A DNA stretch of 64,000 bases from Parasulfitobacter algicola. Lineage in GTDB: Bacteria > Pseudomonadota > Alphaproteobacteria > Rhodobacterales > Rhodobacteraceae. Positions 1 to 64,000 of this stretch are shown in pieces. The DNA is taken from positions 372,001 through 436,000 of the forward strand of contig NZ_JABUFE010000002.1 in NCBI RefSeq assembly GCF_013315265.1, read 5' to 3'. How positions within the stretch are numbered: position 1 is the stretch's first letter; each line of letters begins with the position of its first letter. A program made the position numbers and the translations under genes. Below the pieces are notes generated by a model, which searched no databases, was not told the DNA's origin, and saw only the letters and a program-made list of their open reading frames with translations.

Positions 1-1
1 T

Positions 2-544
2 CCTTCAGCCGGACGGATCGTATGGGATGGCCAGAATATAACCACTTCAGTCCCTGCAGACCGTCCAATCGCGTTGTTGTTTCAAGATAACAATCTGTTT
101 CCCCATCTAACGGCTTTTCAGAATACAGCCCTTGGTATCAGACCCGATTTGCGTTTGTCGGACACTCAGTCGCAAGATGTAACAGATGCGCTGGCCAAAG
201 TGGGATTGCAGGAGTTTGAAGCCCGAAAACCCGCAGCATTATCTGGCGGACAACAAAGCCGCGTTGCCTTGGCCCGAGTTCTGGTTCAGCACAAACCTCT
301 TATTTTGCTTGACGAACCCTTTGCAGCATTGGGTCCGGCGCTTAAAGCAGAAATGCTTGATCTTTTAAGCCGCGGAATTCGCGAAAGCGGCGGTACATTG
401 TTAATGATCACCCACGATCCGGCAGATGCCAAACGTATCGCCGATAGCGTGATCATCGTGGCTGATGGTCAGATCGCGGCACCAGTTGAAACGGTGGCGC
501 TTTTTGAAAATCCGCCTGCCGCTTTGCAAACATATCTGGGCTAG
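2..544 (+). CDS. thiQ: Thiamine ABC transporter ATP-binding protein, 5' truncated by the window edge
   Basis: ATPase subunit of an ABC importer of the ThiBPQ (thiamine/TPP) type. Only the C-terminal 180 residues are in the window. The frame is open to base 2, so the internal TTG at 74 is not the start, and the Walker A part lies upstream. Visible parts are the Q-loop (LLFQDNNLFPHL), the ABC signature (LSGGQQSRVALAR), Walker B with catalytic Glu (LILLDEPFAALGP) and the switch His (MITHD). The short protein with no C-terminal regulatory domain and the NNLFPHLTAF segment fit ThiQ better than other ABC ATPases. thiB and thiP would be expected just left of the window. The ThiQ assignment is from family resemblance; another Fe3+/spermidine-type ATPase is the main alternative. 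Confidence 0.85.
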   Translation, partial: PSAGRIVWDGQNITTSVPADRPIALLFQDNNLFPHLTAFQNTALGIRPDLRLSDTQSQDVTDALAKVGLQEFEARKPAALSGGQQSRVALARVLVQHKPLILLDEPFAALGPALKAEMLDLLSRGIRESGGTLLMITHDPADAKRIADSVIIVADGQIAAPVETVALFENPPAALQTYLG

Positions 545-546
545 GG

Positions 547-723
547 TTATTTGGTCAAAATCAGCTTGCCCGCCCGGGTGATGCGCAAAACATAAAGCTG
601 ATTGTCCAAAACGATATGGGCCTGCACCCCATCACCAACCAAACTGCGCGCGTTATAGCTGGGCAAAGACTGTGGCCGATCAGTGGTTTGTGCGATCTCA
701 AAGGACGTGGGCTTCATATTCAT
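547..723 (-). CDS. hemP: Hemin uptake protein HemP (58 aa)
   Basis: Small protein of the HemP/HmuP family, associated with haem and iron uptake in proteobacteria. The family hallmark is at the C-terminal half: SLVGDGVQAHIVLD, then a Tyr and an LRITRAGKLILTK end, which is the conserved part of HemP. Length (58 aa) is normal. The ATG overlaps the TGA of the preceding 52-aa ORF by four bases (ATGA), so translation is probably coupled. A TGA-N9-TCA palindrome lies upstream of the pair and suggests iron control. The gene is convergent with thiQ, with two bases between the stops. Confidence is high because the terminal motif is unmistakable. Confidence 0.88.
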   Translation of the reverse strand: MNMKPTSFEIAQTTDRPQSLPSYNARSLVGDGVQAHIVLDNQLYVLRITRAGKLILTK

Positions 724-878
724 AGGCGTGCCTCAATCCGATCCAATAAAATCTCAAGGCGTAATTCGCTGGAATAAGTGCCTTCGCTTAGCACAGCTGT
801 AATTTCTTGCCAGCACGGTTTTAGATTCTGAATATAGTCAACGCGCGGTAGCATCTGTTGGGGTCTTGGGTCGTCCAT
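720..878 (-). CDS. Small conserved-looking protein (52 aa), first gene of the hemP unit
   Basis: ORF of 52 residues starting with ATG behind a perfect Shine-Dalgarno (GGAGG, about 6 nt upstream) and ending in an ATGA overlap with hemP. The product begins MDDPRPQQMLPRVDY and is amphipathic and Leu-rich at the C-terminus (LRLEILLDRIEARL), with one Cys-Trp pair in the middle. No known domain is recognised. The strong ribosome site, coupling to hemP and shared iron box upstream argue that it is a real gene in iron or haem handling. Its function is unknown. Confidence 0.6.
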   Translation of the reverse strand: MDDPRPQQMLPRVDYIQNLKPCWQEITAVLSEGTYSSELRLEILLDRIEARL

Positions 879-955
879 TTGAACCTCCAAAGCATATATC
901 TAGATGGTTCCGGGCTTGTCCCTTTCAGGGCAATGGCTAGGATATAATTCCAAAT

Positions 956-972
956 CTGACTAATTTAGTCAG
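956..972 (-). promoter_or_regulatory. Iron-Rhodo box-like palindrome upstream of the hemP unit
   Basis: The 17-bp inverted repeat CTGACTA-ATT-TAGTCAG contains TGA-N9-TCA, the reported consensus of the iron-Rhodo box used for iron-responsive control in Rhodobacterales. It lies about 80 bp upstream of the start of the 52-aa ORF/hemP pair, and 42 bp beyond the stop of cobS. The palindrome and its position are visible; binding by RirA, IscR or another iron regulator is inferred. Confidence 0.6.
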
Positions 973-1013
973 TCATGTCAATTGCTGAGTTAAAAAATCT
1001 AATTATCGGCAAA

Positions 1014-1817
1014 TTATAGCAGTGTTGTGAGTGAAATCAGCAAAACACATTCCGTGATTTGCTGAGATGCACCCAGAATATCGCCTGTTTGCCCCCCTAT
1101 TTTAGCGCGTGCCACATATCCCACAGCGACAGTACATAAAATCATCAAGCCGATTAATAGAATCACAGCCGAAGGTAAGATCAATACGGTAATGGCAAAC
1201 GCCAAAATTGCGGCCAAAATGACTTTGCTTGCAGGTGGTCTGCCGACCGAAGATGCAAGCCCCGTTTTCCGTGCATTCGCAAGACCGTGCATCAATGCTA
1301 CCATTGGCACACGGCTTAGCGCACCCAAGGCAATTAATAGATAAACCGGCAAGGACGATAATAAAACACTTAGTGCTGCACACCGTAAAATCAGACTTAG
1401 GGTCAGTGCAATCACCCCATATACACCAATGTGACTATCTTTCATGATCTCAAGACGCCTGTCGCGATCATAGGCCCCCCAAAGACCATCGGCGCTGTCA
1501 GCCAGACCATCTTCGTGCATGGCACCCGTCAGCACGACCTGGAGCACCACAACAAGCACCGCAACGATCACTGGAACAACCCCAAACCATAGGAAAACTG
1601 CTGCAACTGCCGCAGCAATACCCCCAATCAATGCGCCGACAACTGGATAAGCCCATGCCGCAAGCGCACCCCGCGCCATAACGTGATCCGAATTCAGCGG
1701 AACAGGCAGCCGCGTCAAAAGACCGATTGCGGCAGGAATATCGATCAAATCAAGGATGCGGGTTGACAAAAGAACGGCCTTTCTATCGCTTCTCGGCTCA
1801 GGTTTGCGTAAAGACAT
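1014..1817 (-). CDS. cobS: Adenosylcobinamide-GDP ribazoletransferase
   Basis: Membrane enzyme of late cobalamin synthesis that joins adenosylcobinamide-GDP and alpha-ribazole (phosphate). The 267-aa product is mostly hydrophobic with several membrane segments. It carries the family metal/substrate loop with the acidic motif [12 protein letters not shown] around residues 100-111, followed by a conserved [15 protein letters not shown] segment. The ATG at 1817 was chosen over a GTG two codons upstream. It is divergent from cobT with only 26 bases between starts, so the two promoters must overlap the coding ends. CobT makes the alpha-ribazole phosphate that CobS uses. No cobalamin riboswitch is visible. 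Confidence 0.92.
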
Positions 1818-1843
1818 CTGCACGTATTTTCAATGAGGGACCA

Positions 1844-2857
1844 ATGACAAACGCCTTTTCGACCCTGGTCGAATTTAAAACGCTTCTGAACGAAATGCCC
1901 GATAGTGATATGCAGGCCGCTGCTGAGGCATCAGATCATAATTCGCAGCTGACAAAACCCCCCGGCGCACTGGGGCAGCTAGAGGATCTGGCGATATGGT
2001 ATGCAGGATGGCGGGGTCATACGACGCCCCAGATCACAGCACCGCAGGTGATTGTTTTTGCAGCAAACCATGGTGTTGCGACCCTTGGCGTATCTGCTTT
2101 TCCGCCAGAGGTCACCACCCAGATGGTTGCTAATTTTGAACATGGTGGTGCTGCCATCAATCAACTGTCCAAACTTTTTGGCGCTAAAATGGATGTTTAT
2201 CCGATTGATTTGGATACGCCCACGGCTGATTTTACACAAGGTCCAGCACTGACCCCGGAAGAGCTTATTGCAGCCCTTCAAACCGGATGGAACGCAGTTG
2301 ATCGGTCATGCGACCTGTTGGTTGTGGGGGAAATGGGCATTGGCAATACAACATCTGCCTCGGCCATTTCAGCCGCTTTATTCGGCGAAGATGCGGACAC
2401 ATGGACAGGGCGCGGAACCGGGGTGGACGGTGCTGCCTTGAAAACCAAGACGGATGTGGTCAAAGCCGGGTTGAGGCATCATGCCGATGTTACGGATCCA
2501 CTTGAAATTCTAAGGTGTCTGGGTGGCCGGGAACTGGCCGCAATGGTTGGCGCCATCGCAGCAGCGCGGCAAAATCGGATCCCCGTGATCCTTGACGGCT
2601 TTATCTGCTGCGCGGCAGCAGCAGTATTGCATGAGGCGCAAAACGGCGCGTTGGATCATACAGTCGCAGGCCATCAAAGCGCTGAAACCGCACATAAAAT
2701 ACTTTTGAAGAAACTCAGGAAAGTACCCCTGCTGTCACTTGGAATGCGCCTTGGCGAAGGATCAGGTGCCGCACTTGCCATTGGCATATTAAAAGGTGCA
2801 ATCGCCTGTCATTCAGGCATGGCGACATTTGCGCAAGCTGGTGTGTCGCAGGAATAA
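1844..2857 (+). CDS. cobT: Nicotinate-nucleotide-dimethylbenzimidazole phosphoribosyltransferase
   Basis: Makes alpha-ribazole 5'-phosphate from nicotinate mononucleotide and 5,6-dimethylbenzimidazole for the lower ligand of vitamin B12. The 337-aa product has normal length and the family blocks in order: [10 protein letters not shown] near the N-terminus, [44 protein letters not shown] and [11 protein letters not shown]. Glu305 in the last block matches the catalytic base known in the Salmonella enzyme. The ATG at 1844 follows GAGGGA; an upstream extension to 1727 would overlap cobS on the other strand and is not needed. Confidence 0.95.
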
Positions 2858-2930
2858 GTCCGCGCCAAATCACCTCTGGCCAAAGACTGCGGGCTAGGGT
2901 CAACTGGCATAGCGTAACAGGGAAAAAAAC

Positions 2931-4148
2931 ATGTACGATTTCGCCGTTCTGATGGCATGGGCCGAATTCGCAGTTCGCTGGCTGCACGTGATCACTGCTA
3001 TCGCATGGATCGGGTCATCGTTCTATTTCATCGCCCTTGACCTTGGCTTGCGCCGCGACAAACCGCTTGGCACAGGCGCGGATGGCGAAGAATGGCAGGT
3101 CCATGGCGGTGGGTTTTATCACATCCAGAAATATATGGTGGCCCCGGATCAAATGCCGGACGATTTGGTGTGGTTCAAATGGGAAAGCTATGCGACCTGG
3201 TTAAGCGGCTTTGCGTTACTTGTTTTGGTTTACTATCTTGGCGCGGAACTTTATCTTATCGACCCTAATGTGCTGGACATCTCCATTTGGGCCGGTGTTC
3301 TAATTTCGCTTGGATCGCTAATCTTTGGCTGGATCGCCTATGATTTGATCTGCAAAACGCGCTTTGGCGATGACAATACCAGACTGATGATCCTGCTTTA
3401 TGTGATCCTGGTCGCGATGGCCTATTTTTACACACAAGTGTTTTCTGGCCGAGCCGCACTGTTACATTTGGGCGCCTTCACTGCGACGATAATGTCGGCC
3501 AATGTCTTTATGATCATTATTCCAAATCAAAAAATCGTAGTGGCGGATCTGCGGGCAGGACGGACCCCCGATGCGAAATACGGCAAGATCGCCAAGCAAC
3601 GATCGACCCACAATAACTATCTGACGCTGCCGGTTTTATTTTTAATGCTCAGCAATCATTACCCTCTTGCATTCGCCAGCGAATATAATTGGATTATCGC
3701 CAGCCTGGTGTTTTTGATGGGTGTAACGATCCGGCATTACTTCAATTCAGTTCATGCAAGAACGGGCAATCCAACCTGGACATGGGGTGTCACTGTTATT
3801 CTGTTTCTAATCATCGCGTGGCTGTCCACAGCACCGATGTTTCAGCGTGAACAGGATCTGACCCTGCGCGGCCAAGCATTACAATTTGCGCAGGCCGACG
3901 GCTTTGAAGACGTACACGACATCATTCTTGGACGCTGTTCAATGTGCCACGCACAAGAACCGGCTTGGGACAATATTCTGTGGCCACCAAAAGGGATCAT
4001 GCTTGAAACCGAAGCCCAGATTGCCCAAAACGCCCGTGCAATATATCTGCAAGCAGGTTTAAGCCACGCTATGCCGCCCGCCAACCTGTCCTATATGGAA
4101 CTGGAAGAGCGCGCCAAAATTGTCGAATGGTATCGCGCAGCGCAGTAG
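2931..4148 (+). CDS. puuD: Membrane urate hydroxylase with C-terminal cytochrome c domain
   Basis: Oxidises urate to 5-hydroxyisourate in the inner membrane, passing electrons to its own haem c rather than to O2. The 405-aa protein begins with a conserved membrane block (RWLHVITAIAWIGSSFYFIALD) and has about eight or nine hydrophobic segments. It ends with a cytochrome c domain whose haem site is C336-S-M-C339-H340 and whose distal Met is probably in HAMPP. This architecture is that of PuuD. The later steps (hiuH, puuE-uraD, alc, allA) are encoded 39-43 kb away, so the pathway is split. The SD (AGGGAAAAAAAC) precedes the ATG at 2931. Confidence 0.92.
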   Translation: MYDFAVLMAWAEFAVRWLHVITAIAWIGSSFYFIALDLGLRRDKPLGTGADGEEWQVHGGGFYHIQKYMVAPDQMPDDLVWFKWESYATWLSGFALLVLVYYLGAELYLIDPNVLDISIWAGVLISLGSLIFGWIAYDLICKTRFGDDNTRLMILLYVILVAMAYFYTQVFSGRAALLHLGAFTATIMSANVFMIIIPNQKIVVADLRAGRTPDAKYGKIAKQRSTHNNYLTLPVLFLMLSNHYPLAFASEYNWIIASLVFLMGVTIRHYFNSVHARTGNPTWTWGVTVILFLIIAWLSTAPMFQREQDLTLRGQALQFAQADGFEDVHDIILGRCSMCHAQEPAWDNILWPPKGIMLETEAQIAQNARAIYLQAGLSHAMPPANLSYMELEERAKIVEWYRAAQ

Positions 4149-4203
4149 TCATCAGTTTCATGATTCTTTGGAAAGACAAAAAACGTCACTAAAGGAAGCT
4201 AAA

Positions 4204-5199
4204 ATGCGCCTTAAAATCACAGATGCCTTAATTTCCGATTTGCCACAAATAGTCGAACTTTTACTGGCCGATGCAAAACAAAGGCACGCGACCAACCCAG
4301 TGCTTTGGGCCATCGCAGATGATGCCGAAGCGCAAATAGAAAAATCTGTCCGATCCGCTTTGGAAGATGAAAAACAACCTTTTCGACAAAAATGGCTAAC
4401 GGCTGTGGCAGATGGTCAGTTGTTCGGCTTAGCACATACTATGCTGGTCCCAGTGCCGCCAATCTATGCTGGTAAACTGGGCAACCCGGGGTTGTTGCTT
4501 GATGATTGCTGTATCGCTGAAAATGCACCGGATGGAACGGCTGACGCGCTTATTGCAGCAGCCGAGACCGACTTGCGGAATGCCGGTGCCAAGGTACTGT
4601 TGGCCTCATCGGCGTTTGGCGATGACTGGCAATCCAAATATACGCAACATAATTACGAACCACTTACACTTTATCTTGCCAAAACCGGTTTTGATGATGC
4701 TGCGCCATCAAATTCTATAAGGGCAGCAGATGAACCTGATCTGTCTCAGATCGTTGCCAGAAGTGCGAAAAACAGGGCGATCCTGTCTGATCTGAACCCC
4801 TTTTGGGAACCCCATCCAGAGGCAGACATCCGATTTGGAAACTTGATGAAACGCAGTTTGACGCTTGCTGATCGCGATATGATTGTTTCCGGCGTTTCAG
4901 ACCGTTTAGATGGCTATGCCATCGTCCAACCCGCAACACATATGCATTTTCCAACGGCCCATGACATCAGAAAAGTCGGCATAATTGACGATTATTTTCA
5001 CGTGGATTATGCAGATCCGTTGAATGTGTCAGATAATGGTATCGGGGCAAAAACACTTCTTCTTCATGCAGAAGCTGCATTCAAACAGCGGGGTTTCAAT
5101 GCGACTTTGATCGTCTGTCCTGCAGCGTGGCTGTCAAAAATTGCTGTTCTTGAAAACACGGGCTATCAGAATGCGACACTCTGGATGATAAAGAGATAA
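4204..5199 (+). CDS. Double GNAT-fold protein, probable N-acetyltransferase
   Basis: A 331-aa soluble protein of two similar halves. Each begins with an ISDLPQIVELL-like or EPDLSQIVARS-like beta-alpha element typical of the start of a GNAT domain. The C-terminal half ends with a recognisable acetyl-CoA-binding region (GAKTLLLHAEAAFKQRGFN) and the closing ENTGYQNATLWMIK strand. The substrate is unknown. The start at 4204 follows AAAGGAAGC. It lies 55 nt after puuD on the same strand, so co-transcription is possible. The catalytic-domain call is from pattern similarity and the N-terminal half may be degenerate. Confidence 0.6.
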   Translation: MRLKITDALISDLPQIVELLLADAKQRHATNPVLWAIADDAEAQIEKSVRSALEDEKQPFRQKWLTAVADGQLFGLAHTMLVPVPPIYAGKLGNPGLLLDDCCIAENAPDGTADALIAAAETDLRNAGAKVLLASSAFGDDWQSKYTQHNYEPLTLYLAKTGFDDAAPSNSIRAADEPDLSQIVARSAKNRAILSDLNPFWEPHPEADIRFGNLMKRSLTLADRDMIVSGVSDRLDGYAIVQPATHMHFPTAHDIRKVGIIDDYFHVDYADPLNVSDNGIGAKTLLLHAEAAFKQRGFNATLIVCPAAWLSKIAVLENTGYQNATLWMIKR

Positions 5200-5209
5200 A
5201 CCCAACACG

Positions 5210-5842
5210 TCACTTTGTCCCAAACATCCGATCTCCTGCATCGCCAAGACCGGGAACGATATAGCCAACATCGCTTAGCTTTTCATCAACGGCAGCGGTG
5301 ACAATCTGCACGTCCGGATGTGCCTCTTTCATTCGCGCGATGCCTTCGGGTGCTGCCAAAAGACACATAAAGCGAATGTTTTTTGCCCCCGCGTCCTTTA
5401 TTAAATCAACGGCTGCAACAGAAGAATTGCCCGTGGCCAGCATCGGATCGACCGCAATTACCAAACGATCCCGCAAGGCATCGGGCAGTTTGCAGTAATA
5501 TTGCACCGGTTGCAGCGTTTCTTCGTCGCGATAAAGCCCAACAAACCCCACACGTGCAGATGGCACAAGATCCAGAACCCCATCTAAAAGTCCGTTTCCA
5601 GCACGCAAAATCGACACCAGCGCCAGTTTCTTACCCGCCAGTACAGGGGCCTCCATCTCGGTCAAAGGGGTTTCGATTGTGCGGTTCGTTAGGGGCAACT
5701 CTGATGTGATCTCATAGGCCAGTAGTTGACTGATCTCACGTAACAACTGCCGAAACTCCGACGTTGAGGTTTCGCGGCGTCGCATCAGCGTAAGCTTATG
5801 TTGTACAAGGGGGTGCTTAACAACGGTCAGGTGGTCAGACAT
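5210..5842 (-). CDS. upp: Uracil phosphoribosyltransferase
   Basis: Converts uracil and PRPP to UMP, the last step of pyrimidine salvage. The 210-aa product has the usual length and the family signatures: [15 protein letters not shown] near the N-terminus, [12 protein letters not shown], the PRPP-binding loop [11 protein letters not shown], and the [17 protein letters not shown] end that binds uracil. The start at 5842 overlaps the end of add by 8 nt; the frame extends further upstream but the family starts at MSDHL. It is the last gene of the cdd-deoA-deoB-add-upp operon, which also produces its substrate through cytidine deamination and nucleoside phosphorolysis. Confidence 0.97.
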
Positions 5843-6812
5843 CTGGGATCTCCAATTTGGGCAACAGGCTTGTACGGACATCATCCGTACAAAAAGCGGC
5901 ATCAAGTGCTGTGCGGTTCAGATCAGAAAAAACAGCATCATCCCAGCCAAAAGTTTCAGCAAGCATATCAAATTCATGGGTCATGGTTGTGTGGAAAAAT
6001 GGTGGATCATCCGTGGACACAGTAACCTTAACGCCCTTGTCATACAGTCGTGCAATCGGATGGCTGGCCCAGTCAGGATAAACCCCAAGTGATACGTTTG
6101 AGCCGGGGCAAACTTCCAGTACGATACCACTTTCAGCCAACTCTTCGACCAAGGCAGGATCTTCGATAGCACGAACGCCGTGGCCGATACGCTCAACCTT
6201 AAGATCTTTGATTGTATCGCGAATACCTTGTGGTCCAGCCCATTCACCTGCATGGGCTGTCAGGCGCAGCCCCGCTTCGCGCGCCATATCAAAACTATAG
6301 GCGAAATCCTTAGGCTGACCTATTGTTTCAGCGCCCGCGATACCAAAACCCACCACCCAATCGCCTGCGGTCTCCGCTGCGCATAACGCCGTTTCACGCG
6401 CCTTTTCAGGACCGAAATGGCGAATGCACGTGACGATACCGCGCAAAATAATACCGTCTTCACGCTCTGCCTGATCAGCCGCCTCGCGGATAGCATGCAA
6501 ATATTCGCGCCACGCGGCTATATCACGGCCCCCGCAAAAATCAGGCGACAGAAAAGTTTCCGAATAAATCACCCCATGTGCCGCACTTTCGCGCAAGACG
6601 GCCAAAGTCAAACGGTGATAATCTTCGGGTGTTTTCAGGGCTGCCGTTGCGGCCTCGTATACTTTCAGAAAATGCGTAAAATCAGTGTGCGCATAGTGAC
6701 CCTGTTCATCAAAGACGCCATCTAAGCGAATGTCTTTTTCCTGTGCCAGACTACGAATGAATGCAGGGGGGGCAGCACCTTCCAAATGCAAATGAAGTTC
6801 AACTTTATTCAT
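5835..6812 (-). CDS. add: Adenosine deaminase
   Basis: Zinc hydrolase that turns adenosine or deoxyadenosine into inosine or deoxyinosine. The 325-aa protein shows the ligand motif H7-x-H9 (VELHLHLEG), the HAGEWAG block with His187 as metal ligand and Glu190 as proton donor, GHGVRA with the catalytic His, and STDDPPFF with the metal-binding Asp. Both ends overlap neighbours: ATGA with deoB upstream and 8 nt with upp downstream, as in a translationally coupled operon. The adenine deaminase subgroup of the same fold is the only realistic alternative; the nucleoside context favours adenosine. Confidence 0.93.
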
Positions 6813-7987
6813 AGAAAACTGCGCCCCGGTCCGTGTGCTGATACCCCAAGATGGTCAGCAATACTTGCCGCCACATCTGCAAACCCCACATGCCCGATTG
6901 AACGCGGCAGATTACCTAGAACAGGCACACGTTCGCGCGTATGATCGGTGCCGGTCCATGTCGGATCATTGCCGTGATCGGCGGTAAAGATAATCAAATC
7001 ATCATCACGCAAACGAGCCAAGATGCGCGGAACCTGCGCGTCAAACCATTCCAACGCACGGGCATATCCCGCCACATCACGGCGATGACCATAAAGGCTG
7101 TCAAATTCGACAAAATTGGCAAAGATAAGCGATCCATCCTTAGCGATTTGTACCAATTCAATCAAATGCCTCATTAATGTTTCGTCGTCGCCTTTGCGCA
7201 CATCCGTAATCCCTTGCATGGAAAAGATATCGCCAATCTTCCCAATGGCATGGACAGTTTCCACCCAATCACAAAGGGTCGGTGCTGGCGGTGCAATTGC
7301 ATAATCATGGCGGTTTGTCGTGCGGGTAAAGCCGGTTTCCGGCGTACCAACAAAAGGTCGCGCAATGACCCGACCGATTTTCATATCGTGAAGCATTGGC
7401 GCAATGGTTTGGCACAGCTTCAGCAGTCGATCCAAGCCAAATGTTTCCTCGTGTGCGGCGATCTGAAAAACGCTGTCGGCCGAAGTATAACAAATGGGCC
7501 ATCCCGATTGCATATGTTTGGCGCCAAGATCGATCAATACCTGGGTGCCAGATGCATGGCGATTGCCCAAAATGCCATCAACGTCCAGATATTCGCAGAC
7601 CGCTTGCACAACATGGTCAGGAAAACAGGGCGTGGTATCAGGGAAATAGTGCCAATCCCATGGCACGGGCACGCCCGTCAATTCCCAATGGCCAGACGGC
7701 GTGTCTTTCCCGTTTGAGACTTCTGTCGCAGCGCCCCAAAGCCCTTGCGGTATCGCGTCAAACCCTGGCATTTCAGCGCCCGAAGCCAAACGTACCGCAG
7801 CGCCCAGTCCAATACGATCCAGATTGGGCATCAACAGCGGCCCCTCGCGCCCTTTATCCGCACGACCGCCGGCACAGGCTTCCGCAATATGGGCCAAAGT
7901 ATTCGCACCTTCGTCGCCAAACGCTTTTGCGTCGGGCGCACCGCCACATCCCACACTATCCATAACAACCAGAAACGCGCGCGCCAT
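6809..7987 (-). CDS. deoB: Phosphopentomutase
   Basis: Interconverts (deoxy)ribose 1-phosphate and 5-phosphate, linking nucleoside phosphorolysis to central metabolism. The 392-aa product belongs to the alkaline phosphatase fold. It begins with the metal site MDSVGCGGAPDA, carries SNGKDTPSGHWE with the phosphorylated Thr, and ends with the second metal cluster FTADHGNDPTW...GTDHTRE. Its start shares one base with the deoA stop (TGATG) and its stop overlaps the add start (ATGA). Confidence 0.97.
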   Translation of the reverse strand: MARAFLVVMDSVGCGGAPDAKAFGDEGANTLAHIAEACAGGRADKGREGPLLMPNLDRIGLGAAVRLASGAEMPGFDAIPQGLWGAATEVSNGKDTPSGHWELTGVPVPWDWHYFPDTTPCFPDHVVQAVCEYLDVDGILGNRHASGTQVLIDLGAKHMQSGWPICYTSADSVFQIAAHEETFGLDRLLKLCQTIAPMLHDMKIGRVIARPFVGTPETGFTRTTNRHDYAIAPPAPTLCDWVETVHAIGKIGDIFSMQGITDVRKGDDETLMRHLIELVQIAKDGSLIFANFVEFDSLYGHRRDVAGYARALEWFDAQVPRILARLRDDDLIIFTADHGNDPTWTGTDHTRERVPVLGNLPRSIGHVGFADVAASIADHLGVSAHGPGRSFL

Positions 7988-9294
7988 CAGCTGACCCTGT
8001 TATAGATAGCAGGCGGTAATTCGCAGTCTTCGGTGGATATTGTAATTGCGGCGCGCACGGCTGTTTCTGCCTGATCCGCGGCACTTTCTGATGCGGCATG
8101 AACCACTGCAACCGGGATGTTCCGATCCACAATATCCCCGATCGAAGCTATATCAGACAGCCCAACCGAAGGGTCAATTTTATCCGTATCGCGCAAACGG
8201 CCACCACCAAGTGTGACGACAGCATGTCCCAAAGCCTCGCCATCGAAACCGGTGATGTAACCTTCGCCTTGAATGAAAATATCGCGCTGGATTGGGGCGG
8301 CCGGCAACCGATCATGCCAGCGTTCCACAAAATCTCCCGGGCCTCCAAGGGCTGCGATCATCTTTTGAAAGCACTCAGCGGCGGATCCGTCATAAAAGCT
8401 GTCCATAATCTGCAATGCGCCCTCTTCTGCGTTATCGGCCAATCCGGCCGAGGCTAAAAGTTCGCCCCCCAAAGCCGCCGACAGATCGGGCAAATCCTGA
8501 TCCTGCTCATCGCCGTTCAGGCACTGCACAGCTTCCATAATTTCAAGCGCATTGCCCATGGATTTTGCAAGTGGTTGGTTCATATCAGTGATCAGCGCCG
8601 TTGTTTTGCAGCCTGCCTGATTTGCGGTGCTGACCAGTGATTGTGCCAGTTCTTCTGCGTCGTCCATGGTTTTCATGAACGCGCCCGATCCAACCTTGAT
8701 ATCAAGAACCAAAGTTTCCAATCCCGCGGCCAATTTCTTGGCCAGGATCGACGCTGTGATCAGATCGATACTTGCCACCGTTCCTGTCACATCGCGGATT
8801 GCATAAAGCCGTTTGTCTGCGGGCGCCATATCTGATGTTGCACTGACAATTGCACAGCCGATTTCGCCAACAATTTTACGAAACTTCGCCTCGTTTACTT
8901 CTGTTTTGACACCGGGGATCGCTTCCAGTTTATCCAGTGTGCCACCGGTGTGACCCAATCCACGACCTGAAATCATTGGAACATACGCGCCGCACGCTGC
9001 CAATGCCGGTGCCAACAAAAAGGATGTGCTGTCCCCGATACCACCAGTGGAATGCTTGTCGACAATAGGCGCATCCAGATGCCATTTCAGTACATCACCG
9101 CTGTCGCGCATGGCTTGTGTCAATGCCACGCGCCCTGTTGATGATAATCCTTGGGTACAGACCCCCATCGCAAATGCGCCCGCTTGTGCATCCGTTACAT
9201 TGCCAGATGCCAGACCGCGTGCGAACCATTCCAGTTCATCTGCAGTTAATGTCACGCCACCACGCAAACGGCCCAGTATCTGTCGGGCGTCCAT
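7987..9294 (-). CDS. deoA: Thymidine phosphorylase
   Basis: Cleaves thymidine or deoxyuridine with phosphate to the base and deoxyribose 1-phosphate. The 435-aa length is typical. Motifs include the phosphate-binding VDKHSTGGIGDSTS, the family signature SGRGLGHTGGTLDKLEAIPG, and YAIRDVTGTVASIDLITASI for substrate contacts. It follows cdd by two bases and shares one base with deoB, so it sits in the middle of the salvage operon and feeds DeoB directly. Confidence 0.97.
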   Translation of the reverse strand: MDARQILGRLRGGVTLTADELEWFARGLASGNVTDAQAGAFAMGVCTQGLSSTGRVALTQAMRDSGDVLKWHLDAPIVDKHSTGGIGDSTSFLLAPALAACGAYVPMISGRGLGHTGGTLDKLEAIPGVKTEVNEAKFRKIVGEIGCAIVSATSDMAPADKRLYAIRDVTGTVASIDLITASILAKKLAAGLETLVLDIKVGSGAFMKTMDDAEELAQSLVSTANQAGCKTTALITDMNQPLAKSMGNALEIMEAVQCLNGDEQDQDLPDLSAALGGELLASAGLADNAEEGALQIMDSFYDGSAAECFQKMIAALGGPGDFVERWHDRLPAAPIQRDIFIQGEGYITGFDGEALGHAVVTLGGGRLRDTDKIDPSVGLSDIASIGDIVDRNIPVAVVHAASESAADQAETAVRAAITISTEDCELPPAIYNRVS

Positions 9295-9296
9295 GA

Positions 9297-9689
9297 TCAG
9301 CGGCTTTCCATGTGGTCGGTTGAAAATGCGCCAGGCAGCAATTCTGCCAAGGTCATTATCTGGGATTTTCCGGCAATCGTCATCATTGTAATCTGCGTAT
9401 CGGGGGCGCCAAATTCAGCCAGCTTTTGACGACACCCCCCGCATGGGCTGATCGGCAATGGGCTGTCTGCAATGATAAGTGCTTCGGTTAACTTTGTTTC
9501 CCCCGCAGCCACCATTGTCGCAATTGCACCAGCTTCTGCGCATGTTCCTTCGGGATAGGCCACATTTTCGACATTGCACCCTGCGTAGACAGTACCTGAC
9601 GCACCTTTGACAGCGGCACCTACCTTGAAGTTCGAATAGGGTGCATAGGCCTTTTCGCGCACAGCTTTGGCTATATCTAGCAATTTCAT
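9297..9689 (-). CDS. cdd: Cytidine deaminase
   Basis: Zinc enzyme deaminating cytidine and deoxycytidine to uridine and deoxyuridine. The 130-aa product is the short tetrameric type. Zinc and catalytic residues are visible as C50-A-E52 (GTCAEAGAI) and P82-C83-G-G-C86 (SPCGGCRQ). The start at 9689 follows AAGGGG; a further in-frame upstream codon seven residues earlier lacks a good ribosome site. It is the first gene of the operon, so the operon promoter should lie between 9690 and the carD terminator. Confidence 0.96.
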   Translation of the reverse strand: MKLLDIAKAVREKAYAPYSNFKVGAAVKGASGTVYAGCNVENVAYPEGTCAEAGAIATMVAAGETKLTEALIIADSPLPISPCGGCRQKLAEFGAPDTQITMMTIAGKSQIMTLAELLPGAFSTDHMESR

Positions 9690-9761
9690 GTCAGGGTCCC
9701 CTTGCACCAAGATTGATATGAGCGTGCGCAGGATGCAAGGGTTAGTGATACGCGTTGTAAA

Positions 9762-9774
9762 ATAAGCGCCTTAT
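9762..9774. promoter_or_regulatory. Palindrome ATAAG-CGC-CTTAT upstream of the nucleoside operon
   Basis: A perfect 5-bp inverted repeat with a 3-bp spacer in the 90-bp gap between the carD terminator and cdd. Its position suits an operator for the salvage operon, but no matching regulator is encoded nearby and short palindromes occur by chance. Confidence 0.25.
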
Positions 9775-9776
9775 AA

Positions 9777-9810
9777 AACGAAAAAGCCGCCCAAGACTGG
9801 ACGGCTTTTA
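9777..9810 (-). terminator. Intrinsic terminator of carD
   Basis: AAAAGCCG at 9782-9789 pairs exactly with CGGCTTTT at 9802-9809, and the stem extends inward with one mismatch around an AGAC loop. Read on the minus strand the hairpin is followed by a T-rich tract. It sits 20 bases after the carD stop and separates carD from the cdd operon. Confidence 0.85.
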
Positions 9811-9829
9811 CAAATCTTAAACGCTAGGA

Positions 9830-10339
9830 TCAGGCTGCGCGCGCAACCAGAACTTCGCCAACGTGTCTGGCCGTTGCCACTTCATCGGCGCCGCTGACAG
9901 CTGCAATTTCGCGGGTCAGACGTTCAAGCGCGGCTTCGTAAAGCTGACGTTCCGAATAGCTTTGTTCGCGCTGATCATCATTGCGATGAAGATCGCGCAC
10001 AACTTCAGCAATTGCGATCAAATCACCAGAGTTAATCTTTTGCTCGTATTCTTGCGCGCGGCGTGACCACATCGCACGTTTTACTTTTGCCTTGCCTTTC
10101 AGCGTTGTCATAGCCCGGTCAACCGTATCGGGCGAGCTAAGCGAACGCATGCCAACTTCTACCACTTTGTTAGTTGGGACACGGACAATCATTTTGTCTT
10201 TCTCGAATGATATCACAAACATTTCGAGCGCCATTCCCAAGACTTCCTGCTTTTCGATAGAAACGATTTGGCCAACTCCATGGGTTGGATAGACAACATA
10301 ATCGCTTGGACGAAATTCGGATTTTTTTGATTTGCTCAT
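9830..10339 (-). CDS. carD: CarD family transcriptional regulator
   Basis: RNA polymerase-interacting regulator of the CarD/CdnL family, which stabilises open complexes at rRNA and housekeeping promoters. The 169-aa product has the N-terminal RNAP interaction domain (YVVYPTHGVGQIVSIEKQEV), a middle RVPTNKVVEVGMRSLSS segment and a helical C-terminal DNA-binding domain with the conserved Trp (KRAMWSRRAQEYEQKINSGDL). Length is typical of the alphaproteobacterial form. The gene stands alone, with its own terminator and a good ribosome site (GAGGAAAAACTGA). Confidence 0.95.
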   Translation of the reverse strand: MSKSKKSEFRPSDYVVYPTHGVGQIVSIEKQEVLGMALEMFVISFEKDKMIVRVPTNKVVEVGMRSLSSPDTVDRAMTTLKGKAKVKRAMWSRRAQEYEQKINSGDLIAIAEVVRDLHRNDDQREQSYSERQLYEAALERLTREIAAVSGADEVATARHVGEVLVARAA

Positions 10340-10621
10340 TCAGTTTTTCCTCGAATGCGCCACGTGGGCGACAGCGAAAATGACCGTCGTCCCTGCCTGC
10401 GCAGGGGCGTCCGATCATATATCCGCTTAGTTTTAAGCCAGAACTGGGTTGGTATGCCCGACAGTTTGGCGTGTGTATTTTGTTCTCATGTATTGAATAT
10501 CATATCAGAAAAATGAGGTTTCCGAAAGAACTACCTTACAGTAATTCATCATTACTAATGTATTTCAATAAGTTAAGATCCAAAAAAGATCAAAAACCAT
10601 GCCGTATAACGCGAATCGTTC

Positions 10622-10960
10622 TTAACCGCCTTCGCCTGCAGCTTCCGAAAAATACTTGTCCAATTTGCCTGTTTCACCGTCACGATCTTCGGCTTCGGGC
10701 AATGGATCTTTCTTGGTAATGATCACGGGCCAGCTTTCGGAATACTTGCGATTGAATTCAACCCATTTTTCCATGTCCGGCTCTGTATCCGGACGGATTG
10801 CATCTGCGGGACATTCAGGTTCACAGACACCACAATCGATACATTCGTCAGGGTGGATCACCAACATGTTTTCACCTTCGTAAAAACAATCGACAGGACA
10901 TACCTCGACGCAGTCAGTATATTTACAGGCGATACAATTGTCGGTGACGATATAAGTCAT
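10622..10960 (-). CDS. fdxA: 7Fe-type ferredoxin FdxA
   Basis: Small electron carrier with one [3Fe-4S] and one [4Fe-4S] cluster. The 112-aa product shows C9-I-A-C12, C17, C21-P and C25 in the first motif and C40-x-x-C43-x-x-C46-x-x-x-C50-P in the second, followed by the long C-terminal tail with a [12 protein letters not shown] segment common in alphaproteobacterial FdxA. It lies 49 nt downstream of the S4 protein gene on the same strand. The 282-base gap to carD holds a 6-bp inverted repeat (AGTAAT-TCATC-ATTACT, 10540-10556) but no clear terminator. Confidence 0.95.
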
Positions 10961-11009
10961 GTCTGGGCTTTCCGTTTCTTCGACCGTTTAGCTAAACGAG
11001 GCGAGCCAA

Positions 11010-11378
11010 TCATTCAAGATGGGACGTGCGGTCATGTCGCAGCTTGCGTGCATCTCGTTTTGTCGGACGCCCTTTGCCTTCATAAGAGGGGTTATAGGGC
11101 TGCTTTTCACGAACGGGTGTCATGTCTTCGTATAGTTCTTGCGCATCAGATGCAGGGCCACGCTTTTCCGCCAAAGCGATAACGCGCACGACACGAATGT
11201 CGTGGGCTTGCGGAAACGTCAAAACACAGCCAGGGGATATCGTGCGGGATGGTTTCGAGACAGGCGTGCCGTCCACCCGCACTTTACCCGCAGTTACAAC
11301 CTTGGTGGCCAGGCTGCGGGTTTTGAAAAACCGCGCATACCAAAGCCATTTATCCAGCCGCAACGTAGGTTCGGTCAC
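11010..11378 (-). CDS. S4-domain RNA-binding protein, HslR-like
   Basis: The 122-aa product has an N-terminal S4 RNA-binding domain (LRLDKWLWYARFFKTRSLATKVV then GKVRVDGTPVSKPSR), as in heat-shock protein 15 (HslR), which binds stalled 50S subunits. The C-terminus is very basic (GKGRPTKRDARKLRHDR). The ATG overlaps the helicase stop by four bases, so it is probably translated with the helicase. The exact ribosomal target is not shown by the sequence. Confidence 0.88.
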   Translation of the reverse strand: MTEPTLRLDKWLWYARFFKTRSLATKVVTAGKVRVDGTPVSKPSRTISPGCVLTFPQAHDIRVVRVIALAEKRGPASDAQELYEDMTPVREKQPYNPSYEGKGRPTKRDARKLRHDRTSHLE

Positions 11379-14179
11379 CCTTTCTTTAGGCCCATCAGGG
11401 CAGCGGCAAAGGGATTGTCTGGATCAATCTTATCTTTTTTAGGGGGACGTGCCTGAAAATTCTTGGCCCCTTCAGGTTTACCCTTAGGCTTGCCCCGTTT
11501 TCCTTGCGGTTTGGTGCGTGCATTATTGCCCTGTGGCCGCGCATTCTGCTTACGATTACCGCCCCATGTGAACGTATAAAACACCTCAAGCTCAGGTTCT
11601 GTAGGTTCAGCTGTTTCAGCCATTTCCGGTGGTGGCGCTGGTGGTGTCTCAGCTGGTGTTTCCACAGGAACCTCTTGCGGAGGTGTGTCAGGCGCTTCAG
11701 GTGGCGTATCTATCGGTGTTTCTGGCGGCGCATCTAATGGTACCTCTGGCGGGACATCCGATGGTATTTCATCAGGTGTACCAGCTTGAACGGGCGCAGC
11801 CTTGATCTTTGTGCGCTCACCACGCTCAAACTTATAACCCAGGCCAGCCAGCAGATTGGAAAACTGTTCCAGTGTCATGCCAGTGATTGACAGCATATCA
11901 GGGTTCGCCTCGAACCCGCCACGACTGTTCTGATTACGCAGCAGATCTGCAAGGCGTTCCAGCATGTCGATACGGATCGCACGATCGCCCGCAGCACGAT
12001 ACCCGGCCATTGTCAGATGACCATCGGGCGTTCCCGAAGGCACCGGAATTGTGACCAGACCAGGCGGCGGGCTTTCGGGAAATTCCTGCAAATTTTGCGC
12101 CAAAGACCACAGAACAAGCCGCAACCGTGTTGGTGCTGGCTTCAAAAGCAAAGGCATAAAAATTGTGTATTGCCCAAAACGAATACCGTGCTTGCGCAAA
12201 AGACCGCGGGCATCTTGATCAAGCGTTTTGACTTCATCGGCTACGCTGTCACGAGTCAGCACGCCAAGGCTTTCAACGATACGGAACGCAAAGCCACGGG
12301 CCAACCCTGTCAGCGCTTCGTCCCGGCTAAGACCCAGCAAAGGCTCGAAAAGTGTGGCGATCTTACGATCAATAAAATGCTGCAGACGGCGCTGTACTTT
12401 TTGGGCCACATCCGGACCCGCTTCTTCATCCACAAAAGCCGCCACAGTGGGTTTCAGCGCATCAGCACCTGCGACCAATTTACCGACGGCATGTTCGCCC
12501 CACATCAGGCCGCCCTGTTCGGTAAAATCAATCTCAGTGTCGGGCGCGTTATAAAAACGATCCGCGCGCAGATGGAATTCGGGTGTCAACGCCTGAAGGC
12601 TGGCGGTGCGCAGCGTCTTGGCTTCATCTGGGCTACTGCTGGTATCCTGACGGAACCGAAAACCTTCAATACGGCCCACGAATTGGCCCTCGACAGTTAC
12701 TTCGCCTTTGTCGTCTACGTTTGCCACAAGGGCCTCCTTCTGTTTCAACCGCCGCAGCAAAACACTTGTGCGCCGATCAACAAATCTTTGGGTCAGACGG
12801 TCATGCAACGCATCTGATAATCGATCTTCTACAGCGCGGGTTTCGCCACGCCAATGACTTTCATCAAAAATCCAGCCCTTACGCTGTGCCACATACGTCC
12901 AAGTCCGGATAAAAGCCAGCCGTTTTGACAGCGTGTCTATGTCACCTTCCGTGCGGTCAATGCGTTTGATCTGGCGGGCGAACCAATCGGCGGGGACTTG
13001 CCCGGTCTCGTGCAGAAAGCTGAACAGCTGACCCAAAAGGGCCGAATGTTCCGCGTGACTGATGCCGCGAAAGTCCGGAATACGGCAGACATCCCACAAT
13101 AATTTCACGGATTTTGCGTCAGACGCCCGTGCAAGTACTTCAGCATCGGCCGACAACGCTTTTAATGCGCCAAGATCATCGCTTTCGCGCACGCGCGTCA
13201 ACCATTCGCCGTTTGTCTGGTCTTCCAGCGACCGGATCAACGCGTTCACTGTACCGAACTGCAACCGCGTATTGCGCCATTGCAGTTTGCGCACGGGGGT
13301 AAAATGCGCGTCCGTAATCGCTTTGGCAACTTCATCATGCAAGGTGGGCGCTTCGCCTGTCACGCCAAACGTACCGTTGTTCATATGACGCCCTGCGCGC
13401 CCTGCAATCTGGGCCAATTCATTTGGTTGCAAAGGACGCATCCGGCGACCATCAAATTTGCTTAACGATGAAAAAGCCACATGGTTGATATCCAGATTAA
13501 GACCCATCCCGATGGCGTCTGTGGCCACCAGAAAATCGACATCGCCGTTCTGATAAAGTTCAACCTGCGCATTCCGTGTGCGCGGTGACAAGGCGCCCAT
13601 GACCACGGCCGCGCCCCCCTTTTGACGACGCAGAAGTTCAGCAATGGCATAGACGTTATCGACCGAAAACCCGACAATAGCGGATCGCGGCTGCATCCGG
13701 CTGATCTTTTTGGCACCTGTATAGGTCAGTTCGGAAAACCGATCGCGCCTGACAAATTGCGCGCGCGGCTCAAGCGCTGCAATGGCGCTGCGCATTGTGT
13801 CAGAGCCCAGGAAAAGCGTTTCATGCAAGCCACGCGCATTCAGCAACCGATCGGTAAAAACATGGCCGCGTTCCAGATCAGCACACAGTTGAATTTCGTC
13901 AATCGCCAAAAAATCACAACCGATACCATCTGGCATCGCCTCGACCGTGCAGACCCAATATTGCGTGCGATCGGGAACAATCCGTTCTTCGCCCGTGACC
14001 AAAGCAACAACCGAAGGTCCGCGTAGCGAAACGATCTTGTCGTAAACTTCTCGCGCCAAAAGGCGCAAAGGCAGACCAATCACACCGGTTCTGTGCCCCA
14101 GCATCCGTTCAATCGCATAATGTGTTTTGCCGGTATTGGTCGGGCCAAGAACCGCCGTGATGCGCGACACCTGCGTCAT
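11375..14179 (-). CDS. SUV3/MgpS-like ATP-dependent RNA helicase with Pro-rich linker and basic tail
   Basis: A 934-aa superfamily-2 helicase of the Suv3-like bacterial group. Motif I is ITAVLGPTNTGKTHYAIERM at residues 6-25. Motif II is a DEIQ box (FLAIDEIQLCADLERGH), motif III resembles LFLGSDT, and motif VI is NELAQIAGRAGRHMNNG. A C-terminal region contains a long Pro-Glu-Thr repeat (PPEVPLDAPPETP-like, about 60 residues) and then a Lys/Arg/Gly-rich tail ending in FAAALMGLKKG. The ATG at 14179 follows GGAG with a 6-nt spacer; the frame extends 23 codons upstream without a ribosome site. It is coupled to the S4 gene (ATGA), suggesting a joint role in RNA or ribosome handling. Confidence 0.88.
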   Translation of the reverse strand: MTQVSRITAVLGPTNTGKTHYAIERMLGHRTGVIGLPLRLLAREVYDKIVSLRGPSVVALVTGEERIVPDRTQYWVCTVEAMPDGIGCDFLAIDEIQLCADLERGHVFTDRLLNARGLHETLFLGSDTMRSAIAALEPRAQFVRRDRFSELTYTGAKKISRMQPRSAIVGFSVDNVYAIAELLRRQKGGAAVVMGALSPRTRNAQVELYQNGDVDFLVATDAIGMGLNLDINHVAFSSLSKFDGRRMRPLQPNELAQIAGRAGRHMNNGTFGVTGEAPTLHDEVAKAITDAHFTPVRKLQWRNTRLQFGTVNALIRSLEDQTNGEWLTRVRESDDLGALKALSADAEVLARASDAKSVKLLWDVCRIPDFRGISHAEHSALLGQLFSFLHETGQVPADWFARQIKRIDRTEGDIDTLSKRLAFIRTWTYVAQRKGWIFDESHWRGETRAVEDRLSDALHDRLTQRFVDRRTSVLLRRLKQKEALVANVDDKGEVTVEGQFVGRIEGFRFRQDTSSSPDEAKTLRTASLQALTPEFHLRADRFYNAPDTEIDFTEQGGLMWGEHAVGKLVAGADALKPTVAAFVDEEAGPDVAQKVQRRLQHFIDRKIATLFEPLLGLSRDEALTGLARGFAFRIVESLGVLTRDSVADEVKTLDQDARGLLRKHGIRFGQYTIFMPLLLKPAPTRLRLVLWSLAQNLQEFPESPPPGLVTIPVPSGTPDGHLTMAGYRAAGDRAIRIDMLERLADLLRNQNSRGGFEANPDMLSITGMTLEQFSNLLAGLGYKFERGERTKIKAAPVQAGTPDEIPSDVPPEVPLDAPPETPIDTPPEAPDTPPQEVPVETPAETPPAPPPEMAETAEPTEPELEVFYTFTWGGNRKQNARPQGNNARTKPQGKRGKPKGKPEGAKNFQARPPKKDKIDPDNPFAAALMGLKKG

Positions 14180-14216
14180 AGGATACTCCACGCGGGCCAT
14201 GGCCCAAACTGATTGA

Positions 14217-14777
14217 TTAAAGCGCGTGACCTTCAACCTTGTCTTCAAGGTATTCCAGCAAATCGGTGATTTCTTCGTAATGCGGATGGATACCGCGGGC
14301 TTTGCGCAGTGCGTTCAAGGCCTGTTGTTCATACCCAAGCTCTTCGAAGATATATCCCACGCCCGTCAAAGCCCCAAAATGATCCGGGTTCAATTCAAGT
14401 GTGCGTTCCAGATCAGCCAAAGCAGGCCCATATTGTTCAAGCCGGAAAAACGCCGTGGCACGGGCATGAAACCCTTCGGCAAAATCAGGGGCGTGATCGG
14501 TCAGAGCTGTCAGATGTTCAACAGCTGTTTGGAAATCACCGGTTTCCAACGCATCCTGTCCGCGTTCCAACAACAGATCCATTGCAGCAGATCCAGATTT
14601 CGACCACTCAAGCATAACCTCGCGTTCGATCACGCGATACGTATCAGGCGTCGAATTGCGTAGACGGTCCATCAAGTCATCAGATTGCACCGGCTGAGTC
14701 GTGCCGGGTATGGAAAACCCTACTGTCAGCCCCGCTGCCAGCACGATAGATTTGATCTTAGTTGTAACAATACCCAT
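14217..14777 (-). CDS. Periplasmic TPR-repeat protein
   Basis: A 186-aa protein with a Sec signal peptide (basic KIK then IVLAAGLTVGFSIPGTTQ) and about three tetratricopeptide repeats between residues 60 and 160, for example DFAEGFHARATAFFRLEQY and HFGALTGVGYIFEELGY. TPR proteins of this size act as protein-binding scaffolds; the partner is unknown. The start at 14777 was chosen because it places the signal peptide at the N-terminus. It lies 37 nt upstream of the helicase on the same strand. Confidence 0.85.
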   Translation of the reverse strand: MGIVTTKIKSIVLAAGLTVGFSIPGTTQPVQSDDLMDRLRNSTPDTYRVIEREVMLEWSKSGSAAMDLLLERGQDALETGDFQTAVEHLTALTDHAPDFAEGFHARATAFFRLEQYGPALADLERTLELNPDHFGALTGVGYIFEELGYEQQALNALRKARGIHPHYEEITDLLEYLEDKVEGHAL

Positions 14778-15008
14778 ATTATTTAGTCTAGCGTGGTGCT
14801 CGCAAAATGCATCCCCCAAAGTGAAAGATTACAAAGGAAAATTGATGGGCAAAGTCCTTAAGCAAACTATTTCCTTGCTGCGATCTTTCATATTTCACTG
14901 GGCACAGCCAATGAATCTTGCACCAGTCAAGGCGCGGTCAGACAACGAATTTGCGCGATACGACACTATGGGACGTGTTCAAAAACCAAGAAACATATCG
15001 GGTTAACT

Positions 15009-15962
15009 ATGTTGGATATCACTTCTTCTATAACTGAAGCGCCATTCTTTGATGATGTGGCCGACGCCCCTGACGGCACAAAAGCCTATTGGCTGACAAC
15101 CGAAGATGGGCTGCGCATTCGCATCGGTGTATTTCCCGGCGGTGACAAGGGCACGATTCTGCTATTTCCCGGTCGCACTGAATATATCGAAAAATATGGC
15201 CGGGCTGCGCGTGAATTTGCAGCGCGCGGCTATACGACAGTTGCTGTTGATTGGCGCGGACAAGGGCTGGGTGCACGGTTGCTGAAAGATCCCAATGCCG
15301 GTCACGTGGATCATTTTCCCGATTATCAGAATGATGTGCGCGCGGTAATGGCAGCCGTAAAAGACCTGAATGTCCCTAAGCCGCTGTATCTGATTGGCCA
15401 TTCAATGGGAGGCTGCATCGGACTGCGCGCTGTCATGGAAGGGCTTCCGGTGAAAGCCGCCACCTTTACAGCACCTATGTGGGGCATTCTAGTGACACCC
15501 GCCATGCGACCCATTGCATGGAGCGTATCTTGGCTGGCGCGTCACATTGGCCTTGGCGGTAAATATACACCCGGTACAGAACCAGTACCCTATGTGATGA
15601 GCGCGCCGTTCGCAGACAATACCCTGACCCGCGATCGTGATATGTTTGATCATATGCGCAGTCAGCTGTCACAACATCCTGATCTGTCGTTGGGCGGGCC
15701 CAGTATGCAATGGCTGAATGAAGCCCTGCGCGAAATTGTCCGTATGTCGGCGGCCCCCGCCCCCGATCTGCCGACGCTGTGTATTCTTGGTAGCAACGAA
15801 CGCATCGTAGATCCCGAACGGGTGAAGAAACGGATGGAACATTGGACAAAAGGCGAATTGTTGATCATGCCAGAGGCCGAACATGAAGTCATGATGGAGC
15901 GTGAAGAAATTCGCAATAAAGTCTTCGACAGCGCGACAGCCCTTTTTGACGCCAATCGCTAG
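15009..15962 (+). CDS. Alpha/beta hydrolase, lysophospholipase (PldB) family
   Basis: A 317-aa soluble serine hydrolase. The nucleophile elbow is GHSMGG with Ser132; the oxyanion region is FPGRTEYIEKYG, which is typical of PldB-like monoglyceride/lysophospholipid lipases; a catalytic His is likely in PEAEHEVMMERE near the C-terminus. The family hydrolyses lysophospholipids or monoacylglycerols, but the natural substrate is not shown. The stop overlaps the convergent yqgE stop by four bases. Confidence 0.88.
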   Translation: MLDITSSITEAPFFDDVADAPDGTKAYWLTTEDGLRIRIGVFPGGDKGTILLFPGRTEYIEKYGRAAREFAARGYTTVAVDWRGQGLGARLLKDPNAGHVDHFPDYQNDVRAVMAAVKDLNVPKPLYLIGHSMGGCIGLRAVMEGLPVKAATFTAPMWGILVTPAMRPIAWSVSWLARHIGLGGKYTPGTEPVPYVMSAPFADNTLTRDRDMFDHMRSQLSQHPDLSLGGPSMQWLNEALREIVRMSAAPAPDLPTLCILGSNERIVDPERVKKRMEHWTKGELLIMPEAEHEVMMEREEIRNKVFDSATALFDANR

Positions 15963-16528
15963 GCGCGTCCTGCCTCGGCCGATAACAGCAACGGATCAAT
16001 TCCCATTTCAGCCAAAGCTGCGGACCATTTCATCGTATTGTCCTTGGCAAACACAATGTCCATTGGCGCTTCGCAAGTCAGCCAGCCGTTCTCTGCAATC
16101 TCGCGTTCAAGCTGGCCCGGACCCCAACCGGAATAGCCAAGCGTCATCAAAGATGACGATGGCCCCTGACCTGTTGCAATGTCTTCTAGAATATCCAGCG
16201 TGGCCGTCATGCCGACATGATCATCCACCTGCAGGGTGGATGAATTTGCGCCGTAATCCGCAGAATGCAGCACAAAACCGCGCCCATGCTCAACAGGGCC
16301 ACCGAAATGCACTTTGATAACAGATGCATTATTGATTGTGGGTGTGATTGATAATTGATCCAACAGATCTGAAAACTGAATACCTTGCGCAGGTTTGTTA
16401 ACAATCAAACCCATCGCACCTTCGTCCGAATGCGCGCACATATAAACCACGCTTTTATCAAACCGGGGGTCACCCATGCCCGGCATGGCAATCAGCAGCT
16501 TTCCAGTCAGATCAATTGATTCACTCAT
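15959..16528 (-). CDS. YqgE/AlgH family protein
   Basis: A 189-aa protein with the complete DUF179 signature: LTGKLLIAMPGMGDPRFDKSVVYM at the N-terminus, DEGAMGLIVNKP, HFGGPVEHGRGFVLHS, and LGYSGWGPGQLEREI in the C-terminal half. The biochemical role of the family is unsettled; AlgH was described in alginate regulation in Pseudomonas. Convergent with the lysophospholipase-like gene. Confidence 0.94.
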   Translation of the reverse strand: MSESIDLTGKLLIAMPGMGDPRFDKSVVYMCAHSDEGAMGLIVNKPAQGIQFSDLLDQLSITPTINNASVIKVHFGGPVEHGRGFVLHSADYGANSSTLQVDDHVGMTATLDILEDIATGQGPSSSLMTLGYSGWGPGQLEREIAENGWLTCEAPMDIVFAKDNTMKWSAALAEMGIDPLLLSAEAGRA

Positions 16529-16640
16529 ACCACTAGAATGTGGTGCCAGAGCGCAACGCGCAAGTGGCAGATGGTCCTGTCACAATGAAGTCGCCTCTTC
16601 GTGATTTCCTATGGGTGGATTACTGCCTATTATCCTACGA

Positions 16641-17435
16641 ATGACCAAGATTTTCGCATTTATCGCAGTTTTACTTGCCCCGCTTGCCGCTTTTGCCGAA
16701 TCTATCGAAGATATCGTGCAGGTTGATGTGCTTTCAGGGTGGCGCGCGCCTGATGGTACGCACATGGCGGGCTTGCGTCTGAAACTGGCACCAGGCTGGA
16801 AAACCTATTGGCGTTCACCCGGCGATGCGGGTATTCCGCCGTCATTCAGTTGGAGAGGTTCGCGCAATATCGACAGCGTCAGATTTCACTGGCCCATTCC
16901 CGAGGTTCAAAACCAAAACGGGTTTCGTACGCTTGGCTATTCAAATCAAGTGGTAATCCCTGTGCAGTTGATGCCCAAAAATAATCGGAGCATCCGGATG
17001 AACGGGCGGATTGAATTGGGTGTTTGCAAAGATGTTTGCATTCCCGTGAGCCTTGATTTCAAGGCCAATCTGCCAACAGATGGCGCGCGTGATCCACAAA
17101 TTACCGCCGCGTTGATTGATCAGCCATTGTCCGCAACCGAGGCCGGCGTTCAGGGCGTGAGTTGCGATATTGAACCAACATCAGACGGTCTGCGCATGGC
17201 TGCGCATGTCGATATGCCTCAACTTGGCCGTGATGAAATCGCGGTTGTCGAATTACCTGATCAAAGTGTTTGGGTCAGTGAAACAAAGACCGTTAGGTCT
17301 GGTGATCGGCTGACTGCAACAATGGAAATGGCCAACGAACACGGCAAACCCTTTGCCCTAGACCGAAGCCGTATCCGCATTACAGTCCTAAGCCAAGGCG
17401 CGGCAGTCGATATTATGGGATGCTCGGCGGGTTAG
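16641..17435 (+). CDS. Secreted DsbD alpha-domain-like (thiol:disulfide interchange) protein
   Basis: A 264-aa exported protein with signal peptide (TKIFAFIAVLLAPLAAFA) followed by a domain resembling the N-terminal periplasmic domain of DsbD. It contains the conserved GWKTYWRSPGDAGIPPSF segment and the cysteine pair C129-x3-C133 (LGVCKDVCIPV) that in DsbD-alpha passes electrons to DsbC-type partners. A third and fourth Cys occur later (VSCDIE and IMGCSAG). No membrane or thioredoxin domain is attached, so it needs a separate reductant such as CcdA. The ATG at 16641 gives the best signal peptide; an in-frame ATG ten codons upstream is possible. Confidence 0.82.
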   Translation: MTKIFAFIAVLLAPLAAFAESIEDIVQVDVLSGWRAPDGTHMAGLRLKLAPGWKTYWRSPGDAGIPPSFSWRGSRNIDSVRFHWPIPEVQNQNGFRTLGYSNQVVIPVQLMPKNNRSIRMNGRIELGVCKDVCIPVSLDFKANLPTDGARDPQITAALIDQPLSATEAGVQGVSCDIEPTSDGLRMAAHVDMPQLGRDEIAVVELPDQSVWVSETKTVRSGDRLTATMEMANEHGKPFALDRSRIRITVLSQGAAVDIMGCSAG

Positions 17436-17566
17436 TTTTCAATACCAATCATTCGAATAGATGGGGCTTGGTTGGTCTTTTGGTCGTTATAAGATGTTCG
17501 CCTTAGACCTCAATGCACCTATACCTTGCGCTAAAAATTGGATCACATGACCTCTGAAACAGCCAT

Positions 17567-18220
17567 TTGAGTTCGCCATACGTGCTAAAGCTTGACCATA
17601 TCACTGTCATAGCCCCAACGCTGATCCAAGGGGTGCGCCATGTCCAAGAGTGCCTTGGCCTTAAGGTGCCTTTTGGGACACACCATGATTATATGGCCAC
17701 CTATAATCACAGACTTCAATTGGGAAATGATGTCTATCTGGAAATCGTCGCGCTAGACCCTGCCTGTACCTCGCCCGACAGAGCGCGTTGGTTTGGTTTA
17801 GACAACCTAGAAACAGTCAGGTCGGACTGGGATGAGGGGCGTCGCCTGCGTGGATGGGTTGCAAGCACCGAAAATATAGACGCCTTGATCTCAAAGCATG
17901 GCACTATCTTTGGTGATAAGGTCTGCCTACCGATCAATACACCGACGTTCGCTTTTTCTATTCCCAAAAATGGCGCGCTTCCGCTGGACGGTGCTGCCCC
18001 TTCGATTATCGATCACCAAGGCGATCCGACTTCGATGGCTGAAATTCCGGATATGGGTGCGCGCCTTCGGTCACTGACACTTGAACATCCCGACCCTATT
18101 GCAATCGAAACGCTATATCGCGAGCTGTCGATTAATCATCCGCCCTTAATCATAGATGGACCCAAAGTCCGATATTGCGCACAAATCGAAACACCGGACG
18201 GACTGAAAAAGCTTACGTGA
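17567..18220 (+). CDS. VOC-fold protein (glyoxalase_3-like)
   Basis: A 217-aa protein whose N-terminus (LKLDHITVIAPTLIQGVRHVQECLGL) and central GNDVYLEIVALDP match glyoxalase-like VOC proteins of the PF13468 type. The C-terminal half repeats a degenerate VOC unit. Metal ligands are plausible at the first His (DHITV) and the Glu of YLEIV. Enzymatic activity is unknown. The only in-frame starts are TTG at 17567 and GTG at 17582, so the start is uncertain. Confidence 0.7.
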   Translation: MSSPYVLKLDHITVIAPTLIQGVRHVQECLGLKVPFGTHHDYMATYNHRLQLGNDVYLEIVALDPACTSPDRARWFGLDNLETVRSDWDEGRRLRGWVASTENIDALISKHGTIFGDKVCLPINTPTFAFSIPKNGALPLDGAAPSIIDHQGDPTSMAEIPDMGARLRSLTLEHPDPIAIETLYRELSINHPPLIIDGPKVRYCAQIETPDGLKKLT

Positions 18221-18223
18221 TAC

Positions 18224-18261
18224 AATAATGCAGCCCCATTTGAATATGGGGCTGCATTATT
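18224..18261. terminator. Bidirectional terminator between convergent genes
   Basis: A perfect 16-bp inverted repeat (AATAATGCAGCCCCAT and its complement) around a 6-nt loop, starting three bases after the VOC stop and touching the stop codon of the D,D-carboxypeptidase. The A/T-rich outer stem provides U tracts in both directions. Confidence 0.9.
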
Positions 18262-19633
18262 ATGCTGGACCAAGTACCTTGCAGCCAATCTGGCGCGCTT
18301 CCAAGCGACGACAGGCCATTGCGGCGCTGTCCTTGGTCATCCCAAGGAAATTCGCGTCATAACCCGCCTGCTTGCGCACCACCTTGCGGAGTGATCCGTC
18401 AAGTGCATTGGTTTCAGCCAATGCTGTTCGCAGCAAAATACTTTCTGCCTCGTGACGGGATCGATATTGCCCGATGTTGATGCCCCAGTGTCGATTACCA
18501 GACGTAGAAACACGCGTCACAATCTGAGATGTAATCGCGCGGGTCGCTTCCGGGGTGGCATTTGCCATGACAATCTCACGTGGACGGGCACGTGGTTTCG
18601 TTACAGTATCCTGTGCTATGTCAGAGGATGCCTGTTGCACAGCTTCCTGAATGCTTTCTCTTAGTGCAAGCATAACCGGATCCGTTGCCTTTGGCACATT
18701 CGGTCGGGCCTGTGGGCGCAAACTGCGTTTTACAGCCGTTGCGGTCCGTATCGTTTTACCGGATGATCCCGCATTTGTTGAATAGACGGGTGCGTCAGGT
18801 TTGCGTACGGCCACCTGTGTCGGCGCACGGCTAAAGCCCATGTCCAACAATTCAGCAACACGGGCATTTCGCGATGGCGTTGATTGCCCACCGAAAACAG
18901 TCGCAATAATCCGTTCATTCCCACGTTCAGCTGACGCGACAAGATTAAAGCCAGCGGCCCGTGTGTATCCTGTTTTGATACCATCTGCGCCTTTATAAGA
19001 CTGCAGCATACGTCGATTGGTGTTGTTTACCTTACGAATACCCGCATCCGTTGATTGGCGACTAAAGATGTTATAATACTGTGGATAATCGTAAAACAAA
19101 CGGCGACCCATGTTCGTCATGTCACGCGCTGTTGAAAGATGTCCTTCTTCGGTCAGACCGTGGGCGTTCTTGAATGTTGTCCGCGTCATGCCCAACGCTT
19201 TGGCCGTGCGATTCATGCGACGGGCGAAAGCAGCCTCAGATCCGGAAATCGCCTCGCCTATGGCGGTTGCAGCATCATTGGCCGATTTCACGGCGGCCGC
19301 ACGCACAAGATAACGCAATTCGATCCGTTGCCCGGGTTTCAGCCCGATTTTCGACGGCGGTTCGGCTGCAGCTTTACGCGAAATCAGAACTTTGGTGTCC
19401 ATACTGATTTCGCCGCGCTGAACGGCCTCAAACGCGATGTAGAGCGTCATCATTTTGGTTAATGATGCTGGATGTAAGCGTGTATCGGCATTTCGAGAAT
19501 GCAAAACTTCACCAGATCGCGCATCCATAACCATCGCCGCATAGGGTGCGGCCAAAGCTGGCGCGAAGGTGACACAAAACAAGCTTGCGATAAATACAAT
19601 ATGACGGACACACCGCCTTGAACGCGTGATCAC
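18260..19633 (-). CDS. D-alanyl-D-alanine carboxypeptidase (PBP5/6 type) with SPOR domain
   Basis: Periplasmic peptidoglycan enzyme that trims pentapeptides. After a signal peptide (HIVFIASLFCVTFAPALA) the catalytic motifs are S57-L-T-K60, S117-A-N119 and K220-T-G222. A Pro/Arg-rich linker leads to a C-terminal SPOR domain (WGINIGQYRSRHEAE...GCKVLGPA) that binds denuded glycan at the septum. The GTG at 19633 follows AAGGGCAG; an in-frame TTG eleven codons upstream has a poor ribosome site. Length 457 aa. Confidence 0.92.
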   Translation of the reverse strand: MITRSRRCVRHIVFIASLFCVTFAPALAAPYAAMVMDARSGEVLHSRNADTRLHPASLTKMMTLYIAFEAVQRGEISMDTKVLISRKAAAEPPSKIGLKPGQRIELRYLVRAAAVKSANDAATAIGEAISGSEAAFARRMNRTAKALGMTRTTFKNAHGLTEEGHLSTARDMTNMGRRLFYDYPQYYNIFSRQSTDAGIRKVNNTNRRMLQSYKGADGIKTGYTRAAGFNLVASAERGNERIIATVFGGQSTPSRNARVAELLDMGFSRAPTQVAVRKPDAPVYSTNAGSSGKTIRTATAVKRSLRPQARPNVPKATDPVMLALRESIQEAVQQASSDIAQDTVTKPRARPREIVMANATPEATRAITSQIVTRVSTSGNRHWGINIGQYRSRHEAESILLRTALAETNALDGSLRKVVRKQAGYDANFLGMTKDSAAMACRRLEARQIGCKVLGPA

Positions 19634-20074
19634 GTGACTGCCCTTTTTTCTGCCTCTGGCCGTCAATTTTTTGACTGGCCTTATTATTATTGAAAATCAC
19701 GATAGCATAATATTGAAATTCAGAAAACCTCTTAATTTCAATAACTTTCAGGTCTTAGTTACAGTAAAATTCAACATATAGCGTCAGATTGTATGAAACC
19801 CACAAGATACGCAGATCACAAAAACTGACCAAATCAAATCAAACAAATCACTTTGAGCCGTACAAAAGGGGTGCTGGATCACACGCAAAACCCATTCGTT
19901 TTTATCTGAATATGCCCCCTGATTTACGTCCCATTATCGCCAAACTCCATATCACTAATCCATCCCTTTGGCATTTGCCCCCTTTTCACGGGATACAAGG
20001 CGCTTATATAGTGCGGTTCACGCGGTATAGCCCGAGTCTTCCTGACACCTTTAGAAACGCAGATTGAATTTATC
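19634..20074. other. Intergenic region without recognisable gene
   Basis: 441 bases between the divergent carboxypeptidase and clpS. It is AT-rich at the left end (possible promoters) but short open frames here lack ribosome sites and family resemblance. No RNA gene or repeat was recognised. Confidence 0.5.
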
Positions 20075-20389
20075 ATGGCAGACAAAGATGATGATAGTGA
20101 TATCGGCGTGGTGCTTGAAACGCGCCCCAAGACGCAGCGACCGCCAATGTATAAGGTCATGCTGTTGAATGATGACTATACGCCAATGGAATTTGTCGTT
20201 CATGTGCTAGAACGTTTTTTCGGCCTTAGCCACGCACAGGCGTTTGAAATCATGCTGACTGTGCATAAAAAAGGCTTGGCGGTCGTTGGGGTATTTTCCT
20301 ATGAAATTGCTGAAACCAAGGTTGCACAGGTGATGGACTTTGCCCAACGCCATGAACATCCACTGCAATGCACGATGGAAAAGGAATAG
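20075..20389 (+). CDS. clpS: ATP-dependent Clp protease adaptor ClpS
   Basis: N-end-rule adaptor that delivers proteins with destabilising N-termini to ClpAP. The 104-aa product has the peptide-binding core [20 protein letters not shown] with the conserved Asn-Asp-Asp, then a His-rich [12 protein letters not shown] terminus. clpA is not adjacent; the next gene, 11 nt on, is an RsmC-like methyltransferase, and the two may be co-transcribed. Confidence 0.96.
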
Positions 20390-20400
20390 GTCGTCCCTGA

Positions 20401-21387
20401 ATGGCATCCTCTCGCTTGTCTCTAGGTCTTGAGGGCGGTCATGCCGTGCTGCCCGATGAAGGCCAAATTGCCGTATTTGCGCCGCGCAGTGATACTGATT
20501 TGTCTGCATTGCCCAAAGATCGCGTTGTGATTTTGACGGGGTTCAAACCGGATCATGATGCCTGGACGGCCCGCGGATACGATACCCAAATCACTGTCAA
20601 CGGTCCCTTTGCAGCCAGTCTTGTCATCCTGCCCCGTGCCAAGGATCAGGCCCGCGCCTTGATCGCCGAAGCAATGGATAAGACCCAAGGCACTGTGATC
20701 ATTGATGGTTTAAAAACGGACGGCGTTGACAGTCTTTACAAGCAATGCCGCAAACGCGCCAATCCGACACCATCCTATTCCAAAGCCCATGGCAAACTGT
20801 TCACAATGCCCTCAGGCGACGCTTTGTCTGATTGGGCCGCCCCGGATCAACCTGCTGAAAACGCTGACGGTTTCCAAACGATGCCGGGTGTTTTTTCTGC
20901 GGACGGTATTGATCGTGGATCTGCATGTCTGGCTGAAGCACTGCCTGCCAAGTTGCCAAAACGTATTGCCGATCTGGGCGCAGGATGGGGATATCTGGCA
21001 AGTGAAATTCTGAAATACGACAGCGTGGCCGAGTTACATCTGATTGAGGCGGATCATGCCGCTTTGGAATGCGCAAAACTTAACATCACTGATCCGCGCG
21101 CGCACTTTCATTGGGCAGACGCGACCCGTTTTACCAGTGATCCGTTTGACATGGTCATCAGCAACCCACCCTTTCATACAACACGCGTCGCCGATCCTGG
21201 TTTGGGGCAGGCGTTTTTACAGGCGGCGGCAGGTTTGCTGAAGCCAAAGGGTGTTTTGCTGATCGTGGCAAACCGTCATTTGCCTTATGAAACCGCCCTG
21301 AATGAGCTGTTTCGCGATGTAACTGAAATAGGTGGAAACAGTGCGTTCAAGGTTATTCGTGCGCACATACCTCGCCCCAAAAGCTGA
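20401..21387 (+). CDS. RsmC-like class I SAM-dependent rRNA methyltransferase
   Basis: A 328-aa protein with an inactive N-terminal methyltransferase-like half and an active C-terminal Rossmann domain. SAM motif I is IADLGAGWGYLASEI and the catalytic N6/N2-type motif is N255-P-P-F258 (ISNPPFHTTR), as in RsmC, which makes m2G1207 of 16S rRNA. The target here is inferred from architecture. The start at 20401 is 11 nt after clpS. Confidence 0.85.
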   Translation: MASSRLSLGLEGGHAVLPDEGQIAVFAPRSDTDLSALPKDRVVILTGFKPDHDAWTARGYDTQITVNGPFAASLVILPRAKDQARALIAEAMDKTQGTVIIDGLKTDGVDSLYKQCRKRANPTPSYSKAHGKLFTMPSGDALSDWAAPDQPAENADGFQTMPGVFSADGIDRGSACLAEALPAKLPKRIADLGAGWGYLASEILKYDSVAELHLIEADHAALECAKLNITDPRAHFHWADATRFTSDPFDMVISNPPFHTTRVADPGLGQAFLQAAAGLLKPKGVLLIVANRHLPYETALNELFRDVTEIGGNSAFKVIRAHIPRPKS

Positions 21388-21423
21388 ATTCGCCTAACAT
21401 ATTTATAGAATCAGGAGCATTTG

Positions 21424-22227
21424 ATGTCATTTTCTATTGCGGGTAAGACCGCCATCGTGACCGGCGCTGCAAAGGGTGTTGGATTGGCCATCGGGCGACA
21501 GTTTGCAGATCAGGGTGCAAATGTGATGTTTGCCGATATTGACGAAACCGGTCTGGTCGATCAAGTCGGCGAAGATGCCAAACAAGAGGGTAACGTTCGC
21601 TATTTCGCCGGCGATTTGCGGGAAAGACTGACAATCGCCAATTTGCTGTCTGCCACCATTGATGCATTTGATCGCGTGGATATTCTGGTAAATGCGTCCC
21701 GTCAGGTTGAACCATCCGATCCCTTGGACCCTGACAGCGACGCGGTTGAAATTATGCTGCAACAAAACTTGATGACCAGCCTGCGACTTAGTCAACTGAT
21801 CGCCAAGCGGATGATCAAACAGGCCGAAGGACAAGAAACCGGTTCAGTTGGTTGCATTGTCAATCTGTCCTCTATCGCCGCACGCCGCACACATCCGCAG
21901 ATGCTGGGCTATTCCGTCAGTTGTGCTGCATTGGATCAGATGACGCGATCTTTGGCAGTGGCATTGGCCCAACATCATATCCGCGTTAATGCCGTTGCTT
22001 TCGGCAGCGTGATGAGCGCGAGTTTAAAGGACTCGCTTCAAGATCATGGCGAATATCGCGAAGATATTCGCGACCACACACCCCTTGCCCGTATTGCAAG
22101 CCCGGCCGAAGTTGCTGATGCCGTGCAATATCTTGCCTCTGATGGATCCGGGTTTGTGACGGGTCATGTTATCACGGTTGATGGCGGGCGTACTCTGATT
22201 GATCCCGTATCCGCGCCTGTCCATTGA
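21424..22227 (+). CDS. Divergent short-chain dehydrogenase/reductase-like protein
   Basis: A 267-aa SDR fold with a normal cofactor loop (T13-G-x3-G-x-G20) and the C-terminal VTGHVITVDGG signature. Ser149/150 and Tyr163 of the catalytic set are present, but the lysine of YxxxK is replaced by Cys167 (GYSVSC), and the structural NNAG is NASR (90-93). It may bind NAD(P) without classical oxidoreductase chemistry, or have a changed mechanism. The SD is CAGGAG. It is 36 nt downstream of the methyltransferase on the same strand; no pathway partner is evident. Confidence 0.8.
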   Translation: MSFSIAGKTAIVTGAAKGVGLAIGRQFADQGANVMFADIDETGLVDQVGEDAKQEGNVRYFAGDLRERLTIANLLSATIDAFDRVDILVNASRQVEPSDPLDPDSDAVEIMLQQNLMTSLRLSQLIAKRMIKQAEGQETGSVGCIVNLSSIAARRTHPQMLGYSVSCAALDQMTRSLAVALAQHHIRVNAVAFGSVMSASLKDSLQDHGEYREDIRDHTPLARIASPAEVADAVQYLASDGSGFVTGHVITVDGGRTLIDPVSAPVH

Positions 22228-22452
22228 TAGCGGCGGCCTGACTTCAATTATCACAGACGAATGAAACCGCCGTGAGACAGTTGACAAAGATAACTAAATT
22301 ATTCCCTATTCGCTGACTGTAAACCAGAATACCCTTATTAGGCTTAACACTAAAAGCCGAGAATATATAAAATGAAGATCCGATAAAATCTTCAGGCAGA
22401 GCCCTAAAAAGGGGCCGCCAACACCCGCCATAACTCAGGGAGGATATGAGAC

Positions 22453-23472
22453 ATGGTTACACTGAACCGCCGCAAGGCATTGGCATTAATGGGCGCAACT
22501 GCCACAGCTGCAGGGCTGGCCACGCCCGCTCTGGCCCAAAATCGCAAAATCACCGTGGGCGCATTACGCTTTACCAGCCATGCACCCAGCTTCATCGGGG
22601 TCGAACGTGACTATTTCAAAGATGCGGGCCTTGATGTAGAACTGAAATTCTTTCAAGCTGCGCCCCCCATGGCCGTTGCAATCGCATCCGGTGATGTGGA
22701 TTATGCTGTGACCGCAATGTCAGGCGGACTTGTGTCTTTGGCAGACAAAGGCGCTATCAAAATCATCGGCGGTGCATTGTCCGAAGAACCTGGCATTGAT
22801 GGTCAGAAAATCCTTGTCTCAGACGCCGCTTATCAAGCCGGGGCCACCACGCCTGCGGCATTGGACGGCAAGTCATTCGGCATGTCATCGGCAGGATCGT
22901 CCTTTCATTATATGGGCGCAAAAATTGCTGAAAAAGAGGGAATATCTCTAAGCTATAAACCCTTGCAAAAGGTCGGGGCTATCATCGGTGCGCTGAAATC
23001 CGGCCAAATCGATGCTTGGTCAATTGTGCCCCATATTGCCAAACCGCTTGCCGCATCGGGGGCGGTGCATATCGTTGGCGATATTGCGGATTATCTTCCG
23101 AATTATCAGGTCACCACCGTTTTCACTTCGGCTGAAAATGCCAATGACGAAGCGGACATGACCCGTGCATTTCTAGCTGGTTTTTCCAAAGGCGTGACGG
23201 ATTACAACAGCACAATGATTGATCAGGCCAATGGCGATGAGGGTGTGCAGCAAATGGTCGATCTGATCCACAAGTACGTCTATACGGACCGTCCGCGTGA
23301 CAAAGCCGCCCCATCTATCATCAATGGCACCATGCGTTTGAATGAAGGCGCAGCCCTGAACACAGCGTCGCTTCAGGATCAGTTAAGCTGGTATCAATCC
23401 GAGGGATTGGTAGGTGCTGACATCACACTGGATACGGTCGTTGATGCCAGTTATGTCAAAACGATGAGCTGA
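22453..23472 (+). CDS. ABC transporter substrate-binding protein (NMT1/SsuA-like)
   Basis: Periplasmic binding protein of 339 aa with a twin-arginine-like leader (NRRKALALMGATATAAGLATPALAQ). The mature part starts ITVGALRFTSHAPSFIGVERDYFKDAGLDVEL, typical of the NMT1/SsuA/TauA family that feeds importers for sulfonates, taurine, nitrate or pyrimidine precursors. The ligand cannot be read from the sequence. A strong ribosome site (GGGAGG) precedes the start. A UUCG hairpin follows the stop, and the ATPase and permease genes come next. Confidence 0.88.
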   Translation: MVTLNRRKALALMGATATAAGLATPALAQNRKITVGALRFTSHAPSFIGVERDYFKDAGLDVELKFFQAAPPMAVAIASGDVDYAVTAMSGGLVSLADKGAIKIIGGALSEEPGIDGQKILVSDAAYQAGATTPAALDGKSFGMSSAGSSFHYMGAKIAEKEGISLSYKPLQKVGAIIGALKSGQIDAWSIVPHIAKPLAASGAVHIVGDIADYLPNYQVTTVFTSAENANDEADMTRAFLAGFSKGVTDYNSTMIDQANGDEGVQQMVDLIHKYVYTDRPRDKAAPSIINGTMRLNEGAALNTASLQDQLSWYQSEGLVGADITLDTVVDASYVKTMS

Positions 23473-23478
23473 TAAAAA

Positions 23479-23500
23479 GCAAAGCGCTTCGGCGCTTTGC
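23479..23500 (+). promoter_or_regulatory. Intercistronic RNA hairpin with UUCG tetraloop
   Basis: GCAAAGCGC and GCGCTTTGC form a perfect 9-bp stem closed by TTCG, right after the stop of the binding-protein gene and before the ATPase gene. No U-run follows, so it is more likely a 3'-end stabiliser or partial attenuator that raises binding-protein mRNA over the downstream genes, as in other importer operons. A second small stem (CCCG...CGGG) lies just downstream. Confidence 0.65.
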
Positions 23501-23523
23501 CCGTCCCTGCGGGAGCATAATTT

Positions 23524-24291
23524 ATGGACATTCGCCTGCAAAGTGTCAGCCATTCCTATGGCGAAACCGAAGTGATGCGCGATATCACCCTGGATATCCC
23601 ATCGGGCAAAATCGTTTGCATCGTCGGGCCGTCAGGCTGTGGCAAATCCACTTTGCTGCGCTTTATTGGTGGGCTGGAAAAGCCTGATCAGGGCGACATT
23701 CTACAAATGGGTGAACCGCCTAGGAATTGCCTGAACCCGCTGACCTACATCTTTCAGGATTTCGCCCTTTTGCCATGGCGCACTGTGTGGGGGAATATCT
23801 CGTTGGTGTTGGAAGATCACGACATTCGCGGCACCCGGGCCAAAACCATTATTCAAGATGTTTTAACCCGCACCAAACTTAGCGATTTTGCCCATGCTCT
23901 GCCGAAACAACTGTCCGGCGGCATGAAGCAGCGCGTTGCCATCGCACGTGCCTTGGCGGTAAACCCCGCCGTGATGCTGATGGACGAACCGTTATCTGCG
24001 CTTGACAGCCAGACCCGCGAATTGCTGATGGATGATCTGATCGCCCTTTGGACCCGCACCCCATTCACAGCCGTTTATGTGACCCATAACCTGGCCGAGG
24101 CCGTGCGCCTGGGCCATTCGATCGTCGTTCTGTCACGTCGTCCCGGCCAAATCCGCGAGATCGTGACAATCGACAAACCATTAGCCGACCGCAGCTATGC
24201 CGATGCCGATCTTGAGGCCCAGCAAAAACATCTGTGGGATCTGATGCGCGATGAAGCCCGCGCTGCCGATGCGGAGTTGATCAATGTCTGA
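23524..24291 (+). CDS. ABC transporter ATP-binding protein (SsuB/TauB-like)
   Basis: A 255-aa ATPase with Walker A G35-PSGCG-K41-S-T, Q-loop YIFQDFALLPWRTVWGN, signature LSGGMKQRVAIARAL, Walker B MLMDEPLSALD and switch His VTHN. Sequence style is that of nitrate/sulfonate/taurine importers. Its stop overlaps the permease start by 8 nt. Confidence 0.93.
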   Translation: MDIRLQSVSHSYGETEVMRDITLDIPSGKIVCIVGPSGCGKSTLLRFIGGLEKPDQGDILQMGEPPRNCLNPLTYIFQDFALLPWRTVWGNISLVLEDHDIRGTRAKTIIQDVLTRTKLSDFAHALPKQLSGGMKQRVAIARALAVNPAVMLMDEPLSALDSQTRELLMDDLIALWTRTPFTAVYVTHNLAEAVRLGHSIVVLSRRPGQIREIVTIDKPLADRSYADADLEAQQKHLWDLMRDEARAADAELINV

Positions 24292-25084
24292 TTTCACCAA
24301 AGCCAAATCCGTCAGGTTTCGCGGCGGCGGGTTTGCCCCAAAATCGCATAAAGGGATCGGACTGGTCGCGTTTATCGTACTGATTACCTTGGCTGAAATC
24401 GGTACACGGTACGGATACATCAGCGCGCTGACCCTGCCCCGTCCGTCCGACGTTCTGGCGACGTTTCAGCAACTTTACGAAACAGGGCTGTTATGGAAGC
24501 ACCTGTTGCCATCCCTGTCGCGCTTGATTGTCGGCGCGGCTTTAGGCGTCACTGTCGGGATCGGCGTTGGCGTTCTGATTGGGCTTTTTTCCTATATCCG
24601 CGCGGGATTAGTGCCGTTGGTTGCAGCGATCTTTCCCATTCCGAAAATCGCGCTTTTGCCGCTGTTCATCATCTGGTTCGGCATCGATGAAGGTTCCAAA
24701 TACGCGCTAATCGCCTTTGGCACGTTCACCCCAACAGTCGTGGCGACCTATGGGGCGGTCGATAACGTGGACCGCACTTTGATCCGCATGGGTCAAAGTT
24801 TTGGCCTGTCGTGGTTTTCGATTGTCCGTAAAATCGTTCTGCCCGGTGCCATGCCCGGTATCCTGTCCGGTCTGCGCATCAGCCTGGCCATCGCCATCAT
24901 CCTGCTGGTCGCCGCCGAGATGTTGGGAGCAGAATACGGCATCGGCGCCTATATCCTTGAGGCCGGATCGCTTTACGACCTGGAACGCCTGTTTGCGGGT
25001 GTCGTGATCCTGTCCGTTCTTGGGGTCATCGTGAGCGCCGTTATTGGGTTGATTGAGCGGGTGTTGTTAAGGTGGCGGACCTAA
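24284..25084 (+). CDS. ABC transporter permease (SsuC/TauC-like)
   Basis: A 266-aa inner membrane protein with about six hydrophobic segments and the EAA-like coupling loop near the middle (FGTFTPTVVATYGAVDNVDRTLIRMGQSFG). The FPIPKIALLPLFIIWFGIDEGSKY block is characteristic of this importer family. It forms one transporter with the preceding ATPase and binding protein. No terminator is evident in the following AT-rich stretch; the next genes are on the other strand. Confidence 0.92.
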   Translation: MSDFTKAKSVRFRGGGFAPKSHKGIGLVAFIVLITLAEIGTRYGYISALTLPRPSDVLATFQQLYETGLLWKHLLPSLSRLIVGAALGVTVGIGVGVLIGLFSYIRAGLVPLVAAIFPIPKIALLPLFIIWFGIDEGSKYALIAFGTFTPTVVATYGAVDNVDRTLIRMGQSFGLSWFSIVRKIVLPGAMPGILSGLRISLAIAIILLVAAEMLGAEYGIGAYILEAGSLYDLERLFAGVVILSVLGVIVSAVIGLIERVLLRWRT

Positions 25085-25158
25085 ATCTTGACCAAAGTTA
25101 GAACTGTATGATTTGTGTCTCTAACATTATGATTAGACAAAAATCGTATAGCTCTGAC

Positions 25159-25323
25159 TTATTTTTTCGGTTTAACAATGCTACCTGAATTTGGTGGCGA
25201 TTTGTCACCTTCTGAAACTGATGGTTTATATCCAGTCTGTGGAGAATTAGGCTTGTATCCTCTGTCTTCATTGGGCTGATAACCATCGTTGATTATCTTT
25301 CTGCCATTTTCATCTTTGGACAT
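25159..25323 (-). CDS. GYxP-repeat microprotein (54 aa) downstream of the DUF6338-like gene
   Basis: ORF with ATG behind AGGA, 29 nt after the stop of the membrane-protein gene on the same strand. The product is hydrophilic and contains three spaced units GYQPN, GYKPN and GYKPS at residues 14-36, followed by a Pro/Ser-rich tail ending VKPKK. No Cys, no membrane segment, probably disordered. Base composition is AT-rich like its upstream partner and unlike the flanking genes. The regular repeat and coupling make it a believable gene; the function is unknown. Confidence 0.6.
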   Translation of the reverse strand: MSKDENGRKIINDGYQPNEDRGYKPNSPQTGYKPSVSEGDKSPPNSGSIVKPKK

Positions 25324-25352
25324 TTAACATTTTCCTATTTAGCCAACGATTT

Positions 25353-25952
25353 TCATTTAATAATTTCAACTGACAGAATTTCGTCTTCGTGTATCCATAT
25401 TCCTCTCTGGTAATCATCTGTTCCTATGACATTCCATTTATCATCAAGCACTTTTTCAATATATATATCGCGCTTTTCCAAATCCGATGAAGCAAAAGAT
25501 TCTGTACCAAAATATCCAAAAATTGGTTCGGAACTCTTTAGAGTTACAATAATCCAACAGCCTTTTCGCGTTGAGCCAAATAAATAATCCCACGCAGTAG
25601 GTGCAGGATGATGAATTGGGTGAATATGCGTAAAGTTGTAAACATATTTCATAAAGCCTTTCTGATAGATTACTCCAAACACAAGGCCCACAATAATGGG
25701 CCCTAAGAATACTAACAAAAATAATGTCAGAGGGTTATATTCTCCAACATAAATAAAGGTTGGTACAGTTAACGAGTAATAAAGTGATGTTATAATTACA
25801 TATTCCATCGAAGCACTTGCTATATTAGGAATACGGCCAGTTATAAATTGACTACGTAACAACATAATCAGAAAACCTGGTGCGCATAGAGAGATAGGTA
25901 AAATCGCAGTTTGGAGATTATCCCAATTTAATATCTTGAAGTACTGTTCCAC
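25353..25952 (-). CDS. DUF6338-like membrane protein in an AT-rich insert
   Basis: A 199-aa protein with about three hydrophobic segments in the first 105 residues (ILPISLCAPGFLIMLL, YVIITSLYYSLTVPTFIYV, TLFLLVFLGPIIVGLVFGVIY). A soluble C-terminal domain follows, with AWDYLFGSTRKGCWIIVTL and a GYFGTESFASSDLEKRDIYIEKV segment resembling DUF6338 proteins as I recall the family. It starts with GTG only six bases after the thyX stop, so it is expressed from the thyX side. Codon use is strongly AT-biased, a sign of recent acquisition. Function unknown. Confidence 0.7.
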   Translation of the reverse strand: MEQYFKILNWDNLQTAILPISLCAPGFLIMLLRSQFITGRIPNIASASMEYVIITSLYYSLTVPTFIYVGEYNPLTLFLLVFLGPIIVGLVFGVIYQKGFMKYVYNFTHIHPIHHPAPTAWDYLFGSTRKGCWIIVTLKSSEPIFGYFGTESFASSDLEKRDIYIEKVLDDKWNVIGTDDYQRGIWIHEDEILSVEIIK

Positions 25953-25958
25953 CTTTAT

Positions 25959-26864
25959 TTACCTCACAATACCCTCAAACTCCCGCCATTCGCCCTTGCT
26001 CATGCCCGACGTTTCCTGCGTGACGTCTTCCCCCGCCAGCATGCGTTTCAGGCAGTCGATTGCTTTGCCTGACAAGTTAGCGCCGCCCATGCGGTAATCT
26101 TCGAATGCGGCATAGGCGAAAGGGACCCAGTCTTTGACAACTTCGCAAATCGCATCGGCATAGACGCGGATTTCGTATTGCGCGTGGGCATCGGCGCGCA
26201 GGCGCAGAAAGTGGAACAAGTTGTGCAGATCGACCTTCCAATACCACTGCGTATAGATATTCGCGGGCAGGTTCATGCGGGCCAGTTCGCGGGCCAGGCC
26301 CTGTTGATCATCCTGGCTGATCATCTGTTGATAATGATCATAGGCGCGGTTGCTGTCAGATTTCAGAAATTCCAGCACGCGGGCGGCCTCTTCGCCCTGC
26401 AGCGCCTCGCCCCGACCCTGATTGTTCACCACCGATTGCGCAGCAAGATGTTCTGGGGCAGGGATATAAAATTCGCGATCCAGGATCGAATAGCGGGCCG
26501 AATATTCGTTTACATTTGCCGTGCGATGGCGAATCCATTGGCGGGCCACGAAGACAGGAAGTTTGACATGCAGCTTGATCTCGCACATCTCGAACGGGGT
26601 CGAATGCCAGTGGCGCATCAGATATCGGATCAGCCCTTCGTCATTGCTGACCGATTTGGTGCCCTTGCCGTAACTGACGCGCGCAGCCTGGGTGATCGCA
26701 TTGTCGTCGCCCATATAATCGATTACCCGGATAAAACCGTGATCCAGCACATCGTGCGCCTTATACAGATGCTGTTCCATACCGGGGCTGACCGCCCGCA
26801 AAGTGGGCTGCGGATTAGCCCGCAGGTCATCGATTTCGGCTTGTTGGTCTGGGCTAAGGGGCAT
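25959..26864 (-). CDS. thyX: FAD-dependent thymidylate synthase
   Basis: Makes dTMP from dUMP with methylenetetrahydrofolate and FADH2. The 301-aa product carries the ThyX motif R112-H-R114 followed by [11 protein letters not shown] to residue 125; the usual Ser of RHRxxSxNE is Ala116-Asn here. [26 protein letters not shown] upstream is also conserved. The ATG at 26864 follows GGAGGG; the frame runs 20 codons further up but the family starts at [10 protein letters not shown]. It is divergent from gloA and is followed directly by the AT-rich module. Confidence 0.95.
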
Positions 26865-27022
26865 TGGGCCCTCCGTCTGATCAGGAATGAGTCGCCCGCC
26901 ACTATATATGGGCTTTTGCCGCATCGGAACTTCTATATGCAGTGGCGATGGAATTATTAGCCCATGGGGTCGCAGTTTGCGATTTCGATGCTAAATTAGA
27001 ACAAACAAGCAGGGGGTTTTCC

Positions 27023-27451
27023 ATGACATTGAAGTATTTGCACACCATGGTCCGCGTGAAGGATCTTGAAAAGTCGATGGCGTTTTATGAATTGCTGGGG
27101 CTGAAAGAAACGCGGCGGATGGATAATGACGGCGGGCGGTTCACGTTGGTGTTCATGGCCCCCCCCGGTCAGGAAGAATGCCCGGTTGAGCTGACTTATA
27201 ATTGGGATGGCGACGACGCACTGCCGGATGACAGCCGCCATTTTGGGCATCTGGCGTATCGCGTCGGCAATATTTATGAGATGTGCCAAAAGCTTATGGA
27301 TAATGGGGTCACGATCAACCGCCCACCGCGTGATGGACATATGGCGTTTGTAAGATCGCCCGACAATATCTCGATCGAGCTTTTACAAGAAGGTGATGCA
27401 CTGGCATCGGCTGAGCCGTGGGCCAGCATGGAAAATACAGGGCACTGGTAA
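27023..27451 (+). CDS. gloA: Lactoylglutathione lyase (glyoxalase I)
   Basis: Isomerises the hemithioacetal of methylglyoxal and glutathione. The 142-aa VOC protein has YLHTMVRVKDLEKSMAFYELLGL at the start (metal ligand His7), ECPVELTYNWD with a likely Glu ligand, FGHLAYRVGNIY with the next His, and SIELLQEGD with the catalytic Glu. All four ligand positions expected of glyoxalase I are recognisable. The start at 27023 was chosen by family alignment. Immediately followed by the DUF1287 gene. Confidence 0.93.
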   Translation: MTLKYLHTMVRVKDLEKSMAFYELLGLKETRRMDNDGGRFTLVFMAPPGQEECPVELTYNWDGDDALPDDSRHFGHLAYRVGNIYEMCQKLMDNGVTINRPPRDGHMAFVRSPDNISIELLQEGDALASAEPWASMENTGHW

Positions 27452-27452
27452 G

Positions 27453-28079
27453 ATGCATCGACGTTCTGTTTTGTTCGGTCTGTCCGCACTGGTGGCAACA
27501 CCGCTTTGGGCGACACCTGATGCGGCAGCGACACAATTAGTCGCCGCCGCGCAGGATCAGGTTGGTGTTACGTTGATTTACGATGGCTCTTATCGTGCGC
27601 TGGATTTTCCCGGCGGTGATATTTCACGATTGCGCGGTGTCTGCACCGATGTAATCATCCGTGCCATGCGTGATGCTTGGGATATTGATCTGCAATTGGC
27701 AATCAATCGGGACATGCATGCAAATTTCGCATCATATCCTGCGAATTGGGGACTGACACGTCCGGACCGAAATATCGATCACAGACGGGTACCAAACCTT
27801 GAAACACTACTGACACGGTTTGGTGCGGCTTTACCAATCACATCAAATCCCACCGCATATACGCCGGCCGACATCGTCAGCTGGCGCCTGTCAGGCAGCA
27901 ATGTACCGCATATCGGAATTGTCAGCGACAGAATGACCCGCGATGGCGAACGGCCATTGATCACACATAATATTGGTTTTGGGACCCGTACCAATGACAT
28001 GCTGTTTGATCATCGGATCAATGGTCATTTCAGAATAACAGACGCCACCCGTGAAAAGTTGCGCCGCCTGTCAGCCTGA
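27453..28079 (+). CDS. Exported DUF1287 domain protein
   Basis: A 208-aa protein with an export leader (HRRSVLFGLSALVATPLWA) and the DUF1287 core: QVGVTLIYDGSYRALDFPGGDISRLRGVCTDVIIRAMR, then DRNIDHRRVPNL, and PHIGIVSDR ending in THNIGFG. Cys of GVCTDV and His of PHIGIV resemble a cysteine peptidase/amidase pair of the NlpC type, which would suggest a cell-wall role; this is an inference. It starts 2 nt after gloA and is convergent with the MarR gene. Confidence 0.85.
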   Translation: MHRRSVLFGLSALVATPLWATPDAAATQLVAAAQDQVGVTLIYDGSYRALDFPGGDISRLRGVCTDVIIRAMRDAWDIDLQLAINRDMHANFASYPANWGLTRPDRNIDHRRVPNLETLLTRFGAALPITSNPTAYTPADIVSWRLSGSNVPHIGIVSDRMTRDGERPLITHNIGFGTRTNDMLFDHRINGHFRITDATREKLRRLSA

Positions 28080-28577
28080 TCAATAGATATAGCGGATCTG
28101 ATCAGTCCAATATCGTTCAATACGGCGCAAGGACGCGCTGATATCGTCGATACCTTCGACGTCAATGACGTTTTTGCCAATCAATCCATCCGCATGGCGT
28201 TCAAAAAGCTCGCTGACCACTTTATGAATCTCACGCCCTTTGTCTGTCAGGCGCACCCTTACGGACCGGCGATCAATCTCGGATCTTTGATGGTGCATAT
28301 AGCCCATTTCAACCAGTTTTTTCAGGTTATAACTGACGTTTGAGCCCTGGTAATATCCACGGGTTTTCAATTCGCCCGCAGTAACTTCATTATCGCCAAT
28401 GTTGAATAAAAGTAGTGCCTGTACTGCATTAATCTCCAGAATACCCAAACGTTCAAATTCATCTTTTATCACGTCCAGCAACAATCTGTGCAAACGTTCG
28501 ACCAACGCCAATGCGTCCAGATAGCTGGTGATAAAACTTTGTTTTGGACCTGCTTCGATAATCGAATGCATGCTCAT
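28080..28577 (-). CDS. MarR-family winged-helix regulator, LdtR-like
   Basis: A 165-aa regulator with a winged helix (EVTAGELKTRGYYQGSNVSYNLKKLVEMGYMHHQRSEIDRRSVRVRLT) flanked by helical dimerisation segments. The GYYQGSNVSYNLKKL recognition region is like LdtR of Rhizobiales, which controls L,D-transpeptidases and stress tolerance. The start at 28577 follows GGAG. The target genes are unknown; no obvious operator was identified near it. Confidence 0.82.
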   Translation of the reverse strand: MSMHSIIEAGPKQSFITSYLDALALVERLHRLLLDVIKDEFERLGILEINAVQALLLFNIGDNEVTAGELKTRGYYQGSNVSYNLKKLVEMGYMHHQRSEIDRRSVRVRLTDKGREIHKVVSELFERHADGLIGKNVIDVEGIDDISASLRRIERYWTDQIRYIY

Positions 28578-28652
28578 TATTGCTCTCCGCCTTTTTGTCG
28601 GAATCAGCAATAAAGGCCAAGTCGCTACTATCCGGTTAAAATGCAGAGATTT

Positions 28653-28931
28653 TTATCGACTTTGCATCACCCGGCCATTTTCCATATGCGCCGAGATATC
28701 CGTGATCAGGTCAGGATAAGGTTCGGGCGCTTGCTGCTGACCTGTGACCCATTGATAAAGATCGTGATCATTTTCCGATAAAAGGGCATCGTAAAGATCA
28801 AGTTGGTCAACTGTCAGATGCGGCAATCGCGTATCGGCATAACTGCTCAGGATGATATCCATCTCTTTTATACCACGCCGCATGCTGCGCATTTTAAGGC
28901 GTTTTAGACGATGTTCGGGATCTTCTGTCAT
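28653..28931 (-). CDS. sdhE: Succinate dehydrogenase assembly factor SdhE
   Basis: Small flavinylation factor for SdhA. The 92-aa product has the conserved R19-G20-x-x-E23 motif in LKMRSMRRGIKEMDIIL and the later LDLYDALLSENDHDLYQWVTG helix. Length is standard. The ATG overlaps the end of the XRE regulator gene by four bases, so the two are coupled. The sdh operon is not in the window. Confidence 0.93.
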   Translation of the reverse strand: MTEDPEHRLKRLKMRSMRRGIKEMDIILSSYADTRLPHLTVDQLDLYDALLSENDHDLYQWVTGQQQAPEPYPDLITDISAHMENGRVMQSR

Positions 28932-29323
28932 TGATTGGCCCTAAAGGACATTCGTAATCGTTTTTCAATCAGACCCAGACGATCAGCAGAATTTGCGATT
29001 TGTGTTTTCAGTTGTCTGATCTCAATCAGTAATGCATTCAGATCATCAGGCAACGCTACTTCATCGACGGGCGCATCGACACCGTCACCTTCACCGTTCA
29101 AAAGCCACATCAGTGAAACATTCAACACGCCTGACAGCATTTGTAACTTATTGGCGCGGGGTTCTGACAGGTCTTCTTCCCATCCGCGCAAGGTCGTCAA
29201 CTTGACGCCAAGCCGTTTTGACAGCTGCGCCTGCGTCATGCCTGCGCTTTCACGCGCACCGGCAACGCGGTCGCCAAAGGTTGATGTTTCAGGGCTAAAC
29301 CAATCGTCTGCAGTATGGGACAT
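28928..29323 (-). CDS. XRE-family helix-turn-helix regulator
   Basis: A 131-aa protein with an N-terminal Cro/C1-type HTH (FGDRVAGARESAGMTQAQLSKRLGVKLTTLRGWEEDLSEPRANKLQML) and a C-terminal coiled-coil segment (ALLIEIRQLKTQIANSADRLGLIEKRL) probably for dimerisation. Coupled to sdhE (ATGA), divergent from the aminotransferase gene. Targets unknown. Confidence 0.9.
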   Translation of the reverse strand: MSHTADDWFSPETSTFGDRVAGARESAGMTQAQLSKRLGVKLTTLRGWEEDLSEPRANKLQMLSGVLNVSLMWLLNGEGDGVDAPVDEVALPDDLNALLIEIRQLKTQIANSADRLGLIEKRLRMSFRANQ

Positions 29324-29351
29324 GGAATCCTTTCCGGGTCATCTTGCTTGA

Positions 29352-30611
<1,260 letters not shown>

Positions 30612-30621
30612 AGGTCATTTA

Positions 30622-31038
30622 ATGAGCGAGACTATTCCGCAACTTTACTTTCGCGTCCGCGAAAACGGTGCCGCTGTGTTCAAAGTGGATACGGAAAACA
30701 AACAACGCCGAATGGAGCTGGATCAGATCGCGGTGATCAACATCAGAAACGGCGAAATTAAGCCACATGGTAAAACGGACCTGACACAGGATCAGATCGC
30801 GATTATCCGTGACTGGATTGCACATCGAGATGCACTTTTAAAACATCGTGAGGTCGATGATATCCTGCGTACGGTTGATCACCTTAATCTGACCGCACAA
30901 TGGGTTCAATCCAAGGCTACGGCTGACCAGCTTGAAGATGTCACAGATGCGCTTTTGATGGCCATGTATGATTTGCGCGGTGTTCTGGTACGCAAGAAAG
31001 CGGACCGTATGTTGAAGGATAAATCTCAAAACCCGTAA
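30622..31038 (+). CDS. Uncharacterised alphaproteobacterial protein (138 aa)
   Basis: Soluble protein starting with an antiparallel beta part (IPQLYFRVRENGAAVFKVDTENKQRRMELDQIAVINIRNGEIKPHG) and continuing with helices (IRDWIAHRDALLKHREVDDILRTVDHLNLTAQWVQ). No known domain is recognised. A GAGG ribosome site precedes the ATG, and the gene lies 10 nt after the aminotransferase, so it is probably co-expressed. No transmembrane or export signal. Confidence 0.75.
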   Translation: MSETIPQLYFRVRENGAAVFKVDTENKQRRMELDQIAVINIRNGEIKPHGKTDLTQDQIAIIRDWIAHRDALLKHREVDDILRTVDHLNLTAQWVQSKATADQLEDVTDALLMAMYDLRGVLVRKKADRMLKDKSQNP

Positions 31039-31051
31039 GCAGTCTGTTCAT

Positions 31052-32419
31052 TCAAACTGCGACGGCCTTTGAAATATGTCTTGACCAGAAGCGAATGATC
31101 AACAATACCGCCGCAACGCCCAGTCCGATGACAAGGCCTAACCAGACACCTGCGCCGTCAAGCCCAATAACAAACGCCAATACATAACTGCAAGGCGCAC
31201 CAACCAGCCAATAACTGATCGCAGCCATCACCATGGGTTGCCGTGTATCCTGTACCCCGCGCAACAAGCCAAGCGCCAGAACCTGCACCCCATCGGCCAG
31301 CTGGAAAACAGCAGCCACTGCCAACAAACCCACCCCTACCGCCAGTATCGCGATACGGTCCGGGTCGTCGGCATCCAGAAACAAACTGATCAGAAGTTCG
31401 GGCACACCAAGAAAAATAATAATGGTGAATACTGAAAATAAAATGGACATCATGATGATGACCTGTGCGCCGATCTTTAGCCCGGTTTGATCCTTTCGGC
31501 CCATTGCTCGCCCTGCACGAACAGTCGCCGCCTGGCTAAGCCCCAAATGCACCATGAACATCGCACCGGCAAACTGTAGTGCAATCCCATGCGCCGCCAG
31601 TTCAATCGTACCAATCCACCCCATCATCACAGAGGCGGCTGAAAACAGCCCGCTTTCCGCCAGATTGGTCAACCCGATTGGCCAGCCCAAACGAAAAACA
31701 CCGCTGAACGCATCCATATCAAGCCGCCATATTCGCTGAAACAACGCGTGCTGCGGCATAACAAAGGCTGCATAAAGCCCAAGCACACCGAATGAGAAAA
31801 TTTGTAATATAACAGATGCCGTCGCTGCCCCGTGTATCCCCATTTCAGGTGCACCGAAGTTTCCGAAAATCAGTGCGTAATTCAAACCCGCATTCAAAAA
31901 GGCCGCTCCGATCGTAGCGATCAGCATGAAACCGATGCGCTCTAGTGCAGACAGATAGCTTTTCAGAACCATCACTAGAAGGGCAGGCAAAATGCCCCAA
32001 CCAGCGATGCGCAGATAATCCTGAGCCAGTTGTGCAATTTCAGGGTCCTGACCGATAAGCAGAAAAAGCTGCCCTGAAAACCACATTGGCATAATCATCA
32101 CCGCGCCATAGATCAACGACAACCACATTGCCATGCGCGTGGTTCGCCGGATCTGCGCGTCATCTTCCATTTCCGATGCTTGCGCCACCATGGGCATCAC
32201 CGCCCAGGCAAAGCCACTGCCCACGATAAACAGCACAAAGAACAGCGCGCCCGCTAGTGTGACCGCCGCCAAAGCCTCAACCGCGTACCAGCCCAGCATA
32301 ATGCTGTCCGTCATATGAATCGCAAATTGCGCCAGATTGCTGCCGATCAGCGGCAGCCCTAAAATCAGGATTGCACGTGCGTGTTCAGGATATGTCTTTG
32401 CAATCGCCATATCTGCCAT
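31052..32419 (-). CDS. MATE-family multidrug/Na+ antiporter
   Basis: A 455-aa membrane protein with about twelve hydrophobic segments in two similar halves, each beginning with a MATE signature (LGLPLIGSNLAQFAIHMTDSIMLGW; LGWPIGLTNLAESGLFSAASVMMGW). It exports cationic drugs or metabolites in exchange for Na+ or H+. It lies downstream of nicO and the DUF1007 gene with 33 nt spacing and may be co-transcribed. Confidence 0.92.
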   Translation of the reverse strand: MADMAIAKTYPEHARAILILGLPLIGSNLAQFAIHMTDSIMLGWYAVEALAAVTLAGALFFVLFIVGSGFAWAVMPMVAQASEMEDDAQIRRTTRMAMWLSLIYGAVMIMPMWFSGQLFLLIGQDPEIAQLAQDYLRIAGWGILPALLVMVLKSYLSALERIGFMLIATIGAAFLNAGLNYALIFGNFGAPEMGIHGAATASVILQIFSFGVLGLYAAFVMPQHALFQRIWRLDMDAFSGVFRLGWPIGLTNLAESGLFSAASVMMGWIGTIELAAHGIALQFAGAMFMVHLGLSQAATVRAGRAMGRKDQTGLKIGAQVIIMMSILFSVFTIIIFLGVPELLISLFLDADDPDRIAILAVGVGLLAVAAVFQLADGVQVLALGLLRGVQDTRQPMVMAAISYWLVGAPCSYVLAFVIGLDGAGVWLGLVIGLGVAAVLLIIRFWSRHISKAVAV

Positions 32420-32452
32420 TTGACCGAATGCGCTGTGTGCGGCAACCCGGAT

Positions 32453-33331
32453 TTATCCGACAGCGCGCAAAAACATAATCAAAGACAACACAGCCACAGT
32501 GCTGCCAACAATAAGCTCAATCACGGGAACAGCGCGTCTGACCATGGATGTCTGGCCAATCGAAAAAAGCGTGCCATTGCGCAGTGTGACCGAGGCGACA
32601 GCAACAGCAACAGTCACGCTTGCCGTTCCAAGCCCCATCGCAAATGTTCCTGCAATTCCTGCAAATTCTATCCCCATGCGCCATGTCAAAATCAAAAGAA
32701 ACAATGCGCCAGTACAGGGGCGCAACGCAATTGCCCCGATTAAAAGAATGGCATCCCGAACCGAACGTACCTGCTCTGCCTGATCAACCGACGGTCCATG
32801 GGCATGCCCGCATGTGCCGCAAACCTCTGAGCTTGCGGGTTTTTGCAAAAGTCCGCGTAGGCCCCGCCAAAGCAGCCAAAGTCCGATGGCACCAATTGCA
32901 GCATAACTGACCGGGGCCATAATAGTTTCGGCGATGTTTTCCATCTGTGCCCTGCCCCACCCAAGTAGCAGAACGCCAGTATAAACCAACAACACTGCAG
33001 TGGCCGCTTGTGCAAGGCTGGACAGTACGGCCAAAACAGACAATCGGATCGCACTAACCTTGCGCGCAGCCCCATAACCGCCGATTGCAATTTTTCCGTG
33101 CCCGGGTCCAACTGCATGAAAAAAGCCATAAGCGAAACACAAAGCCATCAACCCAGCTAATGCGCCCGGTTCGCCTGCCCGCAGTTGTCGCAAGACACCT
33201 GCCATTGTGTTTTGAACATCACGCTGCTGACTTGCCGCCCAAACAGCAACTTGATCAAAAGCGCCACTGGACCAGAAAAGGAAAAGAGCCCCCGCAGCCA
33301 GGACAAAACCAACACTCAGGAAGAGGCGCAT
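32453..33331 (-). CDS. NicO/RcnA-family nickel/cobalt transporter
   Basis: A 292-aa membrane protein with about six segments, the metal motif [17 protein letters not shown] and a second [11 protein letters not shown] Cys/His loop between the halves. RcnA exports Ni/Co whereas NicO-type proteins with a DUF1007 partner are often linked to uptake; direction here is unknown. The start overlaps the end of the DUF1007 gene by 16 nt, so the two are coupled. [13 protein letters not shown] is the second conserved block. Confidence 0.9.
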
Positions 33332-33948
33332 TTGATAATCACACGATCTGAAAAGGCGCGCCCCACTTCGGGAAAATACTCTTCTGCATCAGATGCGGGC
33401 ATCGCAAACAACATTTCCTCTAAAAGATCAGTGGCGGCTGCAATATCGGCTTTTTCAAGTTGGACACTACAATCCTGCGTGCCTTCAATCACAATATCAG
33501 CGTTAATTTCGTAAGCAGTATAATACGTGGGGTCATAGGCGCTTATAACAGCGGGTTTCGTGTTATCAAAAGATCCAATAATTGGGCGAATATGCGATGT
33601 CACAATGCGATTGGCTTCTATTTTTATCCCATCTGGCACTGGTGACCCAAGTTTCGCGCCATCCAAATATAAATCTCCCTCAAAACCGTCGACCCAGTTC
33701 AGATCAAATCCATCCAAAACCGCCAGCTCTTCGCTCGTCAATTCGCCATTGTAATCCGGATCCAATTGCCTGTCTTCGAAAATCAAAAGCGAATAAAACT
33801 CGTCATAGGTCCAACTGACGCGAATAGCATTCAGACTACCGTCTTTTGCATAGATCAGCCCCAGTTTGGTTTCCACAAAGATATGAGGATGCGCGAAAGC
33901 AGGCGCAGCGAATAGAAAGCATGAAGTAAGAAAACCTAAGCGGAACAT
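33316..33948 (-). CDS. DUF1007 family periplasmic protein, partner of NicO
   Basis: A 210-aa exported protein: signal peptide ([18 protein letters not shown]) followed at once by the metal-binding [11 protein letters not shown], then [13 protein letters not shown] and an acidic stretch [19 protein letters not shown] that resembles an EF-hand loop. The family is genetically tied to NicO transporters and is thought to bind the metal in the periplasm. The start at 33948 was chosen to place the signal peptide at the N-terminus. Confidence 0.85.
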
Positions 33949-34022
33949 TTTGCAAAGATAGGCCCGCAAATCAGCTTTCACAAGAAACCAACTGAATAAC
34001 CTGCCAGTTTTTGCCACACCCG

Positions 34023-34343
34023 TCAGTCGAAGACCCCAGCGACGTCATAAAGCACTGGCTCGAACCTTGAACACAAAGCCGAGATACGGCGATTTCGCGC
34101 CCGCATTTCATCCGATCTTAGCATCGCCTGGAAATCCTCACGCCGCTGCCATTGGGAATAATTTGCAATGCGGGTCTGCGCATCATTCACATGCAAACCC
34201 GCCCCGATAAACCCCGGCTGCTTTGAAATAAACATATCATAGGCCTCGGTCAGTTCGTCCAGCAAATCCTGACAAGTCCCAGGCGACATTTCAAAGGTTG
34301 TGATAACAGTCTGAACATCATTTTGCTTCGATATCTTGGGCAT
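34023..34343 (-). CDS. Antibiotic biosynthesis monooxygenase (ABM)-domain protein
   Basis: A 106-aa small dimeric alpha/beta-barrel type protein. VITTFEMSPGTCQDLLDELTEAYDMFISKQPGFIGAGLHVNDAQTRIANYSQW follows the ABM pattern. Many such proteins are cofactor-free oxygenases or have no known substrate. It sits 29 nt after the Usp gene and 74 nt before the DUF1007 gene, all on the minus strand. Confidence 0.82.
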   Translation of the reverse strand: MPKISKQNDVQTVITTFEMSPGTCQDLLDELTEAYDMFISKQPGFIGAGLHVNDAQTRIANYSQWQRREDFQAMLRSDEMRARNRRISALCSRFEPVLYDVAGVFD

Positions 34344-34372
34344 TTCATCACCTTAGAGGTCAGCTGAATATT

Positions 34373-34780
34373 TTACCGGACCACATGAACTGAACATTTC
34401 GCATGGCGCACCACCTTTGACGCAGTGCTGCCCAGCAAATAATCCTGCATTCCAGGAGTATGAGATGTTATAACTATGCAGTCATTCTTCTTCTCGTCGG
34501 CATATTCCAAAATTGTACGTCCAGAATGCCCATTCACCACATCGGCATGGCCATTTTCGACGTCAGAGACCATCTTTTCCATCTCAGTGACGATCGCAAG
34601 ACGGGCATTGGTCAAATATTCATCCGACAGATATGACAATGCATAGGATGGAATTTCGTCCATAACATGCAACAAGGTTATACTTGCTCCATCCGCTGAA
34701 ATAGCTTTGGCAATTTCAATCGCGTCAGATGCATCATGATCATCATCGAACACAATTGGAACCAGAACATTCTTATACAT
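34373..34780 (-). CDS. Universal stress protein (UspA family)
   Basis: A 135-aa Usp with the N-terminal KNVLVPIVFDDDHDASDAIEIA strand-helix and a C-terminal ATP-binding-like loop (VITSHTPGMQDYLLGSTASKVV then HAKCSVHVVR), close to the G-2x-G-9x-GS pattern. Such proteins act in starvation or oxygen-limitation stress. A TTGAC-N4-GTCAG site upstream hints at control by a CRP/FNR family protein. Confidence 0.9.
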   Translation of the reverse strand: MYKNVLVPIVFDDDHDASDAIEIAKAISADGASITLLHVMDEIPSYALSYLSDEYLTNARLAIVTEMEKMVSDVENGHADVVNGHSGRTILEYADEKKNDCIVITSHTPGMQDYLLGSTASKVVRHAKCSVHVVR

Positions 34781-34835
34781 GATATTCCCCCAGTTAAGTT
34801 ATTTAGAAGTATAGCGAAAAACGCTCGCCACTGAA

Positions 34836-34849
34836 TTGACTTATGTCAG
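34836..34849. promoter_or_regulatory. FNR/Dnr-like half-palindrome upstream of the Usp gene
   Basis: TTGAC-TTAT-GTCAG is one base from the TTGAC-N4-GTCAA type of CRP/FNR-family operator. It lies 56 bp upstream of the Usp start codon and a similar distance from the gene on the plus strand. Many Rhodobacterales usp genes are oxygen-regulated; actual binding is inferred. Confidence 0.35.
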
Positions 34850-34902
34850 ATGCTTAAACAACTTTAACCACAATTTAAGCAGTGGCGGGTGAATTAACAC
34901 CT

Positions 34903-35292
34903 ATGAGAAGAATCATTTTGATATCCTGTACCTGCTGTTTGTCCATTACAGCCCAATCGTCGGCAGACATGACGGGTTTTTATGATGCTGACATCAAGAC
35001 AAATGCAAATTCTGACTTCGTTATCGGGGGTCTCGTCAGCTTATCGACTAAAAAGAATATGGCGACCGACCTATCATCCTCAGATATCATTGTAATCAAG
35101 GCTGGTGATCAAAACATGCTTTCGCTGAATATCGGTTTTGATACGTCAAATTCTTCTCTTGATGAAACGACCATTACTCCATCCATTGCATGGTCACCTG
35201 ATGCAAAAATCACGTTGAAAATTGGCAGTGAACAAAAGCTTAATGCGCTTGGTGATATGTCTTTAACTATCGGTACAGCTTTTGCCTTTTAG
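34903..35292 (+). CDS. Small exported beta-rich protein of unknown function (129 aa)
   Basis: Signal peptide (RRIILISCTCCLSITAQSSA) followed by about 105 residues of alternating polar/hydrophobic strands and ending in the aromatic TIGTAFAF, as outer-membrane beta-barrels do. It is too short for an ordinary 8-strand barrel of known porin type, so it could be a small barrel or a fragment. No family is recognised. Transcribed away from the Usp gene; a strong terminator follows 18 bases after the stop. Confidence 0.6.
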   Translation: MRRIILISCTCCLSITAQSSADMTGFYDADIKTNANSDFVIGGLVSLSTKKNMATDLSSSDIIVIKAGDQNMLSLNIGFDTSNSSLDETTITPSIAWSPDAKITLKIGSEQKLNALGDMSLTIGTAFAF

Positions 35293-35303
35293 GGTATGAT
35301 TTG

Positions 35304-35335
35304 AAAAAAGGGGCGCTTGCCGCGCCCCCCTCTTA
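35304..35335. terminator. Bidirectional terminator between convergent genes
   Basis: GGGGCGC (35310-35316) and GCGCCCC (35322-35328) form a stem with loop TTGCC. Six A residues on the left and a CCTCTTATTT run on the right give U tracts in either direction. Serves the small exported protein and the beta-helix gene. Confidence 0.8.
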
Positions 35336-35340
35336 TTTGA

Positions 35341-37635
35341 TCACTGTGGATTATCAACGCGCGCGGTAATCATAACATTACCCCGACATGCCTGCGGCCA
35401 GGTCAGCCGAATTTGGTCATTGTTTGAACCTTGATTCAGATCCGCATATGGCGTTGCAAAGACTTGGTTATTACTTCCGCTGATGATCGGGCCGTCTGCA
35501 ACAATACCTTCACACCATCTGGCACGTCCGCCAAAAGGCAAATATGGCGCAAACGGAATAGTCCATGATCGTTGATCCGAATTCTGCTGATGCTTAAGCG
35601 AAACAGGGTTTTGCGTTTGCTCATCAACCGAGTTAAATGTGTTCGCTTCGATCACAACATTACGCATGCGCAAATAGTTCAATTCAGCAAAGCTATCATC
35701 AACCTTTTCGACCCGCGTTATATTTCCATTAAGCGATTTAAAAACATTACAAGACAGGTTCAACCCATGAATGAAATGACCTGCGCCATAGGGCTTAACC
35801 ACAAAGAAGTTAAAGTCTTTGGTGACATCGTTACATGTGAAGATATTGCCAGTTACAGTCATGCCACCAAAAGAAAACTGTGCAGCATATTCAGGGGTAG
35901 CATCGTGTTCATTCGTCCATTCGATAAAGTTATTATCGATATAATTACCAGTAATCGCAGTTTTCACGTTCGGCGTGGTAAAGATCATACCGCCAATACC
36001 TAAGCCATTGGGTTCATCATCTCCCTGAAACCAGTGATTGCCTACAATCAGGTTTCCAGTGCCGCCAAGCACGGCAAAATGTTTGAATTTCATAACACGG
36101 CTATTGCGAATTTTCACATCATTTGCATTAGCATTAAGTCCAATGGTCGTTCGGTCCTGAACGCGCACAGATGTTTCATTCGAAAGAAACTGACACCCGT
36201 CGATAATCATACCCTGACAGGCTGTTCCGGTTGATGTTATACCGCGATCCATTGGCTTGTTGATGGTGCAATTGATAATTTCAAATATGCTACCACCCTT
36301 GGCCAACATTACGCCGCTGCACCGACCGCTACATTGCAGTTCAAGACTATCTAAAACAAAACGAGACGATCTTTCGAAGCCAATAAAATCAATCAGGTAT
36401 TTGAATCGTTTGAAACTATATGTTTGCGAACTCGACGCACCATATAGCGGCTTTGACAGCGTAAGTGTCCCTGCACTGATATTGCGATCAGAAACATATA
36501 CCTCACGGCCAACGCCATTGCCCTCTATCAACGAACCAACTTCAATATTTGCAACGTTTGCGACATTTGACAGCGTTGTCGGGTTTTGGATCGCATAACT
36601 TGCACTCGAACTTACAACTATCGTATCCCAGTTAGAGCTAGCAGATGCTTCAATCTGACCGTTGCGTAGAACTCTGCGAATTTCATATGCGTCACGATTC
36701 TCAACAGCCGCCTGCACATCAACGGGCCGGTCGATCTGTACACGCCGACCGCCCATATCCAAGCTTTCGTGATCCACACTGTTCATCAAGGCCTGAAGCG
36801 CTTTTTCCAACGCAATCTGCTCATCCTTGAACGCTTCGATATAGGTTGGAAGATCGAAATTTTTACGCAACGACAGGCGACGATTGGTCGGCATGACAAC
36901 GCGCCCCTCAAAGCGGATGCGCGAGTCAATTGTCACATTGCGATCAAGGAAATATGTCCCGGCAGGCACTAATACAACACGACCATTCGCCGCTGCATCA
37001 GCCGCTTCCAAGGCAAGTGCCGCATCTGTTAAACCATCACCAATCGCACCGTAATCGCGAATATCAACGACATCGAACATGTCACGCAAAAACGCAGATG
37101 AAATGTCTTCGATAATCAAATCATCAATACGAACAACACCGCCGGCTGGACCCGTCAAATCCAGACCAAAGTGACCATAGATTGCATCGGACCCCCAAGC
37201 CATATCAACGCCATTGCGTGTGCCGGTTCCAACAATGGCAGATACTTCAACAATGTTGCCGTAACTTTGCAATGTCACCGATGGCCCAACTTCCACTAAA
37301 CCATCAATATGTGCCCCATTTGTACCTGCAGCCCATCCCGCAATACGGATACTGGGTAAATTCCCAGCGATTGCTTTAATACGGGCTGTAATGCGCAGAT
37401 AGCAGCCAGGCAGCAAAGGTGTTTGTCCCATATAGCGCAGCTTTTGTACATCAAACTCAGTCTTGAGCATTTCAATACAACCGCCAAAATCCTGATCCGA
37501 TGGCACAAAGGCTGCATTCGGCGCGTTGTCGTATGTATCTGATCCTGGTGTTCCATCACCGCTAGACCACTGATCCAGACCAAATTCAAAAGCAGCTGGC
37601 ATAAAAACCAGCCCATCAGTAATTGCTTTATTCAT
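35341..37635 (-). CDS. Right-handed beta-helix protein, GTA head-spike (GhsB)-like
   Basis: A 764-aa protein without signal peptide. Residues 1-180 form a beta-sandwich-like domain (start MNKAITDGLVFMPAAFEFGL); residues 194-204 (DYGAIGDGLTD) open a pectate-lyase-like beta-helix as in phage tailspikes and GH28-related proteins, and short Asn-rich coils (SNETSVRVQDRTTIGLNAN) continue to the end. From memory, the Rhodobacter capsulatus gene transfer agent head-spike gene ghsB (rcc01080) encodes a similar protein and lies beside a capsule glycosyltransferase (rcc01081), as here. ghsA is missing. GGGG precedes the start at 37635. The helix call is firm, the GTA link is probable. Confidence 0.75.
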   Translation of the reverse strand: MNKAITDGLVFMPAAFEFGLDQWSSGDGTPGSDTYDNAPNAAFVPSDQDFGGCIEMLKTEFDVQKLRYMGQTPLLPGCYLRITARIKAIAGNLPSIRIAGWAAGTNGAHIDGLVEVGPSVTLQSYGNIVEVSAIVGTGTRNGVDMAWGSDAIYGHFGLDLTGPAGGVVRIDDLIIEDISSAFLRDMFDVVDIRDYGAIGDGLTDAALALEAADAAANGRVVLVPAGTYFLDRNVTIDSRIRFEGRVVMPTNRRLSLRKNFDLPTYIEAFKDEQIALEKALQALMNSVDHESLDMGGRRVQIDRPVDVQAAVENRDAYEIRRVLRNGQIEASASSNWDTIVVSSSASYAIQNPTTLSNVANVANIEVGSLIEGNGVGREVYVSDRNISAGTLTLSKPLYGASSSQTYSFKRFKYLIDFIGFERSSRFVLDSLELQCSGRCSGVMLAKGGSIFEIINCTINKPMDRGITSTGTACQGMIIDGCQFLSNETSVRVQDRTTIGLNANANDVKIRNSRVMKFKHFAVLGGTGNLIVGNHWFQGDDEPNGLGIGGMIFTTPNVKTAITGNYIDNNFIEWTNEHDATPEYAAQFSFGGMTVTGNIFTCNDVTKDFNFFVVKPYGAGHFIHGLNLSCNVFKSLNGNITRVEKVDDSFAELNYLRMRNVVIEANTFNSVDEQTQNPVSLKHQQNSDQRSWTIPFAPYLPFGGRARWCEGIVADGPIISGSNNQVFATPYADLNQGSNNDQIRLTWPQACRGNVMITARVDNPQ

Positions 37636-37808
37636 CGAAACCCCTTTCAGGCCACGCAGATATTGCACACGCAGGCTTGCGACAGCCGCGCGATGCTCAA
37701 TTTTCACCCGATTTCACGGAAACTTATCTTCCGAAGACGCCATGCCCCCGGTCCCGAAAAGAGATATCAACGAATGGTAAACAGGGTCTCATACCACCGT
37801 CACGGTGC

Positions 37809-40004
37809 CTATTCTTGGCGTGGAACAGTAAAAAAGAAATCTTTTGGCAATTCTTGTTTTATGATGTCGTCAGGAATAACAGCCGGCCCTGCTAAAAAAA
37901 CATTCGATCCAAAGTGGTGATGCAACCTGGATAATGTTTGTGATCTTGGGGACGTCAGTTCCTTATAGAACTTTGCGTAATCATCCCGCAGCTTCAATTC
38001 AGAAATTTTAGCGTGATGATGTGTGATGCAAATGTTATTTAGCGCAGCAATATCAGGGTCAGCCAGAAAAGCATCGTATTCAACCTGAACTTTTGGCAAA
38101 AGGCGCAGAATGGTTCTATCAGTTTCTGCGTTATTATTCATTCGGAACCAATAGTTCATACCCTGATCACGATCTACATGGTTAACTCGCCCACGATCCC
38201 GCTTTACCAAAAAACTTTCGGCAGATCGAACGGCGTAATGGTTCAGGGTGACCAAGTCATATCCATAAGTCGAAATCGATGACCGCCATCCGTTTCGAAA
38301 CATTTTATCCGGCATCGGTTTGCCAGATCCATTCACCCATTTGATCTGATCCCAAAGATCAGGTTTCAAACCCTTTGGCCGGTGCACACCCAGCTTCTTA
38401 TACAAACCGTTGTTGCGAAAAAGCGTTTTAAACCCCCACGCTTGGTGCGGTTTGCGGATGACCTGCGGGGCACATTGCTGAAATTGCTTTATAACAAAAC
38501 TAGGCTCAAACTTATCAACATCAGCATTACCAAACAAACGCCAGGTCATTGAAATCATATTGGCATCACCAACAGCCTGATAAAGATCGTTCAGCGTGCC
38601 ATCACCCACGTGGATATTGATGAATTCATCGACATCCATGCACACGACCCAGCCTGCGTCCTGTACGACTTTTTCATTCTCCGCCGCCTGTAAAGCAGCA
38701 TGCTGGGGACGCAGATCCATTGTTCGAAAAGGATTTTCACGATGCTGTACAAAACCCTTTGCATCAAGAAGTTTCAGCAGATCGTCCGTGCCATCGGTGC
38801 AATCGTTTGTATAGACCAGAAACTCTTTGACCCCTATCGCCCGATGAAACGCCAGCCATTCCAAAATGAATGGCCCTTCATTTTTCATCGTCGTTACAAT
38901 CACCGTATAGCCTGCATCTGCGGCAGGACCTTCTGCGATTTGCACATCTGATTTGGGTTGACGTATAGGTTTGCGGTGAAACTTTGCGGCTGACGCCAAT
39001 AGCGCGTCATCCTCAGCAAGACTGGACTTTGGAACGATATCAGATACTGCAGAACCCGGATGCCGTAACTGCATACACCTGTAAAAGGGTAAAGCACGTT
39101 TTGCTTTTACATTGGAAATTCTGACAAAACGCCAATTGTTTTCCAGCCCAACCTGTTTTGGCGCGACACACCACTTACGTGAAAAGCTCTGATCATCGAA
39201 ACGTTTGCAGATATGATCAGCAAATTGTAAGTCGTCGTTCTGACGCACCCGCCACGGAAAAATGCGTGTGCCATGCAACATGACAAACCCATCCTGCATG
39301 GCAGCCTGAAACACATCGGCACCGCCCAATGGCAAATAATCATAAGGCTCAATAATCATGACGGCAGCAGCCTCTGCCAGAAATCGCAACTTTGCGATGT
39401 CATAGACCAAACCTTCCTTAAGCGGCGATCTGAAAGCGTCACCCTCAGGCACCTGCATACGATCTTTCCCAGGGGCATCGGGTGCGTTGAACGGATGCGT
39501 CTCTGCTGGCAGATCAGTGTGCCCCAAAGGCGCGGTTACCTCTAGCAGCAGAAATCTTTGCAGCCCTCCAATGTTCTGCAACTGTAATTTTAATTGATCG
39601 AAATAAGCAGCGATATCTTCATCTGGTACAACGCGATTGATCAGGCAAACAGCCTGCATATTGTGGTGTTCAACATGATACCGCACCCAATCCGCAATGA
39701 TCTTGGCATCAAACCCATTATTAACAGTCAGGCCCACATTCAGACCTGCAAAAAGGTCATGCTCTAGCTCACTATAGCGCGGCAGCAAGGGTGCATCGCC
39801 CACCCTAAGCACGCCCGGCGGCCCAACAATAACCGGCCCATTCATGACACTGGCAACATCGCCACCCTGGAAAAGCTGCATTGGAACACCCGCTGCAAAA
39901 TAGACGTGTGCTTGATCGCCAACTTGAACAGCATCAAGACACAGATGCCCCGCAATGCGCTGTGTCCCCAAAAGTCGATGATGAAAAATGTCAGATATAT
40001 CCAT
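37809..40004 (-). CDS. Glycosyltransferase family 2 protein, large (731 aa)
   Basis: The N-terminal 360 residues are a poorly defined region. The C-terminal part is a GT2-like domain: VIVTTMKNEGPFILEWLAFH at its start, VYTNDCTDGTDDLLKLLDAKG, and the metal-binding D457-V-D459 in CMDVDEFI. HLGVHRPKG-like and YAVRSAESFLVKRDRG blocks follow, as in the Glyco_tranf_2_4 group. It probably adds sugars to surface polysaccharide. The gene is 173 nt upstream of the GhsB-like gene on the same strand; in Rhodobacter capsulatus a neighbour of this kind is needed for the capsule that serves as GTA receptor (from memory). Confidence 0.85.
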   Translation of the reverse strand: MDISDIFHHRLLGTQRIAGHLCLDAVQVGDQAHVYFAAGVPMQLFQGGDVASVMNGPVIVGPPGVLRVGDAPLLPRYSELEHDLFAGLNVGLTVNNGFDAKIIADWVRYHVEHHNMQAVCLINRVVPDEDIAAYFDQLKLQLQNIGGLQRFLLLEVTAPLGHTDLPAETHPFNAPDAPGKDRMQVPEGDAFRSPLKEGLVYDIAKLRFLAEAAAVMIIEPYDYLPLGGADVFQAAMQDGFVMLHGTRIFPWRVRQNDDLQFADHICKRFDDQSFSRKWCVAPKQVGLENNWRFVRISNVKAKRALPFYRCMQLRHPGSAVSDIVPKSSLAEDDALLASAAKFHRKPIRQPKSDVQIAEGPAADAGYTVIVTTMKNEGPFILEWLAFHRAIGVKEFLVYTNDCTDGTDDLLKLLDAKGFVQHRENPFRTMDLRPQHAALQAAENEKVVQDAGWVVCMDVDEFINIHVGDGTLNDLYQAVGDANMISMTWRLFGNADVDKFEPSFVIKQFQQCAPQVIRKPHQAWGFKTLFRNNGLYKKLGVHRPKGLKPDLWDQIKWVNGSGKPMPDKMFRNGWRSSISTYGYDLVTLNHYAVRSAESFLVKRDRGRVNHVDRDQGMNYWFRMNNNAETDRTILRLLPKVQVEYDAFLADPDIAALNNICITHHHAKISELKLRDDYAKFYKELTSPRSQTLSRLHHHFGSNVFLAGPAVIPDDIIKQELPKDFFFTVPRQE

Positions 40005-40128
40005 GTTTTCTTTCGATATCCGCACAACCGCGGGCACTCAAGCATTCAGCAGCGCTTCGACCACGCTAATTTCTTGACCCAAAATCAATCCGCCGTCACT
40101 CTGACATCAGTTCATTAAGGAGATTTCA

Positions 40129-41398
40129 ATGCGTTTTGCTTTTTTAGCCCTTTTTATCAGCCTGTTTACAAGCCAAGCCAGTGCATTCTGCGGATTCTAT
40201 GTCGCCCGCGCAGACGGAGAGCTGTATAACGAAGCCTCAAAAGTTGTTTTTGTCCGCGATGGGCAGAACTCTGTTATCACCATGTCATCCGATTACCGTG
40301 GCCCGGTGCAGGATTTTGTGATGGTCGTGCCAACACCAAAAGTGCTACGCCGCAACCAGATCAATACCGTGCAGCCTACAACGGTCAATCAACTCGATGC
40401 GTATTCCGCGCCTCGTCTGGTAGAATATCGCGATGGCGACCCTTGTGCACCAGTGGATTATGGCATCATGTTATCACCCGTGGAAGATGCACCAACTGAA
40501 AATGTACGCCAACGCGGCGCGAATGCACTTGGCGTCACGATTGAGGCTGAATATCAGGTTGGCATTTATGACATAGTCATGTTGTAAGCCAAACAATCTG
40601 ACGGTCTGACAACCTATTCTATCTGACCCAAGAAGGCTATAACATCCCCAATGGGACTGAAGCGGTACTGACGGATTATATCAAAGCGGGGATGAAATTT
40701 TTGTCGCACGTGTAAACCTGAATCGTCATACCTCTGCCGAAAAACAAGAACTTCAACCATTACAAATCTCGTTCAATTCGACTAATTTCATGCTGCCTTT
40801 GCAGCTTGGTAAGATCAATGCTGACAAGAAACAGGACGTGTTGATCATGACGCTGACACGTGACGGTCGGGTCGAGGCGACAAATTATGAAAACGCTCGT
40901 GTTGCCAGCAATATTACAATAACCACCTTCGTACGTGATGTCTTCCCTGATTTCTATCGCCAGACATTCGCCAACGCCGCCCAACCAAATACCGTTATGA
41001 CAGAATATGCCTGGGATATGGCTTGGTGTGATCCATGTGCGGGCGATCCCTTATCCAACGAACAGCTTCGCGAGTTAGGTATAAGCTGGTTGAAAGAAAT
41101 CCCGAACGCAGCACGGGATGTGTTCGTTACCAGAATGCATATCCAGTACGACAAAACGACCTTTCAGAAAGATCTAATGATGCGCATCACAGATGATAAG
41201 GGAAATTTCCAGGGGCGTTACATCATGAATGTCCCATTTAATGGCAAAATCACCTGCGATGCTGGTGTACAGTACGTCCGCGACACCAGACGTCGAATGC
41301 AGCAAGAGGCGAAGAACCTACAGGACCTGACAGGATGGGCGCGCCGCACGATCGATACACGCATCCGCCAATCAGTTCCCGCCGTCTATCAGTATTAA
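40129..41398 (+). pseudogene. DUF2330 family exported protein, broken by a stop and two frameshifts
   Basis: The reading frame starts with a signal peptide (FAFLALFISLFTSQASA) and the DUF2330 beginning CGFYVARADGELYNEASKVV, and runs 152 codons to TAA at 40585. The family sequence continues in the same frame (AKQSDGLTTY) up to about 40617, then needs +2 bases (YLTQEGYNIPNG), and then -1 in a T-run at about 40698 to reach VARVNLNRHT and the long 3' part (SFNSTNFMLPLQLG ... WARRTIDTRIRQ) that ends at 41398. Intact members carry all of this as one protein. Three separate lesions argue for true decay rather than a sequencing error. Confidence 0.85.
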
Positions 41399-41479
41399 GG
41401 CAATTAGCGTTTATGCTGATGGACACATCACAGTATGAAATAGCGGCGCGTCAGCCAGTGTTAAATATAAGCTGACAGC

Positions 41480-41845
41480 CTATTCCCACTCAAGTGCGCC
41501 CTTTTTCCATTCGTAAGCAAAACCAATGGTTAACACGCCAAGAAAAACCATCATCGACCAAAAACCTACCAATCCAATGTCTTTGAAAGCAACGGCCCAG
41601 GGGAACAAAAATGCAATTTCAAGATCAAAGATAATGAACAAAATCGACACCAAATAAAACCGGACATCAAACTTCATTCTCGCGTCATCAAATGCGTTAA
41701 AACCGCACTCATAAGCGCTGACTTTTTCCGGATCAGGGTTGCGTACAGCAACAACAACCGCAGCAAGGATCAAAATCGCGCCTAACCCAATGGCCAGACC
41801 CAAAAATATCATGATCGGTAAATACTGAGTGGCGATCATATCCAT
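41480..41845 (-). CDS. nuoA: NADH-quinone oxidoreductase subunit A, isolated
   Basis: A 121-aa complex I membrane subunit with three hydrophobic segments and the conserved [48 protein letters not shown] block (EKVSAYECG loop contacts the quinone cavity). It is complete and has a ribosome site (AAGGAA). Unusually, no nuoB follows: the next sequence downstream is the convergent DUF2330 pseudogene, and upstream lies a divergent VOC gene. It may be a detached original or a second copy. Confidence 0.95.
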
Positions 41846-42028
41846 GATTTGAATTCCTTGTGAACACACCAATCTGACGCGCAAATTACTTTAGTCTCAA
41901 GCGGTTTATCCCCGCCCATCGTCCGGGTCAACCAAACCTGTTCGATATTTCGTAAAGGACATCTGGTTTTTGCGCGCTGATGAAATAGAGCAATTGTCTT
42001 GATCAATCCCCGCTGTTATCGCAATTAC

Positions 42029-42424
42029 ATGAAACAAAGCATATCAATGATTTCGCTGGTCGTGCCGGATTATGATAGGGGCCTCGATTTTTATGTGGGC
42101 ACATTAGGCTTTGATCTGATTGAAGACACTCAATTGACGCCTGAAAAGCGATGGGTTCTGGTCGCACCACCCGGCAGCTCTGAAACCCGCGTTTTGCTGG
42201 CCAAGGCGGCAAGTCCGGATCAGGAACAAGCAATCGGCAATCAGGCCGGAGGACGTGTGTTTCTGTTTCTGCAAACCGATGACTTCGACCGTGATTACGA
42301 CCAAATGACCCACGCGGGCGTCACATTTCTGGAAACCCCGCGTGATGAAGCTTATGGTAAGGTCGTTGTCTTTCAGGACCCATTTGGCAACAAATTGGAT
42401 TTATTGGAATTCAAGTCTATTTAA
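42029..42424 (+). CDS. VOC-family protein, glyoxalase/bleomycin-resistance type
   Basis: A 131-aa single-domain VOC protein (ISMISLVVPDYDRGLDFYVGTLGFDLIED ... GKVVVFQDPFGNKLDLLEF). The Glu ligand region (DLLEF) is present; the first ligand His is replaced (SLVVPD), as in many uncharacterised members. Function unknown. The start at 42029 lacks a clear ribosome site; an in-frame TTG at 41999 is possible. Confidence 0.8.
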   Translation: MKQSISMISLVVPDYDRGLDFYVGTLGFDLIEDTQLTPEKRWVLVAPPGSSETRVLLAKAASPDQEQAIGNQAGGRVFLFLQTDDFDRDYDQMTHAGVTFLETPRDEAYGKVVVFQDPFGNKLDLLEFKSI

Positions 42425-42473
42425 TTTTGTTTTCAATACATTCAGTCATCGAGAAATCAAAAGATTGTATGCG

Positions 42474-42959
42474 TCAATCCAACAGCACTGTCACCGGTTC
42501 AGTCAGCCAATATTCATCAAGATTAGCGCCTGACCCGATACGATCAACGACTGCAAACAGTCCAGGCGCATGCAAAGGTGTCAAAACACCGTGCCATGTA
42601 CCCTTGTGATAATTTACAGCCTGTCCTGGCACAGTCAAGAAAGCCTCAACCTGAACTGGTTTTCCACCATCATCCAATGCAACGACAACCAGAAATGGAT
42701 GTTCCGTCATTGGAATAAACGCCTGCGATCCCATCGGATGTCGCTCAAGCATTTCGACAACCAGCGGTAAGTGACGTGGTGTTGCGTTGAATATGCTAAT
42801 ACCTGCTAGCCCATCACTGAAATCCAATGATGCACAATCATGAAATCGGCCGCATAGCCCCTGATTGATAATTTTGTCAGGCTCACCTGTCGCCTGCAAA
42901 ACATCACCGTAGGGTGAAAATACATCACTTGTCAAAGGCTTAGGCGAAATTTCGATCAC
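42474..42959 (-). CDS. allA: Ureidoglycolate lyase
   Basis: Splits ureidoglycolate into glyoxylate and urea, the last step of ureide breakdown. The 161-aa cupin-fold protein has FSPYGDVLQATG, GLAGISIFNATPRHLPLVVEMLERHPMGSQAFIPM, and VNYHKGTWHGVLTPL with the conserved His pair. The start overlaps the alc stop by four bases (ATGA), and the gene is third in the puuE-uraD, alc, allA set. Confidence 0.93.
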   Translation of the reverse strand: MIEISPKPLTSDVFSPYGDVLQATGEPDKIINQGLCGRFHDCASLDFSDGLAGISIFNATPRHLPLVVEMLERHPMGSQAFIPMTEHPFLVVVALDDGGKPVQVEAFLTVPGQAVNYHKGTWHGVLTPLHAPGLFAVVDRIGSGANLDEYWLTEPVTVLLD

Positions 42960-43972
42960 GCAGGCACCCCCATCAACCGCAAACGGCTAACCCCGCCATC
43001 AGGAAAAATGTTAAACCTGACATGCGTCACTGGTCCAATATCAACAAGCTGATCCCGATACGCATGCTCACTATCAGCAGACAGTTTTTGGCGCGGCAAA
43101 AGATCATTCCAGAACATCGAGTCCGTTACCAATGCATCTGTCAGCCCATCGCCAAAATTTAATAAATCAGCAGCCTGCAGTGATGCTTCGTGGGGGAAAT
43201 TGCCTTTGAAATGCGCCGTATCAATTACGGCCTGTTCAATTTGCCCGCGCGCGCCCAAGGCAATGACCATCCAGTCATACCCCGGTTCGCGCCTGCGCCG
43301 GGTTTCCCAGCCATCCCCCATGTTAACGCCACGCCCAGGGGCCAAAAGCCGCGTATAATCCCCATAATGCGCATCGGAAAATGCCAGGATACGCCCCCCG
43401 TTCAACGACGCCGCAAGATCAATCTGACCTTTGCGATCCGCGTCAGCCAGCTCAGGCACACCATAAACACGCAAGCGCGCCACGCCGCCATCAGGATAGA
43501 TATGCAAGCGCAAATGGGTCCAGCTTTCAAAGCTGTCGCACTTGAAAAAATGCTGTCCGTTTGCACCTAAAGCGCGATGGCGCAGGATTTCAACCCATTG
43601 AGTATCCCCATCAATCTGACCGTTTGCTGGCGCTGCAGCCTCGATCTTGCAAGCAGGTGCGTAATTTCCAGTGAAGTGTGACGTGTCAACGTTGAACCCG
43701 ATGATCCGGCCCGCGCAGGCCAGCTTGATCACCGCATGATCGTGCCCGCCATCACGGCGGCGTTGGGTTTCCCAACCATCCATCCATTTGCCGTGATCAT
43801 CAAATTTATCCGGAATAAAAATTGGCGCAGAATCCCATAACATTCGTTCCAATGGTGCAAAGAATTCATTCGTCGCCGAAACTGCGGTTGCCCCCAACCC
43901 AGCCGAGGCCAGATTGATACCGGTACGCGCATAAAGCGGAACGTCAGGATTTAAATTTTCGATACTTGGCAT
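42956..43972 (-). CDS. alc: Allantoicase
   Basis: Hydrolyses allantoate to ureidoglycolate and urea. The 338-aa protein is two similar jelly-roll halves, each with a WMDGWETQRRRDGGHDHAVIKLA- or MGDGWETRRRREPGYDWMVIALG-type segment and a RLHIYPDGGVARLRVYG- or RFNIFPDGGVSRLRLMG-type closing strand. Both repeats are intact. Between puuE-uraD (12 nt upstream) and allA (4-nt overlap). Confidence 0.95.
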   Translation of the reverse strand: MPSIENLNPDVPLYARTGINLASAGLGATAVSATNEFFAPLERMLWDSAPIFIPDKFDDHGKWMDGWETQRRRDGGHDHAVIKLACAGRIIGFNVDTSHFTGNYAPACKIEAAAPANGQIDGDTQWVEILRHRALGANGQHFFKCDSFESWTHLRLHIYPDGGVARLRVYGVPELADADRKGQIDLAASLNGGRILAFSDAHYGDYTRLLAPGRGVNMGDGWETRRRREPGYDWMVIALGARGQIEQAVIDTAHFKGNFPHEASLQAADLLNFGDGLTDALVTDSMFWNDLLPRQKLSADSEHAYRDQLVDIGPVTHVRFNIFPDGGVSRLRLMGVPA

Positions 43973-43984
43973 CTTTGCACTTTC

Positions 43985-45403
43985 TTAGGGAAGCATGTCA
44001 TTCAGGCGTAAACGGGCAATCCGTTCGACCTGACGACAGGCTTCGTCAAATTCAGCATCACTGTTATTCTGGATCCGTTGCTGAAAGTCGGTCAATATGC
44101 TGGCCTTATCATGATCACGCACAGCAATAATAAACGGAAATCCGTGCTTTGTGGTGTATGTTTTGTTCAAATCCATAAAGTCCGTACGTTCTTGATCCGT
44201 CAAAGCATCCAAACCGACTGATGATTGTTCACCCATACTTTCCGCTGTAAGACGCTTGGCTTGCGCCAGCTTTCCGGCCAGATCAGGATGAGCGTTCAGA
44301 ACGTCAATCTGTTCCTGTCGCGATGCGCTGCGAAAAATACGGGCTAGCGCATTATGAAGCCCCGCTGCAGTATCATGAGCCGGGCCCAGTTCAAGCTGAA
44401 AAGCACGTTCTGCAATCCACAAAGAGTGTTCAAAAACCCCGCCAAAACGATCAATAAACGTCTTACGATCCATCTCACTTGGACGATCGACATCTGATGC
44501 AGGATGCGTCATTGACCAATGCTGTGCAATCTGAAGCCGGGTCGCGAACCACACGTCACTGTGGCTTTGCGCATATTCAATAAATCGTCGTAATGCCTGA
44601 ACCCGCCCAGGACGACCAACCAAACGACAATGCAAACCAAGGGACATCATCTTGGGCAAACCCGCCTGCCCTTCGGCATAAAGCGCGTCAAAACTATCTT
44701 TCAAATAGGAATAAAACTGTTCCCCTGCATTAAAACCTTGCGGCGTGGCAAAGCGCATATCATTGGCGTCCAAAGTGTACGGCACAACCAGTTGATCGCG
44801 ATCACCCACGCGGATCCAATACGGCAGATCGTCGGCATAGCTGTCGGCGATATAATCAAAACCACCCTCTTCTGCAGCAAGACGAACCGTATTGATCGAA
44901 CAGCGACCTGTGTACCAACCGCGTGGGCGCTGGCCTGTAACTTCTGTATGCAAACGTATGGCTTGCTGCATATGCGCTTGCTCATCGGCTTCACTGAAGT
45001 CTTTATAGTCGACCCACTTCAAACCGTGACTTGCAATTTCCCAGTCTGCATCCTGCATTGCCGCAACCTGTTCAGGTGATCGCGCAAGAGCGGTGGCCAC
45101 ACCATAGACCGTTACAGGCAAATCCTTCAGCAAGCGATACAATCGCCAGAACCCAGCCCGCGCGCCATATTCATAGATCGATTCCATATTCCAGTGACGC
45201 TGGTCATCCCAAGCCGCAGCACCGACAATTTCAGACAAAAACGCCTCAGACGCCGCATCGCCATGCAGAACGCAATTCTCGCCGCCCTCCTCGTAATTCA
45301 GTACAATTTGAACAGCAATCTTAGCACCACCGGGCCATTTCGGATCAGGTGGGTTGGCGCCATAGCCAATCATGTCGCGTGGATAGCGGGTGGGTGTCGT
45401 CAT
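43985..45403 (-). CDS. puuE: Fused allantoinase (PuuE type) and OHCU decarboxylase
   Basis: One 472-aa protein carries two purine-catabolic activities. The first 300 residues are a polysaccharide-deacetylase-fold, metal-independent allantoinase (YPRDMIGYGANPPDPKWPGGA, ASHGLKWVDY, TGRCSINT). The rest is a 2-oxo-4-hydroxy-4-carboxy-5-ureidoimidazoline decarboxylase (UraD) domain (FVGGVFEHSLWIAERAF-like start, LNAHPDLAGKLA with catalytic His, LNKTYTTKHGFPFIIAVR). The fusion makes S-allantoin and opens it within one chain. The start at 45403 follows GGAAAGG. Divergent from hiuH across 129 bases. Confidence 0.94.
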   Translation of the reverse strand: MTTPTRYPRDMIGYGANPPDPKWPGGAKIAVQIVLNYEEGGENCVLHGDAASEAFLSEIVGAAAWDDQRHWNMESIYEYGARAGFWRLYRLLKDLPVTVYGVATALARSPEQVAAMQDADWEIASHGLKWVDYKDFSEADEQAHMQQAIRLHTEVTGQRPRGWYTGRCSINTVRLAAEEGGFDYIADSYADDLPYWIRVGDRDQLVVPYTLDANDMRFATPQGFNAGEQFYSYLKDSFDALYAEGQAGLPKMMSLGLHCRLVGRPGRVQALRRFIEYAQSHSDVWFATRLQIAQHWSMTHPASDVDRPSEMDRKTFIDRFGGVFEHSLWIAERAFQLELGPAHDTAAGLHNALARIFRSASRQEQIDVLNAHPDLAGKLAQAKRLTAESMGEQSSVGLDALTDQERTDFMDLNKTYTTKHGFPFIIAVRDHDKASILTDFQQRIQNNSDAEFDEACRQVERIARLRLNDMLP

Positions 45404-45532
45404 CAAAGCCTTTCCAGAAACCATTCGCAATAAACGCCCAAACACCGGCACTTGCAAGATCAAGCGTTGCTTTCGGCTTGCACTTCCACCGAAAGCGCCC
45501 AAGTCTTAATCAAAATTGGAAAGGGAAGCATG

Positions 45533-45889
45533 ATGGCAAACGGATATCTGACGACGCATGTTTTGGATACGGCAAAAGGCCAGCCCGCCGCAGGATTGAA
45601 AATCAGTCTGTTCCGCGTCACCATCGGCGCGACCGAGGCCATAGCGACGATGACCACAAATTCAGATGGCCGAACCGACAGCCCGATTTTACCGTCTGAT
45701 CAGTTCTTGTCCGGCACGTATGAGCTGTTGTTTCACGCGGGTGATTATCTGCGTGCGCAAGGCAGCATCACACAGGATCCACCGTTTCTGGACATTATCC
45801 CGATCCGCTTTGGCTTAAGCGAAGACGTACATTACCATGTGCCACTGCTGCTGTCGCCCTATGGCTATTCGACCTATCGTGGCAGTTGA
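45533..45889 (+). CDS. hiuH: 5-hydroxyisourate hydrolase
   Basis: Transthyretin-like enzyme that converts PuuD's product to OHCU. The 118-aa protein has the starting YLTTHVLDTAKGQPAAG (catalytic His8), the FLDIIPIRFGL middle and the diagnostic C-terminal YRGS. ATGATG offers two adjacent starts; the second has better spacing from AAGGGA. Its stop shares a base with the next hydrolase start (TGATG), indicating coupling. Confidence 0.95.
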   Translation: MANGYLTTHVLDTAKGQPAAGLKISLFRVTIGATEAIATMTTNSDGRTDSPILPSDQFLSGTYELLFHAGDYLRAQGSITQDPPFLDIIPIRFGLSEDVHYHVPLLLSPYGYSTYRGS

Positions 45890-46587
45890 TGAAACTGGTT
45901 CTTTTGCCGGGCCTGGATGGAACCGGACAGTTTCTGACCGAATTCAGCGCAATTTTTCCCGGAACTTGCCAAATTATCCGTTATCCAACGCACATGACAC
46001 GCTATGCCGATCTGCAAGATTGGCTTACGCCCCTGTTGCCCCAAGAGCCATTCGTACTTATCGCCGAATCTTTCGCAGGCCCGCTGGCCATTCGTATTGC
46101 CGCCAACACGCCCGAACACCTTAAGGCGCTGATCCTTGTGGCAAGTTTCGCCAAGCCCCCGCGTCCCTTGCCCGCAATAACCGCGCAACTTTTAAAGATT
46201 GTACCGCTTGGCTTTAAACCAGCAACGCGGCTGATGTTAAGGGTGGTCATGGGTCGTCACGCGTCATCACAGTTTCAGACTGAATTTCATAACAGTATCA
46301 AAGACATACCACGCAGCACTTTAGCGAACAGATTGGCCCAGGTATTAACGTCGGATCACACTGATCTATTGTCAAAAATCACCATACCGCGACTATATTT
46401 GCAGGCCAGCCAAGATTGGTTGGTGCCAAAATCCGCAGCCAATCCGTTTATACATCACTGGGGGGCCGCATGCATTCGTCAAGTCAAAGCACCACATTTC
46501 GCATTGCAATCGCATCCGGGTGAATGTGCAAAATATATTAATGATTTTATAGATCGTCTGGACGAAGTGGGACAGCTGCATGACTAA
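45889..46587 (+). CDS. Alpha/beta hydrolase coupled to hiuH
   Basis: A 232-aa serine hydrolase: KLVLLPGLDGTGQFLTEF (oxyanion HGxDG-like), nucleophile in AESFAGPLA, acid in ASQDWLVP, and His in KAPHFALQSHP. The gene starts inside the hiuH stop, so it is translated with it. A role in purine breakdown is not supported by the fold itself; the substrate is unknown. Confidence 0.82.
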   Translation: MKLVLLPGLDGTGQFLTEFSAIFPGTCQIIRYPTHMTRYADLQDWLTPLLPQEPFVLIAESFAGPLAIRIAANTPEHLKALILVASFAKPPRPLPAITAQLLKIVPLGFKPATRLMLRVVMGRHASSQFQTEFHNSIKDIPRSTLANRLAQVLTSDHTDLLSKITIPRLYLQASQDWLVPKSAANPFIHHWGAACIRQVKAPHFALQSHPGECAKYINDFIDRLDEVGQLHD

Positions 46588-47199
46588 TACAAAAGCTAAA
46601 ATATGGAATACGACTTTTATAATGAAAACTGAAAATAGTCGCCACATAAACTATCATAGCGATAGGGAAATACTGGCATATGCCGATGAATATCAAGATT
46701 TTATAAAGGTAGAACGGAATCAGGCTCCGGAATACTTATATTTTGATCTCTATGATCTTAAAGAGAAATACAAAAACTCGCTGCCTGATATCTTCAAGGT
46801 GCAAGATGCAGTTATAGTTATCTCGCAAAAACTGCACGATCTTCTGCAAAATTTCGATCTGGGTGAAACCCTTCTTTTTGAAATCCCACTTTACGAATAC
46901 AATCAGAAAGACCGTCGTCCCGGCACTTACTACATTCTGCACATCGTAGAAAAGAAAACCGCTTTTGTACCAGAAGCCTCGAAGGGAGTTGTCGAATATC
47001 CTGTTGGTGGCATTTGGAAACCAAATATCAAGGATGACATACTTGCTGTTCAAAATCAGCTACCGAGGGTGTCGATTTGTGGGTTGATGAGAATTTGACA
47101 CGACGAATATTTTTTTCTGATCCCCTGAAAACCGCTATCGAACAAAATGGGATCACCGCATCTGACCTGAAGTTCAGGCCCTGTATCATTATCGACTAA
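46580..47199 (+). pseudogene. Imm11-like (DUF1629) immunity protein gene with a single frameshift
   Basis: The upper frame codes for residues up to VQNQ near 47056 and then runs to a false stop at 47098. The family-like C-terminus (EGVDLWVDENLTRRIFFSDPLK and LKFRPCIII) continues in the -1 frame to TAA at 47197-47199, consistent with loss of one base in the A-run at 47052-47055. The DLWVDENL-then-FFSD-then-FKPC-like ending resembles Imm11/DUF1629 immunity proteins from polymorphic toxin systems. The region is AT-rich. No toxin gene is nearby. It could also be one sequencing error. Confidence 0.6.
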
Positions 47200-47232
47200 C
47201 TCCAGACGCAGCGGTTTTGCATTGGTTGAACA

Positions 47233-47670
47233 TCAGCTTAAACGCTGCCGTTCCCTTAGAAAAACCGATGTTTCGCTGTCTGTTACGCCATCAAGACCCC
47301 GGATGGATTGTATCATGTCATCCAGATCTTCAAGCTGTTTTGCACCAAACTCAACAACGATATCCCATTGGCCATGCGTTGTGTAAATCGCCTTGATCTC
47401 GGGGATGCCCCGCAGACGTGCAACAACTTTTTCAAGTGCCCGCCCCTCTAGCTTAATCGTTAGCATGCCACGCACCAGCTGCACATCGGGTGCATTCGTA
47501 GTCGTGATTGTAAAACCCGCAATCGTCCCATTAGTGACCAGACGATCCATTCTTGCACGCACCGTTGATCGGGTCACTTTCAATATCTCAGAAAGCTCAG
47601 AAATACTCGCCCGGCCATTTTGTCTAAGTGCCGCAATCAATTGTTCATCTATCGTATCCAAATTGCACAC
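47233..47670 (-). CDS. Lrp/AsnC-family regulator, divergent from arginase
   Basis: A 145-aa feast/famine regulator: N-terminal HTH (DTIDEQLIAALRQNGRASISELSEILKVTRSTVRARMDRLVTNG) and a C-terminal RAM domain (GMLTIKLEGRALEKVVARLRGIPEI...THGQWDIVVEFG). The divergent arginase/ornithine cyclodeaminase pair is the obvious target, with arginine or ornithine as likely effector. The start is GTG at 47670; a TTG at 47661 is possible. Confidence 0.92.
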   Translation of the reverse strand: MCNLDTIDEQLIAALRQNGRASISELSEILKVTRSTVRARMDRLVTNGTIAGFTITTTNAPDVQLVRGMLTIKLEGRALEKVVARLRGIPEIKAIYTTHGQWDIVVEFGAKQLEDLDDMIQSIRGLDGVTDSETSVFLRERQRLS

Positions 47671-47675
47671 CCATT

Positions 47676-47692
47676 TGATGTTAATTAAATCA
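47676..47692. promoter_or_regulatory. Candidate Lrp-type operator in the Lrp-arginase gap
   Basis: TGAT and ATCA flank the AT-rich palindrome TTAATTAA just upstream of the regulator gene. This resembles a degenerate Lrp site and lies in the 141-base divergent promoter region. AT-rich sequence could create it by chance. Confidence 0.3.
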
Positions 47693-47811
47693 TTTTGACC
47701 CCACTATAAGTCATTTTACATAATATATTCTAAAAATTATCCAAATTGATCACTTGAGCTTACCATTTTATTTCGGTTCATCTTGAACAGAAATTTATGA
47801 AAGGCCAGGCC

Positions 47812-48744
47812 ATGCGATCAATCACTCTTTTAGGTGCGCCCGTTGATTCTGGAAAAGCACGACAAGGGTGTTTGATGGGCCCTGATGCACTTCGGGTGGC
47901 CGGCCTTGAACGCGCCTTGCGCGATTTGGGTCACAAGGTTCACGACCACGGCAATCTTGCACCTTCGCCAAAAACATCAGAACACGCGATACACCCCAAT
48001 TCACTTCTGAAAAATCTGGAAGATTGCGCCAATTGGGTGGCTGCCCTGCAAGACGCAGCTTTTGAAATCTGCGACGATACACGAACGCCTATTTTTATGG
48101 GTGGTGATCACCTTATGTCTGCGGGCACTGTAAGTGGCGTTGCAAATTATGCGCAGGCTCTAGGGCAGGAACAATTCGTTCTTTGGCTGGATGCGCACAC
48201 TGACTTTCACACTCTGTCCAGTACCGACAGCGGCAATCTGCATGGAACGCCCGTTGCGTTCTTTACCGGGCAAGATGGATTTAAAGGCTATTTTCCAACA
48301 CCCAAAGGCCTAGTGAAACCAGAAAACATCTGCATGTTAGGCATTCGGTCTGTTGACGCATCAGAAAACGCAAACATCACCGAAACCGCGATTGATGTTC
48401 ACGACATGCGCGCCATTGACGAAGGCGGCATCGCCACGCCCTTGCGCAATTTTCTAAGCCGCGTTCGCGCTGCAAACGGACGACTGCATCTAAGCTTTGA
48501 TGTCGATTTTCTGGATCCCAGCATTGCGCCCGCTGTTGGCACGACTGTTCCAGGCGGTGCCACGTTCCGCGAAGCACATCTGGTCATGGAAATTCTGCAT
48601 GACAGCGACCTTGTCACATCGATGGATATCGCAGAGCTGAACCCTTTCTTGGATGAACGCGGACGGACCGCAAAACTGATCGTCGATCTGATCGCCAGCC
48701 TGTTTGGTAAGCGCGTCATGGATCGCCCAACTCGGAGTTTTTGA
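47812..48744 (+). CDS. rocF: Arginase
   Basis: Hydrolyses arginine to ornithine and urea with a binuclear Mn centre. The ligands are visible as H100 (FMGGDHLMSAG), D127-A-H129-T-D131 (WLDAHTDFH) and D230-V-D232 (SFDVDFLDP). The 310-aa length is normal. The ATG at 47812 follows AAAGG; an upstream in-frame ATG at 47797 lacks a ribosome site. Followed immediately by the ornithine cyclodeaminase gene. Confidence 0.95.
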   Translation: MRSITLLGAPVDSGKARQGCLMGPDALRVAGLERALRDLGHKVHDHGNLAPSPKTSEHAIHPNSLLKNLEDCANWVAALQDAAFEICDDTRTPIFMGGDHLMSAGTVSGVANYAQALGQEQFVLWLDAHTDFHTLSSTDSGNLHGTPVAFFTGQDGFKGYFPTPKGLVKPENICMLGIRSVDASENANITETAIDVHDMRAIDEGGIATPLRNFLSRVRAANGRLHLSFDVDFLDPSIAPAVGTTVPGGATFREAHLVMEILHDSDLVTSMDIAELNPFLDERGRTAKLIVDLIASLFGKRVMDRPTRSF

Positions 48745-49803
48745 ATGAACACGCCCACACCCCCCGCAGGCATAAACATCGTCCCGTTCGTCAGCGTTGA
48801 TCACATGATGAAACTAGTCAATCACATTGGGGTCGAAACTTTCTTGCGCGAACTCGCCGTCTATATCGAAGACGATTTCCGACGTTGGGAATTATTCGAC
48901 AAAACCCCCCGCGTGGCGTCCCACTCCAAAGATGGCGTGATTGAACTGATGCCGACAAGCGACGGTGAAACTTATGGCTTCAAATACGTCAACGGGCATC
49001 CGAAAAACACAAAAGAAGGGCTGCAAACCGTCACGGCCTTTGGCGTATTGTCCGATGTCTATACCGGATACCCTGCGCTTTTGACTGAAATGACAATTCT
49101 GACCGCGCTGCGCACTGCCGCAACATCAGCCGTGGCAGCCAAATACTTGGCACCCGAAGAGGCCGATACAATGGCGATTATCGGCAATGGCGCACAATCA
49201 GAATTTCAGGCAATGGCATTCAAGGCAATTCTTGGAATAAAAAAGCTGCGACTGTATGACATCGATCAATCCGCCACCGAAAAATGTGCCTTTAATCTGT
49301 CGGGCAAGAGTTTTGACATCACAAAATGCACCACGTCCCAAGACGCAATGGAAGGCGCACAGATTGTCACAACGGTGACAGCTGACAAACAATATGCGAC
49401 CATTTTGACCGACAATATGGTCGGCGCAGGCATTCATATCAATGCAATTGGCGGGGACTGCCCCGGCAAAACTGAACTGCACAAAGATATTCTGTTGCGG
49501 TCTGATATCTTTGTGGAATACCCGCCGCAAACCCGCATCGAAGGTGAAATTCAGCAATTGAATGATGATCACCCGGTCAAGGAATTATGGCAGGTGATCA
49601 CAGGCCAGATCGACGGACGCACTGCCGCCACGCAAACCACTCTTTTTGACAGCGTTGGCTTTGCAACCGAAGATTTTTCTGCCCTGCGGTACGTCAAAGA
49701 CAAGCTTGTCGAGACTGAATTCTATGAAGAACTTGACATGTTGGCCGATCCTGATGAACCGCGCGATCTGTTCGGAATGCTGTTGCGCGCAGAAAGTGCC
49801 TAG
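48745..49803 (+). CDS. Ornithine cyclodeaminase
   Basis: NAD-dependent enzyme that turns ornithine into proline and ammonia. The 352-aa product belongs to the OCD/mu-crystallin family: FVSVDHMMKLVNHIGVETFL, FKYVNGHPKN, GNGAQSEFQAMAFKAILGIKKLRLYDID for the NAD fold, and GGDCPGKTELHKDILLRSDIFVEY. The start directly abuts the arginase stop. Together they make proline for the putA-encoded enzyme. Lysine cyclodeaminase is the only near alternative; the neighbours favour ornithine. Confidence 0.92.
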   Translation: MNTPTPPAGINIVPFVSVDHMMKLVNHIGVETFLRELAVYIEDDFRRWELFDKTPRVASHSKDGVIELMPTSDGETYGFKYVNGHPKNTKEGLQTVTAFGVLSDVYTGYPALLTEMTILTALRTAATSAVAAKYLAPEEADTMAIIGNGAQSEFQAMAFKAILGIKKLRLYDIDQSATEKCAFNLSGKSFDITKCTTSQDAMEGAQIVTTVTADKQYATILTDNMVGAGIHINAIGGDCPGKTELHKDILLRSDIFVEYPPQTRIEGEIQQLNDDHPVKELWQVITGQIDGRTAATQTTLFDSVGFATEDFSALRYVKDKLVETEFYEELDMLADPDEPRDLFGMLLRAESA

Positions 49804-50270
49804 AACGAAAAATCCTTAACCGATTGCATCGAAACAAAGGTAGACGTACTGGCCACATTCGGCAAAGTCGAGATACTCTCGCCAAGTATACGACGATAGG
49901 CCGTTATATCCGCAGTTCGGATTTTCAGCAGGTAATCGAACGATCCGGCGATCATATGGCACTGCTCGATCTCTGGTATGGCTTGAACAGCTGCGTTGAA
50001 TGCCTCAAGAGCGTTTTCGCGAGTATCGTCCAACCTGACTTCGGCAAAAGCAACATGTTCACGCCCAAGCAAGCGCGGGTTCAGCACAGCGCGAAACCCT
50101 TGGATGAATCCTTCGTCCTGCAAACGTTTCAACCGGACCTGACAAGGACTTTTCGACATCCCGATCCGCCTTGCCAAATCCGTTACCGGCAATCGTCCTT
50201 CTTGCGATAGAATAGAAATAATTTTCTCATCGTATTGATCAAGTTGTCGTCTTTCCACGTCTTTTAACAT
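49800..50270 (-). CDS. Lrp/AsnC-family regulator, PutR-like
   Basis: A 156-aa regulator with HTH (DQYDEKIISILSQEGRLPVTDLARRIGMSKSPCQVRLKRLQDEGFI) and RAM domain (FAEVRLDDTRENALEAFNAAVQAIPEIEQCHMIAGSFDYLLKIRT). The CQVRLKRLQ recognition helix resembles PutR/BkdR types that activate proline catabolism in response to proline. Divergent from putA; convergent overlap of four bases with ornithine cyclodeaminase. Confidence 0.92.
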   Translation of the reverse strand: MLKDVERRQLDQYDEKIISILSQEGRLPVTDLARRIGMSKSPCQVRLKRLQDEGFIQGFRAVLNPRLLGREHVAFAEVRLDDTRENALEAFNAAVQAIPEIEQCHMIAGSFDYLLKIRTADITAYRRILGESISTLPNVASTSTFVSMQSVKDFSF

Positions 50271-50314
50271 CAATTAGACCTAATAAATTTCCCAATAAAG
50301 GCGATATGCCTAAG

Positions 50315-50334
50315 TTTACGGAAATTTACGGAAA
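50315..50334. repeat. Tandem 10-bp repeat in the putR-putA promoter region
   Basis: TTTACGGAAA occurs twice in direct succession (50315-50324 and 50325-50334), so the copies face the same side of the helix. It lies 55 bases before the putA start and is a good candidate for cooperative regulator binding, most likely by the divergent Lrp-type protein. Confidence 0.55.
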
Positions 50335-50389
50335 CCTTCCCGCTTAATCAATGATAATATCCACACAATCAAAAGGTGGGGGCGACGAC

Positions 50390-53300
50390 ATGACCAATTT
50401 CCAAAATATGCGCAACGCAATGCGACGCAATCACCTGACTGATCAAACCGCGCTAATCGATGATATGATTGCCAAGTCAGATTTGCCCGCCCAGACACGC
50501 AAAGACATCACCCAATCTGCAGTTAAACTGATCGAAGATATCAGATCCGATAGCAATCCAGGATTGATGGAAGTATTCTTGGCAGAATACGGGTTGTCGA
50601 CGGATGAAGGGGTTGCCTTGATGTGTTTGGCCGAAGCATTACTGCGGGTTCCAGACGCCGACACGATTGATGATCTGATCGAAGATAAAATCGCGCCCTC
50701 AAGCTGGGGTGAGCATCTTGGGCAATCCTCGTCATCACTTGTCAACGCATCGACTTGGGCCTTGATGCTGACGGGCAAGGTTTTAGACGAACGGAAATCT
50801 TCAGGCGTCGCGGGCGTTTTGCATGGGGCGATCAAGCGTCTTGGTGAACCCGTCATCCGCACCGCCGTCAAACGCGCGATTAAGGAAATCGGAAATCAGT
50901 TCGTTCTGGGGGAAACCATCCAAAGTGCAATGGACCGCGCCGCTGGAATGGAGAAAAAGGGTTTCAGCTATTCCTATGATATGCTTGGTGAAGCTGCATT
51001 AACCCAAACCGATGCAGATGCCTTTTTTAAAGCCTATGAAAATTCTATCCAAACATTGTCCAAACAAGCATTGTCCGATGACATTCGGCAAAACCCAGGT
51101 ATCTCAATCAAATTATCAGCGCTTCATCCCCGGTATGAGGTCAGCCAGAAAACTCGTGTCATGACCGAGCTGGTCGACCGGACAATTGCTTTGGCTGTCA
51201 TGGCAAAAAACGCGAATATGGGTCTGAATATTGATGCCGAAGAAGCTGATCGTCTTGATCTGTCACTAGATGTGATCGAGACCGTTTTAAGTGACCCACG
51301 GCTTGCCGACTGGAATGGTTTTGGGGTCGTTGTCCAAGCCTATGGCAAGCGAGCGGCCAATGTGATCGACTGGCTTTATGCATTGGCCCAAAAGCTGGGT
51401 CGCAAAATCATGGTGCGGTTGGTCAAAGGCGCCTATTGGGACACCGAAATAAAACGCGCACAAGTCACCGGGATGACCGATTTTCCAGTCTTTACCAGCA
51501 AGTCGGCCACTGATGTGTCATATATATGTTGCGCGCAGCAACTTCTTGGCATGACTGACCGCATATATCCGCAGTTCGCCACACATAATGCGCATTCTGT
51601 TGCTGCGATTTTGCATCTAAGTGATGACAAGGCATCTTTTGAATTTCAGCGGCTGCATGGAATGGGCGAAGTCATGCACCGGCAAGTCATGAAGCAGCAT
51701 GGAACCCGCTGTCGGATTTATGCCCCAGTGGGCGCGCACCGCGATTTGCTGGCCTATCTGGTGCGGCGGCTTTTGGAAAATGGGGCCAACTCATCTTTCG
51801 TCAATCAGATTGTCGATGAAACAGTCCCTGCTGCCGATATCGCGACAGATCCATTTGATCAGGTGAAAGTTGATCTGCAGCGCAACGCAGATCGTATTAA
51901 ACTACCACGTGATCTTTATGCACCAGAACGCCAGAACTCGCGAGGCTGGGATTTGCATGACTATGATGATCTGGCTGATGTTCAAGGCGCAATCGAGCCT
52001 TTTAAGGCAGTCAGTTGGACGGCTAATCCGTTGATTGCAGGTAATTATAAGGGCGACGCTTCAAAACTCATAATCAACCCCGCTGATCCGACTGACATGG
52101 TCGGCAAGGTTACAGAATGCGACCGACAGGATGTCGAAGTTGCGTTGTCTGTCGCCCAAAGCTGGACCAATTGCGCAGAGAAAGATCGCGCCGTAATCTT
52201 GAACAAAGCTGCAGATCTGTACGAAGAAAATTATGCAGAATTGTTTGCCGTTCTAATCCGCGAGGCTGGTAAAACACCTATGGATGCAATTGCAGAATTG
52301 CGCGAAGCGATGGATTTCCTGCGATATTATGCCACCCAAATCGGATTCATAGACAAACGCGAGGCAAGGGGCGTGATCGCGTGTATATCACCTTGGAATT
52401 TCCCCCTGGCGATTTTTACGGGCCAGATTGCAGCGGCACTGGCAGCTGGCAATGGCGTGGTTGCCAAACCTGCGGATCCAACACCCATTATCGCAACTTT
52501 GGCCGTCAAACTGTTGCATGATGCAGGTGTACCCAATCAATGCTTGCAGCTGCTTCCGGGGCGCGGATCAGTGGTTGGCGCAGTCCTTGTCAGCGATCCA
52601 CGCATTGATGGCGTATGTTTCACAGGCTCAACAGCCACGGCACAAACGGTTAATCTTGCAATGGCCGATGACGTTAGCCCCGATGCCCCGTTGATCGCCG
52701 AAACCGGGGGGCTGAATGCGATGATTGTCGATTCAACTGCATTGCCCGAACAGGCAGTTAAAGACATTGTCGCATCCTCTTTCCAATCCGCAGGTCAGCG
52801 CTGTTCTGCTTTGCGCCTGCTGTATCTGCAAGAGGACATCGCACCTGAATTTATGGACATGCTTTTTGGTGCAATGGACGAATTGGTGGTTGGCAACCCA
52901 TGGGATTTCGCCACAGATGTCGGCCCTGTGATCAACCAGAGCGCAGCACAGGGCATTCAAGACCATATTGCCGAGGCCAAAACAGACGGCCGTTTGTTAA
53001 AGCAGATTGCTGCACCTGTAGATGGCATATTTATCGGACCCGCCGTGATAAAGGTGACCGGGATCGCCGACATGCAAAAAGAAATCTTTGGGCCGGTTTT
53101 GCATGTCGCAACTTTCAAATCCAGTCAGGTTGATCAGATCGTAACCGACATCAACGCCAGCGGTTATGGTCTGACGTTTGGCCTGCATACACGCATTGAT
53201 GACAGGGTCGAACACCTGACGCGTCAGCTGAATGTTGGGAATATGTATATCAATCGCAATCAGATCGGTGCGGTTGTGGGCACACAACCTTTTGGCGGCG

Positions 53301-53884
53301 AAGGTCTGTCGGGCACGGGTCCCAAGGCGGGTGGCCCACATTATTTACACAGATTTACCAAGCAGACAATGCCAACCGATACTGTGGATATGGCTGGCCC
53401 CTATCTTGATTTTGATATCGTGCAAAATGCGCTGATGGCCTTGGATGCCCCAAATCGTATGACACTTGTGACATACGACATGCCAGGGCCAACGGGTGAA
53501 TCCAACCGTCTGTCGTTGCATCCCCGCGGCAAAGTGCTGTGCCTTGGACCCAGAATTGAGCAGGCCCAGAACCAAGCAAAGATTGCGCAAGACTGCGGCT
53601 GTACAACGCTGATCGTCTGCTCCGGCGCGACGGGTCAGAATGCGATATCAGGTCAACTGAACCATGCACATCTTGAGCAACTGACAGGTTTTGACGTCGT
53701 TGCGATCTGGACTGATATCGACATCTTGCGCACTGTCAGACAAGCGCTTGCAAAACGCAACGGCCCCATTATCCCGATTGCAACCCAGGATGATATGGAA
53801 CACCGCTGCGTGCTAGAACGCCATATTTGTATTGACACAACAGCGTCTGGCGGAAATGCATCTTTGCTGGCAATGGCGGATTGA
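50390..53884 (+). CDS. putA: Bifunctional proline dehydrogenase / L-glutamate gamma-semialdehyde dehydrogenase
   Basis: Oxidises proline to glutamate in two steps with FAD and NAD. The 1164-aa product has the proline dehydrogenase barrel in the N-terminal half (GISIKLSALHPRYE, MGLNIDAEEADRLDL, VRLVKGAYWDTEIKRAQ, QFATHNAHSVAAI, YAPVGAHRDLLAYLVRRLLENGANSSFVN) and the aldehyde dehydrogenase in the C-terminal half (FPLAIFTGQIAAALAAGN, ETGGLNAMIVDS, nucleophile C805 in SAGQRCSALR). No N-terminal DNA-binding domain is present, so the divergent Lrp regulator takes that role. A C-terminal extension after about residue 1010 matches longer PutA types. Start at 50390 follows GGTGGGGG. Confidence 0.96.
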   Translation: MTNFQNMRNAMRRNHLTDQTALIDDMIAKSDLPAQTRKDITQSAVKLIEDIRSDSNPGLMEVFLAEYGLSTDEGVALMCLAEALLRVPDADTIDDLIEDKIAPSSWGEHLGQSSSSLVNASTWALMLTGKVLDERKSSGVAGVLHGAIKRLGEPVIRTAVKRAIKEIGNQFVLGETIQSAMDRAAGMEKKGFSYSYDMLGEAALTQTDADAFFKAYENSIQTLSKQALSDDIRQNPGISIKLSALHPRYEVSQKTRVMTELVDRTIALAVMAKNANMGLNIDAEEADRLDLSLDVIETVLSDPRLADWNGFGVVVQAYGKRAANVIDWLYALAQKLGRKIMVRLVKGAYWDTEIKRAQVTGMTDFPVFTSKSATDVSYICCAQQLLGMTDRIYPQFATHNAHSVAAILHLSDDKASFEFQRLHGMGEVMHRQVMKQHGTRCRIYAPVGAHRDLLAYLVRRLLENGANSSFVNQIVDETVPAADIATDPFDQVKVDLQRNADRIKLPRDLYAPERQNSRGWDLHDYDDLADVQGAIEPFKAVSWTANPLIAGNYKGDASKLIINPADPTDMVGKVTECDRQDVEVALSVAQSWTNCAEKDRAVILNKAADLYEENYAELFAVLIREAGKTPMDAIAELREAMDFLRYYATQIGFIDKREARGVIACISPWNFPLAIFTGQIAAALAAGNGVVAKPADPTPIIATLAVKLLHDAGVPNQCLQLLPGRGSVVGAVLVSDPRIDGVCFTGSTATAQTVNLAMADDVSPDAPLIAETGGLNAMIVDSTALPEQAVKDIVASSFQSAGQRCSALRLLYLQEDIAPEFMDMLFGAMDELVVGNPWDFATDVGPVINQSAAQGIQDHIAEAKTDGRLLKQIAAPVDGIFIGPAVIKVTGIADMQKEIFGPVLHVATFKSSQVDQIVTDINASGYGLTFGLHTRIDDRVEHLTRQLNVGNMYINRNQIGAVVGTQPFGGEGLSGTGPKAGGPHYLHRFTKQTMPTDTVDMAGPYLDFDIVQNALMALDAPNRMTLVTYDMPGPTGESNRLSLHPRGKVLCLGPRIEQAQNQAKIAQDCGCTTLIVCSGATGQNAISGQLNHAHLEQLTGFDVVAIWTDIDILRTVRQALAKRNGPIIPIATQDDMEHRCVLERHICIDTTASGGNASLLAMAD

Positions 53885-53920
53885 TCTGTAGCATCTGCAG
53901 ATTTCAAGATTTAGGCACGA

Positions 53921-56900
53921 TTAAGCCTTTGACTGCTTTTCCGCCACACGTTCCTTACGCAGGATCGTGTGGTAAAGAACCGGTGCTGCCAGCAATGTTA
54001 AAATTGTTGCGAAGGCCAGGCCGCCCATAATCGTGACCGCCATGGAATTAAAGAACGCATCGGTCAACAAGGGCACCATACCCAAAATGGTCGTTCCAGC
54101 GGCCAAAACCACTGGACGCACCCGCGAGATTGAAGCTTTTACAATCGCTTCTGATTGCGCAAGACCTTCGGCTTTTTGGGTGTCGATTTCTTCAACCAAA
54201 ACAATTCCGTTTTTAATCAGCATGCCCGACAGGCTTAACAGACCAAGCAATGCCGTGAACGAAAACGGCAGACCTGAGAATAGCAAACCAAGTGCCACCC
54301 CATTCACCGCCATAGGCACCAAAAGCCAGATAACAGCTGTTTGACGTAATTTGCCAAACAGCAGTATGGTGATGATCAGCATTGTCATGAAACTTAGCGG
54401 CATCTGACGACCAAGCGATGCCTGTGCCTCGGATGCGCTTTCAAATTCACCACCCCACTCCATTTCATATCCCGGCGGTAAATCCATGTCTTCAATCAAT
54501 GACCGCACCTGCGCAAAGGCCGTAGGGGGTGTTACACCTGTTATCGCATTTGCCTGAACAGTCAGTGTCTTTTGGCGGTCCCGGCGATGGATCAGCGTAT
54601 CGCGCGGCTGCAGCTCAAACCCTTCGATCGCCTGAACGACAGGCAAAAAATCTTGCAAGGCAGAACTGTAAATGACTTGATTCAACAAACTGCCGTCCTG
54701 TGCACGTTGCGCATCTGGCGCGCGTACATAGATCGGGATCAACCTATCATCTTCGCGATACTGACCAGCCAAAATACCATCTGTTGCGATCAGCATGGTT
54801 TGCGCCACATCTTCGCGTGTAATACCCGCTGCCTGCGCGCGCTCTGTTGCGTAAATCGGGCGCACCGTCAGTTCGCGTTCACGCCAGTCTGTGTGAACAC
54901 CTTCCAGCAATGCATTTGCTTCAAAAATTGCGACAGCCTGTTCGCCCAAGATACGCAGAACATCTGCATCTTTACCAATAAATCGCGCCTCAACATCAGC
55001 ACCTGTTGCAGGCCCATAGATGATCTGCTGTGTTTTGACCTCGGCCCACGGCAAGGTATCAGCCGCATATTCGTCAAGCGCCTTTTTAACAGCCGGAATG
55101 TCATCAAAGGTTTTTGCCCGAATAATCAGTTGCCCATAAGATGTGTCTGCACTTTCCGGGCTGTACGTCAAAATAAAGCGCGTTGCGCCCTGACCAATTG
55201 TTGCAGTGACAGATGCAACGTCATCACGTTCAAGCAGCCAATTTTCAAGTATCTTCAAATCACTTGATGTGTCCTTGATCGACGTGCCCTGAGCCAACTT
55301 ATAATTTAAATAGAAAAGTGGGGTATTTGAGGGTGGGAAAAACTGCTGTTTGACGCTGCCAAATGCCATAAAACAAGCCGCTGTAACGCCGATTAAGCCA
55401 GCAATCACTAACCATCTGACACGTAATGCACCTTTCAAAACCGCGCCATACCCACGGAAAATCAAACCACCATAGGGATCTTGACCATCTTTAAGACCAC
55501 CAACCTTGAACAGATAGTGCGCCAATAAAGGCGTTACTGTAATCGCAAGAAGCCAGCTTAAAAGCAGCGATATGCCAATGACCGCGAACAGTGAAAACAG
55601 GAATTCCCCCGTCGCATCGGGACTAAGACCGATACCGGCAAATGCCATGATGCCGATAATTGTCGCACCAAGCAGCGGTATTTGCGTTTGTGCGGCAACC
55701 TTTTGCGCGGCTTGTTTAGCCGTCTGGCCACGCCGCATTGCGATCTGCATTCCTTCGGCGACCACAATCGCATTGTCCACCAACATCCCCATCGCGATGA
55801 TCAAGGCGCCAAGCGAAATACGCTCCATCTTGATGTCAAAAATGAACATGAAAAAGAACGTCGACACAACCGTCAACAACAGCGTGGTGCCCACAACAAT
55901 CGCCGCACGTACACCCATAAAAAGCGCCAGAACAGCGATGACGGTTCCGACAGACAGGGCCAGGTTAACCAAAAAACCTGTGTTCGCTTCTGCGACGACT
56001 TTATGCTGTTCATAGATCGGAAATATTTGCACGCCATAAGGCAATTCGCCTTGCAACTGATCCAGCTTTTGTTCAACGCGATCACCAACTGTAACGATGT
56101 TTTCGGATGTCAATCCTGCCACACCAAGCGTAAAGACAGATGCCCCATTATGGCGTAAAATTTCCGTTGGTTTGTCAATGCGTTCACGACTCACATCAGC
56201 TATGTCTGCAAGGTTTAATACCTCTCCGGCTATACCAACAGAAAGGCCTGCAATTTCTGAAACGCTATCGTCACCCTCTGGTCGGTTGATTGTCAGATTT
56301 TGCGTACCGTTGGGAACCGTTCCAGTTGGACTAACTGCATCGCTATTTGCAACAGCCGTCACCAACACGCCCGGATCGATACCAAGATTCACAAGATTTT
56401 CAGTGGGCGGGCTTACAAAAATAGCCTCTTGCGGAAGACCGCGCAGTTCAACGTCAGCAACACCACTGACTGTCAATATCTCTCGCCTTAGGTAATTTGC
56501 AATTTCATGCTTTTCACCATCCGAAAAACCATCAGTTTGAATAGCGTAAAATATGCCAAACACATCACCAAAACCATCATTGACCAATGATTGTCTGGCA
56601 CCGGTTGGCAGTTCACTTTGCGCATCACCCACCTTATTGCGCAAATCGTCCCATATTTGTGGCATCTGATCGCCGTCATATGTGTCTTTTATTTCAACAG
56701 TGATAACCGAAATGCCGGGTTGATTGCGTGACGTGACGATCTTGATTTCGCCCATTTTCTGAATTGCAGATTCAAGCGGCTCGCTCACCTCAGTTGCTAC
56801 TTCCTGTGCAGTCGCGCCGGGGTAAGGCGTGATTACGACCGCTTCTTTAATGGTAAAGACAGGGTCTTCTAACTTGCCAACGCTGACAAAGCCCAATGCC

Positions 56901-56974
56901 CCACCAATCAGACAAAAAAGGACTAAAAGCCAAGTATAAAGCGGTTTTTCAATTGATCTACGGGCGATATCCAT
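53921..56974 (-). CDS. RND-family efflux transporter permease
   Basis: A 1017-aa HAE-type pump with twelve membrane segments in two halves, periplasmic loops between segments 1-2 and 7-8, and proton-relay residues in GMLVDNAIVVAEG. The N-terminus DIARRSIEKPLYTWLLVLFCLIGG and LEDPVFTIKEAVVITPYPGATAQEVATEVSEPLE are typical of this subfamily. The start at 56974 follows AGGAA and is 4 nt after the adaptor stop. The TetR regulator is divergent. The substrate is unknown. No outer-membrane factor is encoded here. Confidence 0.95.
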   Translation of the reverse strand: MDIARRSIEKPLYTWLLVLFCLIGGALGFVSVGKLEDPVFTIKEAVVITPYPGATAQEVATEVSEPLESAIQKMGEIKIVTSRNQPGISVITVEIKDTYDGDQMPQIWDDLRNKVGDAQSELPTGARQSLVNDGFGDVFGIFYAIQTDGFSDGEKHEIANYLRREILTVSGVADVELRGLPQEAIFVSPPTENLVNLGIDPGVLVTAVANSDAVSPTGTVPNGTQNLTINRPEGDDSVSEIAGLSVGIAGEVLNLADIADVSRERIDKPTEILRHNGASVFTLGVAGLTSENIVTVGDRVEQKLDQLQGELPYGVQIFPIYEQHKVVAEANTGFLVNLALSVGTVIAVLALFMGVRAAIVVGTTLLLTVVSTFFFMFIFDIKMERISLGALIIAMGMLVDNAIVVAEGMQIAMRRGQTAKQAAQKVAAQTQIPLLGATIIGIMAFAGIGLSPDATGEFLFSLFAVIGISLLLSWLLAITVTPLLAHYLFKVGGLKDGQDPYGGLIFRGYGAVLKGALRVRWLVIAGLIGVTAACFMAFGSVKQQFFPPSNTPLFYLNYKLAQGTSIKDTSSDLKILENWLLERDDVASVTATIGQGATRFILTYSPESADTSYGQLIIRAKTFDDIPAVKKALDEYAADTLPWAEVKTQQIIYGPATGADVEARFIGKDADVLRILGEQAVAIFEANALLEGVHTDWRERELTVRPIYATERAQAAGITREDVAQTMLIATDGILAGQYREDDRLIPIYVRAPDAQRAQDGSLLNQVIYSSALQDFLPVVQAIEGFELQPRDTLIHRRDRQKTLTVQANAITGVTPPTAFAQVRSLIEDMDLPPGYEMEWGGEFESASEAQASLGRQMPLSFMTMLIITILLFGKLRQTAVIWLLVPMAVNGVALGLLFSGLPFSFTALLGLLSLSGMLIKNGIVLVEEIDTQKAEGLAQSEAIVKASISRVRPVVLAAGTTILGMVPLLTDAFFNSMAVTIMGGLAFATILTLLAAPVLYHTILRKERVAEKQSKA

Positions 56975-56978
56975 AGGG

Positions 56979-58070
56979 TTATTCCTGAACCGTAAAGCCG
57001 GAAAAACGTCGCACTTTCTGGCCATCTTTCAACAAATGCGCACCCGCAATCACGACTTCGCTTCCGTTTTGCAAACCTGTGACGCGAATATCTGTGCCTG
57101 TGTATGATCCAGCCTCAATACGGGTTTTCCGAATAATACCGATTGTGTCATCCTGCGGATCGAACACCATCACGGCCAAAGATTTATCAGGCTGCGGAAT
57201 AACTGCGGATGCAGGTAAAATATGCGCTTCGCTGACGCCGTTCTTGACCTGAGCGATCACCGTCGCCGTTGCACCTGGTATTAGATTTGGATATTTACCG
57301 GCGGGCAAAGCAAGTGAAACCAGATAGGTTTGACCAATCGTTCCCGTTTCAGCTGTAAATTCACGCACTGTCAGGGGTACAGCGCTTTCCAACGCAGGAA
57401 GTTCTGCCGTAAAGCTTATGTCATCAAAAGATCCGAATTGTTGGAACAATCGTTCAGGAACATCCACTTCAACCCTGATTTCCGACATGTCGTGTAAGCG
57501 AACGATGGGCTGACCGGGCTGAATGTTCGTATATGTTGCAACCAATCTATTTGCCACGATCCCATCAAAGGGCGCTGTCAATTGTGCATCAGCCAAAGCT
57601 TCTTTCGCGGCGCGAAGCTGGATGTCGGCAAGGTTCCGTGTGGTCTGAGCATCCTGCGCCCGCACCCGTGAAGCAGAATTGGTGCTGACCAGGGCTTGCG
57701 CACGTTGTAATTCCCGTGCGGCTTGATCCAGTGACAATTCCGCCTGTTCAACGGCACGTTCATATTGCGCCAAATCTAGTCGCGCGATCAGTCCATCTTT
57801 TGCAACGGCTTGGCCTTCGAGAACAGGAAAGACCTCCATCCGACCACCGACATCGAATGACAGATCAACAGTTTCTCTTGCTGCTATTTTTCCAAAAAAC
57901 TCACGCGCCAGAAATGAACTGGGCGCTTCAATCATCATTGTTTTGACGGGGCGTAACGTATTATCGTCTTTCGTTTGTTGGGCAAAAGCCACGGTCAGCT
58001 GTACCAATAAGGCAACCACCAACAACGATAATTTCGATACTTTTAAATAAAATGATTGCCGCTTGTACAT
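56979..58070 (-). CDS. RND efflux periplasmic adaptor (membrane fusion protein)
   Basis: A 363-aa adaptor that joins the RND pump to an outer-membrane channel. It has an N-terminal signal/anchor (LSLLVVALLVQLTVAFA), a lipoyl-like domain (GRMEVFPVLEGQAVAKDGLIARLD), a helical hairpin, and a beta-barrel/MP domain with GSYTGTDIRVTGLQNGSEVVIAGAHLLKDGQ at the end. Three consecutive ATGs follow AGGAA; the third (58070) has the best spacing. Operon with the pump, divergent from the TetR gene. Confidence 0.92.
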   Translation of the reverse strand: MYKRQSFYLKVSKLSLLVVALLVQLTVAFAQQTKDDNTLRPVKTMMIEAPSSFLAREFFGKIAARETVDLSFDVGGRMEVFPVLEGQAVAKDGLIARLDLAQYERAVEQAELSLDQAARELQRAQALVSTNSASRVRAQDAQTTRNLADIQLRAAKEALADAQLTAPFDGIVANRLVATYTNIQPGQPIVRLHDMSEIRVEVDVPERLFQQFGSFDDISFTAELPALESAVPLTVREFTAETGTIGQTYLVSLALPAGKYPNLIPGATATVIAQVKNGVSEAHILPASAVIPQPDKSLAVMVFDPQDDTIGIIRKTRIEAGSYTGTDIRVTGLQNGSEVVIAGAHLLKDGQKVRRFSGFTVQE

Positions 58071-58121
58071 CATCATTTCCTGTTTCACCTTGATATTCTG
58101 AGTTGTGCGAGCACATAGCTA

Positions 58122-58137
58122 CTTACCGGTCGGTAAG
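58122..58137. promoter_or_regulatory. TetR-type operator in the divergent efflux promoter
   Basis: CTTACCG-GT-CGGTAAG is a perfect 7-bp inverted repeat with a 2-bp spacer, placed between the adaptor gene and the TetR gene. This form (TTACCG...CGGTAA) is common for TetR-family repressors of RND pumps. It lies 22 bases before the TetR start and could control both directions. Confidence 0.75.
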
Positions 58138-58158
58138 CAAGGTAGGATTAATATACAG

Positions 58159-58794
58159 ATGTCAATTACGTCTGAAGAAAATAATAATGATGAACAAAAT
58201 ACAGCTAGCCAGCGACGCATCCAGATTATTCGCGAAGCGACATCCTTGTTTCGCGCCAAAGGATTTGCGGCAACCAGTATGAATGACGTTGCAAGAGTTG
58301 TCGGTGTCTCGAAGCCTGCGATTTATCATTATTTCAAAAACAAAAAAGAACTTTTCGTCGCGGTTTCGACTGATGGTCCGGAAAAAAGCGTCGCCAAAAT
58401 GAAAGCATTGGTTGCAGATACGTCGATGACAAGTATGGAAAAACTGTCGCAAATGCTGGATGCAGCCTATGAGGGCATCGTGAATTCCCCATGCGGTGAA
58501 ATGATGCCACTGGTGGCCGAAACATCAACGCGTTTCCCTGATATCGCGCGCTATTTCCGGGATGGCTTTATCGCTGAGATGCACGATGCCGCACAAGCGA
58601 TCGTCAAAGAAGGGCTTGTGCGTGGCGAATTCAAAAATCCGCAGACTGATTTTTTCTCAGATCTTGTTTTCAGCCCACCTGTCATGATGGCTTTATCCAG
58701 ATCTATGTTCGGAAACCTTGAAGACAGCCCACCTTATCTGGTTGAAATCGCAAAAGATGATCATTTGAAATCCCTTATTGCGGTCCTGACCTAG
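58159..58794 (+). CDS. TetR-family repressor of the RND pump
   Basis: A 211-aa regulator with an N-terminal TetR HTH (RRIQIIREATSLFRAKGFAATSMNDVARVVGVSKPAIYHYFKNKKELF) and a variable ligand-binding domain. Divergent from the adaptor-pump operon with a palindromic operator between them. The ATG at 58159 was chosen by family alignment; a frame extending to 58105 would cover the operator. Confidence 0.92.
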   Translation: MSITSEENNNDEQNTASQRRIQIIREATSLFRAKGFAATSMNDVARVVGVSKPAIYHYFKNKKELFVAVSTDGPEKSVAKMKALVADTSMTSMEKLSQMLDAAYEGIVNSPCGEMMPLVAETSTRFPDIARYFRDGFIAEMHDAAQAIVKEGLVRGEFKNPQTDFFSDLVFSPPVMMALSRSMFGNLEDSPPYLVEIAKDDHLKSLIAVLT

Positions 58795-58863
58795 GACACA
58801 GAAGTCTTGGAACTTCCTTTCCTGTCTAAAGTTGAATTCAGACAGACAAATGAAAGAAAGCTT

Positions 58864-59760
58864 ATGCATTCATCTGCATCTGAATATTTTAATGACATTG
58901 ATACCAAGATGGCCGATTTGCAGAGCACGCCGATCACTCAACTTTGTGAAGGATCGGCGAATAAATCACCCATTATCTTTTTATCAGGACTTCTTGAAAC
59001 ACCGTCAATTTGGGAAGGGGCGGCCATTTTTTGCGCATCTCAGAATGTTACGGCATACGGTATTTCGTTACCCGGGCATTTTCCGTGGACAGATCAAAGT
59101 CATGATAGACTTTTCGAAGATCAGAATTTGGTTCATGTTTATGCGAACTTCCTAAAAAAGATTTCACCGCAAAATACCAAGTGCCGGTTGGTTGGTCATT
59201 CAAGCGGTGGCATGATCGCTTTGTAATTGGCCCGTTTGTATCCCGATCTGGTCGAAGATATTTTAATCATAGGCGCACTGTCATGTGGCAAAATACCAGG
59301 GCGAAAAAGTATTCTAGAAATGCTGACACTAACACCAATTATCGGTAACAGCATCTTTCGCAGTATAATGCAGTGGTGGCACCTTGACGAAGCGCGTTTT
59401 ACTTTAGGAATGCGTACAGCTGTTTTCAATGCAAAAATCGATGGCATGATACCCGCAAAAATGCTGAGTGAATTGAGGCAATCAAACTATTCGATGATGT
59501 GGCAAACAGCGAATTGGGTATCACGACAAGATAATTCCCAACATCTGCATGAGGTTCAACAAAGCGTATCTTCGTTTATTGGTTTGAATGACCCAGTTGT
59601 GCCAGCCGATCATCAGCTAAAAATGTTGCAATCCTTACCATCATCCCATGCTGTGCTGCTGAAAACAGGACATATCCTAATGATTGAAGCCCCTGAACAT
59701 TTTCAAAAGGCTTTTTGGGCATGGATGACCATGTCAAAACATAAACGGAACACTCGATAA
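58864..59760 (+). pseudogene. Alpha/beta hydrolase interrupted by one in-frame stop
   Basis: One frame reads IIFLSGLLETPSIWEG (oxyanion), the nucleophile elbow GHSSGGMIAL, then TAA at 59224-59226, and continues in the same frame with LARLYPDLVEDILIIGAL to FIGLNDPVVPADHQLKML (acid) and KTGHILMIEAPE (His). Normal members have a residue such as Gln at the stop site (GGMIALQLA-like), so a single C-to-T change (CAA to TAA) would explain it. A GGAAC-N16-AGTT motif upstream suggests former stress control. Could still be rescued by readthrough or be a recent mutation. Confidence 0.8.
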
Positions 59761-59769
59761 AGTATTCCG
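59746..59769. terminator. Hairpin between convergent hydrolase and holin-like genes
   Basis: CGGAACACT and AGTATTCCG form a 9-bp stem with one mismatch and a 6-nt loop that spans the hydrolase stop codon, flanked by A/T runs on both sides. Likely a weak bidirectional terminator. Confidence 0.5.
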
Positions 59770-59779
59770 TTTAAACGAA

Positions 59780-60121
59780 CTAACGCTGTGATTTAGCGTT
59801 CTGTCCTGCAGCAAGACCCGTCATGAATGATTGTATAAGTGCATTTTGCAATTGTGCAGAATCTGCTTCCTGCTTTGCTTCGATTTTCTCTGGTGCACCT
59901 TCACCAATTACAGCGGCAACTCCGAATAAAATCAAACCCAATCCGCAGAACCCGCCAGCCATAATCAAAGCAGCAATTTCAGTTGGAAAAATTGCATTTA
60001 GCGCAACCCAGATTGAGACGGTCAAAAACGCAAGGCCGATTAGGAACAAAACCGTTGCTCCGACACTTATGGCGGCCCGCTTTGCAGCGCGCCGCGCTTT
60101 TGCCTTTGTCGCCTCAAACAT
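59780..60121 (-). CDS. Phage-holin-like/YqjE-type membrane stress protein
   Basis: A 113-aa protein with a basic N-terminus (KAKARRAAKRAA) and two hydrophobic hairpins (ISVGATVLFLIGLAFLTVSIWVALNAIF; IAALIMAGGFCGLGLILFGVAAVI), then a soluble tail. The pattern fits the Phage_holin_3_6/YqjE group of stress-induced membrane proteins, not true phage holins. It begins right after the DUF883 stop, so the two form one unit, paralleling yqjD-yqjE of enterobacteria. Confidence 0.8.
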   Translation of the reverse strand: MFEATKAKARRAAKRAAISVGATVLFLIGLAFLTVSIWVALNAIFPTEIAALIMAGGFCGLGLILFGVAAVIGEGAPEKIEAKQEADSAQLQNALIQSFMTGLAAGQNAKSQR

Positions 60122-60122
60122 C

Positions 60123-60455
60123 TTATCCGCGCCGACTTGTCATTAGTCCGACGGCAAAGCCGAGTGCTGCAGCAATACCAACCGCAGCCGCAGGCTGTTG
60201 TCGGATCAAATCACCTGTTGTTTGCGCAAGTTTTTCAGTTTCTTGCGATACGATCGCGGCTGAATCGCGCCCTTTTTGGGCAAGCGTGTCGATCTGTTCA
60301 GATGCGCGTTGTTTTGCATCGTTGCCCTTGGCTGATGCATAATTACCCAGTGCTTCGGTCAAGCCAGCAATATCAGATTTCAGTGCAGCGATTTGCGCCG
60401 ATACATCTTCGCTTGCTGTCGCAGAACCATTTGTTTGTGCTTTTGCAGTTGCCAT
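60123..60455 (-). CDS. DUF883 (ElaB/YqjD-like) C-tail-anchored protein
   Basis: A 110-aa protein with a helical N-terminal part ([28 protein letters not shown]) and a C-terminal membrane anchor ([22 protein letters not shown]). YqjD of this type binds stationary-phase ribosomes at the membrane in E. coli. The start is preceded by a strong ribosome site (AAAGGAG). A GGAAC-N16-AGTT promoter-like site lies just upstream on the same strand. Confidence 0.88.
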
Positions 60456-60481
60456 AATTTTTCTCCTTTATTCATGTTGTG

Positions 60482-60506
60482 AACTCTTTGTCATGCATAT
60501 AGTTCC
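60482..60506 (-). promoter_or_regulatory. EcfG-like promoter for the DUF883 unit
   Basis: On the minus strand GGAAC (60506-60502), 16 bases, AGTT (60485-60482). The general-stress sigma factor EcfG of alphaproteobacteria uses GGAAC-N16/17-CGTT; here the first base of the -10 element differs. It lies 27 bases upstream of the start codon and back-to-back with a perfect copy on the other strand. Confidence 0.55.
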
Positions 60507-60528
60507 AAAGATTTCTGAAAATAATTTG

Positions 60529-60553
60529 GGAACAAACAAAATTAATATTCGTT
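60529..60553 (+). promoter_or_regulatory. EcfG-type promoter for the DUF1328 gene
   Basis: GGAAC (60529-60533), exactly 16 bases, CGTT (60550-60553): a perfect match to the general-stress promoter consensus, 29 bases before the ATG of the DUF1328 gene. Confidence 0.75.
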
Positions 60554-60582
60554 ATGCTTTCATCAAACAAATGGAGGTTACT

Positions 60583-60750
60583 ATGCTAGGTTGGGCTGTT
60601 ACATTCTTCGTTATAGCAATCATTGCTGCAGTTCTGGGATTTGGTGGAATAGCGGGCGCATCTGCAGGCATTGCACAAATTCTGTTCTTTATATTCTTGG
60701 TCTTGTTCGTGGCGACATTGGTCATGCGGGCAGTACGGAGTGCTACATAA
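60583..60750 (+). CDS. DUF1328 (YtjA-like) small membrane protein
   Basis: A 55-aa protein made of two hydrophobic segments ([41 protein letters not shown]), the standard form of DUF1328. The family is stress-induced; its biochemical role is unknown. GGAGG precedes the ATG, a consensus EcfG promoter lies upstream, and a terminator follows. Confidence 0.92.
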
Positions 60751-60761
60751 TTCTGTTTAAT

Positions 60762-60790
60762 AAGGCGATCTTGACAGGTCGCCTTTTTAT
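60762..60790 (+). terminator. Intrinsic terminator of the DUF1328 gene
   Basis: AAGGCGA (60762-60768) pairs with TCGCCTT (60779-60785), with further inner pairs, followed by TTTATTT. It starts 12 bases after the stop codon. Confidence 0.85.
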
Positions 60791-60831
60791 TTAGACTTAC
60801 AACCAGATTTTATTATTTCCTTTTAAATGCA

Positions 60832-60856
60832 GGAACATTCCAACCCCGGTCGCGTT
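60832..60856 (+). promoter_or_regulatory. EcfG-type promoter for csbD
   Basis: GGAAC (60832-60836), exactly 16 bases, CGTT (60853-60856), 34 bases before the CsbD start codon. Perfect match to the general-stress consensus. Confidence 0.75.
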
Positions 60857-60890
60857 AAATTATTACAAACGCAATAACGGGAGATTTTCG

Positions 60891-61088
60891 ATGAACATGG
60901 ACCGAATTCAAGGAAACTGGAAACAATTTAAAGGCAAAGCTCAAGAGAAGTGGGGTGAGCTGACAAACGATGAATTGGACCAGGCCGAGGGCAATCGCGA
61001 ACAATTAGTCGGTTTGATCCAGTCGAAATATGGCAAAGCCCGTGAAGAGGCTGAAAAAGAAGTCGATGAGTGGGCCGAAAAACAATAA
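60891..61088 (+). CDS. CsbD-family stress protein
   Basis: A 65-aa hydrophilic protein: [57 protein letters not shown]-type sequence, the CsbD/YjbJ pattern. These are among the most strongly induced general-stress proteins although their function is unknown. A GGGAG ribosome site precedes the ATG and a consensus EcfG promoter lies upstream. Confidence 0.94.
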
Positions 61089-61111
61089 TATTATAGGTAA
61101 CATTTTTGATA

Positions 61112-61148
61112 AAACCCTCTGTCATTACTGACAGGGGGTTTTTCTTTT
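61112..61148 (+). terminator. Intrinsic terminator of csbD
   Basis: A 13-bp stem (61112-61124 with 61129-61141, one G-T pair) around a TTAC loop, followed by TTCTTTT. It lies 23 bases after the csbD stop and before the convergent AI-2E gene. Confidence 0.9.
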
Positions 61149-61169
61149 CGAACAAAAAATATCTAATTA

Positions 61170-62180
61170 TCATAATTGCCGATGCTGATTTTCATCCGCA
61201 ACACGGCGCATCTCATTGTACACGGTCAGGCACCAGACCAGCAGTGGAATCGCTATAATTCCACCAACAGGGCCCCACATCCATAGCCAGAACACCAATG
61301 AAATAAAGACCAATAAAGGGTTGATCGACATTCTATGACCCACCAGACTTGGGGTTACAAACTGACCTTCTGTCATGTTCAGAATTAGGAATGCAGCAGC
61401 GGGTGCAAATGAAATTGGACCATCGAAGACGATAATGCCACAGATTAACAATGCAATCGCGACCATTGCGGGACCAAGGTACAAGACAAAATTGGCAAAG
61501 AACGCCACTACGCCCCATAACACTGGCGATGGCACACCGATTAGATGCAACACAACCGTTACCAACCCCGCAAAGCATGCGTTTATAATTGTGATTGTCA
61601 AAAAGTAACAAGAGACTGATTTTTCTGCATTACGCAGCGTGTCTTCGTCAATCGACGTAACCACACGGCCCAGCCAAGCATAGACATCTGCGCGCGCGAA
61701 AAGAAAGAAATACAGCGTACCGATAAAGATCACCAACTGCGCAACATAGGACGGTGCAGAAAGTAACGCATCCGCGGCCGTTGGAATATTAACACCGGTA
61801 TTTTCAGTTGCGTTTTCAGAGGGATCAATTGCGACCGCTATGCCTTCATCTATACCCCTAATGACTGATTGAAGGCGTTTGATTAGCTCTTCAAGTTCAC
61901 TCCAAAACGCGGGCGCACGCGCCATGGCGTCACTGACAAATGGTTCCAACGCAAGGATGGCGATAATTAAAATGGCAACAGTACAAAGAACTGTCACCAT
62001 CGCGGTAAGAGAGCGCGGTAATGCGTATCGGTCTGATATATCTGCCAGAGGTGATAACACAGTACCAATCACAATGGCAAAAAGGATCGGTACCGCAATA
62101 TCTTCGGCCAATTTCAAAGCGATCAACAGCGATAACAACGCAATAACGTGTATTGCCACTTGACTGGTCGTCTTTGACAT
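61170..62180 (-). CDS. AI-2E family transporter (PerM/YdiK-like)
   Basis: A 336-aa membrane protein with about seven or eight hydrophobic segments: AIHVIALLSLLIALKLAEDIAVPILFAIVIGTVLSPLAD at the N-terminus and the family block MTEGQFVTPSLVGHRMSINPLLVFISLVFWLWMWGPVGGIIAIPLLV at the C-terminus. Members were named for autoinducer-2 export but several are Na+(Li+)/H+ antiporters, so the substrate is open. The ATG at 62180 follows AAGGG. A GGAAC-N17-CGTT promoter lies upstream. Confidence 0.9.
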   Translation of the reverse strand: MSKTTSQVAIHVIALLSLLIALKLAEDIAVPILFAIVIGTVLSPLADISDRYALPRSLTAMVTVLCTVAILIIAILALEPFVSDAMARAPAFWSELEELIKRLQSVIRGIDEGIAVAIDPSENATENTGVNIPTAADALLSAPSYVAQLVIFIGTLYFFLFARADVYAWLGRVVTSIDEDTLRNAEKSVSCYFLTITIINACFAGLVTVVLHLIGVPSPVLWGVVAFFANFVLYLGPAMVAIALLICGIIVFDGPISFAPAAAFLILNMTEGQFVTPSLVGHRMSINPLLVFISLVFWLWMWGPVGGIIAIPLLVWCLTVYNEMRRVADENQHRQL

Positions 62181-62200
62181 CAATGCACCCTTTTCATTTT

Positions 62201-62226
62201 AACGCGACAAAGGGTGCATTGGTTCC
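62201..62226 (-). promoter_or_regulatory. EcfG-type promoter for the AI-2E transporter
   Basis: On the minus strand GGAAC (62226-62222), 17 bases, CGTT (62204-62201), 20 bases before the start codon. Matches the general-stress consensus with the longer spacer. Confidence 0.65.
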
Positions 62227-62251
62227 TTTTCAGCGGAACTGAAAAACTAAG

Positions 62252-63646
62252 TCAGCTGTCGGGAAAATCAGGGGCAACACAATTCGTCCAAACCGGAAAG
62301 CGAAACTGCAAATCCTGATCCGACAATGTTTTGCATTTCGACAAAAGCCACGTCTTGGATGCAATACCATCTGCGGTGTCCGCAAGTTCACCGCTTGTTT
62401 TCCCCAAAGCCAAGAACCCAGCGATTAGGGCTGAAGCGGCTGATGTTCCACCGAACCGGCAATAATACGATCCAAACTCGCGCATTATACCGTTGTCCAT
62501 TTCATTTCCGAAGGCACTTCCTGAATAACCAAACTTCCCGGGAACGTCTGTCGAAATGATATCAAAGCTGGAGAATTTATCGTTAGCATTCTGCGTTGGA
62601 ATGCCCTCGGGGTTATATCCATCGCGGCGTTCATCAAGTCTGATTTCCGAACGGTCAAACACTTCGGAGTCATCACTTGGCGCATGAACAGTGATATTGT
62701 TTGCGCTTGAATATCCCGAAATGAAACCTTTGGCATTCACCGCCCCAACCGAGATAATACCATTATCATCTGATGCCAGGTTTGCTGGATAAATGCCAAA
62801 TTCTTCGTTCGAATTTCCAGCAGCACAGACAATCGGGCGCGCCTGAGAGATATTGACCATCAGTTGTGTCAACTCTTTCCAAAGCGCGATATCATCGTCG
62901 ACGTAAGTCACGGGGGCTAGAACTTCGGCCAGTGGTTTGCCGTTATGTTCATGACCGTTTAATTCAGCCATCTCACGAATGGGATCAGGAATGATGCGTG
63001 GCATGACGATAACATCTGCACGGATTAATTCCGCGTAAAGAAGTGCGATGATCAAACCACGCGGTTCGGGGTCAAAATTGGTGGAAATCGGTACAATTTC
63101 GCATTCGGGATCCACACCCACATAGGGCAACGGCAAGTCGTCGTGCTGTTTTGCCATAACATCATCATTGTGTTTTTTACTGACCGCGGGCCGTGCGCCA
63201 ATAAGCCCTGCGATTGCGGTGCCATGACCGGAAAACGCCTCCGACGTCATGGGCTGAACACCATCCACACTGGCAAGCGAACCATGCGTCAGCCGGTCGT
63301 TCAGCTCAACCAAAAGCGCCTTGCATCCAGGCAGATTCTCGGCGACGCTGGTGTTTGAATTCAGATCAAGATGTCCAAGTTTATCTTCGTCAAGATAAGG
63401 GAACACCCCCAGGCGTGACGAATAAAGATCAATCGCAAGATCGCTTTTAATCACCCCTTGTAAGTTGGGATGACTGGGCGCAACAGATGTATCAATCATC
63501 GCCACACGTGTGCGTCCCGTCCGCTGTGCAGACCAGCCGTTAGGCTGATGATTGGCATCGCGGACACCCATCACTTGCAGATGCCAAAGGGCATTAAAAC
63601 TTGGATAATTCTCAGTGTGAACTGATTTTTGAATATAATCGCGCAT
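62252..63646 (-). CDS. S8 family (subtilisin-like) serine protease without signal peptide
   Basis: A 464-aa subtilase with the whole catalytic set: D52 (VAMIDTSVAPSHP), H141 (FSGHGTAIAGLIG), oxyanion N278 (IVCAAGNSNEEFG) and S402 (FGGTSAASALIAGFLAL). There is no signal peptide or long propeptide: Asp52 is reached within 52 residues of a polar N-terminus, so the enzyme is probably cytoplasmic or exported by another route. A loop of about 85 residues separates Asp and His. The ATG at 63646 starts two bases after the stop of the PAP2-like gene; an overlapping ATG at 63658 is possible. Substrate unknown. Confidence 0.88.
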   Translation of the reverse strand: MRDYIQKSVHTENYPSFNALWHLQVMGVRDANHQPNGWSAQRTGRTRVAMIDTSVAPSHPNLQGVIKSDLAIDLYSSRLGVFPYLDEDKLGHLDLNSNTSVAENLPGCKALLVELNDRLTHGSLASVDGVQPMTSEAFSGHGTAIAGLIGARPAVSKKHNDDVMAKQHDDLPLPYVGVDPECEIVPISTNFDPEPRGLIIALLYAELIRADVIVMPRIIPDPIREMAELNGHEHNGKPLAEVLAPVTYVDDDIALWKELTQLMVNISQARPIVCAAGNSNEEFGIYPANLASDDNGIISVGAVNAKGFISGYSSANNITVHAPSDDSEVFDRSEIRLDERRDGYNPEGIPTQNANDKFSSFDIISTDVPGKFGYSGSAFGNEMDNGIMREFGSYYCRFGGTSAASALIAGFLALGKTSGELADTADGIASKTWLLSKCKTLSDQDLQFRFPVWTNCVAPDFPDS

Positions 63647-63648
63647 GT

Positions 63649-64000
63649 TTAAATCCATTCCGATAAAGCTTCGTACATTTTTGTCTCGCAGACCTTTTCA
63701 AGCACTGGCGCGGTCATACGGGCCAGTTCATATCCCGCCTGCGTGTCGGCCGCATAGTGAACGCCAGCCCATTCACGGTTTTCTGCAATCCGGCGCGCGC
63801 TTTGGAACAGCTCTGAACTTGCAGGGTGTTCCGGCAACATGCGCGAGAATAAGAATGCGATGGAAAACGACTGATAGGAATGATTGCTTGGAAAAGACGC
63901 GTGCCCAGGGAAAGGCAATACCGGGCGCAACCTGGGTTCGATCTGATTGGGGCGCAGCACATTAAAGCGATCTTTGTATCGCAGCCCAATTTCATCCGTC
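63649..64000 (-). CDS. PAP2/vanadium haloperoxidase-like phosphatase, 5' end outside the window
   Basis: The frame is open to the right edge; about 116 C-terminal residues are visible. It has the second and third PAP2 motifs: FPGHASFPSNHSYQS (PSxHS) and ENREWAGVHYAADTQAG (SRxxxGVHxxxD-like, with Asn-Arg instead of Ser-Arg). No membrane segment is visible in this part, favouring a soluble haloperoxidase-type acid phosphatase over the membrane lipid phosphatases. It ends two bases before the subtilase start, so the two are expressed together. The N-terminal part must be read from the neighbouring sequence. Confidence 0.75.
   Translation of the reverse strand, partial: TDEIGLRYKDRFNVLRPNQIEPRLRPVLPFPGHASFPSNHSYQSFSIAFLFSRMLPEHPASSELFQSARRIAENREWAGVHYAADTQAGYELARMTAPVLEKVCETKMYEALSEWI

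What the first reader, a model, noticed from the sequence alone, without database searches (positions are those of the whole stretch)
25159..25952. AT-rich two-gene module behind thyX: DUF6338-like membrane protein plus GYxP-repeat microprotein
A 199-aa three-segment membrane protein starts six bases after the thyX stop and is followed 29 bases later by a 54-aa protein with three GYxP units. Both are much more AT-rich than thyX and the ABC genes around them. Two co-oriented, compact, compositionally foreign genes dropped behind a core gene is the usual look of an accessory or defence cargo. I recall small GYxP-rich proteins near similar membrane proteins elsewhere, but cannot verify it here. 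The pair is my best candidate for an undescribed system.
Basis: partly seen in the sequence, partly recalled or inferred. Interest (0 to 1): 0.75.

Follow-up and report, generated by a model that had tools for sequence, protein, structure and literature searches.

The report
Membrane protein with dedicated proline-rich microprotein
Next to an ordinary thymidylate synthase gene sits a foreign two-gene unit, a membrane protein of unknown function and a tiny disordered partner protein; the same pair recurs in prophages, plasmids and bacterial defence regions, so it is probably an undescribed mobile, likely antiviral, system.

Summary
In detail: a 199-aa DUF6338 membrane gene and a 54-aa GYxP gene, both AT-rich, lie directly behind thyX. 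Of 94 non-redundant DUF6338 loci, 47 carry a small ORF with two or more GYxP motifs just downstream, 9 one motif (two are chance ORFs) and 24 a proline-rich tail; of 467 control ORF ends none has two motifs, and 11 of the 14 misses show a variant on reading. Codon changes show selection on the microprotein. In one E. coli prophage slot the pair alone fills a gap that other strains fill with unrelated genes. AlphaFold gives three membrane helices plus an Sm/LSm-like barrel. Neighbours include Gabija, Qat and Thoeris proteins; control neighbours have none at that level. A proteomics paper detected three small proline-rich proteins in a DUF6338 operon and took them as species-specific. Best model: a membrane effector whose LSm domain is controlled by its disordered partner, used against phages. 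Not shown: antiphage activity, binding (a fused fold did not dock the microprotein), any phenotype.

The parts
25353..25952 (-). DUF6338 membrane protein, 199 aa, GTG start
   Evidence: PF19865 E 9e-24; AlphaFold2 mean pLDDT 80.2, pTM 0.56
25842..25925 (-). predicted membrane helix 1 (residues 10-37)
25746..25811 (-). predicted membrane helix 2 (residues 48-69)
25662..25733 (-). predicted membrane helix 3 (residues 74-97)
25356..25595 (-). C-terminal Sm/LSm-like barrel with its leading helix (residues 120-199)
   Evidence: VIA-align best Z 7.9, rmsd 2.4, 66 residues; the 50 rows shown are Sm/LSm/Hfq chains or entries containing them
25159..25323 (-). GYxP microprotein, 54 aa
   Evidence: relatives behind DUF6338
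25273..25284 (-). GYQP unit
   Evidence: read
25249..25260 (-). GYKP unit
   Evidence: read
25222..25233 (-). GYKP unit
   Evidence: read
25333..25336 (-). AGGA, possible ribosome-binding site of the microprotein gene
   Evidence: read by eye
25959..26924 (-). thyX, the core gene at whose 3' end the module sits (insertion site, not part of the module)
   Evidence: TIGR02170; same-genus genome has thyX without the module

Best explanation
A horizontally moved two-gene accessory module, most likely an anti-phage one. Shown: a DUF6338 protein and a dedicated disordered microprotein are inherited as a pair. Predicted: DUF6338 has three membrane helices and a C-terminal Sm/LSm-like barrel. Inferred: the barrel lies in the cytosol and may bring several subunits together as Sm proteins do; the microprotein (aromatic GYxP units and a proline-rich, usually basic tail) is the ligand of that barrel and holds the membrane protein in check or arms it; an infection cue or, in some operons, a partner enzyme changes that contact, and the membrane protein then disturbs the membrane and stops the phage or blocks a second phage.
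For: Pairing: 47 of 94 non-redundant loci with two or more GYxP, 9 with one, 24 with a proline tail; controls 0, 14 and 29 of 467; 44 of 44 loci of the viral scan and 16 of 17 of the genome scan show such an ORF (the 17th ends at the contig edge; in L046 the units read SYxP). Selection: differences at codon positions 1/2/3 are 658/533/1314, 102/82/326 and 110/49/312 in three groups. Type of microprotein follows the DUF6338 tree: 12 changes against 31.3 in shuffles, 0 of 200 as low. Minimal unit: in E. coli ECONIH2 the pair alone lies between helicase and VRR-NUC genes (likewise), while seven other genomes hold other genes there. Mobility: prophages, Klebsiella phage-plasmid pJN2-26, Tn7-like element of Proteus plasmid pPp47, plasmids. 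Defence: PADLOC matches at E 1e-50 or better to PDC-S06, QatA, GajA, ThsA, ThsB, PDC-S45 and MzaA models among 98 neighbours; best in 98 control proteins 3e-22. LSm fold.
Against: No activity data. The fused AlphaFold model leaves the microprotein at pLDDT about 44-55, so no docking was seen. The LSm match is of middling strength (Foldseek best E 0.013; VIA best Z 7.9 and 8.1). The window's own neighbours are core-type genes, not defence genes (read by eye). The TIR gene near the E. coli pair is also there without the pair. 20 hand-picked neighbours with other PADLOC scans gave few strong hits, and of seven strong labels only four were traced to loci. Only one isolated phage record of 50,697 holds DUF6338.
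Confidence: 0.42

Rival explanations
1. Superinfection exclusion or envelope change by a prophage: the pair acts constantly in the inner membrane to block DNA entry of related phages, with no infection sensing; the microprotein is a structural subunit.
For: Found in 44 IMG/VR loci and in a lysogeny-side slot next to the integrase of an E. coli prophage; the pair stands alone there.
Against: Also on plasmids and in chromosomal defence regions, and in tight operons with CHAT or TIR-caspase genes.
Confidence: 0.2
2. Toxin-antitoxin or addiction pair: DUF6338 is a membrane toxin and the microprotein its neutraliser.
For: Small two-gene unit on mobile elements; a TA pair stands near it on pA52-2 and a MazF-like gene on pICHIJ1.
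Against: 10 of 52 loci carry two or more different microproteins; the order is large gene first. No toxicity data.
Confidence: 0.15
3. Membrane-anchored RNA-binding protein: the LSm domain binds RNA and the microprotein regulates this.
For: The barrel resembles Sm/LSm/Hfq proteins, many of which bind RNA.
Against: The conserved residues (HP..WD..F, SFASS) do not look like the Sm RNA-binding motifs as I recall them; not tested.
Confidence: 0.1
4. Peptide precursor and exporter: the microproteins are processed and exported by DUF6338.
For: Short, sometimes tandem and variable; the P. [quoted passage not shown]
Against: The tail is conserved rather than the start; no peptidase or modifying enzyme is a constant neighbour in the loci read.
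Confidence: 0.06
5. Chance ORF beside an orphan membrane gene, or a de novo gene limited to one species.
For: The P. stutzeri authors found no homologues beyond that species; tblastn with single microproteins finds almost nothing.
Confidence: 0.02

Closest known systems
Pfam PF19865 DUF6338
   Same: The larger protein is a member.
   Different: Pfam gives no function and no partner; the microprotein has no Pfam match.
DUF6338 operon with three proline-rich small proteins in Pseudomonas stutzeri (PMC10433244; section 19 and passages read)
   Same: DUF6338 gene plus small proline-rich proteins, there detected by mass spectrometry.
   Different: The authors call them not conserved beyond the species and perhaps new genes; here equivalents stand behind most DUF6338 genes read. 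I did not see their sequences, so identity with L165 is a guess. That subtype lacks GYxP.
Sm/LSm/Hfq fold proteins (e.g. 1m5q, 1jri, E. coli Hfq 4jrk)
   Same: Predicted fold of residues about 114-199.
   Different: Fused behind three membrane helices; ring formation and RNA binding untested.
MscS channels (recalled, no call)
   Same: From memory, three membrane helices followed by an Sm-like beta domain; this suggests an oligomeric pore.
   Different: MscS did not appear in the 50 rows listed; no sequence relation was tested.
TIR-caspase systems (type IV Thoeris, recalled) and CHAT protease systems
   Same: Stand directly behind the pair in Proteus pPp47 and a Streptomyces plasmid.
   Different: Absent from the other 112 of 114 DUF6338 loci searched with those two proteins, 113 for each.

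Membership tests
PF19865 DUF6338 | score above the curated cut-off over most of the profile | tested here: met
   84.6 bits against 26.5, profile 4-200 of 205
Sm/LSm superfamily (C-terminal domain) | helix plus five-stranded barrel fold | tested here: inconclusive
   50 of 50 listed rows are Sm/LSm/Hfq or contain them, but best Z only 7.9 and 8.1 and Foldseek best E 0.013; no PDB sequence relative at E 1 with the profile
Sm/LSm superfamily (C-terminal domain) | ring assembly and RNA binding | not testable with these tools
   none
GYxP microprotein family (proposed here) | small ORF directly behind DUF6338 with GYxP units and a proline-rich end | tested here: met
   window ORF: three GYxP, end IVKPKK, 29 bases behind DUF6338; 47 + 9 of 94 loci
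Known anti-phage systems (PADLOC 2.0.0) | match of a component to a PADLOC model | tested here: not met
   neither protein matches at E 5
Toxin-antitoxin system | toxic protein neutralised by its partner | not testable with these tools
   no expression data
Anti-phage defence in general | protection against phage | not testable with these tools
   only neighbourhood evidence

The most novel reading that the evidence does not exclude
DUF6338 and its microprotein are a stand-alone immune module of a kind not yet described: an oligomeric membrane pore gated through an LSm ring by an intrinsically disordered microprotein whose GYxP units and proline tail act as plug and infection sensor; tandem, diverged microprotein copies widen the range of cues, and TIR, caspase, CHAT or nucleotidyltransferase genes have been added upstream or downstream as extra switches in some lineages.
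Probability: 0.25. Interest if true: 0.9.

Novelty: categorically new. Interest (0 to 1): 0.72.

Why it matters
It gives a partner, an architecture and a testable role to a Pfam family of unknown function found in several bacterial phyla, and it places a whole family of 40-85-residue disordered proteins that annotation often misses. It also offers a different reading of published mass-spectrometry hits that were taken as possible new genes of one species. If the pair protects against phage, it adds a membrane-LSm effector with a disordered regulator to the known repertoire, small enough (about 0.8 kb) to be carried as prophage cargo.

Tried and rejected
Chance ORF: rejected. Known PADLOC, PHROGs or NCBIfam family: no match. 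Docking of the microprotein: tried once with a read-through fusion of L067, no confident contact. PDB sequence relatives: none credible; a potassium-channel match at E 0.83 covers two helices only and is not used. Alternative cargo of the E. coli slot against PDB, three proteins: nothing. Caspase, TIR, CHAT, nucleotidyltransferase, SLATT or E1/Mov34 as a constant third gene: rejected, each found in one or two of 114 loci with these queries. The 6-protein alignment A2 had no stretch to scan with. MscS did not appear among the rows shown, which proves nothing.

Caveats of counting. One search was given 134 loci after I left out thyX loci and eight weak or duplicate fragments; 128 had a DUF6338 ORF, 95 were non-redundant, one ended at a contig edge. 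Many loci came from scans seeded with six DUF6338 proteins (A3) whose own neighbours are of the GYxP type. Chance ORFs supplied the GYxP label in L161 and L170 and the proline label in L013. The tree is a quick one with 33 of 87 inner branches open and with 15 further loci left out as fragments, duplicates or weak. For PADLOC I passed 98 of 153 neighbour ORFs from 38 of 40 loci, chosen by hand for distance and length, and 98 of 103 control ORFs from 35 stretches taken at contig starts or fixed coordinates of the same genomes; 273 against 22 model families at E 1e-5 is inflated by methylase models. ThsA, ThsB and PDC-S45 were not traced to a locus.

Full report
1. What is there. GC and GC3 mark both as foreign to the thyX and ABC genes beside them. 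The genome holds this one DUF6338 gene. In the only other genome of the genus held, thyX is present without the module: the next ORF of size is one that I take, from memory, for an insertion-sequence transposase, and the ABC gene lies on another contig.

2. Is the small ORF real. DUF6338 is patchy: 19 of 385 genomes of the class, 19 of 398 of the phylum at E 1e-6, 30 of 298 of the family of G643, which looks like Pseudomonas. Reading downstream of these genes showed small proline-rich ORFs again and again, in plasmids and a phage-plasmid too. A script count over 94 non-redundant loci gave 47 with two or more G[YWFH]xP motifs, 9 with one, 24 with only a proline-rich end and 14 with neither; at 467 ends of other ORFs of the same loci the numbers were 0, 14, 29 and 424. 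Of the 14, eleven show a variant on direct reading (GYQP, GSYQP, GYFQP, GYTA, GYTP, GVRP or EGYV types); L037, L040 and L114 do not. In 52 loci of the GYxP type the 66 microproteins have a median of 54 residues, GRAVY -1.36, and x is Q in 122 of 160 motifs; ten loci carry two or more copies. Third codon positions change two to three times as often as first positions, the mark of a translated, selected protein. The kind of microprotein follows the DUF6338 tree: a branch of 23 rows is of the polyproline kind throughout once two chance ORFs are set aside, so the two genes have been inherited together.

3. Unit and mobility. In E. coli the pair sits between the helicase and VRR-NUC genes of a prophage inserted near yfhL. 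The helicase is in 155 of 5426 genomes; five genomes match DUF6338 at the DNA level. I read three slots with the pair and seven without: those hold other genes, mostly AT-rich, such as single unknown proteins, a PI-PLC-domain gene with a cytosine methylase, or three unknown genes. In ECONIH2 DUF6338 and the microprotein fill the gap and nothing else does. So two genes are enough to be cargo. The viral scan returned 44 loci, many of them near copies. In Proteus plasmid pPp47 the pair is cargo of a Tn7-like element.

4. Surroundings. Named neighbours: Hachiman HamA and helicase, nucleotidyltransferase and SLATT genes, TIR and caspase genes, metallohydrolase and Mov34-type gene, CHAT gene four bases behind the microprotein, type I restriction gene, DUF4062 and RelE. 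In the unbiased whole-genome hits, 98 neighbour proteins match PDC-S06, QatA, GajA, ThsA, ThsB, PDC-S45 and MzaA models at E 1e-50 or better; 98 control proteins of the same genomes reach only 3e-22. GajA and PDC-S06 lie in L217, QatA in L216, MzaA in L196. Against this: neighbours in many loci are unknown or core genes, the E. coli TIR gene is there with or without the pair, and the window's own flanks are not a defence island.

5. Structure. AlphaFold2 with 37 sequences gives helices at 10-37, 48-69 and 74-97 and a barrel at about 120-199. The structures listed by VIA-align are Sm, LSm and Hfq chains (best Z 7.9 for the window protein, 8.1 for L067), at the level where the tool advises care. 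I expected this from the sequence (a 'V.LKDG' strand pair), so the agreement counts for something. The residues kept in 37 sequences lie in helix 1 (PGF), at P85 and in the barrel part (HP, WD, F, W, G, S, G, E). The fused chain of L067 left the microprotein disordered: no support for docking, though a single subunit in a single copy is a weak test.

6. Literature. DUF6338 occurs in one paper of the library, PF19865 in none; four further searches on motif, defence, Sm domain and microprotein terms gave nothing nearer, and one on VRR-NUC hotspots gave a listing of two papers that I did not read. The one paper (section 19 read) reports three proline-rich proteins under 50 residues in a predicted operon with DUF6338 in P. 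stutzeri, well expressed, and suggests new genes. This is the nearest thing to proof of expression, at one remove.

7. Reading. The pair is a mobile accessory module; the defence role is the best guess from company and carriage; the mechanism, LSm domain held by a disordered ligand, is a proposal that the anatomy suggests and the tools could not confirm.

Noticed in passing
thyX 3' end, window 25952-25959 and loci L119, L120, L127, L129, L134, L137, L140, L141: In 8 of 28 readable relatives an unrelated ORF of 267-486 aa begins -39 to +1 bases from the thyX stop; GC 46-51% against thyX 56-72%. The thyX 3' end looks like an accessory-gene slot in this family; Pfam hits include DUF4062 and GIY-YIG/DUF4357.
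   Followed up: partly
L259 4069-4866, L262 4031-4741, L140 698-1501: Two AT-rich membrane proteins from the E. coli prophage slot are related (E about 1e-13), and the thyX-slot protein of L140 shows a similar G..(Y/S)(Y/F)G start by eye (below detection): perhaps another cargo family.
   Followed up: no
L107, L108, L259-L266: E. coli prophage slot between helicase and VRR-NUC genes with exchangeable cargo of unknown function.
   Followed up: partly
L109 8001-10221: DUF6338, microprotein, TIR and caspase genes in a row behind TnsABCDE-type genes on plasmid pPp47.
   Followed up: partly
L113 5656-9974: Streptomyces plasmid: DUF6338, 48-aa GYTP protein and CHAT gene in a tight row.
   Followed up: partly
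L078, L096, L111, L157, L165: Three small proline-rich ORFs in tandem, all different, behind one DUF6338 gene.
   Followed up: partly
L111 2513-7096: Metallohydrolase and a 764-aa Mov34-type gene run into DUF6338 on an Acinetobacter plasmid; L110 carries them in pieces.
   Followed up: no
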